A stretch of DNA of 39,038 nt from a virus: positions 1-39,038 of IMG/VR virus record IMGVR_UViG_3300036832_001233. One strand, 5' to 3'. Each line of letters begins with the position of its first letter. Position 1 is the first letter of the stretch. Under the pieces are notes generated by a model. The model was not told the origin of the DNA. It saw nothing but the letters and a program-made list of their open reading frames with translations, and searched no databases. A program made the translations under genes and the position numbers. Positions 1-39,038 of this stretch are shown one piece after another.

Positions 1-474
1 GGCCGGACGTCCCCCACGCGCGCACGCCAACTACCGGAAATAAACGGGGACTACGTCCCCTTACCGGAAACCCCCAAACCCCCAAGCCCGGACGCGGACG
101 CTCAAGGCCCTTCGGGCACCGCGTCCGCTCCCGACGACCCTCCGCCGAAGTGGGAGGAGGTCGCGCCAGGCCAGCACCGCGGCGTGCCCAACGGCCAGGG
201 CGAGGTGACCCTGCTCAAGGCCCGCTGCCCACGCTGCGAACGCTCATTGCCACTCGATCAGCTTGAAGGCCATGAACTCGAATGCGAACTCGTGCCCGGC
301 GTGCCCGTCCACCCCGGCCCAGTCCGCCCCGGCAATCTCGGCGGCTTCCTGCCCAAGCGGCGCCGCACTACCATCCCGCCCGAGGTCGCCGCCGAGCTCG
401 AGCACATGGCCAGCCACCCGCCCACCGCCGAGCAGATCGCCGCCGAGATGGCCCGCCTCGGACCACGCCAGTGA
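1..474 (+). CDS. C-terminal part of phage replication initiator-like protein (5' end outside or across the junction)
   Basis: The frame is open from base 1 with no credible start, so this is the 3' part of a gene. Joined to the frame open at the other end of the window (38643-39038) it makes a 289-residue protein with no frame break. The visible part is a proline-rich linker (residues about 10-60 here) followed by a short zinc-binding-like segment with C-P-R-C and a later H-E-L-E-C. The end is basic and helical. The N-terminal part resembles the winged-helix domain of phage replisome organisers. If the joined reading is right, this protein probably recruits host replication proteins to the phage origin. 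The stop overlaps the next GTG start by 4 bases. Confidence 0.7.
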   Translation, partial: GRTSPTRARQLPEINGDYVPLPETPKPPSPDADAQGPSGTASAPDDPPPKWEEVAPGQHRGVPNGQGEVTLLKARCPRCERSLPLDQLEGHELECELVPGVPVHPGPVRPGNLGGFLPKRRRTTIPPEVAAELEHMASHPPTAEQIAAEMARLGPRQ

Positions 475-653
475 CTGAGCGCACCGAGTCACTGGCCCGC
501 GAGCTGGTGCGTGCCGACACGATCCTCGAGCAGGTTCGCGAGGCCGCGGCCGTCGAGCACTGGCTGCGCTACCGCGAATTGCTCGTCGATCGCCGCTATC
601 GCCTGCTCCGCCAGGACCTGGTTGCCGAGCGCGAATCACCCCATGCCGTCTGA
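471..653 (+). CDS. Small hypothetical protein (60 aa)
   Basis: I do not recognise the family. The GTG start overlaps the upstream stop in a GTGA, and the 3' end overlaps the next gene by 11 bases, as expected inside a coupled operon. The product is charged and probably all helical (MTERTESLARELVRADTI near the start), rich in Arg, Glu and Leu, with no cysteine, signal or membrane segment. Its position just before the small terminase suggests a small packaging or late-control accessory protein, but this is only context. Confidence 0.6.
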   Translation: MTERTESLARELVRADTILEQVREAAAVEHWLRYRELLVDRRYRLLRQDLVAERESPHAV

Positions 654-1002
654 GACCCCACGCCGGTGTGGTCGGCGCACGCGCTCCGGCGGCGCCTGCA
701 CCCAGTGGGTGATGCATGGTCAGACCGTCTGCAAGATGCACGGCGGCAAGTCGCCGCAGGCCCTCGCCAAAGCTGAGCAGCGCATGCGGGAGCTGATCCA
801 TCCGGCCATCGCTTCACTCGAGCGCCAGATCAAGGCCAACGAGTTTCCGGCCGCCCGCTACGTGCTGGACTGGGCCGGCTTCAAGGCGACCGAGAAGATC
901 GAAAGCGACGCCGAGGTCGTCGTGCGCGTCGTACATGAGGACCAGCCGCTGCTCACGCTGGACGTGCCCTACGCGCCACGCAACGGACACGTCGAGACCT
1001 GA
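643..1002 (+). CDS. terS: Putative small terminase subunit
   Basis: This 119-residue protein starts with a Cys-rich segment (CGRRTRSGGACTQWVMHG), then C-K-M-H-G-G-K-S-P. This HGGxSP pattern is common in phage proteins encoded just before the large terminase. A helical middle (about residues 40-85) could serve for oligomerisation, and the acidic, beta-rich tail could contact TerL. Small terminases recognise phage DNA and start packaging. The assignment rests on the N-terminal motif and on lying 1 base before TerL. The ATG at 643 is the first in-frame start giving this N-terminus. A general DNA-binding protein is the main alternative. Confidence 0.65.
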   Translation: MPSETPRRCGRRTRSGGACTQWVMHGQTVCKMHGGKSPQALAKAEQRMRELIHPAIASLERQIKANEFPAARYVLDWAGFKATEKIESDAEVVVRVVHEDQPLLTLDVPYAPRNGHVET

Positions 1003-1003
1003 A

Positions 1004-2272
1004 TTGGCCACACTCGAGCGCACCGTTCGCCTCGCCCGACCGCACGCTGCCCAGGCCCAGATCCTGAAGGAAAAACGCCGCTACAACGTGGTCGCGCTCG
1101 GCCGACGCGCCGGCAAAAGCAAGCTCGCCCAGCAGCTCCTGGTCGAGTGCGCGCTCGAGCGAAAACCTGGCGGCTACTTCTGCCCGACCTACAAACTGTT
1201 GGAAGAATTCTGGCGCGAATTGAAGGTGGTGTTGCGCGAGATTATTTCGGAAAAATCTGAGCAGGAACATCGCCTTCAGGTCTACGGTGGTGGCACGGTC
1301 GAATGCTGGAGCATGGACACCGGCGACCCGGCCCGCGGGCGAAGATACGGCACGGTGGTCATCGACGAGGCGGCAATGGTGCCGCGCTTATCGGAGATCT
1401 GGGGTCAGGCCATCCGTCCAACACTTAGCGATTTCCAGGGCTCCGCCTGGTTCATGTCGACGCCGCGTGGACTGAACGATTTTTACACGCTGTACGTGCG
1501 CGGCGAGGATCCACTCGAGGACCAGTGGGCGGCGTGGCAGATGCCAACGTCGGTTAATCCGTACATCGCACCGGATGAAATCGAGTCCGCTCGCCATGAC
1601 CTGACGGAACGCGAATTTGCGCAGGAATATCTCGCGGAGTTTCTCAGCATTGAAGGTGCCGGAGTGTTCCGCAGTGTGCACGCGGTCGCTCGACTCCAGC
1701 CGGCGGGTCCGCTCAAAGGTCACGCGCACGTCTTCGGCGTGGACTGGGGCCGGTCCAACGATTACACCGTCGTCAGCGTGCTGGATGCCACCCTGATGGA
1801 GCAGCGTCTGGTAGATCGCTTTTCGCAGATTGAATACGAGTTCCAGACCGCCAGACTCCAGAAGATCGTGGACGTGTACCACCCGGTGCAGATCGTGGCT
1901 GAGGCCAACAGCATGGGCGGCCCGCTCGTCGAGCGCCTGCAGCGCGGCTGGGTCGACGCTATGGGAAGACGCCACGCGCCGCTACCGGTGTACGGCTGGA
2001 CCGCAACCAATGCGACCAAGGCGGCGATGGTGCAGTCGCTGGCGCTGGGCATCGAGCAGGGCCTGGTGACGTTGCTCGACGACCGTGTCCAGACGAGCGA
2101 GCTGCTGGCGTTCGAGTCGGAGACGACGCCGGGCGGGGTGACGCGGTACGGCGCGCCTGCCGGGATGCACGACGACACGGTTGTCGCCCTGGGGTTGGCC
2201 TTTTTAGGCGCACACCACGAGTCGAGTGGGCCCGCCAGGACGCGCTACGGATTCGCGGGCGGACGACGCTAA
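1004..2272 (+). CDS. terL: Large terminase subunit (ATPase-nuclease)
   Basis: This is the packaging motor. The ATPase domain has a Walker A motif GRRAGKS (about residues 33-39) and Walker B with VVIDEAAM (about 118-125), then S-T-P-R-G, a usual coupling-motif neighbourhood. The C-terminal RNase H-like nuclease has its first Asp in GVDWGRS (about 245), a middle acidic segment VAEANSMGG (about 299), and a final H-D-D-T-V-V-A-L (about 388). At about 422 residues it has the usual length. I chose the TTG at 1004, right after the terS stop, because upstream in-frame codons lie inside terS. The 3' end runs into the promoter-like repeat at 2269. It should package DNA through the portal encoded at 2919. 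Confidence 0.95.
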   Translation: MATLERTVRLARPHAAQAQILKEKRRYNVVALGRRAGKSKLAQQLLVECALERKPGGYFCPTYKLLEEFWRELKVVLREIISEKSEQEHRLQVYGGGTVECWSMDTGDPARGRRYGTVVIDEAAMVPRLSEIWGQAIRPTLSDFQGSAWFMSTPRGLNDFYTLYVRGEDPLEDQWAAWQMPTSVNPYIAPDEIESARHDLTEREFAQEYLAEFLSIEGAGVFRSVHAVARLQPAGPLKGHAHVFGVDWGRSNDYTVVSVLDATLMEQRLVDRFSQIEYEFQTARLQKIVDVYHPVQIVAEANSMGGPLVERLQRGWVDAMGRRHAPLPVYGWTATNATKAAMVQSLALGIEQGLVTLLDDRVQTSELLAFESETTPGGVTRYGAPAGMHDDTVVALGLAFLGAHHESSGPARTRYGFAGGRR

Positions 2273-2290
2273 TGTTGTGTATAGTCGCGC
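2269..2290 (+). promoter_or_regulatory. Promoter-like repeat, copy 1
   Basis: A 22-base sequence containing TGTGTATAGTCGCGC is repeated exactly at 2604-2625. It contains a good -10 hexamer, TATAGT (2280-2285), but no convincing -35 hexamer. It covers the last codons and stop of the large terminase and sits 13 bases before the ATG of the next gene, which has no visible ribosome binding site. Exact conservation outside homologous coding sequence points to a promoter or another DNA-level signal. Confidence 0.6.
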
Positions 2291-2303
2291 ACGACAACTA
2301 CTG

Positions 2304-2486
2304 ATGGACGACAGGCTGGCCGAGATTGAGTCGCGCCACAACGACACGTCGGAGGAGAACTGGCATCAGCCGTGGGACGATGTGGAGTGGCTCATTGCTG
2401 AGGTGAAGCGACTCCGCAAGGTCAAAGAAACGCTGGCCCTTGACTGCACTTCAGCGGTCACAGCGGCCCGAAGTAAAGTACACTGA
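2304..2486 (+). CDS. Small phage protein with helical DVEWLIAEVKRLR-type motif (60 aa)
   Basis: A short acidic helical protein with a WHQPWDDVEWLIAEVKRL segment. This pattern (E-I-x-x-R near the start, then D-V-x-x-L-I-x-E-V-x-x-L-R) recurs in many small phage proteins of unknown function. The ATG at 2304 lies 18 bases after the TATAGT box, with no Shine-Dalgarno sequence. The last 14 codons are written on DNA that is repeated almost exactly at 2829-2860, where it is read in another frame. The C-terminus is therefore set by the repeat rather than by protein conservation. Function unknown. Confidence 0.6.
   Translation: MDDRLAEIESRHNDTSEENWHQPWDDVEWLIAEVKRLRKVKETLALDCTSAVTAARSKVH
2445..2476 (+). 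repeat. Junction repeat, copy A (32 bp)
   Basis: This block matches 2829-2860 at 30 of 32 positions (core TGCACTTCAGCGGTCACA). Here it encodes the C-terminus of the 60-residue protein; in copy B the same DNA is read in a different frame. A further similar stretch follows (GTACACTG at 2478 and at 2901, then CCAATCG at 2491 and 2913). Conservation of DNA across reading frames suggests a recombination seam or a regulatory element. Confidence 0.8.
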
Positions 2487-2506
2487 GCCTCCAATCGCAT
2501 CAGTGC

Positions 2507-2577
2507 TCGCTCCTGGTTGAGCCTGAACCACCCTCTGTTCCAGGAACAAAGGAGGCTTCAGGCTCAACCAGGAGCGA
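2507..2577. repeat. Long hairpin: 21-bp perfect inverted repeat
   Basis: Arms 2507-2527 and 2557-2577 are perfectly complementary over 21 bases (left arm begins TCGCTCCTGG). The 29-base centre can fold further, since TGTTCC (2535-2540) pairs with GGAACA (2543-2548). The element is flanked by direct repeats of CAATCGC at 2492-2498 and 2594-2600. A T-run lies 11 bases after the stem (2589-2593), too far for a standard intrinsic terminator. It could be a small mobile hairpin element, a structured RNA, a DNA-level packaging or replication signal, or an unusual terminator. Confidence 0.8.
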
Positions 2578-2603
2578 CCAGACCTGCATTTTTCAATCGC
2601 GGC

Positions 2604-2625
2604 CTAATGTTGTGTATAGTCGCGC
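2604..2625 (+). promoter_or_regulatory. Promoter-like repeat, copy 2
   Basis: Exact 22-base copy of 2269-2290. TATAGT is at 2615-2620 and the ATG of the next gene is at 2630, only 9 bases further. A transcript starting at the normal distance from the -10 box would have almost no leader. No -35 hexamer is evident. Confidence 0.65.
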
Positions 2626-2629
2626 GGCG

Positions 2630-2860
2630 ATGAGCAACTGGCCGCCGACCGAGGCGCAATGGCAGCACTATCTCGATGAGCAGCGCGCCGACCGACGTCG
2701 CGGCATTGTGCAGTTAGGCGTGCTGCTGCTCGGACTGGTCGCTCTGGTGTGGCTGGTCAGCAACGCGACCGCTGACCAGTTCCTCGAGGTGCTGGTGGTC
2801 GCCGGCGTGCTCGCACTGCTGTTCTTCCTGCACTTCAGCGGTCACAACGGTCCGAAGTAA
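2630..2860 (+). CDS. Small protein with two membrane segments (76 aa)
   Basis: A hydrophilic N-terminus (MSNWPPTEAQWQHYLDEQRA) is followed by a basic stretch and two hydrophobic segments, about residues 26-44 (VQLGVLLLGLVALVWLV) and 51-69 (FLEVLVVAGVLALLFFLHF). It ends with a short polar tail. Class II holins have this shape, but so do many small phage membrane proteins, and its place between terminase and portal is not a typical lysis position. It may be a lysogeny- or infection-time membrane protein carried as an inserted cassette. The start at 2630 fits the promoter copy just upstream. Confidence 0.65.
   Translation: MSNWPPTEAQWQHYLDEQRADRRRGIVQLGVLLLGLVALVWLVSNATADQFLEVLVVAGVLALLFFLHFSGHNGPK
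2829..2860 (+). repeat. Junction repeat, copy B (32 bp)
   Basis: Partner of 2445-2476 (30/32 identical). Here it encodes the last residues (H-F-S-G-H-N-G-P-K) and the TAA stop of the membrane protein. Copy A reads the same DNA in another frame. Confidence 0.8.
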
Positions 2861-2866
2861 CCACGC

Positions 2867-2893
2867 CGGCCGTGAAACATCGGCCGTGAAACA
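2867..2893 (+). repeat. Tandem 13-bp repeat before the portal gene
   Basis: CGGCCGTGAAACA occurs at 2867-2879 and 2881-2893 with a 14-base period. It lies in the 58-base gap between the membrane protein and the portal start. The portal GTG has no clear Shine-Dalgarno sequence, so this stretch may carry the control signals. Function unknown. Confidence 0.6.
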
Positions 2894-2918
2894 CTGAGCG
2901 GTACACTGCGCCCCAATC

Positions 2919-4904
2919 GTGGCGAAGAAGTCGCTGCCGGCGCCGACCAGCGAGTACCTGCGCTCGCTGCAGACCGAGCTCGGCGAGCTGTACCTGACGC
3001 AGGACCGCGACATCGATCAGTACCGCGACCAGCGCGAGATGCGGACGCCGGCGCTCTCGGAAGCCGACAAGGACTACGTGCTCGTCTCGGTCGATCCGCG
3101 CGATCCCGACATCACCGAAGAGGCCTTCCAGCAACTGGCCATGCTGACGCTCGATCGGCCCAAACTCAGTATCGTCGGCGGCGAGGGCGACACCGCGCAG
3201 ACGATCGCCAGCAAGCTCGAGCATTTCACCGAGCGCACGCTGTGGCAATGCGGCACGCGCGAGCCCGGCTCGGACACCATGACGCAGGTCACCGACGCGT
3301 GCTTGAACGACGGCGGCGGGTGGGCCAAGATCCTGTGGACCGCCGACACCTGGGCGGCACGCTACGCCATCGCCGCACCGCAGCCCGACGATGCCTACGT
3401 CGCGTACCAGGCGTACGACAAGCAAACCGAGGATGCTAAGAAGAAGGCGGGCCCGCCGTTCTACTGGGGCTACGTCGATCCGCGGTCGGTGTATCCGCAG
3501 TGGAGCAACGGCGAGCTGTGTGAAGTGCTCGAGGTCCAGAACCTGCCGCTGCGGTCCGCCTTTCGCCGCTACCGTCTCGGGCTCGATCGCGACGGCAACA
3601 TCGTTCCCGAAGAGCTGGGTCAGACCGAGAACATCATCGAAGCCGCGCGCAATTCGCTGACCAACGTGACACTGCTCGAGCACTGGGACGACGTGTGGGC
3701 GTCCTGGGCGGTGACCGGCACCAACTTCAACGGCAACCAGACCGGCATGGTGGTCAAGCAGTTCCGCCACAAGTACCCCTTCGGCGTGCCATACGACTAC
3801 GCGCCCGGGCTGACGATGTCGCACTGGCGCAACCGCAAGGTCGGCTGGGGGATCGGCCGCACCAAGCTGTGGCTGGTCAAGTACCGCCAGTACCTCAGGG
3901 CTATGCACGCTCAATATGTCGCTCGCGATCTGCTGTCACCGCTGGTCACCTACGGCGACACGCCCGCGGTCGCGGTCATCGGCGACGACGGCTTGCCCAG
4001 GGAGCCGGACACGTCGGTGCATCCGGGCGAGATCATCAACCTGGCGCCGGGTCGGCAACTCCAGCGCATTCCGTACCCGGATGCCTCCACGTTAGAAAAA
4101 CATATGAGCCTGATCGACCAGGCCATCCGCGACCTGGAATCTCCCAGAGTCACCACGCTCTCAGGCATGGAAGGCGCGGGCTTCGCGATCAGCCAGGTAC
4201 TGCAGTACACCCGGACGCGCGTCGGTCCGGTCAGACATGGGCTCGAGCGTTTGCTCGAGGGCCAGACGCACAAGCTGTGGGAGCTCATCCGCTCGCGCGC
4301 CGGCGAGAAGGTCTGGGTGTTCTACGGCGGCGACGTCACCGACACCGCCAACCAGCAGGCGGTCGCCGAGTACATCGGCTTCGGGCCGAAGGACCTCGAG
4401 CGGCCAATGCACATTCAGTGGGACGTCCAGGCGCAGTTGCCCACCGACGAGATGATCATGGCCCGGTATGCGCACGAACGCCTCGCCGCGGGTACGTACG
4501 GCAAGGACGAAGCGGTGCGCTACCTGGGTGACAACCCCGACGAGATCCGCCGCAGCATTGCGAGGGACGAGATCAGGGCCTCGCCCGCGTACAAGCAGTA
4601 CCTGTACCAGGAAGTCTTCATGCAGGCCGGCCGCGGCGACCTGCTCGAGAAGGCACAGCAGGCCGAGCAGATGGCGCAGCAAGGCTCACTGCCCGCCGGC
4701 CAACCCAGTGCGCCGCAGCCCGGCGTCTTTGAGGGTGGCGGGCCGGGTGCAGGTGGCGTGCCTGATCTGGGAGCACTGGCCGCGGCGCCGAATGGCACCG
4801 GCGTGGCGCCACCGCCGTACGGCCAGGTCGTGGCCGGCGCCCAACAGCCAGGTGGCGTGCCGCCTGGAGGTCTGCCGGCCGCTGGAGAAACGATGAGGTA
4901 TTGA
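2919..4904 (+). CDS. Portal protein
   Basis: A 661-residue protein directly after terminase, the usual place and a usual size for a podovirus-type portal. The N-terminal part (residues 1-150) is acidic and helical. The middle carries beta-rich segments with many Trp and Tyr. Residues about 390-470 include long helices like the portal stem and crown (SLIDQAIRDLESPRVTTL, then the QVLQYTRTRVGPVRHGLERL region). The last about 90 residues are Pro/Gly/Gln-rich and end GGVPPGGLPAAGETMRY. Almost the same tail ends the next small protein. It should form the dodecameric DNA gate at one capsid vertex. I assign it from position, length and helix pattern rather than from a short signature. Starts with GTG. 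Confidence 0.85.
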   Translation: MAKKSLPAPTSEYLRSLQTELGELYLTQDRDIDQYRDQREMRTPALSEADKDYVLVSVDPRDPDITEEAFQQLAMLTLDRPKLSIVGGEGDTAQTIASKLEHFTERTLWQCGTREPGSDTMTQVTDACLNDGGGWAKILWTADTWAARYAIAAPQPDDAYVAYQAYDKQTEDAKKKAGPPFYWGYVDPRSVYPQWSNGELCEVLEVQNLPLRSAFRRYRLGLDRDGNIVPEELGQTENIIEAARNSLTNVTLLEHWDDVWASWAVTGTNFNGNQTGMVVKQFRHKYPFGVPYDYAPGLTMSHWRNRKVGWGIGRTKLWLVKYRQYLRAMHAQYVARDLLSPLVTYGDTPAVAVIGDDGLPREPDTSVHPGEIINLAPGRQLQRIPYPDASTLEKHMSLIDQAIRDLESPRVTTLSGMEGAGFAISQVLQYTRTRVGPVRHGLERLLEGQTHKLWELIRSRAGEKVWVFYGGDVTDTANQQAVAEYIGFGPKDLERPMHIQWDVQAQLPTDEMIMARYAHERLAAGTYGKDEAVRYLGDNPDEIRRSIARDEIRASPAYKQYLYQEVFMQAGRGDLLEKAQQAEQMAQQGSLPAGQPSAPQPGVFEGGGPGAGGVPDLGALAAAPNGTGVAPPPYGQVVAGAQQPGGVPPGGLPAAGETMRY

Positions 4905-4907
4905 GAC

Positions 4908-5099
4908 ATGCCCAAGACACCGCCCCGAGCCAAAGCGAAGAAGCCCGCCGCGCGGAAGAAGACGCCGCCGATGCCGAAGATGCCGCCCGCACCGCGACGA
5001 CCGCCGGCCGCGCCGCCGCTGCCGATGTTCCAGGCGCCGGGGCCGGGTGGCGTGCCGCCTGGAGGACTACCGCCGGCGGGTGAGCGCATCCGCTACTGA
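4908..5099 (+). CDS. Small basic, proline-rich protein (63 aa) sharing the portal C-terminal tail
   Basis: The N-terminus is a Lys/Arg/Pro-rich stretch (MPKTPPRAKAKKPAARKK). The C-terminus (GGVPPGGLPPAGERIRY) is nearly identical to the portal tail, and at DNA level 20 bases are identical (4851-4870 versus 5046-5065). It looks like a partial duplication of the portal end attached to a basic peptide. It may bind DNA or the portal-internal protein interface (inference). ATG three bases after the portal stop; the stop overlaps the next ATG (TGATG). Confidence 0.65.
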   Translation: MPKTPPRAKAKKPAARKKTPPMPKMPPAPRRPPAAPPLPMFQAPGPGGVPPGGLPPAGERIRY

Positions 5100-5584
5100 T
5101 GACGCAGAACGAGATCGTCCAGCTGCAGCAGGAGATCCACCAGGAGATCCAGGGCGATGTCGGGCCGATCGCGTCGGGCATCTTCGGCTCGAGCAACAAG
5201 GGCATGCCCGACATGCGCCCGGTGTCCAACCAGCAACTCGACGACCTGTACCGCCAGAAGTACCAGGCGGGCGATCGGGAGTGGCTCGTCGGCGAGGCGC
5301 ACCGCGATCCGCAGCAGTTCCTCGACGTGTCGCAGCGCATCGGCGTGCAGATGCCGCCAGCGCAGCCTGACGGCTCGCCCGTACCTGCGGTGCCGCCGAA
5401 CGCGTTCGCCAAGCAGGCCATGCAGACGGCGCAGCAAACACCCCCGACGCAGACACCGATGGGTCCGGCGCTACCGGCGGTGATGCCTCCGCCACCACTG
5501 GTAGCGCCACCCGCCGCGCCGCCGCCCGCGTTGACACCGGGCGTCATCCCGCCGCAACCAGGCGCACCGCCAGGCCTGGGCTGA
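5099..5584 (+). CDS. Hypothetical virion-associated protein (161 aa)
   Basis: The N-terminal half (about 85 residues) is polar and helical (MTQNEIVQLQQEIHQEIQGD). The C-terminal half is a low-complexity Pro/Ala/Gln tail. No known motif is visible. It sits between the portal and the giant ejection protein in one overlapping operon, so a small head-internal or assembly protein is likely. The Pro-rich tail resembles those of its neighbours. Confidence 0.6.
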   Translation: MTQNEIVQLQQEIHQEIQGDVGPIASGIFGSSNKGMPDMRPVSNQQLDDLYRQKYQAGDREWLVGEAHRDPQQFLDVSQRIGVQMPPAQPDGSPVPAVPPNAFAKQAMQTAQQTPPTQTPMGPALPAVMPPPPLVAPPAAPPPALTPGVIPPQPGAPPGLG

Positions 5585-5585
5585 G

Positions 5586-8500
5586 ATGCCTGGCACGCTG
5601 CTCGACACCGACTACGCCGACCTGGTCAAGAACCAGCTCTCCAACTACGTCGGCGGTCTGCAGATCCTGGGTGACCAGCCACCCGTCCAGCCGCCACAAC
5701 CCACGGTGACCGCGGACGATCACCAGAACGTCATCGACCAGTTGCACAGTCACGTCAACGACGTGCTCAGCTTCGGCCAGCAGGGTGTCCAGGCCGCCCA
5801 GCAGGCGCCGCAGAACGCGCTGAAGGTGCTCACCGACTACGCCGACCAGGTGTCCTCAGCCGGGCAGCAGCCGCAACCGCCGCCTCAACAGGCCATCAGC
5901 ATTGGCGGCGCGCAGCCGACACCGCAGCAGCAGGTCTCGAGCGGCACGTTCACGGTCGACGACAACACGCCCACGGTGCAGATCGCCGGCGCGCCGCAGC
6001 AGACGACCGCGCAGGCGCGCGCCGCGGATCTCGGCTACACGCCATCGCCACCGGTCAGCGACCAGAGCGCCGCGGCAAACGGCGGCTATGTGTTTCCGTT
6101 GCCTGACTTCAAGGGCCCGGTGCAGGACCACTGGGGCAGCGTGCTGGGCGGCTCGGACCTGTTCGCACCGCGCGGCACGCCGGTGTCGGCGATGCGTGGC
6201 GGGACGGTGGTCGAGTCGGGCTACAACGCGATCGGCGGCAACGCCGTCCTGATCAAAGGCGACGACGGCAACGAGTATTACTACGCCCACTTCGACCAGG
6301 CTCCGTCGGTCAAGGTCGGTGACAAGGTCACAGCTGGCACGTACCTGGGTCCGGTAGGGAACACGGGCGACGCCAGCGGCGGTCCGACGCATCTGCACAT
6401 CGGCATCGGGCCGGATATCAAGCTCGGCGCCGACAAGTACGGCGGTACGGGCGGCGACTATGACGCCGTCGGGCTCCTGCAGCGCACGCTCGACAACACG
6501 GCCAACGCGCCAGCGCCGACCACGTCTCCGCTGCAGACCGCGAAGGATGCCGCCAGCAACGTGGTGCAGGCGGGCGCGCAGGCCATCGGCCAGGGCAAGG
6601 ACGCGTTTCTCAACTCGCTCGGCGGACTGGCGCAGCAAGCGTCGCGGCAGACGGGCATCGACCCCGCAACGTACCTCGCGATCGCCGCCAACGAGACCGG
6701 CTGGGGCAGAAGCCAGACGGCGCAGCAGCAGAACAACCTGTTCAGCATTCAGGGCACTGGCGCGAACGGCTCGAGGTGGGCCGGCTACGACTCACCCGCG
6801 GCGGCGTTCGACGCGTTCAACACGCTGATCTCGACGGCGCCGCGCTACGCGCAAGCGTGGGCCGACCGCGCCAACCCGCAGCAGTTCATCGACGACCTGC
6901 GGAAGGCAGGCTACGTCGTCGATGAGCCCGGTTTTCCCGCACAGGGCTGGGTCGATCAGGTCAAGTCGATCTACCAGGACATCCAGAAGCAGGGTGTACC
7001 GACAACGTCGACACAAACGCCGACGGCGCCGCTGCAAGTTGGCGATCAGACGCCGCCGCCGGCGCGTCAGCCAATCTACATGACGACCAATCAGTCCGAC
7101 CAGACGCCCGCCGGCGCGGCACCGTCACCACTGCAGATCATCCAGGACACCGCTGGCGGCGCGGCAAACCGGGTCGCTCAGACGGCGCAGGACCTGCTGC
7201 CGCCAGCGGGCACCAATCCGAATCCGCTGCCAGGCCGACCAGGCGGCCTGGTGACGCCGCCCGGCAACTACGCGCCCGAACCGGGCTCAATCGGGACGGC
7301 GGCGGTCAGCGCGGCGCAGGGTGCGGCCAGCGTCGCGGGCGCAACCGCCCAGGACGTGGTGCAGGCGGTGCAACAAGCCGCGCAGCAGGCCGCACCGAAC
7401 CTGGGCTTCGACGACCAGGCGCTTGCCGCACGCCGCGCGGCGCTGGCACAGGACCAGCAGGTCGCCGCGGGTTGGGGCGGCGAGGCGTCGACCGGTGCGC
7501 CCGGTGCGTACACGCCGCAGAACATCGCCGGCGCCCTGGCCCAGACCCTCACCGGTCCAGCGTTCGGCACGGTGCAGTCGCCGCAAGAGATCCGTACGAA
7601 CACCGAGCAGGTCCAGCAGGCAGCGCGCGACATCAACCCGGTACGTGACGCCTTCTTCGTGGGTGGCCTGACCACCGGACTGACCGACATGGTCATCCAG
7701 AACCCGCTGCTGTTTGTGCCTGGCGCGCCGATGGCCGCGGACCTGGGCGAGGTCGGCTCGGCCATCGTGGGCGACCTGGTGCCGCAGCTCGGCGCCCGTT
7801 GGGGGCCGATCGTCGGCAATCTGGGCGCGCAGGCCATCGACGGCGGCATCCAGAACGTCATCTACGAGCTCGGCCAGCCGAACCCGTCGGTGCAGTCGGT
7901 CGGCGAAGCGTTCGTCGCGGGTGCGGGTCTGGGTACGGCGATCGGCGGGATCACCTCGACACCGGCCATCACTCGAGCGATTGGCCAGGCGATCGTCGAC
8001 CGCGCGCCACAGATCTCGCGCGCGGTCACCGACAACCTGCCGGCCATCCAGCAGTCGCTGCGGAATCGTCAACCGGCGCAGGCTGACGTCAACGCCGCGC
8101 TCGGCGGCGTACCGGGCGCGATCGACGCGCTACGTGCTCGAGGTGCGCCCCCTGACCTCGCTGCGCCGGGAGGTGTGCAGCGTCTGCCGAACTACACGCC
8201 CGGCACGCCCGAGGCCGGCTTCGAGGCGCTCGCCAGGGCGTCGCGCGAGAGCTCGTCGGACGGGCTGGCGCACATCGATCTGAACACGGTGCCGCAGGAC
8301 GTCCTGCCGTTTTCGACCAGTGGCGAGGGCCGCGGCATCGTCAAGCTGAACCCTGGCGGCATGCCCAGCCTCGATGACCTACGCGCGCTGTACGACGCCA
8401 ACGCGCACAAGCGCGACTTCTACGTCGACCAGGGCGACTCGGCCACGCCGCTGGTCGGCGCGCACAACGCTGAGGAGTACTTCACCCTCAATTCGATCAA

Positions 8501-11500
8501 CTCGCAGCAGACTGGTCTGACCGCCCAGGTCGCTGAGTCGATTCGCACGATGGGCATCGTGCGCCAGACCGCGGCAGATTCTCGAGCGGCGGGCGATTCG
8601 CCGCAGGTCACGCGCGACAAGATCCTGGCCGCCGTCGCCAAGCAGGACGCGGCTGGTGCGCCAACCGACATGCGCCTGTCGGGTCCGTCGCTGAATACCA
8701 AGTACGCCGCGATCGACAACGGCTACCGCACCGGCGAGGCGCCGGTGGTGAGCGGCGCCAAGACGTCGGTCTTCGCCGGCAACTACGGCTCGGCCGAAGG
8801 CAGGATGTTCGATCCGCGCATCACCAATGACATCCACAACTGGCGCATTATGAACGTCGATTCGACGCAGGTGCCGCGCGAGCGGCTGAACAAGAGGACC
8901 GGCGAGACGGAGACGTTCATGGACACGCCGCACGAGGCCGCGGTGGCCAACAACGACCGCGCGTACCGCGGCGTCGAGGCGGTGTTCAACGAGCTCGCGC
9001 GTGAACGCGGCGTCGATGGCTACACCTTTCAGTCGGCAGTCTGGGACGGCATCCGCGCGATCCAGCGCGATCCACAAGCGTGGGCGAGCTGGCAGAACGG
9101 CGACTTCCGCGGCGCCATTCGTCGGGCGCAGTCACAGGGGCTGTTCGATACGGTCTCGGCCGGGCCAGGCGTGACCGAGCCGGGTTCGATTGCCAAGGTG
9201 ATGCAGACCAAATCGGTGCGGGATGCGATCGCGAAGTACGGACCGATCTTGAAAGACCCGTTGCCGTCCGAGCTTGGCATTCCGACCGTCTCGAGGACGT
9301 TTCCTGGCAAGGGACCAGAAGCGCTGCGGCGGCCGTCGACTGCGGCATTCCGCGCACAGGAGCGCGCCGTCAACGAGGCTGGCGCACCAATGGTCAATGG
9401 GCTGGACAAGGCCACGGTTGCCCGTCTGGGCTACGACCCGCAGCGCGGCGTCTTTCCCTGGCTGAGCGCGTCGCATCGTGTGGTGGAGATCTCGCCCGAC
9501 GAATACGCGGTGCATCTGCCCGCGGGCAACGTCGACACCGCGCGCTACGTCGCGGCGCAGGTGGGTCAGGCATCCGGTGCGGATCGCGTGCGCGTTCACG
9601 TTCCCGATTACCGCTCGGATGACACCATTGGCGTGCACGCGCAGGACACTGGCGAGAACATACGTCGACTGTCGGACGCGCTCGACAACATGGCCATCTC
9701 GCACGTCGTGGGCACCGACGGGCGCTCGCTCCAGGTGCCCTATAGTCGTGCAAACGATGTCAATATGCGAGATAATGTCATCGACGCGGCGCAGTCGGTG
9801 GGCATGGATCCCGCGGCGTCACTCGCCGAATACGTAGGGAGTACGCAGGATGTCCGAAAATCCGAATACGCCGCCACCAGCGCCGCGGGCGCGACCCGCT
9901 TTGCGCCGACTACCGCCGAACGATCCGCTCTACTCCAGCGGGGCGTGGGTGCTGGTGCCGAAGGCGGACCGCCCCTCGGCGGGCGGCAAACCGCAGCCGC
10001 CAGGCTTCCGTTCGCCGCCAACCTCGGCGGCGCCGCCGTCGGCGGGCTCGCAGGGAATCTCGCCACCCCCGCCTCCGCCACCACCGAGGAACGCTGGCGG
10101 AACATCGGCGCAGGAGCCAGCGCCGGCTTCTTAGGCACCGGCGCGCTGACCAGGGCGCTCGAGTCGGGCGCCTTCCGCAGGCCGACGCTCGGCGACGTCG
10201 GCACGTTCCTGCGTTCGGAACGCGGCGAAGCGCCCATTGAGCCGGGCGGTCGCTTGCCGCCCGAGTCGCTCGGTCAAGTGCAGACCAATCGCTACGCACT
10301 GCGCGAGCCGCGGCCGGGCGAGACGCCGATGACGCAGGACGAGCTCTCGAGTCACTACGACGCGCTCGACCAGCGTCTGCAGCAGGTGCAGCAGCGCTTC
10401 GACGCGGTCAACGAGCTCGTCCAGAACCCTGGCCAGAAGGTCGAACGCCCGCCGTGGGCGACCGGCTTCACCAACGACCAGGTGGCGCAGATGGCGCGCT
10501 CGGTCGATCATTCGCCATTCGAGCCGCTGTGGTGGGAACGCGCCGGTCTGGACCAGGGATCGGGCGAGGTGCGCGCGCTGACGCAGGAGTTTGGGTTTGA
10601 GCGGGGCTCACAACTGACGCAGCGCGACCTGACGTCAGCTGAGCTGCGGCGTGAGCGCAACGACCTCGCCAGGGAACGCCAGGACATCCTGAGCGCCGGC
10701 GACCAGATGATCAACGCGCGGCCCGGCCAGCAGTTTGTACGTGCGGTGTCGGACCAACCAACTGACCTGCCGTTTGAGGCTGGCCCGACGGAGCCTGGGG
10801 TGCGCGAGGGTCCGGTGGGCACCGCCGACATTCCGGCGCCCGAGGCGACTGCGGCGTCCGGTGCTGGGGGCGGCCGCGACGAAGGCGCGCGCCTGGCGCA
10901 GGAGATCGTGACCAACAAGGGGCGCCTTCGCTCGGACGAGACGCAGGTTGTCGGCGAGGCGGGCGGCGTCACTGGTCGTGGCATCACCGCGCCTGACGAG
11001 GTCCTGGCGGGCAAGCCGATGACCGAAGAGACCCGGCGGCTGATGCCAAACCTGGACGCGACGATCGGCAGCGACATGCCCGAAGTGTCGGCGCAGATCC
11101 AGAAGGCGGTCGAAGACAACCCCGAGCTCTTCAAGGCGTACCAGCAGGGCCGCATCTCGTGGGACTCGCTCAAGAATGACCTCGCGCAACGCGTCGGCAT
11201 GAGCAAGACGGATTGGCTGCACACGAAGGTGGGCCAGGCGTTCAACGAGCGCGAGCAGGTCGCGCTGCAGGCGGCGATGATCGAGTCGCAGAACCGTCAG
11301 ACGGCGCTGGCGCGCGACATCCAGGCCAAGGGGGGCGTCGATGCGCTGTCGCCCGAAGAGACGGCGTACTCGATTACCAGCCTGGTCGACGCGCAACGGC
11401 TCGCCGCGGTCGCTCGAGGCGGCCGCGCAACAGCGGGGCGGTCGCTGAACGCGCTGAAAATGCGGTTGAGCCAGGAGCTCGCGAGTGGCATCACCGCCAG

Positions 11501-13964
11501 CAACGAGCGGCGGGCGGCGCAGCGTGTGCGCGACCAGGCGGCTCGAGCGGTCAAGCGATCGAACGAGGTCCTGAGCGGCACGCGCACGCTCGAGACTGAG
11601 GGGAGAGCCGCGGTGAGCCGTGCGCGTTCGGGGGGTGCACCGCAGAACATCGTCGATCGAATCGCCCAGGCGTACGACGAGCTCGATCGCTACAACGCGA
11701 TGACGCTGCATGAGAAAGAAGCCGACTTCAACAAGCTCAAGGCAGAGCGCGAGGCGAACGCCGCGAAGCGGAAGGCCGTCGTGCGCGAGTCGCCAGCAGA
11801 GTTGTTGAGCGCACTGCAAAAAGAGCTCGCGTGGGAGCGCGGCAACTTCGCCAAGCGCAAGAGCACGTGGGAAGACATGGCCTTTTGGGACTCGAAGGCG
11901 GGGGAAACGGCGGCGCAGAATCGACGCGCGTTCCGTGGCGGGCTGTACATCGAGCAGCAGCGCAAGTCGGCGCAGCTCGCGCTGAAGCAGGCGGACACCA
12001 ACGCCGGCGCGGCGTTCGACCAGGAGATGCGGCGGCGTACGAATCAGACCGCCAAGGCGCAGCGCATTCTCGAGGCGATGGGCGGTATCGATGTCACCAA
12101 GAAACTGCTCGGTGAGTTCGTCAACGCCATCAACGATCCCGACCCGATGGTCGCGGCCAAGTTCCTGCAGGGCACCGCGAAGCAGTCGAACTGGCTGCGC
12201 GCCAACACCATCCGCATCGCCGGTCTGCTGTCGAGCCCGATCACGCATATGGTCAACATTGGCGGCAACATTGGCGGAGCGATGGTCGAGGTGCCGACAC
12301 GCGCGCTGGTGGTCGGCATCGACGCGCTGCGCGCGCAAGTGACCGGTGGCGAGCGACAGGCGTACGCGGGCGAGCTCATTCCGATGCTGAAGGCGTACGG
12401 GCCGGGCTTCCTGGGCGCGTTGAACGAGGCGACGCGCATCATGCAAACGGGGCTGGATACGCGCGACATCGCGGACTTGAAGCGCGTGCGGCCAGGGTTC
12501 AACAGTGGCAACGCCGGGGTAGACGTAGCGGTCGAGGCGCCGTTGCGCGCGCTGAAAGCAGAGGATGCCTTCTTCCGCCAGGGAGCGATGGCGGCGCATT
12601 CGATGCGTGTCGCGACGCGTGAGGCGATTCGTGAAGGCTTCACCGGTCCGCAGGTCCAGGGCCGGGCCGCGACGATCCTGAAGAATTTCGTGGACTATCC
12701 CGAGCTCGCCGCGGAAGCGGAGAATGCCACGCTGCGCCAGGTCTTCCAGGAGCGGCGGACCATTCCTGGACTGGCGTCGGGTGTGCCGCAGAACGAGGCG
12801 GCGCGGCTGGCTGTCAGCCAGGTGCTGCCGTTCGTGCAGACGCCCGCGAACATCACCGCGCAGGGCTTCGGTCTGTCGCCGTTCGGCATCGCCGGTGTTG
12901 GCGAGGCGATGCGTGGCGTAGGCGGTCTCGAGGGGCCCGCCCGTGGTCGTCAGGTACTCCTCGCCGAAGAGCGCGCGGCGCGCGCGGTTATCGGGTCGGC
13001 GATCCTCGGTGCCGGTCTTGCGATCGGCGGTGCGGGCATGCTGACCGGCGCGTATCCGACTGATCCGAAAGAAGCCTCGACGCTGCCGCAGGGCTGGCGT
13101 CCCTGGTCGCTGCGTATTGGCGACCCGGTGACGAAGAACACCTACTACATTCCGCTGCAGAACCTCGGGCCGATGGGCATGCCGATGGCGATGGCCGCTA
13201 TCGTGACCGACCCGATCCACCGTGGACGTACATTCCTGTCGCCAGAGGAGCAGACCAACACGGCAACGGCGATCGGGCGCTACATCATCGACAACACGTT
13301 TCTGCAGGGTGTGAGCGACTTCGTCGACATGCTGCACGATCCGAAAACGGGCGCCTCCAAGTTCCTCGAGCCAGAGGTTGCGTCCTGGGGGCCGTATTCG
13401 TCACTCGCGCGCGACATGCAGCGCATGTTTGGCGTGGCGAGCCGTAACCCGCACGATGGGTTCATGGGGCTGGTCGAGGCCATGGAAGCCAATTATCCGG
13501 GGTTGAGTGGCAACGTGCCCCCGTCGCTGACGCCGCTTGGCGACGAGCGCACCCAGGCGGCGACCGGCGCCGGTCGGTTCGTACCGCTGCGCTACGACAT
13601 CGAGCGTGACGAGCCGACACTGGCGGCGCTGCGTTCGAACGGCGTGGGCATTCCGCCCGAGTCGAAGTCCATCAACATCAATGGTGGACATATCGACCTG
13701 AGCGAGGAGGAACGCGCGGCACTGCAGCAGGCGCGCGGCGCGGCGATTCGCGACACGGTGCAGCGCGTAACGAGCGACCCGTCCTGGGCGGGTAAGAGCG
13801 ACGCGGTCAAGTCGCAGACGCTGGCGGCGGCGGTCTCGCGCGCCGGTCAGTTCGCTGAAGGGCAGTACATGACCAACACACTCGGTGCGAACGAGGTCCG
13901 TAGACGCTGGCAGGCGCGCGAAGTGCCGACGCCCTACTATCTCAGCACCGCGGGAGCAGCCTGA
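5586..13964 (+). CDS. Giant internal virion / DNA-ejection protein with M23 and glucosaminidase domains (2792 aa)
   Basis: Domains in order: a Gln/Pro-rich start; an M23 peptidase-like domain (about 167-275) with DLFAPRGTPV, YYYAHFD and the HLHIGIG metal motif; a glucosaminidase/FlgJ-like domain (about 357-468) with catalytic Glu in ANETGWGRS (about 370). A Gly/Ala-rich hydrophobic region (about 688-805) follows, then a mixed alpha/beta middle. The C-terminal half is long and helical, with LLSSPITHMVNIGGN (about 2215-2230) and LPFVQTPANI (about 2415), patterns seen in large polyvalent and internal virion proteins of podoviruses. It probably leaves the capsid with the DNA, cuts peptidoglycan, and spans the envelope. 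In the M23 domain the His usual in HxGxD appears replaced (LGGSD), so peptidase activity is uncertain. It lies between portal and scaffold. Translationally linked to the next gene (TGATG). Confidence 0.85.
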   Translation: MPGTLLDTDYADLVKNQLSNYVGGLQILGDQPPVQPPQPTVTADDHQNVIDQLHSHVNDVLSFGQQGVQAAQQAPQNALKVLTDYADQVSSAGQQPQPPPQQAISIGGAQPTPQQQVSSGTFTVDDNTPTVQIAGAPQQTTAQARAADLGYTPSPPVSDQSAAANGGYVFPLPDFKGPVQDHWGSVLGGSDLFAPRGTPVSAMRGGTVVESGYNAIGGNAVLIKGDDGNEYYYAHFDQAPSVKVGDKVTAGTYLGPVGNTGDASGGPTHLHIGIGPDIKLGADKYGGTGGDYDAVGLLQRTLDNTANAPAPTTSPLQTAKDAASNVVQAGAQAIGQGKDAFLNSLGGLAQQASRQTGIDPATYLAIAANETGWGRSQTAQQQNNLFSIQGTGANGSRWAGYDSPAAAFDAFNTLISTAPRYAQAWADRANPQQFIDDLRKAGYVVDEPGFPAQGWVDQVKSIYQDIQKQGVPTTSTQTPTAPLQVGDQTPPPARQPIYMTTNQSDQTPAGAAPSPLQIIQDTAGGAANRVAQTAQDLLPPAGTNPNPLPGRPGGLVTPPGNYAPEPGSIGTAAVSAAQGAASVAGATAQDVVQAVQQAAQQAAPNLGFDDQALAARRAALAQDQQVAAGWGGEASTGAPGAYTPQNIAGALAQTLTGPAFGTVQSPQEIRTNTEQVQQAARDINPVRDAFFVGGLTTGLTDMVIQNPLLFVPGAPMAADLGEVGSAIVGDLVPQLGARWGPIVGNLGAQAIDGGIQNVIYELGQPNPSVQSVGEAFVAGAGLGTAIGGITSTPAITRAIGQAIVDRAPQISRAVTDNLPAIQQSLRNRQPAQADVNAALGGVPGAIDALRARGAPPDLAAPGGVQRLPNYTPGTPEAGFEALARASRESSSDGLAHIDLNTVPQDVLPFSTSGEGRGIVKLNPGGMPSLDDLRALYDANAHKRDFYVDQGDSATPLVGAHNAEEYFTLNSINSQQTGLTAQVAESIRTMGIVRQTAADSRAAGDSPQVTRDKILAAVAKQDAAGAPTDMRLSGPSLNTKYAAIDNGYRTGEAPVVSGAKTSVFAGNYGSAEGRMFDPRITNDIHNWRIMNVDSTQVPRERLNKRTGETETFMDTPHEAAVANNDRAYRGVEAVFNELARERGVDGYTFQSAVWDGIRAIQRDPQAWASWQNGDFRGAIRRAQSQGLFDTVSAGPGVTEPGSIAKVMQTKSVRDAIAKYGPILKDPLPSELGIPTVSRTFPGKGPEALRRPSTAAFRAQERAVNEAGAPMVNGLDKATVARLGYDPQRGVFPWLSASHRVVEISPDEYAVHLPAGNVDTARYVAAQVGQASGADRVRVHVPDYRSDDTIGVHAQDTGENIRRLSDALDNMAISHVVGTDGRSLQVPYSRANDVNMRDNVIDAAQSVGMDPAASLAEYVGSTQDVRKSEYAATSAAGATRFAPTTAERSALLQRGVGAGAEGGPPLGGRQTAAARLPFAANLGGAAVGGLAGNLATPASATTEERWRNIGAGASAGFLGTGALTRALESGAFRRPTLGDVGTFLRSERGEAPIEPGGRLPPESLGQVQTNRYALREPRPGETPMTQDELSSHYDALDQRLQQVQQRFDAVNELVQNPGQKVERPPWATGFTNDQVAQMARSVDHSPFEPLWWERAGLDQGSGEVRALTQEFGFERGSQLTQRDLTSAELRRERNDLARERQDILSAGDQMINARPGQQFVRAVSDQPTDLPFEAGPTEPGVREGPVGTADIPAPEATAASGAGGGRDEGARLAQEIVTNKGRLRSDETQVVGEAGGVTGRGITAPDEVLAGKPMTEETRRLMPNLDATIGSDMPEVSAQIQKAVEDNPELFKAYQQGRISWDSLKNDLAQRVGMSKTDWLHTKVGQAFNEREQVALQAAMIESQNRQTALARDIQAKGGVDALSPEETAYSITSLVDAQRLAAVARGGRATAGRSLNALKMRLSQELASGITASNERRAAQRVRDQAARAVKRSNEVLSGTRTLETEGRAAVSRARSGGAPQNIVDRIAQAYDELDRYNAMTLHEKEADFNKLKAEREANAAKRKAVVRESPAELLSALQKELAWERGNFAKRKSTWEDMAFWDSKAGETAAQNRRAFRGGLYIEQQRKSAQLALKQADTNAGAAFDQEMRRRTNQTAKAQRILEAMGGIDVTKKLLGEFVNAINDPDPMVAAKFLQGTAKQSNWLRANTIRIAGLLSSPITHMVNIGGNIGGAMVEVPTRALVVGIDALRAQVTGGERQAYAGELIPMLKAYGPGFLGALNEATRIMQTGLDTRDIADLKRVRPGFNSGNAGVDVAVEAPLRALKAEDAFFRQGAMAAHSMRVATREAIREGFTGPQVQGRAATILKNFVDYPELAAEAENATLRQVFQERRTIPGLASGVPQNEAARLAVSQVLPFVQTPANITAQGFGLSPFGIAGVGEAMRGVGGLEGPARGRQVLLAEERAARAVIGSAILGAGLAIGGAGMLTGAYPTDPKEASTLPQGWRPWSLRIGDPVTKNTYYIPLQNLGPMGMPMAMAAIVTDPIHRGRTFLSPEEQTNTATAIGRYIIDNTFLQGVSDFVDMLHDPKTGASKFLEPEVASWGPYSSLARDMQRMFGVASRNPHDGFMGLVEAMEANYPGLSGNVPPSLTPLGDERTQAATGAGRFVPLRYDIERDEPTLAALRSNGVGIPPESKSININGGHIDLSEEERAALQQARGAAIRDTVQRVTSDPSWAGKSDAVKSQTLAAAVSRAGQFAEGQYMTNTLGANEVRRRWQAREVPTPYYLSTAGAA
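9850..10134 (+). CDS. Possible overlapping gene inside the giant gene (94 aa, proline-rich)
   Basis: An ATG preceded by GGGAG (9838-9842) opens a 94-codon frame shifted relative to the giant gene. The product is Pro/Ser-rich with an ordered-looking centre (LYSSGAWVLVPKADRPSA). About 100 bases upstream lies TATAGTCGTGC (9741-9751), very like the promoter repeats at 2280 and 2615. High GC often creates long false frames, and the main frame here also looks genuine (Ala/Gly-rich helices), so this is only a candidate. Confidence 0.2.
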   Translation: MSENPNTPPPAPRARPALRRLPPNDPLYSSGAWVLVPKADRPSAGGKPQPPGFRSPPTSAAPPSAGSQGISPPPPPPPPRNAGGTSAQEPAPAS

Positions 13965-15958
13965 TGGCGAACTACCAGACCCAACAGCAGGCGGTTGACT
14001 CGGTTCGACCCGGCTGGAGGATCGTCGGTTCGCGTCAGGAGCTGGTCGATGGGCCGAACCCTGCGGCACAGACCGATCCTCTAGCGCCGAAGACGATCAA
14101 GGTCCCGAGCGGCAACACCGTTCTGTCGATTCAAGGACCGAACAACGAGCCCGACGAGATGACGGTCGGCTGGACGCCCGACGAGTCGGCGAAGGGTGGT
14201 AACGCGATCACCATCCTTCAGGGGCCGCAGAAGAACCCGTCCACGGCGGGCAAGCCGTCCGACACGTCGAAGTGGACCCCGGTCTACCGCATCCCCGGCG
14301 ACGCCTCGAGCGGTCAGGTCGCACAGTGGGATCCAGTCAACAACCAGTACCACGAGATGCAGACGGGCGGTCAGGCCAGTGGCCAGTACAGCCCGGTCTA
14401 CCGCAACCCGACCGACGCCACGTCGGGTGTCGTCGCGCTGGTCGATACGGGCGACAAGTCGTTCCACCCGGTCGCGGGCGATCCCGCGGCAAAGGCCACC
14501 GGTCAGTACACCAACGTCATCGACCCGAACGATCCGCAGGGTCAGCGGGTCATCGGCATGGTCGATACGGGAGACAAGGTCTTTCATCCGGTCTCGGCCA
14601 GCGGTGCGAATCGGCAGGTCATCAACACTGGCACCGCGGTCTACACGCTGGATGATCAGGGCAAGCCGCAAAAGATCCTCGACGTCGACAAGAACTCGCC
14701 GTACCAGGCCGTCAACATCGACAACGTCCTGTACCGCTTCGATCCGAACGAGAAGGATCCGACCAAGGCACTGACCCGCATCAGCGATCAGAACCCGCTG
14801 CCGCAGAGCGTCAAGGACGCCGGCGGCAATACGCTCACGCTGCAGCAGCAGGCCGACGGGACGCAGAAGTACGTCCTGCCACCGGGCGTCGAGCGCGCGC
14901 AGCAGCTCACCGGCAGTGGCACCACCTCGCCCAATCTGATCTGGTACGACTCGGCGACCGGCCAGGAGATCAAGCGCGAGCCGAATCCGAACTACCAGGC
15001 GCCGCGACCGACCGTCCCGCCAGCCAACACGACGTCGCCCAACATCCTGATCGAAGATCCCGACCACCCTGGGCAACTCAAGTGGGTGCCGAATCAGGGC
15101 CAGGTCAAGGCATCCGACGCGCTCAAGAACCTGGCCAGCACGCTCAGCGGCCAGGTGGTGAGCGGCGATATCAGCGTCGATGAGGCCAAGACGATCATCG
15201 ACGCCGCCAATCAGCGCATGACGGCGGAGGGCAACCAGGCGACGACGGCGGTGAACGCCGCTGGTCAGCTCCTGCAGACCACCCGCGAAGGCGCGACCGC
15301 GGGGGCGGGCATCCTGCAGCAGCGTGCTCAGGCCGCCAGCGGGATGCTGCAGAACATCCTCGGGCAGGCCACCGGTGCCAAGAACCTGATGTCGGTGCCG
15401 TCGGGGCTCGGTGAGAACCTGGTCGGCGGCATCCAGGGCTGGACCGCCGACCTGATGGGCGGGCAAGGCGTCCTGGACTCCGCGGCCAGGATGGTGCAGG
15501 CGGCAGATCCGCAGAACGACCTGTCTTCGCCTCAGTCGCACGTCGCCATCGGCGTGCTGACGCAGATGCTGCAGAAGTACCAGGACGCGACCGGTCAGCC
15601 GCATCCTGCCGTAGCGGCCACCAATGCGGCGGCGCAGAGTGCTGCAGGCGGCGGCATGGCTGCGCCAGCAACATTGTTCAATCCGCAGGCGTCGACCGCG
15701 GCCATGAACGCGGCTGGCTACCAGGACACGCCGCAGGGCAGGGCCGCGGCACAAGCGGCCGGTCAGGGCAACCTGCTCCAGATGCCCACGCCGGCGACGT
15801 TCCAGGCGCCGCAGACGTACTACTCGGGTCCACCGCCGAGCTCGAACTACGGCAATGCGGTGGCCTATACCGGCGGCGTGCCACCGTGGCTGGCGCAGCC
15901 GGGTCCAGCGTTTATTGCCCCGCCAACATTGCCGCAGACGGCGCCATTGACTGTGTGA
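13964..15958 (+). CDS. Putative virion/ejection protein with internal repeats (664 aa)
   Basis: No known family is recognised. Residues about 107-225 contain three imperfect repeats of about 40 residues. Each begins V-Y-R-x-P-x-D or similar and continues to a V-D-T-G-D-K-x-F-H-P-V core (clear in copies two and three). Beta-rich segments follow to about 345. Residues about 380-560 are helical and Ala/Gln-rich, and the C-terminus is Pro/Gln-rich and disordered. The repeats suggest a beta-structured fibre-like part joined to a helical ejection-type part. Being coupled to the giant gene (TGATG overlap) and followed by another Gln/Ala-rich protein, it is likely the second ejection protein. Confidence 0.7.
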   Translation: MANYQTQQQAVDSVRPGWRIVGSRQELVDGPNPAAQTDPLAPKTIKVPSGNTVLSIQGPNNEPDEMTVGWTPDESAKGGNAITILQGPQKNPSTAGKPSDTSKWTPVYRIPGDASSGQVAQWDPVNNQYHEMQTGGQASGQYSPVYRNPTDATSGVVALVDTGDKSFHPVAGDPAAKATGQYTNVIDPNDPQGQRVIGMVDTGDKVFHPVSASGANRQVINTGTAVYTLDDQGKPQKILDVDKNSPYQAVNIDNVLYRFDPNEKDPTKALTRISDQNPLPQSVKDAGGNTLTLQQQADGTQKYVLPPGVERAQQLTGSGTTSPNLIWYDSATGQEIKREPNPNYQAPRPTVPPANTTSPNILIEDPDHPGQLKWVPNQGQVKASDALKNLASTLSGQVVSGDISVDEAKTIIDAANQRMTAEGNQATTAVNAAGQLLQTTREGATAGAGILQQRAQAASGMLQNILGQATGAKNLMSVPSGLGENLVGGIQGWTADLMGGQGVLDSAARMVQAADPQNDLSSPQSHVAIGVLTQMLQKYQDATGQPHPAVAATNAAAQSAAGGGMAAPATLFNPQASTAAMNAAGYQDTPQGRAAAQAAGQGNLLQMPTPATFQAPQTYYSGPPPSSNYGNAVAYTGGVPPWLAQPGPAFIAPPTLPQTAPLTV

Positions 15959-15964
15959 GCTGAG

Positions 15965-17167
15965 ATGCCCTGGTTTCCCAATCCCAACGGTGGCGCGCCG
16001 ATCCAGGCGGATACCAACCCCAACCCGGCGGGTGGCAGCTACGGCTACTACTCCGATCCGGGGTATAGCGGACCTCCACCGTCGACGGGTGGCAGTGGAA
16101 GTGTGCCGAGTGCCGGTACGCCAACGGGCGCAACGCCGACGGTCAATACGCCGGCTGCGTCGCAGCTATCGGCAGGCATCAACTCGCTGCTCGGTGCGAT
16201 CGCCTCGGGCAACAAGCAGGCCTTCGACGAAGCGGTCCGCCAGTTCAACGTCACCAGCGGGCTGGACCAGTCCAAATTTGACGAGTCGGTTCGCCAGTTC
16301 AACCAGAACTACCTGATTTCGCAGGCGGGCCTGACAGGCACGTACCAGGGTCAGCAGACGCAGCAGGCACAACTGCAGGCCCAGAACATCGCCGCGCAGA
16401 ACGCGGGCCTGACGGGCTTCTACGTCGCGCCGACGGCAGGTGCTGGCGCGGCTGGTGGTGGTGCTGCCGGTCCGTTGTCGAGTTACAGTCCCGGCCAGGT
16501 CGTGCGGACCAACGCCAACCAGTTCGGCGTGGTCGGTCCGGGTGGCTCGCTGGACGTCAATCCGAACAACCCCGCGATCTACCAGGCGATCCAGACACCC
16601 GGCGCGATCCAGACAATTCCTGACGCGCTGTTTGCCTCGGGCCAGGCGTATCAGCCGCCGGCCGCCGTCGCCGCCGCTGGTGGTCAGCAGGGCGTGCCGA
16701 CGATGGCCTACCAGCAGCAGCAGTTTTCGCAGCAGCTCGCGGCAATCAACGCCGCGGCGGCGCTGCAGGCCCATCCGTTCCGCCAGCAGCAGGTCATCGG
16801 CCAACTCGGCGGCGTGCTCGGCACCGGCGCGCCGACGGCTGGCTTCTCCGCGCCGAATACCGTCGCCGGCGTTGGCACGGCGGGCGGCAACACCGCGGGC
16901 GGCATGGGTTACATGCAGCAACTTATCGACGACATCAAAAATCCCATCGCGAATCAGACCGCGGCGAGCTCGGTGCTGGACGCCACGCCCACGCCCAACA
17001 AGCTCGACTCGAACAGTTTCTTCAAGTCGACGCCCGGCACGCAGAACCTGGTGCTGCAGGCGATGCAGGAAAAGTACGGCATCGATCCGAATGACGCGCT
17101 GACGCAGATCAAGAACACGCTGCCGCAGTTCCAGGCGCCGAGCACGTTCGGCAAGATTGCCGCCTGA
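15965..17167 (+). CDS. Putative virion/ejection protein (400 aa)
   Basis: A Gly/Pro/Ser-rich start of about 60 residues leads to a helical region (about 65-150) with two related segments (FDEAVRQFNVTSGLDQ and FDESVRQFNQNYL) and two related L-T-G segments (AGLTGTYQGQ and AGLTGFYVAP). The middle is Gly/Ala/Gln-rich. The C-terminus is an ordered helical stretch (residues about 345-400). Repeated Q-F-N helices and low-complexity Gln/Ala regions are typical of small podovirus ejection proteins. It starts 7 bases after the previous gene and overlaps the next ATG by 1 base. Function inferred from context. Confidence 0.65.
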   Translation: MPWFPNPNGGAPIQADTNPNPAGGSYGYYSDPGYSGPPPSTGGSGSVPSAGTPTGATPTVNTPAASQLSAGINSLLGAIASGNKQAFDEAVRQFNVTSGLDQSKFDESVRQFNQNYLISQAGLTGTYQGQQTQQAQLQAQNIAAQNAGLTGFYVAPTAGAGAAGGGAAGPLSSYSPGQVVRTNANQFGVVGPGGSLDVNPNNPAIYQAIQTPGAIQTIPDALFASGQAYQPPAAVAAAGGQQGVPTMAYQQQQFSQQLAAINAAAALQAHPFRQQQVIGQLGGVLGTGAPTAGFSAPNTVAGVGTAGGNTAGGMGYMQQLIDDIKNPIANQTAASSVLDATPTPNKLDSNSFFKSTPGTQNLVLQAMQEKYGIDPNDALTQIKNTLPQFQAPSTFGKIAA

Positions 17168-17337
17168 TGCCGGGCGGCAAGAAGTACACCCCACCGGTCT
17201 CGAGGGCGCAGGCACGCCTGTTCGGCGCGGCGGCCGGCGGTCAGATCAAGGGTTTTTCCCCGACCGAGGCTCAGAGAAAACTCAAAGGCGTGAAGGTCAG
17301 CAAGCTGCCGAAAACCAGTAAGGGCACCAAGCCGTGA
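17167..17337 (+). CDS. Small basic phage protein (56 aa)
   Basis: A short, very basic protein: MPGGKKYTPPVSRAQARLFG at the start, and a C-terminal KGVKVSKLPK. The arrangement S-x-A-Q-A-R-L-F-G-A-x-A-G-G followed by a K-G-V-K-x-x-x-L-P-K end is shared by many small phage proteins in structural or early operons, function unknown. Overlaps both neighbours (TGATG before, GTGA after), strong support for a real gene despite its length. It may bind nucleic acid or the scaffold. Confidence 0.7.
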   Translation: MPGGKKYTPPVSRAQARLFGAAAGGQIKGFSPTEAQRKLKGVKVSKLPKTSKGTKP

Positions 17338-18245
17338 CGATGACGGACCGCGGGGTCCATCCCGACCTGCTCGAGGAAGTCATCGCCGAGCGTGAAGCTT
17401 CAGCAGCACCCCAGGAGGTGCACACTGCTGAGGGTGGGGGGCGAACACGCGCTGCTCGCCGCTCCGCTCCACCGTCCGCGCCTCCCGCCTCGGAGCCGAC
17501 GAGCGGTGAGCCCGAAGCCGACGGCGAAGCCCCAACGTCTTCGTCGCCGGCGGAGGGCGTCTCACCCGATCAGGGTGACGACGGCTCGAGCGCGGAATGG
17601 TTCGCCGCGGTCCGCGAAGCGGCGTCGCCGGCTGAGGCGTTCAAGCTGCTCACCGAGCATCTGCCCAGCGAGCAGCTCGCCCGAGACGAGCGCCTGTCCG
17701 GGCTGATCGGGCAGCAGGCAGACCGCCTCTCGCGCGACCGCGAAGCAGCGCGCCAGCGCGAGGCGGTCGAGCGCCAGAAGCGCGAGGCCGCGGCCAACCA
17801 GGACTACTACACGCTCGGCGAGATCAGCGCGCGCGATTACCAGCAAGAGGTCCAGGCGCAGCAAGCCGCGCAGCAGTCGGCGCCGTTCATGGAGCAGGTC
17901 GCCAACTTCCAGCGCGGTCTGCCGGAGCATGTCCAGAAACGAGTGAGTGGTCAACAGTTCGATTCTGTGGAACACTACCTGAAAGTTTTGACCGACGAGG
18001 CAGTCAAGCTCGAGCTCGCCAAGCACGAGTCTGCTCTGCGGAAGTCGATCTTGAGCGAGGTCAACGGAGACGAGCCGGTTCCCGAGCGTGAGAATGGCAC
18101 CCCCTCTCGCGTCCGCGAAGTGACCGACGAACAGATCCGCGATATGTCGCTCGCCGAATATGACGCGCTGTTCGATGACAACGGACGGCCACGACAAGGG
18201 GTGCGGCATCGATCGACGAGAGGCATCCCCATTCGTAATCGCTAG
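17334..18245 (+). CDS. Putative scaffolding protein (303 aa)
   Basis: An acidic, disordered N-terminus (about 85 residues, Ser/Pro/Glu-rich) is followed by a long charged helical, probably coiled-coil region (about 100-190, including SRDREAARQREAVERQKREA). A helical C-terminal part ends in a basic tail (RHRSTRGIPIRNR). This composition and the position 11 bases before the major capsid gene fit an internal scaffold that guides procapsid assembly, with the basic tail contacting coat protein. GTG start overlapping the upstream stop. No protease is seen, so the scaffold may leave intact. Confidence 0.75.
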   Translation: MTMTDRGVHPDLLEEVIAEREASAAPQEVHTAEGGGRTRAARRSAPPSAPPASEPTSGEPEADGEAPTSSSPAEGVSPDQGDDGSSAEWFAAVREAASPAEAFKLLTEHLPSEQLARDERLSGLIGQQADRLSRDREAARQREAVERQKREAAANQDYYTLGEISARDYQQEVQAQQAAQQSAPFMEQVANFQRGLPEHVQKRVSGQQFDSVEHYLKVLTDEAVKLELAKHESALRKSILSEVNGDEPVPERENGTPSRVREVTDEQIRDMSLAEYDALFDDNGRPRQGVRHRSTRGIPIRNR

Positions 18246-18256
18246 GGGGTCCTTCA

Positions 18257-19111
18257 GTGGCTACAGGCGCACTGGAATTCGTCGATAAGACCATCGCCGA
18301 TGGTGTGTTCTCGCCCGACATCTGGTCGAAGCAGGTCCTGCGCGCAACCGAATCCAACCTGGTTATCGCCGATTCGGTCAACCGCGGTTTCGAGTCGGAT
18401 GCCAGTGTTGGCAAGACGGTCAAGGTTGCCTCTATTGGGAATCTCGCCGCGCGTACGAAAACGGAAAACACGGCGATCGTGTACGAGACCGTCGCCGAAA
18501 CCGCGACCACCATCACCTTGAATATTTGGACGTACGCAGCTTTTGGCATCGAGGACATCGTCAAGGTCCAGGACAACGTTGACGTGCAAGCCGAGTACCA
18601 GAAGAAGCTCGGCTACGCGGTCGCGCGCGACATCGACACCAAGTTGTCGGTGGACTTCGCCGGCTTTACCACGACGGTTGGCACCCTCGGCACCGCGCTC
18701 TCTGACGCCAACGTGCTCGCAGGTGTCGCCGCGCTGGATAACGCCGACGTGCCCGAAAACGACCGGTTCTTCATCATGTCGCCGGCTGAGAAGGTGGCCA
18801 AGCTGGCACTGGATCGCTGGAGCAACGCGCTGTACATCGGCACCGGCAACATGCCCGTCAAGAACGGCATCCTGGGCAATATGTACGGGCTGACGTTGAA
18901 GGTCACTACGAACCTGAACAAGCCCGCGGCTGGTCAGGCGAACAACGCCATCTTCCAGCGCGATGCACTGGCGCTGGTCGTGCAGCGCACGCCCAACTCG
19001 CACATTTTCTACGACATCGACGTGTTCACCTGGAAGCTCGCCGTCGAGGTCATCTACGGCCACCAGGGGATGCGGCCGACGTTCGGCGTGCTCGCCAATG
19101 GAGTCAGCTAA
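18257..19111 (+). CDS. Major capsid protein (284 aa)
   Basis: The GTG start is preceded by AGGGGG (18244-18249). The protein begins with an N-arm-like helix region (MATGALEFVDKTIADGVFSP). A beta-rich part follows with VKVASIGNLAARTKTENT and an AFGIEDIVKVQDNVDVQAEY helix like the spine helix of HK97-fold coats. The C-terminus carries alternating strands and the VVQRTPNSHIFYDIDVFTWK segment, then HQGMRPTFGVL. Length, low-complexity-free sequence and position after the scaffold fit the coat of small podoviruses. No N-terminal delta domain or protease site is evident. Confidence 0.85.
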   Translation: MATGALEFVDKTIADGVFSPDIWSKQVLRATESNLVIADSVNRGFESDASVGKTVKVASIGNLAARTKTENTAIVYETVAETATTITLNIWTYAAFGIEDIVKVQDNVDVQAEYQKKLGYAVARDIDTKLSVDFAGFTTTVGTLGTALSDANVLAGVAALDNADVPENDRFFIMSPAEKVAKLALDRWSNALYIGTGNMPVKNGILGNMYGLTLKVTTNLNKPAAGQANNAIFQRDALALVVQRTPNSHIFYDIDVFTWKLAVEVIYGHQGMRPTFGVLANGVS

Positions 19112-19248
19112 TGAGCACCGCGCAGCCATCGAAGACGCCGGGCGTCAGACCCGGCGCGCCAAAGTCGGCGCAGCAGACGCAGACGCAGGCATCTGACTAC
19201 AAAAATAAGGGCGTCAACCCGAACAAGCCGCGGGGCATGGGCTGCTAG
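19111..19248 (+). CDS. Small hypothetical protein (45 aa)
   Basis: ATG overlaps the capsid stop by 1 base (TAATG). The product is polar and disordered: MSTAQPSKTPGVRPGAPK at the start, and NPNKPRGMGC at the end. Function unknown. The single C-terminal Cys is unusual for this gene set. Support is the overlap and the otherwise unexplained gap before the next gene. Confidence 0.5.
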   Translation: MSTAQPSKTPGVRPGAPKSAQQTQTQASDYKNKGVNPNKPRGMGC

Positions 19249-19250
19249 GC

Positions 19251-19898
19251 GTGACCGACACCGAACAAGCCGAAGGGCTGACCGGCAACGACTTCATCGA
19301 CAAGCTCCTGGAGCGTGCGCCAGCCACGCCGTTCCAGGCGACGCGTGGCCAGAACTACAACTACCCGCTGCGGACGTACGTGCGGCCTGACGGGCTGGTG
19401 GTCAAGCTGCAGGGCGATCCGCAGAACAGGGCCTATTACCAGGATCAGGGCTTCACCATGCTGTCTGACGTGCCTGGGCGCAGCGGGCAGATGTCGGAGG
19501 TCGACCAGTACTGGAAACTGGAATACCCCAAGATTCTGAAAGTGCAGCGCGAGAAGGCCGCGCTGATCAACGCCATTCGGCGCGCCAGCGAGCGCTATCG
19601 CGACCTGTCGCTCGAGACGACGTTCGACGACTACTCGGTCGAAGAGATCCGCGCGTATTTGAAAGAGATCAAGGAAGAGACCGGCAAGGACATTCGCGTC
19701 GTGCTGCCCAAGCGTCAGGTCGATCGCGAAGCGCGTGAAGACGCACGGTTGCTCTCAGGCGTGGAGACCAGCGACAGCGTGAGCATGGAAGAAATGCACG
19801 GCAAGCTCGAGGCCGGTCGTGAGCGGACAATCCAGGGTGTTGGGTACGACCCGATCGACCAGGCCCGCAAGCGTGCAACGAGAGGAATGCCCACATGA
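19251..19898 (+). CDS. Hypothetical head-region protein (215 aa)
   Basis: Residues about 35-75 form a small domain with YVRPDGLVVKLQGDP and YYQDQGFTML. A related pattern (YVRMSKPDGSEFLAP then NYEKQGFVAG) occurs in the next gene. The rest is charged and helical, with a basic stretch. It starts with GTG three bases after the upstream stop, and its stop overlaps the next ATG (ATGA). Position after the capsid gene suggests a head completion, adaptor or capsid-associated role, but no known connector signature is seen. Confidence 0.6.
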   Translation: MTDTEQAEGLTGNDFIDKLLERAPATPFQATRGQNYNYPLRTYVRPDGLVVKLQGDPQNRAYYQDQGFTMLSDVPGRSGQMSEVDQYWKLEYPKILKVQREKAALINAIRRASERYRDLSLETTFDDYSVEEIRAYLKEIKEETGKDIRVVLPKRQVDREAREDARLLSGVETSDSVSMEEMHGKLEAGRERTIQGVGYDPIDQARKRATRGMPT

Positions 19899-20245
19899 CA
19901 CTGGAAGAGCTCGCCGCGTGGCGGGAGGCGCACCCCACGCCGGCGTCGGACGACGAGACGCTCGCACTCAAGCCGAACCGCGCCGAGGACGCGACCGACG
20001 GGCCGCACCCGCAGATCTCGCAGACGACCTACGTGCGGATGAGTAAACCGGACGGCAGCGAGTTCCTGGCGCCGAAGGCGAACGTCGAGAATTACGAGAA
20101 GCAGGGTTTCGTCGCGGGCGCCGACATCGAGATCGAGGACATGGTGGCATACGTCGCGGAGCAGGCCAAAACGACCGCCCCCGAAGCGGAGACCGCGTCA
20201 ACGACAACGCACTCCACCAGGACGACCAGGTCGAGCTCGGCGTGA
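19895..20245 (+). CDS. Hypothetical head-region protein (116 aa), shares a motif with its neighbour
   Basis: The N-terminal 45 residues are polar. Residues about 45-75 carry the Y-V-R-x-x-x-P-D-G ... Y-x-x-Q-G-F motif shared with the preceding protein. The C-terminal 35 residues are Thr/Ser/Ala-rich and probably disordered. The shared motif suggests duplication of a small domain. ATG overlaps the upstream stop, and the stop overlaps the next GTG. Confidence 0.6.
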   Translation: MTLEELAAWREAHPTPASDDETLALKPNRAEDATDGPHPQISQTTYVRMSKPDGSEFLAPKANVENYEKQGFVAGADIEIEDMVAYVAEQAKTTAPEAETASTTTHSTRTTRSSSA

Positions 20246-20703
20246 ACGCAACTGACATCGAGAGCCAGGTCGGTGCCGCGGCCGGGCTGTGGACGCACAC
20301 GCCAACGGATTGGGCGGGCAACGAAGGCTTCAACAAGCCCGGTACCTGGCCGAACAACGCCAAGGACGGCTACCTGAGCACCGCCAACGGCACGCGACCG
20401 GGTGGCGGCAATACGCAGAGCGGTCCTGCTGGCTCGCCGGTCATCCTGGGCGTCACCATCTCGAGTATCACCGCGTCGCAGGCGATCATCAGCTTCAGCA
20501 TCACGCCGGCGCCGACCAGCTGCCGCGCCAACTACGGCACAACCACGGCGGTCGGCTCGACGCAGGCAGGCACCGCGACGGCGGGCGCACAGAACATCAC
20601 GTTAGCCGGACTAACGACAGGCACGCTGTACTACGTCAACGTCCAGGCCACCAACGCCAACGGGACGACGGTCACGAACACGCTGAGTTTCAAGACGTTC
20701 TGA
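20242..20703 (+). CDS. Fibronectin type III-like virion protein (153 aa)
   Basis: After about 65 Gly/Asn/Thr-rich residues comes an Ig-like beta domain (about 66-153). It has VTISSITASQAIISFSITP, then ITLAGLTTGTLYYVNVQATN and a final TLSFKTF strand, the strand pattern of fibronectin type III modules. Such modules decorate phage capsids or tails and bind surface sugars weakly. In this position a capsid decoration or head fibre role is likely (inference). GTG start overlaps the upstream stop. Confidence 0.75.
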   Translation: MNATDIESQVGAAAGLWTHTPTDWAGNEGFNKPGTWPNNAKDGYLSTANGTRPGGGNTQSGPAGSPVILGVTISSITASQAIISFSITPAPTSCRANYGTTTAVGSTQAGTATAGAQNITLAGLTTGTLYYVNVQATNANGTTVTNTLSFKTF

Positions 20704-20714
20704 GGTATCTGCGC

Positions 20715-20849
20715 ATGCGCGAAACTCCTGAGTCAGGTCCGCCGCCACCCGAGCCGGACGACCCTGGCGACGACATCGAAGACGAGACCGCCGGCGAGGC
20801 GGGAGACCCGGCTGAGGATGAGCCAGAACCCGAGCCCAAGCCGGCCTGA
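20715..20849 (+). CDS. Small very acidic protein (44 aa)
   Basis: MRETPESGPPPPEPDDPGDD at the start and an Asp/Glu/Pro-rich remainder. It is disordered and strongly negative, with no motif. It overlaps the next gene by 32 bases. The frame could be chance in GC-rich DNA, but it fills a gap in an otherwise gapless operon. Confidence 0.35.
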   Translation: MRETPESGPPPPEPDDPGDDIEDETAGEAGDPAEDEPEPEPKPA

Positions 20850-21264
20850 GCTGCTGGTCACGGTGGCGCACCGTGCCGACTGCACGTTCGGCTCGGGCTT
20901 TTATCGCATCGCGCTGAAGGACGGCGGTGTGCGCTACTGCCAGAACCAGGAAGAGGTCGAGTTCGTCAACGCGCTGCTCGCGGGCGACCAGGTCGTGCGC
21001 GTCGAACGTGACGGCCACTGTCTGGACGGCGATCGCCAGGGTGACGCCAACACGCCGGACGTAATCGACGCCGAATTCTGGCTGGCGATGCCCAAGGCGT
21101 ACGCCATGAAAGCGGTCGGTCTGACGGACGAGCGCGACTACGCACGCGTGTACGACCAGGTCTCGGCCGCGGTCTACCGTCGCGACAATCGTGCGTCGCA
21201 GGGCGGTGTGCGCGCCTCGATCGTGATCAAGCGCCGCGGAGCGCATGTGACGGATGTGCGGTGA
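20818..21264 (+). CDS. Hypothetical protein, possible head-tail connector (148 aa)
   Basis: Contains beta-rich segments (SGFYRIALKDGGVRYCQNQE) and a charged C-terminal half with an Asp/Glu-rich stretch followed by a helix and a basic end. No family recognised. An alternative start near 20872 would remove the overlap with the acidic frame upstream. Its place between capsid and fibre genes, and its stop overlapping the next GTG, fit a small head completion protein. Confidence 0.6.
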   Translation: MSQNPSPSRPELLVTVAHRADCTFGSGFYRIALKDGGVRYCQNQEEVEFVNALLAGDQVVRVERDGHCLDGDRQGDANTPDVIDAEFWLAMPKAYAMKAVGLTDERDYARVYDQVSAAVYRRDNRASQGGVRASIVIKRRGAHVTDVR

Positions 21265-21596
21265 TCCAGGGCTTTCTGCACGGTGCGGCGCCGACACCGA
21301 CAAACGGTCAGGTGCTGGACACGCTGATCGCGGTCTACCCCGCGCAGATTCGCGACATCATCGCGTCGGCGACCGCGGGTGGAACGACGGCGACGCTCGA
21401 CGTGACCAACAACGGTGTGAGCGTGTGGACGAACGCGGCGAACAGGCCAACGCTCGCCGCCGCGGGAGGCGGTCGCTTCGTCTGTGGGGCGGTCAATCGT
21501 CGCGCGGTGCGTATCGGCGACGTGCTGCAACTGCTCGTGCCGACTGCGGGCGGGAAGACCAACCTGCTGGCGAGCGTGGCACTGGAGGACCCGTAG
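21261..21596 (+). CDS. Small beta-rich virion protein (111 aa)
   Basis: The sequence VTNNGVSVWTNAANRPTLAA followed by a VRIGDVLQLLVP strand and a final SVALEDP resembles small beta-sandwich proteins found in phage structural operons, with the pattern G-x-S-V-W ... R-P-T-L ... G-D-x-L. They are thought to be decoration or fibre components. GTG start in a GTGA overlap. Assignment is from pattern memory and context. Confidence 0.6.
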   Translation: MIQGFLHGAAPTPTNGQVLDTLIAVYPAQIRDIIASATAGGTTATLDVTNNGVSVWTNAANRPTLAAAGGGRFVCGAVNRRAVRIGDVLQLLVPTAGGKTNLLASVALEDP

Positions 21597-21776
21597 ATGG
21601 CGAAGAAGAATTTCATCCAGGGCGCGATCAAAAATCCAGGCGCCCTACGGAAAACCTTAGGTGCCAAGCCAGGTAAGCCGATCCCCGCGGCGAAGCTCGC
21701 TGCCGCGGCGAAGAAGCCCGGTGTGACCGGTCAGCGAACTCGATTAGCCCAGACGCTCAAGAAGTTGAACAGCTGA
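21597..21776 (+). CDS. Small basic phage protein (59 aa)
   Basis: Begins [20 protein letters not shown] and ends [12 protein letters not shown]. This arrangement (I-x-x-A-I-K-x-P-G-A-L-R-K-x-L-G, then K-L-A-A-A-A-K, then Q-R-x-R-x-A-x-T-L) is a recurrent small protein of tailed phages, often near structural genes, function unknown. It begins right after the upstream stop. It is one of two very basic small proteins in the structural operon (the other at 17167). Confidence 0.75.
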
Positions 21777-21777
21777 G

Positions 21778-22611
21778 ATGATTCCCGCGCCTGCATCACC
21801 GCCCGCTCCGCCACTGCTGCCGCCGAGCAGCGTGACCGCGCCGCCGCTCGAGCCGATCATCTGGGTACCGCAGCCGGTGCCGCCGCTCGAGACCGAGGTC
21901 CCGCCCGCCTGGGAAGGTCCACCAGGCCCGCCCGGTCCACAAGGCCCGCCCGGTCCGCAGGGACCGGGTGGGACAGGTCCGGCGGGACCAACAGGCCCAC
22001 CAGGACCGCAGGGCGATCAGGGCGTGCAGGGTCCGCCTGGAGGCGCTCCGGCGTGGCGTGGCGCGTGGGTATCGACGACGGACTACGCCAGCAACGATGC
22101 GGTGAGCCTGAACGGCTCAAGCTACTACGCCGCAGGCGACCCGGCGCTCGGCGTTTCACCGCCATCGGCGCCGTGGCAGCAGATCGCGGCGAAGGGCGAT
22201 ACCGGTGCGACAGGCCCGACGGGCGCTACTGGGCCGCAAGGTGCAACCGGAGCAATTGGGCCGCAAGGGCCAACGGGCGCGACCGGCGCAGCGTCGACGG
22301 TGCCTGGTCCTGCTGGACCGACCGGTGCGACTGGCGCAACGGGACCACAGGGACCGCAGGGGAACCAGGGTGTGACGGGGCCAACCGGTCCTGCGGGCGC
22401 TGACTCGACAGTGCCTGGGCCGCAAGGGCCGACCGGTGCAACCGGTCCGCAAGGGGCGACCGGTGCGACCGGTCCTGGTGTGCCGACGGGCGGTGCGACC
22501 GGTCAGATGCTGACCAAGATCGACGCGACGAACTACAACACGCAATGGCAGAAGCCGTTCCTGCCGCCCACGGGGGCGATGACGTACGCCATGCTCGAAG
22601 GAACGTACTAG
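21778..22611 (+). CDS. Collagen-like fibre protein with a carbohydrate-binding-like domain (277 aa)
   Basis: A Pro-rich start leads to Gly-X-Y triplets from about residue 47 to 87 ([15 protein letters not shown]). A compact insert (about 91-134) follows, with the aromatic pattern of CBM5/12-type chitin-binding modules ([20 protein letters not shown] ... APWQQI). A second Gly-X-Y block (about 137-245, mostly G-A-T-G-P-T) leads to the C-terminal G-A-T-G-Q-M-L-T-K segment typical of phage fibre ends. Collagen-like stalks trimerise to make thin fibres, so this is probably a head or tail fibre that binds surface glycans. Directly followed by a GTG start. Confidence 0.8.
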
Positions 22612-23643
22612 GTGCCGACGCTCGCCGATCTGCGGTCGACGTTCTCGGTCGAGGTTGGGCCGTATGTCGGTCCTGAGTCCTATGTGGTGCGCGCGACAAG
22701 CGGCTCGGACACGACCAAACTGGTGTGTTCGCAGTACCCGATCATGTCTGGCATCCCGCAGGTCGACTCGCTCATCGATCGACCTCTGTACCGTCCGACT
22801 GCTGTCCAGGAGTTGGACCGCAACCGCTACGTCATGGACTACGATCCGCCGACGGGCACCATCACGCCCGACCTGCCGTGGATCTTTCCACCGTTTTCAC
22901 TGACCACGGGCAACTCGTACGGATTCCTCGAGGGTTACACGTACGGTGATTGGGAGATGGACCCACCGGGCTACCTGTACCAGGACCTGGAGGGGCTGGG
23001 GTCGGATGGCATCGGCGAGCGGTTCGAAATCCTGGGTGCGTTCGATGTACCGACCACGCATCGACTCATCAACGACGGTCTGAAGAACTGTTGGGTCGTG
23101 GTCGAGGTGCCGTGTCTGCCGACCGCGGGTGCGACACGCCACGACCTGGGCGTGGTGGCGCCGTGGCTGCAGGATGCCAACAATGTGCTCGAGGTCGGCG
23201 TGCTGAGTTCGGGCCAGGACCGCAACGCGGTCGACCCGTTCGACGCGCGCGTGTACGGCGAAGTGGAACACGACGGCGGCACGTTCTATTTGAACACGCA
23301 GCACCGCTCGTTCAGCGACGGCGACATCCTGTACCTGCGCTGTCTGAAACGTGCGTTTGACCACTGTCGCGCCGCTGGCGGCGTGTGGGGCGAGCAGAGC
23401 GGGCTAAGCCTGGACACCGACGAGGCGCCGTCTGAGCGAGCGTGGAGCGTCGCTTCTGCGCTGGTCATCGCGTGGCGGCGCTTTGGTCATCTGCTCGAGC
23501 CTGCGGCGAATCAGCGGCTGATTCGCGACCAGGCGGCGGCCGGTGTCTGGTTCGCCGATCGCTCGAGGGTGCACCTCACCGCCGTTCGCCCCCAGATCCA
23601 GTTCACCCGCCGACGTTCGTTCGGGCCAGCCTTCGTCGCATGA
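22612..23643 (+). CDS. Putative tail/connector protein (343 aa)
   Basis: No short signature is recognised. The protein has a beta-rich N-terminus with many aromatic residues (YVGPESYVVRATSGSDTTKL). The centre is mixed and contains a HRLINDGLKNCWVVVEVPCL stretch. The C-terminus is helical and basic. The H-x-x-I-N-x-x-L region with a following beta module recalls head-tail adaptor or tail proteins in small phages (weak). It starts with GTG right after the fibre stop and overlaps the next ATG by 4 bases. A tail-tubular role is possible because no other candidate is obvious. Confidence 0.55.
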   Translation: MPTLADLRSTFSVEVGPYVGPESYVVRATSGSDTTKLVCSQYPIMSGIPQVDSLIDRPLYRPTAVQELDRNRYVMDYDPPTGTITPDLPWIFPPFSLTTGNSYGFLEGYTYGDWEMDPPGYLYQDLEGLGSDGIGERFEILGAFDVPTTHRLINDGLKNCWVVVEVPCLPTAGATRHDLGVVAPWLQDANNVLEVGVLSSGQDRNAVDPFDARVYGEVEHDGGTFYLNTQHRSFSDGDILYLRCLKRAFDHCRAAGGVWGEQSGLSLDTDEAPSERAWSVASALVIAWRRFGHLLEPAANQRLIRDQAAAGVWFADRSRVHLTAVRPQIQFTRRRSFGPAFVA

Positions 23644-25586
23644 GCCTGTACGCTCGCCGCGACCCGTATCCGTACCACATCAAAATCGGCAAGGTCGGGC
23701 TGCTGATCGGTTCGCCCAAAGCGGGCCAACCGGCGCTGGTGTCGTCCAAGGCGCAGGACATCTCCGCGGTCAATCCGACCGACTACTCGTACGGTTCGAC
23801 CGACCCGACCAACGATCGCGAAGAACCGTATGAGTCACTGGTACTGGGCATGGGTCTGGCGCTGCAGGAGAAGTGGCAGGACTACCGCTACAAGAGCGCC
23901 CAGGGTGTCGACCTGAGCGTGTGGCCGTGGTGTCTGGGCCCGGAGATCATCATGCTCACGCCAGGCACGGTGGATGCCTCGGCGGGCGTGAGAAAATTCT
24001 TCGAGCTCGGCGGCAGTGTCTATTGCGCGCAGGGCCGCTACATCCTGAAGCGCGCTTCAGACGCGTCCTGGACGGTCGCCAAGGACTTCGGTGCCGGCGA
24101 GGTGGTGCTGGACACCGTCGTCTTTCAGAGCAACTTCGACGGCGTGCAGCGCGTGTTTGTGGCACTGCAGACCGGGCTGGCGCAGTGGTCGTCGGACGGC
24201 GCGACGTGGACCGCGTTCACCACGTTCCACGCGCTGGCGTTCGCGGTCATCGGCCGCGAGTTCTGGTGGGCTGACAACATCAACCGTTTGCGCAAGTGCG
24301 ACACCAACGCCGACCCGACCAACGAGGCCAACTACACCAGCCTGGTGTTCCGCGTCGGCGACCAGAGCTCGAGCGTGAACGCGCTGATGGTCACCGCGGG
24401 CGGCACGCTGATCGTCGCCAAGACGGATGGGCTGTACACGCTGGACGCCGCGGGCGACGATCACCCGCTGTTCCCGTTCATGCACTTCGCGTCGAATGCG
24501 CGCAACGGGCGGGTGTGGGGCCAGTTCGAGAACAGCCTGTACAGTGCCTACGGCAACGGTCTGGGGCGGTTGGACACCGACCTGACGTGGACCGCGGTCG
24601 GGCCGGACAAGCTGATCAACAACACCTCGCCGGTCAATGGGTGGGTGTCGGCGTTCGCCGGGCTCGAGTCGAAGTTTGCGTGGACGGGCATTTTCAATCC
24701 GGACACGAACACGGGCTACCTGTGCAAGTTCGGCGCGTGGGCGCCGCAGCAGTTAGCCGCGGGCACCGCCTTCAGCACGAACCAGCTCGCCGGCGAGGCG
24801 CAGCACATCGACGCGTGGCACGGCTCACTGTCGGATCCGTTCCCCAATCTGGCGATCCAGGCGCTGTTCACCAGCGCGATCGGCGCGCCGGCGGGGCACA
24901 CGCGCACGTACCTGGGCATGTCCGACGGCTCGATCGGCTACCTGGTCAACGCCTGCCAGCCCAACCCGTCGAATTGCACCCAGTACCGCTACGTGACGGG
25001 CGACCACTGGATCGACCTGCCCTCGTGGCATGGTGTGTATCACGCCAGCATCAAGGCGCTGCACCACTTCTCGGTGACCGGGCCAGTGGTGAACACGGGC
25101 AACAACGTCACGCTCGAGTACCGCGACACGACCGGGCCGACCGCGGGTGCCTTCACCGACTTCGGCTACGTCTTCAACGGGCCCGAGCTCTTCGAGCAGG
25201 TCGCGTTTCCGGTCACGGTCAGCGGCACGCTCTTCGACTTCAGGGTGCATCTGCACAACACGTCGGATACGCAAACACCACTCATCTCCGCGGTGGCATT
25301 CGGCCACGCGCTGCGCCCGCTGCGACTGATGGAGTTCGAGTGTGACATCTTGTGCGCCGACGGGCTGGTGCGGCGCGACGGCGTGCCGCTGCGCATCGGG
25401 CGGCGTCAGATTCGCGCGGTGGTCGAGGCCGCGGTGGACACGCCCGGCGCCGTCCAGGTGACGCTGCCCGACGAAAGCGTGCAGGAGCTGATGTTCCGCG
25501 ATTATTCGGTCGACCAGGCGTTCGACGAGATCGGGCGGCAATGGCACGGCTCACTCAAAATCAAGGCAGTCCAGTGGTTTCCGTAA
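23640..25586 (+). CDS. Large tail/adsorption protein, beta-propeller-like (648 aa)
   Basis: I start at the ATG at 23640, which overlaps the upstream stop (ATGA); the frame is open further upstream but inside the previous gene. The product begins MSLYARRDPYPYHIKIGKVG. The centre (about 100-400) shows repeated beta-strand units with Trp and G-rich turns: WSSDGATWTAF, GTLIVAKTDGLYTLDAAG, ENSLYSAYGNGLGRLD, WTAVGPDKLI. This is the look of a beta-propeller. The C-terminal 200 residues are beta-sandwich-like. It probably forms the tail tip or nozzle, or the receptor-binding structure. Confidence 0.65.
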   Translation: MSLYARRDPYPYHIKIGKVGLLIGSPKAGQPALVSSKAQDISAVNPTDYSYGSTDPTNDREEPYESLVLGMGLALQEKWQDYRYKSAQGVDLSVWPWCLGPEIIMLTPGTVDASAGVRKFFELGGSVYCAQGRYILKRASDASWTVAKDFGAGEVVLDTVVFQSNFDGVQRVFVALQTGLAQWSSDGATWTAFTTFHALAFAVIGREFWWADNINRLRKCDTNADPTNEANYTSLVFRVGDQSSSVNALMVTAGGTLIVAKTDGLYTLDAAGDDHPLFPFMHFASNARNGRVWGQFENSLYSAYGNGLGRLDTDLTWTAVGPDKLINNTSPVNGWVSAFAGLESKFAWTGIFNPDTNTGYLCKFGAWAPQQLAAGTAFSTNQLAGEAQHIDAWHGSLSDPFPNLAIQALFTSAIGAPAGHTRTYLGMSDGSIGYLVNACQPNPSNCTQYRYVTGDHWIDLPSWHGVYHASIKALHHFSVTGPVVNTGNNVTLEYRDTTGPTAGAFTDFGYVFNGPELFEQVAFPVTVSGTLFDFRVHLHNTSDTQTPLISAVAFGHALRPLRLMEFECDILCADGLVRRDGVPLRIGRRQIRAVVEAAVDTPGAVQVTLPDESVQELMFRDYSVDQAFDEIGRQWHGSLKIKAVQWFP

Positions 25587-25594
25587 GGAGGAGG
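25585..25594 (+). promoter_or_regulatory. Strong Shine-Dalgarno sequence
   Basis: AAGGAGGAGG, the most complete ribosome binding site in the structural region, lies 8 bases before the GTG at 25603 and decides that start. Neighbouring genes mostly rely on overlaps instead. Confidence 0.8.
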
Positions 25595-25602
25595 AACTGA
25601 TC

Positions 25603-26298
25603 GTGGCGAGAACGACGGCAACCAACTTTAGCGGGGCGTTGCAGTTTCCGTACGCAACGGCGAGTACCGACCTGTTCAAGAAAGAAGACATTCAGACGCT
25701 GGCGCAGGCGGTCGATCAGCATAACCACTCGGTGGGCAAGGGCCTGGCGCTGCCGGCAGGACTCATTACCAGCGGGATGATCGCCGACGGCACGATTGCG
25801 ACCGTCGATATCGCGGCGGCCGCGATTACCCAGGCGCTGCTGGCGAAACCGTCCGTATCGACGCCCGAGTTGATCGACGCCGGCGTCACCGCGGCAAAGA
25901 TTGCCGGTCACGCTGTCTCGCGTGTCTTTACACAGTCGTTCGCGGCCGCGATCAGCACCACATCGGCCAGCTTCGTTAGTAGCGGCGACACCATCAACTG
26001 GACCCCTGTTTCAGCAGCGTGCGACATTCTCGTGGTCTTTCAGGGCACCTACGCGAACACGGTCGCGGGCGCGATTGGTCAGTTTTATGCTTCATGGGCC
26101 GGCGGAAACATCGGCGGTCCGCTGCTCAAGTCAGAGCCTGTCGCAAACGGATTATTTTCCGTCACCATCATCGGATACGCGTCGCCGTCCACGCATGGTG
26201 GGGTGCTCGGATCAGTTGGCCTGTACTGGAATACGAATACCGGCACGCTTAGCTCGTCGTGGACGCGCAACCTGTTCGTCCTGGAGTTGAACAAGTGA
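25603..26298 (+). CDS. Putative tail fibre/appendage protein (231 aa)
   Basis: The N-terminus (about 1-50) looks like an attachment domain (LFKKEDIQTLAQAVDQHNH). Residues about 55-110 hold a run of I-A-D-G-T-I-A / A-I-T-type helical repeats that often make trimeric fibre stalks. The C-terminal about 120 residues are beta-rich with Trp and Ser (ILVVFQGTYANTV, VTIIGYASPSTHGG), like a fibre head domain. Likely receptor contact. Strong ribosome binding site upstream, and the stop overlaps the next GTG. Confidence 0.7.
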   Translation: MARTTATNFSGALQFPYATASTDLFKKEDIQTLAQAVDQHNHSVGKGLALPAGLITSGMIADGTIATVDIAAAAITQALLAKPSVSTPELIDAGVTAAKIAGHAVSRVFTQSFAAAISTTSASFVSSGDTINWTPVSAACDILVVFQGTYANTVAGAIGQFYASWAGGNIGGPLLKSEPVANGLFSVTIIGYASPSTHGGVLGSVGLYWNTNTGTLSSSWTRNLFVLELNK

Positions 26299-26642
26299 CC
26301 ATAGTGCAGCATGTCGTGGGCCGCTCAACCGGTGGCAAGCCGATCAACCTGTCCCACTTGCAGGTAGAGCTATCGACCGGTGGAGTGAACACCAGTGCTG
26401 GACTGGGGCTCGCCGATGACTACGTATTCACCTATAACGGCGATGGTGCGCCGTCCGATTTCGCGACAACTGAGCAGGCCGCGGTCGACCAGGCCATCGC
26501 CGACCACGTCGCCATGCGCGACAAGACCGACGCCGAGTACTCGACCGAGTTCCAGGACCCGAACACGACGGTCGCGCGCAAGCAGGAGATTCGCGACATC
26601 ACCGCGGGTCTGCTGCCGCGCGAGCAGGTGCCGATGACATGA
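26295..26642 (+). CDS. Hypothetical protein downstream of the fibre gene (115 aa)
   Basis: The GTG at 26295 overlaps the fibre stop (GTGA), making it a better start than the in-frame ATG inside the fibre gene. The N-terminal 55 residues are beta-rich and the C-terminal half is charged helical (EQAAVDQAIADHVAMRDK). No family recognised. It may be a fibre chaperone or a small tail component, by position only. Confidence 0.55.
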   Translation: MTIVQHVVGRSTGGKPINLSHLQVELSTGGVNTSAGLGLADDYVFTYNGDGAPSDFATTEQAAVDQAIADHVAMRDKTDAEYSTEFQDPNTTVARKQEIRDITAGLLPREQVPMT

Positions 26643-26824
26643 GCGACTTCAACATTGGGCCAGGCGTGGCGCAGGCGATGGCCGACAATGGCGACGAGCC
26701 GCGGTCGGACGAGATGTACATCGTGTTCGACGAGGGCATCAAAGTCAGCAACACCTACGGGCGGGACGCGGTCTACACGTACCTCCAGGAGGACAATGCG
26801 GTACGCCGCACGCCCTTTCGATGA
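26639..26824 (+). CDS. Small acidic protein (61 aa)
   Basis: ATG overlaps the upstream stop (ATGA). Acidic, with a beta-strand-like MYIVFDEGIKVSNTYGRD. Overlaps the following gene by 29 bases. No motif; function unknown. Confidence 0.55.
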   Translation: MSDFNIGPGVAQAMADNGDEPRSDEMYIVFDEGIKVSNTYGRDAVYTYLQEDNAVRRTPFR

Positions 26825-27311
26825 CGACCTGGCGCCCGATCCGCCCGCGACCTGGTGGGACATCTACAACGAGAACCGCGAACTGTCCATGGCGCCCCAG
26901 ACCTTCGGCTGGACGTGCAGCATCTGTGCGACCGACTGGCTGCTGAGGGCGACCGGTCTAGACCCGTACTCGAGCCGTGAGAAAGTTGCGCTCGACCTGG
27001 GCTGGGACTGCGTCGATCCGTATTCTGGGCTCAAGGACACCCAGTGCCTGGTCAGGCTGCTCGAGCACTTCGGCGTCACAGCGCAGCAGGAGTGGGTCAG
27101 TTGGGACCGCGCGCTGGAGCTAGCAGGTTCGACGGCGTACATCCTGAATTCGACGAGTTGGTACCACTTCACGGGCGGCCGCGGCGTGACAGACTGGGGC
27201 GGTCTGTGGATCGCCAATTCAGCAAGCGGCTACCGCGGCATCTACGACACCGTCGATGAAAGCCAGTGGAACAGTCTGCCGGGCTGGCAGATGGTCTGGA
27301 TCGTGCGCTGA
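26796..27311 (+). CDS. Putative cysteine hydrolase / endolysin candidate (171 aa)
   Basis: AGGAGG at 26787-26792 precedes the ATG, though only by 3 bases; an in-frame ATG at about 26892 is an alternative. The core begins FGWTCSICATDWLLRATG, an N-terminal Cys followed by a hydrophobic helix, as in papain/C39-type folds. A later NSTSWYHFTGGRGV provides a candidate catalytic His and a beta hairpin. The ending GWQMVWIV is strand-like. It lies directly before a holin-like gene, so I suggest a peptidoglycan amidase/peptidase acting as endolysin. The family is not securely recognised; a host-targeted protease is an alternative. Confidence 0.45.
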   Translation: MRYAARPFDDDLAPDPPATWWDIYNENRELSMAPQTFGWTCSICATDWLLRATGLDPYSSREKVALDLGWDCVDPYSGLKDTQCLVRLLEHFGVTAQQEWVSWDRALELAGSTAYILNSTSWYHFTGGRGVTDWGGLWIANSASGYRGIYDTVDESQWNSLPGWQMVWIVR

Positions 27312-27328
27312 GGGGGGGAGAGGATCTG

Positions 27329-27493
27329 ATGCAGGTCACTACCGTCGGGAACAACTACGTCATCACTGTTGGCTGGATCATCGCCATTCTGTGCCTGCTG
27401 ATCGCGATCCTGGGGCTGGTCGGCTCGGTGCCGTTCACGCCCACGGTGGTCTTCGGCCTGATCGCGGCGCTGGCGGTGGCCAGATTGATCTGA
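27329..27493 (+). CDS. Holin-like small membrane protein (54 aa)
   Basis: Preceded by a G-rich ribosome binding site (about 27312-27324). Two hydrophobic segments: residues about 11-32 (ITVGWIIAILCLLIAILGLV) and about 37-53, separated by a short Pro-containing turn. The ends are short and polar. This matches small holins, which form pores that release endolysin. It follows the putative hydrolase gene by 17 bases, a typical lysis cassette. Another small membrane role cannot be excluded. Confidence 0.6.
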   Translation: MQVTTVGNNYVITVGWIIAILCLLIAILGLVGSVPFTPTVVFGLIAALAVARLI

Positions 27494-27538
27494 GCCTCGA
27501 GCGCGTCCTGCTCGGCGTGCTCGTCCTGGTGCTGCTGG

Positions 27539-27763
27539 GTGCGTGTGTCTGGATCTGGATCCGAGCTGGCTGACGATCAGGACGGCGCGCGCTCGAGCTT
27601 CGAGCTGAGCATTTCACTGTCGGTGGGCTACCAGCGCCGGCGCGCGCGGCTGGCGACGCAGATCGAAAGCAACGTCGTGGCGCTGGGGCTACTGTTCGGC
27701 GGCATCGCGCTGGTGCTGCTGTTCGTGTGGGAGCTCGTGCAGCGCGTGTTCTTCGGTCGCTAG
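27539..27763 (+). CDS. Small membrane protein near the lysis genes (about 74 aa)
   Basis: A polar, partly basic first half (including LSVGYQRRRARLATQIES) is followed by one membrane segment (about 47-66, VALGLLFGGIALVLLFVWEL) and a short tail. The GTG start is uncertain. A different frame just upstream (to 27573) encodes another hydrophobic run (LERVLLGVLVLVLLGACVW), so a frameshifted two-segment protein is conceivable. Could assist lysis (spanin- or antiholin-like), by position only. Its 3' end overlaps a minus-strand gene by 75 bases. Confidence 0.45.
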   Translation: MRVSGSGSELADDQDGARSSFELSISLSVGYQRRRARLATQIESNVVALGLLFGGIALVLLFVWELVQRVFFGR

Positions 27764-27898
27764 ATCGGGGTAGCGGACGGCGTCGAGCGCCTTCTGGAGT
27801 TCGTAGTTCCACCCGACCGCGCCGACGTGGTTGGCCAACAACAACAGCGCTCGTTCAATGCGCTCGACCCGTTCGATCATCTCGTCGTTGTTTGGCAA
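27689..27898 (-). CDS. Small helical protein (69 aa), last gene of the minus operon
   Basis: A TTG start at 27898 has AAGGCG upstream at good distance; the ATG at 27880 is an alternative. The protein starts with an amphipathic helix (MIERVERIERALLLLANHVG), typical of small coiled-coil phage proteins, and ends in a His/Glu-rich tail. It converges on and overlaps the plus-strand membrane gene. Function unknown. Confidence 0.5.
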   Translation of the reverse strand: MPNNDEMIERVERIERALLLLANHVGAVGWNYELQKALDAVRYPDLATEEHALHELPHEQQHQRDAAEQ

Positions 27899-27916
27899 AT
27901 TTAGTTCGCCTTATCG

Positions 27917-28357
27917 CTACCAAACGTTCTCATTGGGCCACGCCTGGGGCATTTCGATGATGTGGAACACCTGGCGGCGCTTGCCGCGTCGCTGCTGCTC
28001 GACTGCACCGTGCAGGAACGCCTCCTCGCGTGGCATCGGCATCATTGCGTCGACCTCCTGACCGAAGAAGGCACGTCCGACGGCGTAGATCAAATCCCAG
28101 TCGGGATATCCCCGTGGCAGAGACAAACTCACGTGCAGCAGGGTGCCCCACGGCTCACCGTGTGGGTCCAGGCTGACGAGCACCGTCAGTCCGAACGGAC
28201 CACGATAGACCTTGGCCTCGTTGACTGAACTGGCGGGCACCCAGTCGCCGTCATGCTTGAGCAACGCGCCTCCAGCTAGCTTGACCACGTCGGGCGGCGG
28301 AAACAGGTCGCGGCCATACGCGCGTTTGGCACCGGGTGGCAGCACGAGGTCTGACAC
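27917..28357 (-). CDS. DUF7694-like protein (146 aa)
   Basis: The central segment (SLSLPRGYPDWDLIYAVGRA, then an M-M-P-M-P-R-E-E-A-F-L stretch and VFHIIEMPQAW at the end) matches the layout I know for DUF7694 phage proteins: P-x-W-x-x-I, a methionine/proline-rich core, then a conserved strand. These are common early proteins of tailed phages with no known activity. The N-terminal 60 residues are beta-rich. GTG start 2 bases after the upstream stop; AGCGATAAAGCGAG lies just before it. Confidence 0.6.
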   Translation of the reverse strand: MSDLVLPPGAKRAYGRDLFPPPDVVKLAGGALLKHDGDWVPASSVNEAKVYRGPFGLTVLVSLDPHGEPWGTLLHVSLSLPRGYPDWDLIYAVGRAFFGQEVDAMMPMPREEAFLHGAVEQQRRGKRRQVFHIIEMPQAWPNENVW

Positions 28358-28359
28358 AT

Positions 28360-28581
28360 CTAACTCGCTTTATCGCTAGCAAGAGCGTCTGACTCTACGC
28401 CTAGCTGACTGACCAGCCGCAGCAGGAAGGCGTAGCACTCAAGGTCGATGTGCCACTCGGTGCGGTCGCCAGGCAGCGGTTCGGCGGTTATCGTCACGAG
28501 GTTCGGCAGTTGGACCGGGTTGCGTACTTCGATGTGGCACCAGTCGCAGCGTGCGCTGAAAAACTCGTCTGTTTGACCCAT
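28360..28581 (-). CDS. Small Cys-containing hypothetical protein (73 aa)
   Basis: I start at the ATG at 28581, which overlaps the upstream stop (TGATG), rather than at a longer frame. Starts MGQTDEFFSARCDWCHIEVR with a C-x-x-C-H pair that could bind metal with the later Cys in DLECYAF, then beta strands and a helical end. Possible zinc-binding protein; function unknown. Confidence 0.55.
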   Translation of the reverse strand: MGQTDEFFSARCDWCHIEVRNPVQLPNLVTITAEPLPGDRTEWHIDLECYAFLLRLVSQLGVESDALASDKAS

Positions 28582-28787
28582 CAAAGAGCACGACCCACGG
28601 CGGCGAAATACCCGCAGTTGCATCGGGATTGCCCGACGACCGCGACTTGAGGTTGTTGTCGCAGCCAGCACGAGTCGAGGTGGTCACCGTAGATACCGAG
28701 ATCCGCTCGCAGTCGCTCGATCTCGGCATCACGCTCATGATGCGGTGCAGAAGCGCGCTGACAATGGCAGCGCTCTGGTTGTTCCAT
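28581..28787 (-). CDS. Small Cys-rich hypothetical protein (68 aa)
   Basis: MEQPERCHCQRASAPHHERD at the start, then a helix (DAEIERLRADLGIY), a Cys (L-D-S-C-W) and a terminal S-R-C-N-C-G. The paired C-x-C motifs at both ends suggest one or more bound metals. The stop overlaps the next gene's ATG. The start sits 10 bases after the previous gene. Function unknown. Confidence 0.5.
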   Translation of the reverse strand: MEQPERCHCQRASAPHHERDAEIERLRADLGIYGDHLDSCWLRQQPQVAVVGQSRCNCGYFAAVGRAL

Positions 28788-28797
28788 CTTGGTCGAC

Positions 28798-28989
28798 CTA
28801 ACCCTGCTTATCTTTACCAAGCAGTGTCGCGCGCAGATCCTGCTTGTGCATGTCCACCATCACGGTCTCGAGGTGATCCATGAGTGCCTGCAGTGTCTGG
28901 GCGGGATCGCCGTGCGCCTGGACGTAGACGTACACCGCCAGATGCGCCACGCCCAGCTCGCCGTACAGCCGCGCCGTGTCTGGCTGCAT
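28798..28989 (-). CDS. Small hypothetical protein (63 aa)
   Basis: MQPDTARLYGELGVAHLAVY then a helix (DPAQTLQALMDHLETVMVDM) and a basic tail ending K-D-K-Q-G. No motif. The 48-base gap before it (28990-29037) is the largest in the minus operon and could hold an internal promoter. Function unknown. Confidence 0.5.
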   Translation of the reverse strand: MQPDTARLYGELGVAHLAVYVYVQAHGDPAQTLQALMDHLETVMVDMHKQDLRATLLGKDKQG

Positions 28990-29037
28990 CTCTTAGTGAT
29001 ACACCAGCGACACGCGTACGGTACATAGGCGCGACGC

Positions 29038-29424
29038 TCAGTCCTCGACCCACGTGAGCCACTTCTCGGCAAGGATGAGCACGTGCTCCGAGCGGACGTC
29101 CTCGCGCGTTTGCGACATCAAGCCGAGAAAATTGGCCGCGGCCTTGAGCACCGCGAGCCGTGTGATGCGCGCGTCGCGATCACTCACAACTGCGGGAGTT
29201 GGCGCAGCCGGGGCTGGTTCCAGGACCTCGAGCATACACAGGAAGCCGCGGTTGTCGACCTCGGCCCGCACGCGCGCACCGACGTCAGGCAGCTCGATCG
29301 GCTTGAAACGACTCAGGTTCAACCACTGGCCATCCACCTGCACGCCGCGCTCGTTACGCGTCTGGACGGTACCCTCGACGGTGACATGGCCCTGATGGCC
29401 ATTCTGAGCACTGCCGTTGGTCAT
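29038..29424 (-). CDS. OB-fold-like protein, possible ssDNA-binding or recombination accessory (128 aa)
   Basis: Residues about 12-68 form a five-strand pattern (VTVEGTVQTRNERGVQVDGQ, then WLNLSRF, ARVRAEVDNRGFL) like an OB fold. A Pro/Ala linker and a helical C-terminal domain (about 85-128, ending E-K-W-L-T-W-V-E-D) follow. Phage proteins of this two-part shape occur with single-strand annealing systems, and a Bet/RecT homologue is encoded at 36125. Binding of single-stranded DNA or nucleoprotein is therefore plausible, not shown. ATG overlaps the upstream stop (TGATG). Confidence 0.5.
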   Translation of the reverse strand: MTNGSAQNGHQGHVTVEGTVQTRNERGVQVDGQWLNLSRFKPIELPDVGARVRAEVDNRGFLCMLEVLEPAPAAPTPAVVSDRDARITRLAVLKAAANFLGLMSQTREDVRSEHVLILAEKWLTWVED

Positions 29425-29654
29425 CAGAAGGCGGGCTCAGCCAGGCCGCGGAACTCGTTCTCGACGCGACCGTCCTCCAGCGCGTAGAGCAGTTCTGTCA
29501 GTAATGGCACCAGCTGCAGCAAGCGCGAAGAGTCGTTGAGCGCGGCGCGGCCGCCGGCCTTCCACGCTGCGGCCCAGATCGCCGAGGAATCCTCGGCCTC
29601 GTGCGGGTGGGTGTGCTTCCAGGCAAAGAAGGCCGCGGACGGATCGATGCTCAC
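29424..29654 (-). CDS. FFAWK/WAAAW-motif protein, paralogue 1 (76 aa)
   Basis: The first half has AAFFAWKHTHPHEAEDS then IWAAAWKAGGRAAL. The plus-strand gene at 33642 has the same pattern (FFAWKTTHAHLADDP, VWAAAWRAGAWDAL), so the two are paralogues on opposite arms of the lysogeny module. The second half is a leucine-rich helix followed by a polar tail. Function unknown. GTG start in a GTGA overlap; stop overlaps the next ATG. Confidence 0.65.
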   Translation of the reverse strand: MSIDPSAAFFAWKHTHPHEAEDSSAIWAAAWKAGGRAALNDSSRLLQLVPLLTELLYALEDGRVENEFRGLAEPAF

Positions 29655-29797
29655 CTGAGGTCTTCGGCCAGGCGATCACGCGCCGTGTCAGGATCGGGCT
29701 CGCGGATTTCAAGCGCTCGGGTCAGGGCGTTGATTGCGGCGACCAGGTCGCGCAGGCGTGCGTCGGCAGTGCCGCCGGGCAGGATGTCGATCAGCAC
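29651..29797 (-). CDS. Very small hypothetical protein (48 aa)
   Basis: GTG start at 29797 overlapping the upstream gene by 7 bases, stop overlapping the next GTG by 4. Begins MLIDILPGGTADARLRDLVA and continues as one charged helix to D-R-L-A-E-D-L-R. Double overlap in a coupled operon supports it despite its size. Function unknown. Confidence 0.6.
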   Translation of the reverse strand: MLIDILPGGTADARLRDLVAAINALTRALEIREPDPDTARDRLAEDLR

Positions 29798-30144
29798 GAC
29801 CCAACCCCGTGCGCCTCGTCGACCTCGTCGACGCCGTTGTGGCGGTGACAGCGGCAGTCGTCACACAGGGTGCGCCACGCTTCGGCGAGTTCCTGGTAGC
29901 AGTCCTTGCACACGCCGCCGCGAGACGTGAGCGTAGCCACCACCAGGCCGATGTCTTCCTTGACGGCGACGACGCCGGCCTCTTGCTGGAAGTAGAGCAA
30001 CGTGCCGGTGAGCAGGTGACGGTCAGTCTTCGACTCGTACTGGCGGCGTGGCTGGACGTAGGCAACATGCGCGGGATTGACGAAGACCTCGAGATAACCG
30101 ATGCCCACGCCATAGTCGAACGAGGTGAAGCGCTTGAGATTCAT
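29791..30144 (-). CDS. First gene of the minus operon: zinc-binding-like protein (117 aa)
   Basis: The N-terminal 85 residues are beta-rich (VGIGYLEVFVNPAHVAYVQP). The C-terminus has a C-x-x-C, then C-x-x-C-x-C-H-x-H pattern (CKDCYQELAEAWRTLCDDCR), likely a zinc site. As the first gene after the divergent promoter it should be made first from this operon. The ATG lies 7 bases after a GATAAT box, so the message may have no leader. It may be an early regulator; no family recognised. Confidence 0.6.
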   Translation of the reverse strand: MNLKRFTSFDYGVGIGYLEVFVNPAHVAYVQPRRQYESKTDRHLLTGTLLYFQQEAGVVAVKEDIGLVVATLTSRGGVCKDCYQELAEAWRTLCDDCRCHRHNGVDEVDEAHGVGSC

Positions 30145-30196
30145 CTACATCATTATCCACTGATACGTGGTGATACGCAACCTATAATAGGTGGCG
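30145..30196. promoter_or_regulatory. Divergent promoter/operator between the minus operon and the xis-int genes
   Basis: Plus strand: TGATAC (30161-30166), 16 bases, then TATAAT (30183-30188), 8 bases before ATG 30197. Minus strand: TTGCGT, 17 bases, then GATAAT (complement of 30152-30157), 7 bases before ATG 30144. The two promoters overlap, so transcription in one direction should hinder the other. GTGATAC-like units repeat in TGATACGTGGTGATACG (30161-30177) and could bind a regulator. Confidence 0.65.
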
Positions 30197-30421
30197 ATGT
30201 TCACGTACGCGCTTCAATCTGCAACAATGGGCGTGATGCCCGACGACGACGACGAGCTGCTGACCGTCGACCAGGTCGCTCGCACCCTGAAATTGCATCC
30301 CGAGACGATCCGCCGCTGGATTCGCGAGGGGCGTCTCAAGGCCGTCAAGCTCGGCAGCGACCGCTCCGGCTTCCGCGTGCGCGCCTCCGAGGTCGCGCGC
30401 CTGACCGAGACGCCATCGTGA
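30197..30421 (+). CDS. xis: Excisionase-like / MerR-type HTH protein (74 aa)
   Basis: The segment LLTVDQVARTLKLHPETIRR followed by WIREGRLKAVKLGSDRSGFR is the classic HTH_17 excisionase/MerR-like winged helix (residues about 17-60). Such proteins next to a serine integrase commonly act as recombination directionality factors or regulators. Start choice: ATG at 30197 lies 8 bases after TATAAT; GTG 30191 and ATGs at 30229 and 30238 are alternatives, none with a ribosome binding site. The stop overlaps the integrase GTG. Directionality function is inferred from position. Confidence 0.75.
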   Translation: MFTYALQSATMGVMPDDDDELLTVDQVARTLKLHPETIRRWIREGRLKAVKLGSDRSGFRVRASEVARLTETPS

Positions 30422-32172
30422 CCTGGGCGACTGACCCGGCGGAGACTGCGGCATCCTATGAACGGGTGAGCCGCCAGGTGCAGGCTCTGTATGGCCACGG
30501 TCTGAAGCGCCAGGAACGCAACGTCGACGAGATGGCGCGCGAGCTCCGCGTCATCCTGCCCAGCGATCTGCGCTTTCGCGACGGCGTCGACGACAACGCC
30601 AGCGGCGCGGCAATGAGCCTGCCCGCGCTCGATCGCGTCGTTGAGCTGGCGCGTGCTGGCCGCTTCAAGACACTGCTGGTCGCTGGCACTGATCGGTGGA
30701 CACGCGAGTCGGGCAAGGGCATGTGGCTCACCCGTCAGGTGCGCGAGTACGGCGTTCGCGTCGTGTGGGGCGATCTGCCCGACGTACCCGATCCCGGTGA
30801 CGGCAACCCGTATGCGGCGCACTGGCGTCAGAAAATGGAGTCAGAGGCCTTCCAGAGTGCGGAGTTTGAACGCGCGCTCATTCGCTGGCGAACCATGAAC
30901 GGACGTCGTGACAAGGCTGCCGCGGGCCAGGTGGTTGGCCAGGGCACCGCGCCGTACGGGTATGTGTACGTGCGCGACGACACGCCGAAGCATCGTGTTT
31001 GCGGACTCGAGCCAGACAGCAAACAGGCAGCCATCGTCCGCGACCTGTATCAGCGGGCGCTGCGCATGTCGCTCGATGCTCTGCTGGACTGGCTCAACGC
31101 CGCGCGCGTCCCACCACCAGGCGCGCGGCGTACCTATCGCAAGCCGCAGTACAAGGCCAGCGCTGGCCAACTGTGGAGCGGCCACACGCTCTACAACATC
31201 CTGACCAGTCGGCTGTATGTCGGCGAGTACACCTACCACACCACCGGCGGCCAGGTGCCGGCCATCGTCTCGGAGTCGACGTTCGAGGAGGTCCAGAGCG
31301 CGCTCAGCGGACGACGCGGGCAACGCGGAGCTGGACGCCGCGGCACCCAGGCAGACGAGTTTCTGTTTCGTGGCCGGCTGGTGTGTGCACCGTGCTCCGC
31401 CGCGGTCGGCCGCCGGGTCACGCTGCACGCCAAACGCGCCAACAGTGCGGGCGAGCGCTACTACGCGTGTCCGCACCGCTGGCAGCACCACACGCGCTCG
31501 GTCAAGCAGATCGGCCTCGTCTGTCCATTGCCGAGCATCCGCGCTGGGCTACTCGAGCAGCAGGTCTGGGACGCCATCATCGCCGCCTGCCTCGAACCCG
31601 AGCGCTTGCGGGCCGAGCTCGCCGACGCGCGCGCCCGGCGCCGACAGGACGATCGGGGCCGCGAGGACCGGCTGGCCGCGATCCAGGCCACCATCGCACA
31701 GCAGGAGCGCCTGCTCGCGGTGCACGTCAAACGCATCGCCGAGCTCGAAGCCGAGGGCACGCCTGAAGCCGACGTAGAGATGCCGCTCCAGATGACCGAA
31801 CGCGATCAGGTTCGCTCACGGCTCGTCAGTCTCAAGCGCGATCTGCGCGAGGCCGAGGCGATGCCTGGTCCTGGGCTGAGTGAGGCCGAAAGCGACGCGA
31901 TCGAGCAGCTAGCCGACGTGGTACGTACGGCCGGTGCTGCGGCGACGCCCGCCGAGCGACGCCAGGCGGTCGAGATCCTGGATCTGCGCGCCACGCTCGG
32001 CGAAGGCAGCGAGTCGATCCTCGTGCAACTCAGGCCGAGGCGTGCGATCCCGATGGAGTGGCGCGGTGCGATCAGCGTGCGTGTGGCTCAGCCGCAAAGT
32101 AGCGATTGCGACGCGTCGTTCTTGAAATTCACGTTGCAATTACTACTGTCGCGGCTCGACTTCGCGGCTTGA
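30418..32172 (+). CDS. int: Large serine integrase (584 aa)
   Basis: I start at the GTG at 30418 that overlaps the xis stop; the frame is open upstream but on the opposite side of the promoter. The resolvase-like catalytic domain has SYERVSRQVQ with nucleophile Ser (about 18) and DRWTRESGKG as the conserved DR-x-x-R region. The recombinase domain starts near GTAPYGYVYV (about 176). The zinc ribbon uses VCAPC (about 323) and YYACPHRWQHH (about 348). A coiled coil (about 411-447, RLAAIQATIAQQERLLAVHV) and a C-terminal extension follow. It integrates phage DNA by cutting attP and attB with a 2-base crossover. The 3' end may overlap a small minus-strand gene. Confidence 0.95.
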   Translation: MTWATDPAETAASYERVSRQVQALYGHGLKRQERNVDEMARELRVILPSDLRFRDGVDDNASGAAMSLPALDRVVELARAGRFKTLLVAGTDRWTRESGKGMWLTRQVREYGVRVVWGDLPDVPDPGDGNPYAAHWRQKMESEAFQSAEFERALIRWRTMNGRRDKAAAGQVVGQGTAPYGYVYVRDDTPKHRVCGLEPDSKQAAIVRDLYQRALRMSLDALLDWLNAARVPPPGARRTYRKPQYKASAGQLWSGHTLYNILTSRLYVGEYTYHTTGGQVPAIVSESTFEEVQSALSGRRGQRGAGRRGTQADEFLFRGRLVCAPCSAAVGRRVTLHAKRANSAGERYYACPHRWQHHTRSVKQIGLVCPLPSIRAGLLEQQVWDAIIAACLEPERLRAELADARARRRQDDRGREDRLAAIQATIAQQERLLAVHVKRIAELEAEGTPEADVEMPLQMTERDQVRSRLVSLKRDLREAEAMPGPGLSEAESDAIEQLADVVRTAGAAATPAERRQAVEILDLRATLGEGSESILVQLRPRRAIPMEWRGAISVRVAQPQSSDCDASFLKFTLQLLLSRLDFAA

Positions 32173-32292
32173 TTCTTCGGTCGCCACACGGCGGGCGATC
32201 CTGCGGAACAGCTCGTACAGCGGCGCCAGCGTCGGCGCCTCGCGCACGTAGTCTGGCTCTGCCTGAGGTTCCTGCTCGGCTGGCTGGGCCAC
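32143..32292 (-). CDS. Possible small gene downstream of the repressor (49 aa)
   Basis: A minus-strand frame from a GTG at 32292, with a Glu/Pro-rich start (MAQPAEQEPQAEPDYVREAP) and a helix (LAPLYELFRRIARRVATEES). It overlaps the end of the integrase by 30 bases, tail to tail. It could be co-transcribed with the repressor. The frame is open further upstream through the palindrome, so the start is uncertain. Confidence 0.35.
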   Translation of the reverse strand: MAQPAEQEPQAEPDYVREAPTLAPLYELFRRIARRVATEESSREVEPRQ

Positions 32293-32338
32293 GCTGACCA
32301 GTCTGCGCCCCGCCGACGTGCACCGGCGGTACAAAGTC

Positions 32339-32360
32339 CGGACAAGTTTGAACTTGTCCG
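32339..32360. promoter_or_regulatory. 22-bp perfect palindrome: attP core or operator candidate
   Basis: Arms CGGACAAGTT and AACTTGTCCG are fully complementary around a central TG. GTAC lies near-symmetrically outside (32329-32332 and 32364-32367). A related GGACAA...CTTGTCC lies at 33387-33404. The site is 167 bases past the integrase stop and touches the repressor stop codon. Two-fold symmetry around a 2-base centre fits a serine-integrase attachment core; it also fits a repressor operator. The stem is too AT-rich and its loop too short for a terminator. Confidence 0.6.
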
Positions 32361-32591
32361 CTAGTACAGATCTTCGGGCTTGATGCGCAGGGCCTGGGCG
32401 AGTTTGCGCCGCGTCGATGGCCACGCTCGGCGACCACCCTCGAGCTTGATGATGGTCGTCCGTGACAGTCCCGTGCGGTCGGCCAGCTCTTCCTGCGAGA
32501 GTGCGCGTTTCTCGCGCCATTCGCGTAGACGCGGCACCTGCACGTCCGAGGATGATCGTTGAGGCAACTGAGACTGAACAGTAGTGCTCAC
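32361..32591 (-). CDS. Cro/CI-type (XRE) repressor (76 aa)
   Basis: After about 20 polar residues comes a five-helix HTH_3 domain: RLREWREKRALSQEELADRT, then GLSRTTIIKLEGG as recognition region, then WPSTRRKLAQALRIKPEDLY to the last residue. There is no dimerisation or cleavage domain, so it is short for a CI repressor and would have to dimerise through the HTH domain or respond to an antirepressor. It probably maintains lysogeny or acts as a Cro. GTG start at 32591. It lies opposite the early plus-strand genes, and palindromes at 32611 and 32788 are likely operators. Confidence 0.85.
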   Translation of the reverse strand: MSTTVQSQLPQRSSSDVQVPRLREWREKRALSQEELADRTGLSRTTIIKLEGGRRAWPSTRRKLAQALRIKPEDLY

Positions 32592-32610
32592 GTCGTGCTC
32601 AGGTTACACC

Positions 32611-32639
32611 GTAGTAGCGCCCTGTACTACGTCTGTCAA
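32611..32639 (-). promoter_or_regulatory. Repressor promoter with operator
   Basis: On the minus strand TTGACA (complement of 32634-32639) lies 17 bases before TACTAC (complement of 32611-32616), giving a perfect -35 and a weak -10. An inverted repeat GTAGTA-8-TACTAC (32611-32630) covers the -10 and spacer, where a bound repressor would block transcription. The repressor GTG is 19 bases downstream of the -10, a leader of roughly a dozen bases. Self-regulation is the simple reading. Confidence 0.65.
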
Positions 32640-32787
32640 GACGCCGGCATCAAATGTTGCAGTAGCGTTTACGTGCCGCTAACGTGGTGGTTACAGCTTT
32701 GGAATAGCTAAGGGACTGGCGCAGGGGCAGTTGCGCTGGCCCGACGAAGACCTGCACCCTCCGCCGAGCAACCGCGAGCCCACAACG

Positions 32788-32808
32788 ATAGAACACGTGT
32801 TCTATAGT
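32788..32808 (+). promoter_or_regulatory. 18-bp perfect palindrome overlapping an early promoter
   Basis: ATAGAACACGTGTTCTAT (32788-32805) is a perfect palindrome whose right end is part of TATAGT (32803-32808). A protein bound here would cover the -10 box. No -35 match is visible at the expected position. An in-frame GTG (32815) follows 6 bases after TATAGT. This is probably the operator-promoter that starts rightward early transcription. Confidence 0.7.
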
Positions 32809-32814
32809 ACTCGT

Positions 32815-33387
32815 GTGGCGGGAAGGGTCATGGCATGGCGGCTGTATCCCTTGTCCCCTCGCCGGGGACAACTTTCAAATGTATCCGGGTTTGTCGTGCC
32901 GGAGCGCATGCCGGTGGATGAGCATGGAGAGATGGGCTCGCGGGATGACCTGGTTGCGCGGCTGCTGGATGTCCTGGAACTGCAGGCGCGCGCACTCAGT
33001 CGCGAATCAGTAGAGCGAGAGAACGTCCTCCATCTTCCCAACGGAGTGCTGCGGCGCTTGAACGAGGACCCTGCCGCCCTGCGCGAGTTCTATGACCAGG
33101 CGATAGGCACCTACCAGCCGCCCAAACCCAAACGTCCTGGGCACCGGCCCAACGAGAAGGCGATGCGCGAATGGCCCGCCTTTCGCGCGAAGTACCAGAA
33201 GCTCGAGCGTGAGATTCGCCGCGATCTGTCTCTTACAGATGAAGTCGAAGTCAGTCGCGAGATGATGTTCGCCAATGGCGGCGAACACCCCAAGGCCATG
33301 CTGGATCACATGCTCTGGCACGGACTCACGCGCGACCAGTGGCCGCCCTTGACCTGGCCCGAGGAGTCTCCCAACCCGCTGGCGTAG
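32815..33387 (+). CDS. First rightward early gene, hypothetical (190 aa; start uncertain)
   Basis: Possible starts are GTG 32815 (6 bases after TATAGT, leaderless), ATG 32830 (GAAGGG just upstream) and ATG 32908 (GGAG just upstream). The part after 32908 looks securely protein-like: an acidic helix (RDDLVARLLDVLELQARALS), then a Pro/Lys-rich basic stretch (QPPKPKRPGHRPNEKAMREW) and a helical end with many Trp. No family recognised. Being first after the operator, it could be an antirepressor or early regulator (inference). The stop codon is part of the repeat at 33387. Confidence 0.6.
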   Translation: MAGRVMAWRLYPLSPRRGQLSNVSGFVVPERMPVDEHGEMGSRDDLVARLLDVLELQARALSRESVERENVLHLPNGVLRRLNEDPAALREFYDQAIGTYQPPKPKRPGHRPNEKAMREWPAFRAKYQKLEREIRRDLSLTDEVEVSREMMFANGGEHPKAMLDHMLWHGLTRDQWPPLTWPEESPNPLA

Positions 33388-33419
33388 GACAAAAAAACTT
33401 GTCCGGAAAATTGTCCGGA
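33387..33419 (+). repeat. TTGTCCGGA repeats and inverted GGACAA: operator-like site
   Basis: GGACAA-6-TTGTCC (33387-33404) forms an inverted repeat, and TTGTCCGGA is repeated with a 12-base step at 33399 and 33411. The same half-site makes up the 22-bp palindrome at 32339-32360. These may be binding sites of one protein on both sides of the repressor region. The next gene starts at 33463. Confidence 0.55.
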
Positions 33420-33462
33420 GTTGTTGCGTCAGTGGGGGTACCGGCGCTGCAAGCTAGGCGAC

Positions 33463-33645
33463 ATGCGAGTACACGTCGACCTGCCCGACGAGACCATCTC
33501 CGGCTTGCGGCGGGTGATGCTTATCGTCGATCCGAACACGTCGGTGCGTGAGCAGGCGGCGCGCATCCTCATTCGCGAAGTTCCCAACGAGTTGGCGCGG
33601 CTCGGATTCGCCAATCCGCCCGAGCCCATCGCCGAGGTCGCGTGA
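33463..33645 (+). CDS. Small protein, possibly ribbon-helix-helix (60 aa)
   Basis: MRVHVDLPDETISGLRRVML at the start (a strand V-H-V-D-L-P, then a helix) and SVREQAARILIREVPNELAR, which recall ribbon-helix-helix DNA-binding proteins, though the spacing is not typical. It follows the operator-like repeats and its stop overlaps the next GTG. Possible small regulator. Confidence 0.55.
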   Translation: MRVHVDLPDETISGLRRVMLIVDPNTSVREQAARILIREVPNELARLGFANPPEPIAEVA

Positions 33646-33917
33646 GCGACGCCGAGTCGGAGCGCGCCCGCTCGCGGTTCTTCGCCTGGAAGACGACGCA
33701 CGCGCACCTGGCCGACGACCCTGCCGAGGTGTGGGCCGCGGCGTGGCGCGCCGGCGCGTGGGACGCGCTCAAACAGAACACCACCCTCGGCCTGAACCTG
33801 GCGCAGATCACCCAGCGGCTCGAGGACCTGGCGCAGTTGTACAGCGACGTCGGCGAGGAGCGCCGCATCGACCGCGAGCTCGAGGAGGTCAGCGCGTACT
33901 ACCGGAGCGAGCCATGA
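33642..33917 (+). CDS. FFAWK/WAAAW-motif protein, paralogue 2 (91 aa)
   Basis: Residues about 13-42 (FFAWKTTHAHLADDP, VWAAAWRAGAWDAL) match the minus-strand gene at 29424. The rest is a long charged helix (LEDLAQLYSDVGEERRIDRE). Two copies in one small genome suggest a useful early function or a cassette exchanged between operons. GTG start in a GTGA overlap; ATG of the next gene overlaps its stop. Confidence 0.65.
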   Translation: MSDAESERARSRFFAWKTTHAHLADDPAEVWAAAWRAGAWDALKQNTTLGLNLAQITQRLEDLAQLYSDVGEERRIDRELEEVSAYYRSEP

Positions 33918-34357
33918 CCCTGGTCAGCCGGGGCCTGAGCTATCCCGCGATACGCCAGCGCCCGTTCGTGCCGCTGAACAAAGCGCAGCTCGTCCTGCTG
34001 GCGGGTGCGGGCGAGGAGGAGTTCACGCGCTGGGTCAAAACCCGCGCCCATTGCTACGGCTGGAATGGCATCCATACGCGCGACAGCGAAGGTGTCATCG
34101 AAAGCGTGCACACGCTGCGCATGGACGGCTTCTGCGAGGGCCTCGGCATTCCAGACTGGGAGTTCTGGCACGAGGGCTTCAAGCAGTCCTTCAAGGCCGA
34201 GCTGAAAGGCGCGAGCGGCGAGCTCCACAAGTATCAGAAACGCGAGATCGCGTCGATGCGCCTGGGCGGCCAGACGGTGGTCGTGTGGTATCCGCGTGAC
34301 GCGCCGATTGTCGAGCAGGTATTCCGCTACGGACTGGAGGCACTGCAGCAACGCTGA
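33914..34357 (+). CDS. VRR-NUC-like PD-(D/E)xK nuclease (147 aa)
   Basis: The ATG at 33914 overlaps the upstream stop. A helical N-terminal part contains QLVLLAGAGEEEFTRWVKTR. The nuclease core is GLGIPDWEFW (Asp about 80), then FKAELKGASGELHKYQKREI (E-x-K about 95-97, followed by the conserved Gln) and GGQTVVVWYPRDAPIVEQVF. This order (G-x-P-D ... E-x-K ... Q ... V-W-x-P-x-D) is that of VRR-NUC nucleases, which cut branched or flap DNA. It may process recombination or packaging intermediates with the Bet protein. Confidence 0.75.
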   Translation: MTLVSRGLSYPAIRQRPFVPLNKAQLVLLAGAGEEEFTRWVKTRAHCYGWNGIHTRDSEGVIESVHTLRMDGFCEGLGIPDWEFWHEGFKQSFKAELKGASGELHKYQKREIASMRLGGQTVVVWYPRDAPIVEQVFRYGLEALQQR

Positions 34358-34644
34358 TGGCCAGGACCACGCTGATTCGGGTGAGTTTTTCCCGCCAGGT
34401 TTCGGATGGCAACTATGGCAGCGAGACGATCCGTCACGAGGTCGAGGTGACCGCAGACGACGGGCAGGACCTGAGCTCGGAGGAGAGCATCACCGCGCTC
34501 GACCTGTGCCGACGCCTGGTGCACGCCGAGCTGGCACGCTCGCCGAACTGGTCGATCCGCCACGCCATCGAAGAGCCGAAGACGCTTTCGACTGCGGAGC
34601 TCGCGCCATCGAACTATGACGATGACGAGGACCTCCCGCTGTGA
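34357..34644 (+). CDS. Hypothetical protein (95 aa)
   Basis: A beta-rich start (MARTTLIRVSFSRQVSDGNY), a helix in the middle (SITALDLCRRLVHAELARSP) and an acidic tail ending N-Y-D-D-D-E-D-L-P-L, like the acidic C-termini of single-stranded DNA-binding proteins. No family recognised. Overlaps at both ends (TGATG, GTGA). Confidence 0.55.
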   Translation: MARTTLIRVSFSRQVSDGNYGSETIRHEVEVTADDGQDLSSEESITALDLCRRLVHAELARSPNWSIRHAIEEPKTLSTAELAPSNYDDDEDLPL

Positions 34645-34829
34645 CATCGGACTTCGTCTGGCCCGACATCGGCGATGACGAGCTGCCCGATCGCTGCCAA
34701 CAGTTCGGCTGCACACATGCGGCCGAGACCTGGTGTCCGTTGTGCCGCGCGTACTTCTGCCACGTCCACGACGAGCTGTACCCGGTGCGGCGACATGACT
34801 GCCTGCGCGGCAAGGCTGAGGCTGCCTGA
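34641..34829 (+). CDS. Small zinc-finger protein (62 aa)
   Basis: Eight likely ligands in a cross-brace-like order: RCQQFGCTHAAETWCPLCRA, then Y-F-C-H-V-H and R-R-H-D-C. This resembles compact double-zinc fingers such as B-box/AN1 types. Host-protein or nucleic acid binding is plausible. GTG start in overlap; stop overlaps the next ATG. Confidence 0.65.
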   Translation: MTSDFVWPDIGDDELPDRCQQFGCTHAAETWCPLCRAYFCHVHDELYPVRRHDCLRGKAEAA

Positions 34830-35029
34830 TGGTGGAGGGGCGTGTGCTGCCGGGCGTGGACATCGACGCGACGGCGCCGGTGACGCAGTGTCGCTCGTGC
34901 GGCGCGCTGATCTGGTGGGGTCGGACCGCGGCCGGCAAGCGCTGCTGTTTCGACGTCGTCGACGGCGCCAGGACGGCGATCACCCACTTCTCGACCTGTC
35001 CGGACGCCCGCGGCTGGAGCAAGCGCTGA
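34829..35029 (+). CDS. Small zinc-ribbon-like protein (66 aa)
   Basis: C-R-S-C (about 21-24) and K-R-C-C-F (about 38-40), then HFSTCPDARGW near the end, give a likely single zinc site with beta strands between (ALIWWGRTAAGK). Second Cys-rich gene in a row. Function unknown. Confidence 0.6.
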   Translation: MVEGRVLPGVDIDATAPVTQCRSCGALIWWGRTAAGKRCCFDVVDGARTAITHFSTCPDARGWSKR

Positions 35030-35030
35030 T

Positions 35031-35480
35031 ATGGCGCGCCTCCAGCTTATTCCGATCTCGCAGCACGAGGCGTTTGCCTTCATCGATCAGCACCATCGCC
35101 ACCACCGGGCACCGCGCGGCTGTCTGTTCGCCATCGGGGTGGCATCCGATGACGTGGTGGTTGGTGTGGCGTGTGTGGGACGGCCCGTTGCGCGCGCGCT
35201 CGACGATGGCTGGACCGCTGAAGTCACGCGCGTCTGCACCATCGACGCGGCCCCAATGGGCGCGGCCAGCAAGCTGTACAACGCGTGCAAACGCGCGGCG
35301 CAGACGCTCGGCTACCGTCGCGTGATCAGCTACATCCTTGCGACCGAGCACGGCGCGAGTTTGCGAGCCGCAGGCTGGCAGCCGCGCTACGTGAGCGCAG
35401 GCGGGTCATGGAGTCGTCCGAGCCGGCCGCGTGTCGACGAGCATCCCCTAGGCCAAAAGCAACTCTGGGAGGCTGCCTGA
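35031..35480 (+). CDS. XF1762-like (GNAT-related) protein (149 aa)
   Basis: The protein has QHEAFAFIDQHHRHHRAPRG near the start, a VVVGVACVGRPVARALDDG strand-turn, E-V-T-R-V-C-T, then helix KLYNACKRAAQTLGYRRVIS and Y-I-L-A-T-E-x-G-x-S-L-R-A-A-G-W. This is the full pattern of the XF1762 family of phage proteins, thought to have an acetyltransferase (GNAT) fold. Substrate unknown. They occur in early or accessory regions of many temperate phages. Confidence 0.75.
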   Translation: MARLQLIPISQHEAFAFIDQHHRHHRAPRGCLFAIGVASDDVVVGVACVGRPVARALDDGWTAEVTRVCTIDAAPMGAASKLYNACKRAAQTLGYRRVISYILATEHGASLRAAGWQPRYVSAGGSWSRPSRPRVDEHPLGQKQLWEAA

Positions 35481-35623
35481 TGGCGCGCGTGGTGTTCTTT
35501 CACGGACGGCACCCGTGGGAATGGCGCATCGTCTGGCCATATCGCTCACGGTCGGATGGGGAATACCGAGCGGGTTTCTACGCCGGGTCATTTGCGATCG
35601 GATTCCACTGGGTGGGGGCCTGA
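35480..35623 (+). CDS. Very small hypothetical protein (47 aa)
   Basis: Overlaps both neighbours by one base (TGATG). Aromatic-rich: MARVVFFHGRHPWEWRIVWP then a Gly/Phe-rich end. No motif. Possibly membrane- or protein-associated; function unknown. Confidence 0.5.
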   Translation: MARVVFFHGRHPWEWRIVWPYRSRSDGEYRAGFYAGSFAIGFHWVGA

Positions 35624-36114
35624 TGGCGCGCGCGACGGCGTTCGTCGGCGGTCTGCTGTGTGGTGTGTTGCTGGGCACGGCCGTGCTGGTCAGCCACGCC
35701 GACCCCGCAGAGGCGGACGTGAAGGCCGCGGCCGAGCAGGTCGGCGTCCAACCCGCGGACCTGCTGGGCGCGATGCTCAGCACCGGGCAGTCGAACCCGT
35801 TCGCTTATTTACGGTCGGTCGGCGAGCTGCCGCCGCTGCAGGTCCTGAGCAAGCCACCGCCGGTGCCGCCGGTAGTGTCGAGTTCGCGCGTGGCGTGCAT
35901 CATTGGCGTCGAGTCGAAGGGCGACCCAACCGCGCGCAATCGCAGTGGTGCGAGTGGCTTAGGGCAGTTTCTGCCTGGGACGTGGGCCTCGACGCCGCAG
36001 GGGCGTGCTGGGCTGTCGGTCTTCAATCCGGCCGCCAACCGCGCAGCGATTCAGTACATGCTCGACGCCGGGCGCGCGCGCGAGTTCGATGCGGTCCGGT
36101 TCTACGGATGCTAA
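35623..36114 (+). CDS. Secreted lysozyme/transglycosylase-like protein (163 aa)
   Basis: A signal peptide or anchor (residues about 5-26, TAFVGGLLCGVLLGTAVLVS) is followed by a polar linker. A lysozyme-fold domain (about 85-163) has catalytic Glu in CIIGVESKGDPTARN and the SGASGLGQFLPGTWASTPQG segment typical of goose-type/SLT and Rpf-like enzymes. It should cut or bind peptidoglycan outside the membrane. It sits among early genes, away from the lysis genes at 26796, so entry, superinfection exclusion or a signal-arrest endolysin are all possible. Confidence 0.75.
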   Translation: MARATAFVGGLLCGVLLGTAVLVSHADPAEADVKAAAEQVGVQPADLLGAMLSTGQSNPFAYLRSVGELPPLQVLSKPPPVPPVVSSSRVACIIGVESKGDPTARNRSGASGLGQFLPGTWASTPQGRAGLSVFNPAANRAAIQYMLDAGRAREFDAVRFYGC

Positions 36115-36124
36115 GGGAGGATGC

Positions 36125-37141
36125 ATGACTCAATCGGTCGCGATCGAACGCGCGGAGCCCGCTGGCCTCGCGCTGCACGTCTTCGGCGCCGAGCGCGTCG
36201 CGGTGCTCAAGGAGCAACTGTCGCGCGGCTGGAAAGAGGCGATGACCGACGCCGAGCTCGAGCACATCGCCCTGGTCTTCCAGCGCACGCGCCTCGACCC
36301 GCTCGCCAAACCGCCGCAGATCTACTGGATCAAACGCTACGACTCAAAGCTGCGCAGGGAGGTGATGACCGGTCAGCTGGCCATCGACGGGCTGCGGCTG
36401 ATCGCCCAGCGCTCGCGCGAGTACGGCGGTCAGCTGGGCCCGTTCTGGACCGCCGACGGCAAGGAATGGGTCGATGTGTGGCTGCGTGACGAGCACCCGG
36501 CCGCGGCGAAGGTGGGTGTGCTGCGCAAGGGCTTCCGCGAGCCGGTCTGGTCGGTGGCGACCTGGAAAGAGTGGGCGCAGCACCAGACCGAGTATGACCG
36601 CACCGGCAACCCCACCGGCAAGAAGATCCTGTCGCAGTTCTGGGCGTCGATGGGCGCCAACATGCTGGCCAAGACCGCCGAGGCGATGTCGCTCAAACGC
36701 GCCTTCCCGCAGGAGACCAACGACCTGGAGCTGGCCGCCGTCGACGCCGAGTGGCGCCAGCAGGAGACCGAGCACGCGCGGCGCTATAGCGAGATTTTCT
36801 CCGAGGAGGACGTGGTGGTGTCCGGCGATCGGCTGGTGGACCGCACCACCGGCGAGGTCATCAGGCCGCGGGAGCTCACCGGTCCCGCGGTGTCCGACCA
36901 GGGTGGCGCGGTGGACTCCCCAAGGCCATCGTCGCCACCACTGGTGGACAAGTACAAGCGCAACCGCGAGCTCATTGCGCGCGCCCGCGAGTTGGGCGTG
37001 TCCGGCTATGACCCGCTCAAACTGGGGCAGACGGAGGACGTCGTCGACGCGGCCAACCTGGACCTTGAGGACCGCATCGCGCGCGCCGAGTGGGAGATCG
37101 GGGAGGTGCAGCGGCAGAAGGCGAAGGAAGGACTGCTGTAG
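36125..37141 (+). CDS. bet: Phage recombinase Bet/RecT-type single-strand annealing protein (338 aa)
   Basis: GGGAGG at 36115-36120 sets the ATG at 36125. Residues about 1-200 hold the Bet-family pattern: TDAELEHIALVFQRTRLDPL, then QLAIDGLRLIAQRSREYGGQ, WVDVWL, H-P-A-A-A-K-V-G-V-L-R and MLAKTAEAMSLKRAFPQE. The C-terminal 130 residues are charged and disordered, ending in a helix. Such proteins anneal complementary strands for recombination and replication repair. No partner exonuclease of the lambda Exo type is visible; the nuclease at 33914 may act nearby. Confidence 0.9.
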   Translation: MTQSVAIERAEPAGLALHVFGAERVAVLKEQLSRGWKEAMTDAELEHIALVFQRTRLDPLAKPPQIYWIKRYDSKLRREVMTGQLAIDGLRLIAQRSREYGGQLGPFWTADGKEWVDVWLRDEHPAAAKVGVLRKGFREPVWSVATWKEWAQHQTEYDRTGNPTGKKILSQFWASMGANMLAKTAEAMSLKRAFPQETNDLELAAVDAEWRQQETEHARRYSEIFSEEDVVVSGDRLVDRTTGEVIRPRELTGPAVSDQGGAVDSPRPSSPPLVDKYKRNRELIARARELGVSGYDPLKLGQTEDVVDAANLDLEDRIARAEWEIGEVQRQKAKEGLL

Positions 37142-37339
37142 ATGCCAGCGGAAGCGCGAGCAGCCAACGAGGAGGCGGTTGAGCTACAGCCGTGGGCTCA
37201 ACGGGCGTTTGAGCGTGCGTATCAACACGCTGCGCGTCGGGGCCGCTGTTCACGCGCTGACTTCTGGGCTGGGTACCGCGCAGCGCTGATCGAATTGCAG
37301 GTCTGGTCGCAGTTCCGCATCCGACCGGAGCGCGAATGA
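37142..37339 (+). CDS. Small hypothetical protein (65 aa)
   Basis: ATG immediately after the bet stop; stop overlaps the next ATG. Helical, with ELQPWAQRAFERAYQHAARR and DFWAGYRAAL, a pattern common in small phage proteins that begin with F-E-x-x-Y or A-F-x-x-G-Y. Function unknown. Confidence 0.55.
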   Translation: MPAEARAANEEAVELQPWAQRAFERAYQHAARRGRCSRADFWAGYRAALIELQVWSQFRIRPERE

Positions 37340-38643
37340 TCGAACCTACCGGCTTGGTCAGTCCGATGGATGCCGACGAGGCCCGGGCGTGTGTTGCTGC
37401 CGTCAATCGACATTTAGATGGTGCGCGGCGTTCGCTGCTCGAGTTGTACGAACGGCAAGGATGGCGCGCGCTCGGCTACGCGTCGTGGCGTGACTGTGTG
37501 GTGGCGGAATTCCACCAATCTCAAGCGCATCTCTACCGTCAGCTCACGGCAGCGCGTCTCGAACGTGAGATTTCTCCCGCGGGAGAATTTCCTTCACTAT
37601 TGGCCGAGCGCCACCTGCGCGAAATCGCCCAATTGCCTGCGCGCGATCGTCGTGAAGTCGCCCTGGCCATCGCCAGCCAGCAGGACCTGAGCATCAAAGA
37701 TCACCGTCGCATCATCGTCGCGAAGCAGCGCGAGATCGCCTTGCGCGGGCCCGAGCCAGTGCAGATGCGCATTCCGCCGGGCGACCGCATTCCGGCCACC
37801 TGCCAAGCCGAGCTCGGTGACGCGCGACATCTCGGCCTGGACGATGGCGCCGCGCAGTTCGTGCTGACGTCGCCGCCCTACAACGCGCGACTGAGCTACG
37901 ACGGCTACATCGACTGGCTGCCGTGGGAGGACTACTGGCATGGGCTGATCGAGCCGGCGCTGCGCGAGGCCTTCCGCGTGCTCGCCCACGGTGGTCGTCT
38001 GGCGCTGAACATGGCCAATGTCGTGCGCCAGGATGTGCCCGTGCCCGGGCACGTCGGCCGGCCGACGCAGTATCAGTCACGCAATCATCCCTGGAAGTGG
38101 AAGCCACCGGGTGCGGGTGGCGATTCGTGGGCGCTCATGCTGGCACCGCGTATCTGGTCGTTGCTCGAGGACATTGGCTTTCTGCCGCGCGAGCAGTTGA
38201 CGTGGGTGAAAGGTCCATCGACCGAAGATGACAACACGGCGTTACCGACGTCTTCGACTGCCTGGGGGACCTGGTGCTCAGCCGAGAATCCTGTTCTACG
38301 CGCGGTTGCAGAGCCGGTGTTCATCGCCAGCAAGGGCACGCACAGCCGCGGACCAGGCGCCAGCGACATATCCCCGGACGAATTCAAGCGTTACACCAAA
38401 AACGTGTGGTTTGTGTCAGCGCTCAAACCGGATGTCGATCATCCGGCTCCGTTTCCCGAGGAGTTACCGCGGCGGCTAATCAAGCTCTATACCTATCCTG
38501 GCGACCTGGTGGTCGATCCCTTTATGGGCAGCGGCACGACGCTGGTCGCCGCGGCGAGGCTCGGCCGTTGGGCCTATGGCTGCGATGTGAGCGAGCGCTA
38601 CGTCCAACTCGCCCGGGAGCGCCTCGCGGCGGAGATTCGGTGA
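37336..38643 (+). CDS. DNA methyltransferase (N4-cytosine/N6-adenine type, 435 aa)
   Basis: The N-terminal about 135 residues are helical (WRALGYASWRDCVVAEFHQS), a ParB/HTH-like extension found in some phage methyltransferases. The catalytic motif LTSPPYNARL (about 177-186) comes before the SAM-binding motif DPFMGSGTTL (about 394-403), the order of beta-class enzymes. The region between holds the target-recognition domain. The SPPY motif often marks N4-cytosine enzymes, but N6-adenine cannot be excluded. No restriction endonuclease is adjacent, so it probably protects phage DNA from host restriction or marks the origin. Overlaps both neighbours. Confidence 0.9.
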   Translation: MIEPTGLVSPMDADEARACVAAVNRHLDGARRSLLELYERQGWRALGYASWRDCVVAEFHQSQAHLYRQLTAARLEREISPAGEFPSLLAERHLREIAQLPARDRREVALAIASQQDLSIKDHRRIIVAKQREIALRGPEPVQMRIPPGDRIPATCQAELGDARHLGLDDGAAQFVLTSPPYNARLSYDGYIDWLPWEDYWHGLIEPALREAFRVLAHGGRLALNMANVVRQDVPVPGHVGRPTQYQSRNHPWKWKPPGAGGDSWALMLAPRIWSLLEDIGFLPREQLTWVKGPSTEDDNTALPTSSTAWGTWCSAENPVLRAVAEPVFIASKGTHSRGPGASDISPDEFKRYTKNVWFVSALKPDVDHPAPFPEELPRRLIKLYTYPGDLVVDPFMGSGTTLVAAARLGRWAYGCDVSERYVQLARERLAAEIR

Positions 38644-39038
38644 TGGCATTCGATTGGATTGAGTCGCACCGCGGCCTGCGCGACCATCCCAAGACGGTGA
38701 ACCTGGCCGCGGCGTGGGCGGACCGCAAGCCGTGCGTGTTGGGCCATCTCCACGAATTGTGGTGGTGGACGATGGAGTACGCACCGGAGGGTGTCATCCG
38801 TCCGGCGTTCTTCCCCCAGGTGGTGAGCGCCTGTGAATGGCATGGGAAACCGGAGAAATTCTGGAGTGGATTACTGGACTCCGGATTCCTGGATGCACCG
38901 GTGGGGATGGACGGCTATGTGGTGCACGACTGGGATGAGTACGCATTGCGGCGGCTCGAGCGTCGCGAAAAGGACGACGCACGCAGGCGCGCCTGGCGCG
39001 AGAAATCCGGACGTCCGGCCGGCGCGTCCGGCAAGACA
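38643..39038 (+). CDS. N-terminal part of replication initiator-like protein (runs off the end)
   Basis: Starts at the ATG overlapping the methyltransferase stop (TGATG) and stays open to the last base. MAFDWIESHRGLRDHPKTVN followed by GHLHELWWWTMEYAPEGVI, FWSGLLDSGFLD and VVHDWDEY is the N-terminal winged-helix pattern of phage replisome-organiser proteins. The following residues are Arg/Lys-rich and Gly/Ala/Pro-rich. Exactly 132 codons fit before the end, and the frame at base 1 continues it. It should bind the phage origin and load host helicase; the origin itself was not identified. Confidence 0.75.
   Translation, partial: MAFDWIESHRGLRDHPKTVNLAAAWADRKPCVLGHLHELWWWTMEYAPEGVIRPAFFPQVVSACEWHGKPEKFWSGLLDSGFLDAPVGMDGYVVHDWDEYALRRLERREKDDARRRAWREKSGRPAGASGKT

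Follow-up and report, generated by a model that had tools for sequence, protein, structure and literature searches.

Paired ends around unrelated small genes between the terminase and portal genes of an uncultured phage probably reflect unit doubling and gene replacement

Morons are DNA insertions that separate genes which are neighbors in related phages, and typically consist of an open reading frame with a promoter and a terminator (PMC3029335). Phage mosaicism arises by illegitimate recombination or by relaxed recombination of the Rad52-like/RecT type (PMC3945230, PMC3029335). Rad52-like recombinases, RecT included, drive mosaicism in temperate phages (PMC3945230), and De Paepe et al. describe mosaics that are mainly homology-driven. 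Conserved boundary sequences occur at module junctions (cited in PMC3029335). The start-associated sequence (SAS) of Cluster K mycobacteriophages is a 13 bp sequence present many times per genome and conserved across phages (PMC3203893).

The window, meaning the whole stretch of 39,038 nucleotides that was analyzed, has about 650 bp between its terminase gene and the gene at the portal position, and two units lie inside this interval. Unit 1 is ordered as a 22-mer, orf1, a 33-bp block, and a TACACT remnant. Unit 2 is ordered as a 22-mer, orf2, the 33-bp block, GTGAAAC repeats, and TACACT, and it is followed by the portal gene. A near-perfect 77-nt palindrome separates the two units. The protein at the portal position was searched against Pfam and PHROG and matched neither; its homologues occupy the same place in 25 IMG/VR loci with 62–79% identity. 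The features are as follows.

1013–2272, + strand: large terminase subunit (PHROG 2 terminase, E 3e-37; Pfam Terminase_6N/6C)
2269–2290, + strand: 22-mer, copy 1, with a −10-like TATAGT at 2280–2285
2291–2443, + strand: foreign patch that comprises 13 nt from the end of a gene and then the beginning of orf1, identical to part of L108, a contig of another phage
2304–2486, + strand: orf1, 60 aa, its first 47 codons those of a 55-aa L108 gene and its last 13 residues reading the block out of frame
2444–2476, + strand: 33-bp block, copy 1, what is left of an orf2-type 3' end (LHFSGHSGPK*), in a different frame from orf1
2478–2497, + strand: remnant of the portal promoter region (TACACT...CCAATCG) lacking the GTGAAAC repeats, aligning 18/20 to 2901–2919
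2504–2580, + strand: palindrome with 38-nt arms and a 1-nt loop, a strong RNA hairpin and possible terminator
2604–2625, + strand: 22-mer, copy 2, bearing what is probably a copied terminase stop (CTAA) and TATAGT
2630–2860, + strand: orf2, 76 aa, an orphan with two apparent membrane segments as read from the sequence
2828–2860, + strand: 33-bp block, copy 2, the final ten orf2 codons and stop
2867–2907, + strand: portal (late) promoter-like element, a pair of CGGCCGTGAAACA repeats spaced 14 bp apart and then TACACT
2919–4904, + strand: portal protein, named from its position and by the sequence-only reading
36005–37141, + strand: RecT-like single-strand annealing protein (PHROG 2780, E 2e-38), inside a segment 95% identical to L108

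The sequence-only reading had described two units with matching DNA at either end, a CCAATCG-type stretch after each block, and unrelated genes inside, and all three observations hold. The copies of the 22-mer are identical (22/22), the block is best defined as 33 bp with 31/33 identical positions, and each occurs exactly twice in 39 kb with up to 3 mismatches allowed, where shuffled sequences are expected to give 0. Downstream of the blocks, GTACACTG is present at 2478 and at 2901, with the 18/20 alignment beyond. The 2901 copy belongs to the portal promoter and is accompanied by tandem GTGAAAC repeats that are absent from the copy at 2478. The interiors of the units give a DNA local alignment score of 16 against a shuffle mean of 16.2, which is no similarity. 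The terminase stop codon (TAA, 2270–2272) lies within the first 22-mer, whose initial C is the third base of the last terminase sense codon (C-TAA). Because the copy at 2604 also has CTAA, the second 22-mer probably derives from a terminase end. TATAGT lies 9–18 nt upstream of the start codons in both copies, and a consensus scan called neither a sigma-70 pair nor a −35 element; we infer a promoter function for the 22-mer from its sequence. Relatives of orf2 were sought, including in Pfam and PHROG, and none was found. A weak antisense match to orf2 in the related contig L002 (34%, E 0.001) was taken as chance similarity between hydrophobic stretches.

The block was also said to be read in different frames, which is correct, and to be under selection as DNA, which does not follow. 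In unit 2 it coincides exactly with the final ten codons of orf2 and their stop (LHFSGHNGPK*). In unit 1 its frame differs from that of orf1, and a stop directly precedes it in its own frame. The unit 1 block is a frame-shifted relic that truncates an acquired gene and is not evidence for selection at the DNA level, since a recent common origin explains both the coding tail and the relic. A 3' signal had been proposed for the block. Its RNA fold was no better than that of shuffled sequences, and this role was rejected. A 15-nt match to the block at L108 4297–4311, with an NGPK* ending, was judged to be chance.

A protein search with orf1 identified L108, and the same searches gave one 54% relative and otherwise weak family matches. 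Window positions 2289–2443 are identical to L108 4986–5140 (155/155), the sole long match, of which 2289–2290 are two chance bases. The ends of the patch coincide with the ends of the repeats. In L108 the patch consists of the end of one gene and the first 47 codons of the 55-aa gene inside an operon. The 55-aa gene has its full frame there and overlaps its neighbor on each side by TGATG, so the L108 context is the native one. In the window, the last eight L108 codons are gone, and the 13 residues that replace them run into the block and the promoter remnant. Neither the 22-mer nor the orf2 tail was found beside the patch in L108, and the homology to L108 at the patch junctions is at most 2 nt on the left and none on the right. 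The copied ends differ at 4/75 positions compared to 0/155 for the patch (Fisher p = 0.011), and the patch is therefore probably younger than the split of the copied ends. Unit 1 (2269–2603) has a G+C content of 0.567 compared to 0.66 ± 0.036, the lowest value among 335-nt stretches taken at 100-nt steps along the window.

In other respects the two phages are distant, with 26% identity between their terminases. They have further segments in common at 33616–33923 (95%), 33915–34832 (97%), and 35885–37146 (95%). Exchange between L108 and the window phage is real and recent because these segments, spanning 33.6–37.1 kb, are shared at 95–97% identity. The common DNA includes the gene for the RecT-like annealing protein, and the window phage encodes both this protein and an integrase; the RecT-like protein is a candidate recombinase for such exchanges. 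A large integrase/invertase-like protein (812 aa) is encoded at 29734–32172 and suggests a temperate phage with a serine-type integrase. A palindrome around CTATAGT at 32772–32821, near the start of the early region, is possibly an operator-promoter. Of ten related terminases in genome contigs, eight belong to bins labelled Chloroflexi or dominated by them. Seven of the terminase-match bins are named Chloroflexi and one each Bryobacterales, Acetobacteraceae, and Acidobacteria; the Bryobacterales bin contains the best individual match (48%). The host of this soil phage is probably a member of the Chloroflexota, which is a lead and not proof.

The terminase–portal site is variable among relatives. 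Across 38 genomes with both genes in view, the window included, the gap ranges from 14 to 3,209 bp with a median of 818; seven relatives have a gap of 14–96 bp compared to 649 bp in the window. The gap cargo with Pfam matches comprises HNH endonucleases, a ParB-like protein, and DUF5131, and the remaining scanned gap ORFs had no Pfam match. The site thus gains and loses genes, and this variability, together with the 155/155 foreign DNA, supports the proposal of a gene-acquisition site without the conserved seams that had been attached to it. None of the 37 related gaps contains paired seams, and no second gap contains two such units. HNH-type genes lie in the gap of L090 (4143–4990), L083, and L086, with Pfam HNH_3 in L083 and L086. 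L090 has a diverged second portal start beyond its HNH-like gene, as after a homing-type insertion.

The layout of the portal promoter-like element recurs upstream of the portal gene in several relatives and 0 times in shuffled sequences. Two GTGAAAC repeats, direct or inverted and 12–14 bp apart, are followed by a TACACT-type −10 at window 2867–2907 and in L002, L020, L086, L090, L100, L104, L106, and L107, where the element lies upstream of the portal gene or inside the terminase–portal gap. GTGTGAC repeats take the place of GTGAAAC in L084, L088, L092, L093, and L101, and the repeat type may indicate the specificity of a phage regulator.

The palindrome between the units has arms that are 87% matched, and no other close inverted repeat in the window approaches it in length. 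The hairpin region (2486–2604) has a dG of −58.5 with a z of −7.2, and a TTTTT tract at 2589–2593 starts 8 nt past the stem. A consensus terminator scan did not call the hairpin; its structure makes a terminator possible. No true homologue of the palindrome was found. A mobile element was rejected, as its three IMG/VR matches lie in coding DNA and are due to chance, and Rfam returned sub-threshold microRNA-like matches that reflect the hairpin shape. Integron attC sites end in RYYYAAC...GTTRRRY. The palindrome holds GTTGAGC...GCTCAAC, the reverse order of these ends in a comparison made by eye, and on that comparison the locus does not resemble an integron gene cassette.

We consider it likely that one unit was doubled at an insertion-prone (moron) site and that one copy then had its gene replaced from a co-infecting L108-type phage. 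The ancestral unit would have run from the 22-mer with the terminase stop and promoter, through orf2, to the portal promoter. The unit would first have been doubled, either through tandem duplication or because it was joined to the equivalent locus of a sibling phage. About 153 bp from the L108-type phage would then have replaced the gene body of the upstream copy, through illegitimate or RecT-mediated recombination without recourse to homology at the seams. Illegitimate joining fits the near absence of junction homology with L108 at least as well as RecT-type recombination does. The 22-mer and the block would be leftovers of the older copy and not dedicated exchange signals. With its C-terminus altered, the captured orf1 would be driven by the 22-mer promoter, and transcription of it would probably stop at the hairpin that follows. 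Because no intermediate genome was found, with either a single unit or the orf2 unit alone, we infer both the duplication and the sequence in which events took place. Against this explanation stand the palindrome between the units, for which it does not account, the near absence of junction homology with L108, where De Paepe et al. find mosaics to be mainly homology-driven, and the 94% identity of the 33-bp copies, which suits a union of sibling alleles no less than a duplication. In that sub-case, alleles of siblings with different genes were joined head to tail by one illegitimate crossover without a separate tandem duplication. The 2/33 differences between the blocks and 2/20 in the next stretch, the terminase stop that comes along with the second 22-mer, and inter-unit sequence that belongs to neither unit all agree with such a crossover, but no sibling with the orf1 allele at the locus was found and the DNA that precedes the second 22-mer does not clearly represent the end of a terminase gene. 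We hold this course possible while leaning against it.

The other explanations account for less of the data. The interchangeable cassettes proposed by the sequence-only reading would have the 22-mer and the block as conserved seams, one supplying a promoter and the other a 3' signal, between which small genes are swapped repeatedly by homologous recombination. Unrelated genes do lie inside identical ends, the foreign DNA sits exactly between the seams, and a RecT-like recombinase is encoded. However, the donor L108 lacks both seams, paired seams occur in no related gap, and the acquired gene is truncated and runs out of frame into the block. The suggested search of relatives for the 22-mer and block around different genes found no seams in other genomes: no other IMG/VR contig matched either sequence exactly or carried a synonymous-codon version of the block, in searches that may omit records very near the window, and the phage records searched gave distant terminases only and no DNA match. 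Repeated swapping is thus unlikely. A dedicated gene-capture site, with the terminase-end promoter and the resident gene end as seams and a RecT-type protein dropping gene fragments of co-infecting phages under the promoter, is very unlikely. A single recent duplication without gene exchange, the condition that the earlier reading had set against itself, would, with both genes diverged from one ancestor, account for the near-identical ends, but the interiors are unrelated and the 155/155 donor match of the unit 1 interior refutes it, leaving it next to no probability. An assembly or library chimera, in which the patch was joined to the contig artificially, is favored by the metagenomic origin of both contigs and by junctions that appear on no second contig. 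Against it, the 0–2 nt overlap at the junctions is too short for an assembler overlap, the several longer and slightly diverged segments common to both phages indicate real exchange, and the artifact would need to end exactly at two repeats. We judge a chimera improbable.

The locus captures a moment of phage gene exchange with unusual clarity: the donor fragment and its borders are exact, and relics of the resident gene remain on both sides. It shows that no cassette machinery is required for different genes to come to lie between paired ends, which is a caution against calling repeats seams. As a variable locus in an uncultured phage group, it is worth mining for accessory genes. Like morons, it has extra small genes with promoter-like −10 sequences and a hairpin between terminase and portal genes, the insertion lies between genes that are adjacent in relatives, and the base composition of unit 1 differs from that of the phage. 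Unlike morons, it is a tandem pair with both ends in common, and one unit is a hybrid with a truncated acquired gene. The recent exact exchange, the encoded RecT-like protein, and junctions without donor homology resemble illegitimate or RecT-type mosaicism, whereas the very short patch of about 153 bp inside a duplicated unit sets the locus apart. Identical short sequences surround different genes as boundary sequences do, but within one genome, and the donor and relatives lack them. A repeated short sequence just upstream of the starts of unrelated small genes recalls the Cluster K SAS, but here there are two copies in one genome. The locus documents gene exchange that is phage mosaicism of a known kind and not a new cassette system.
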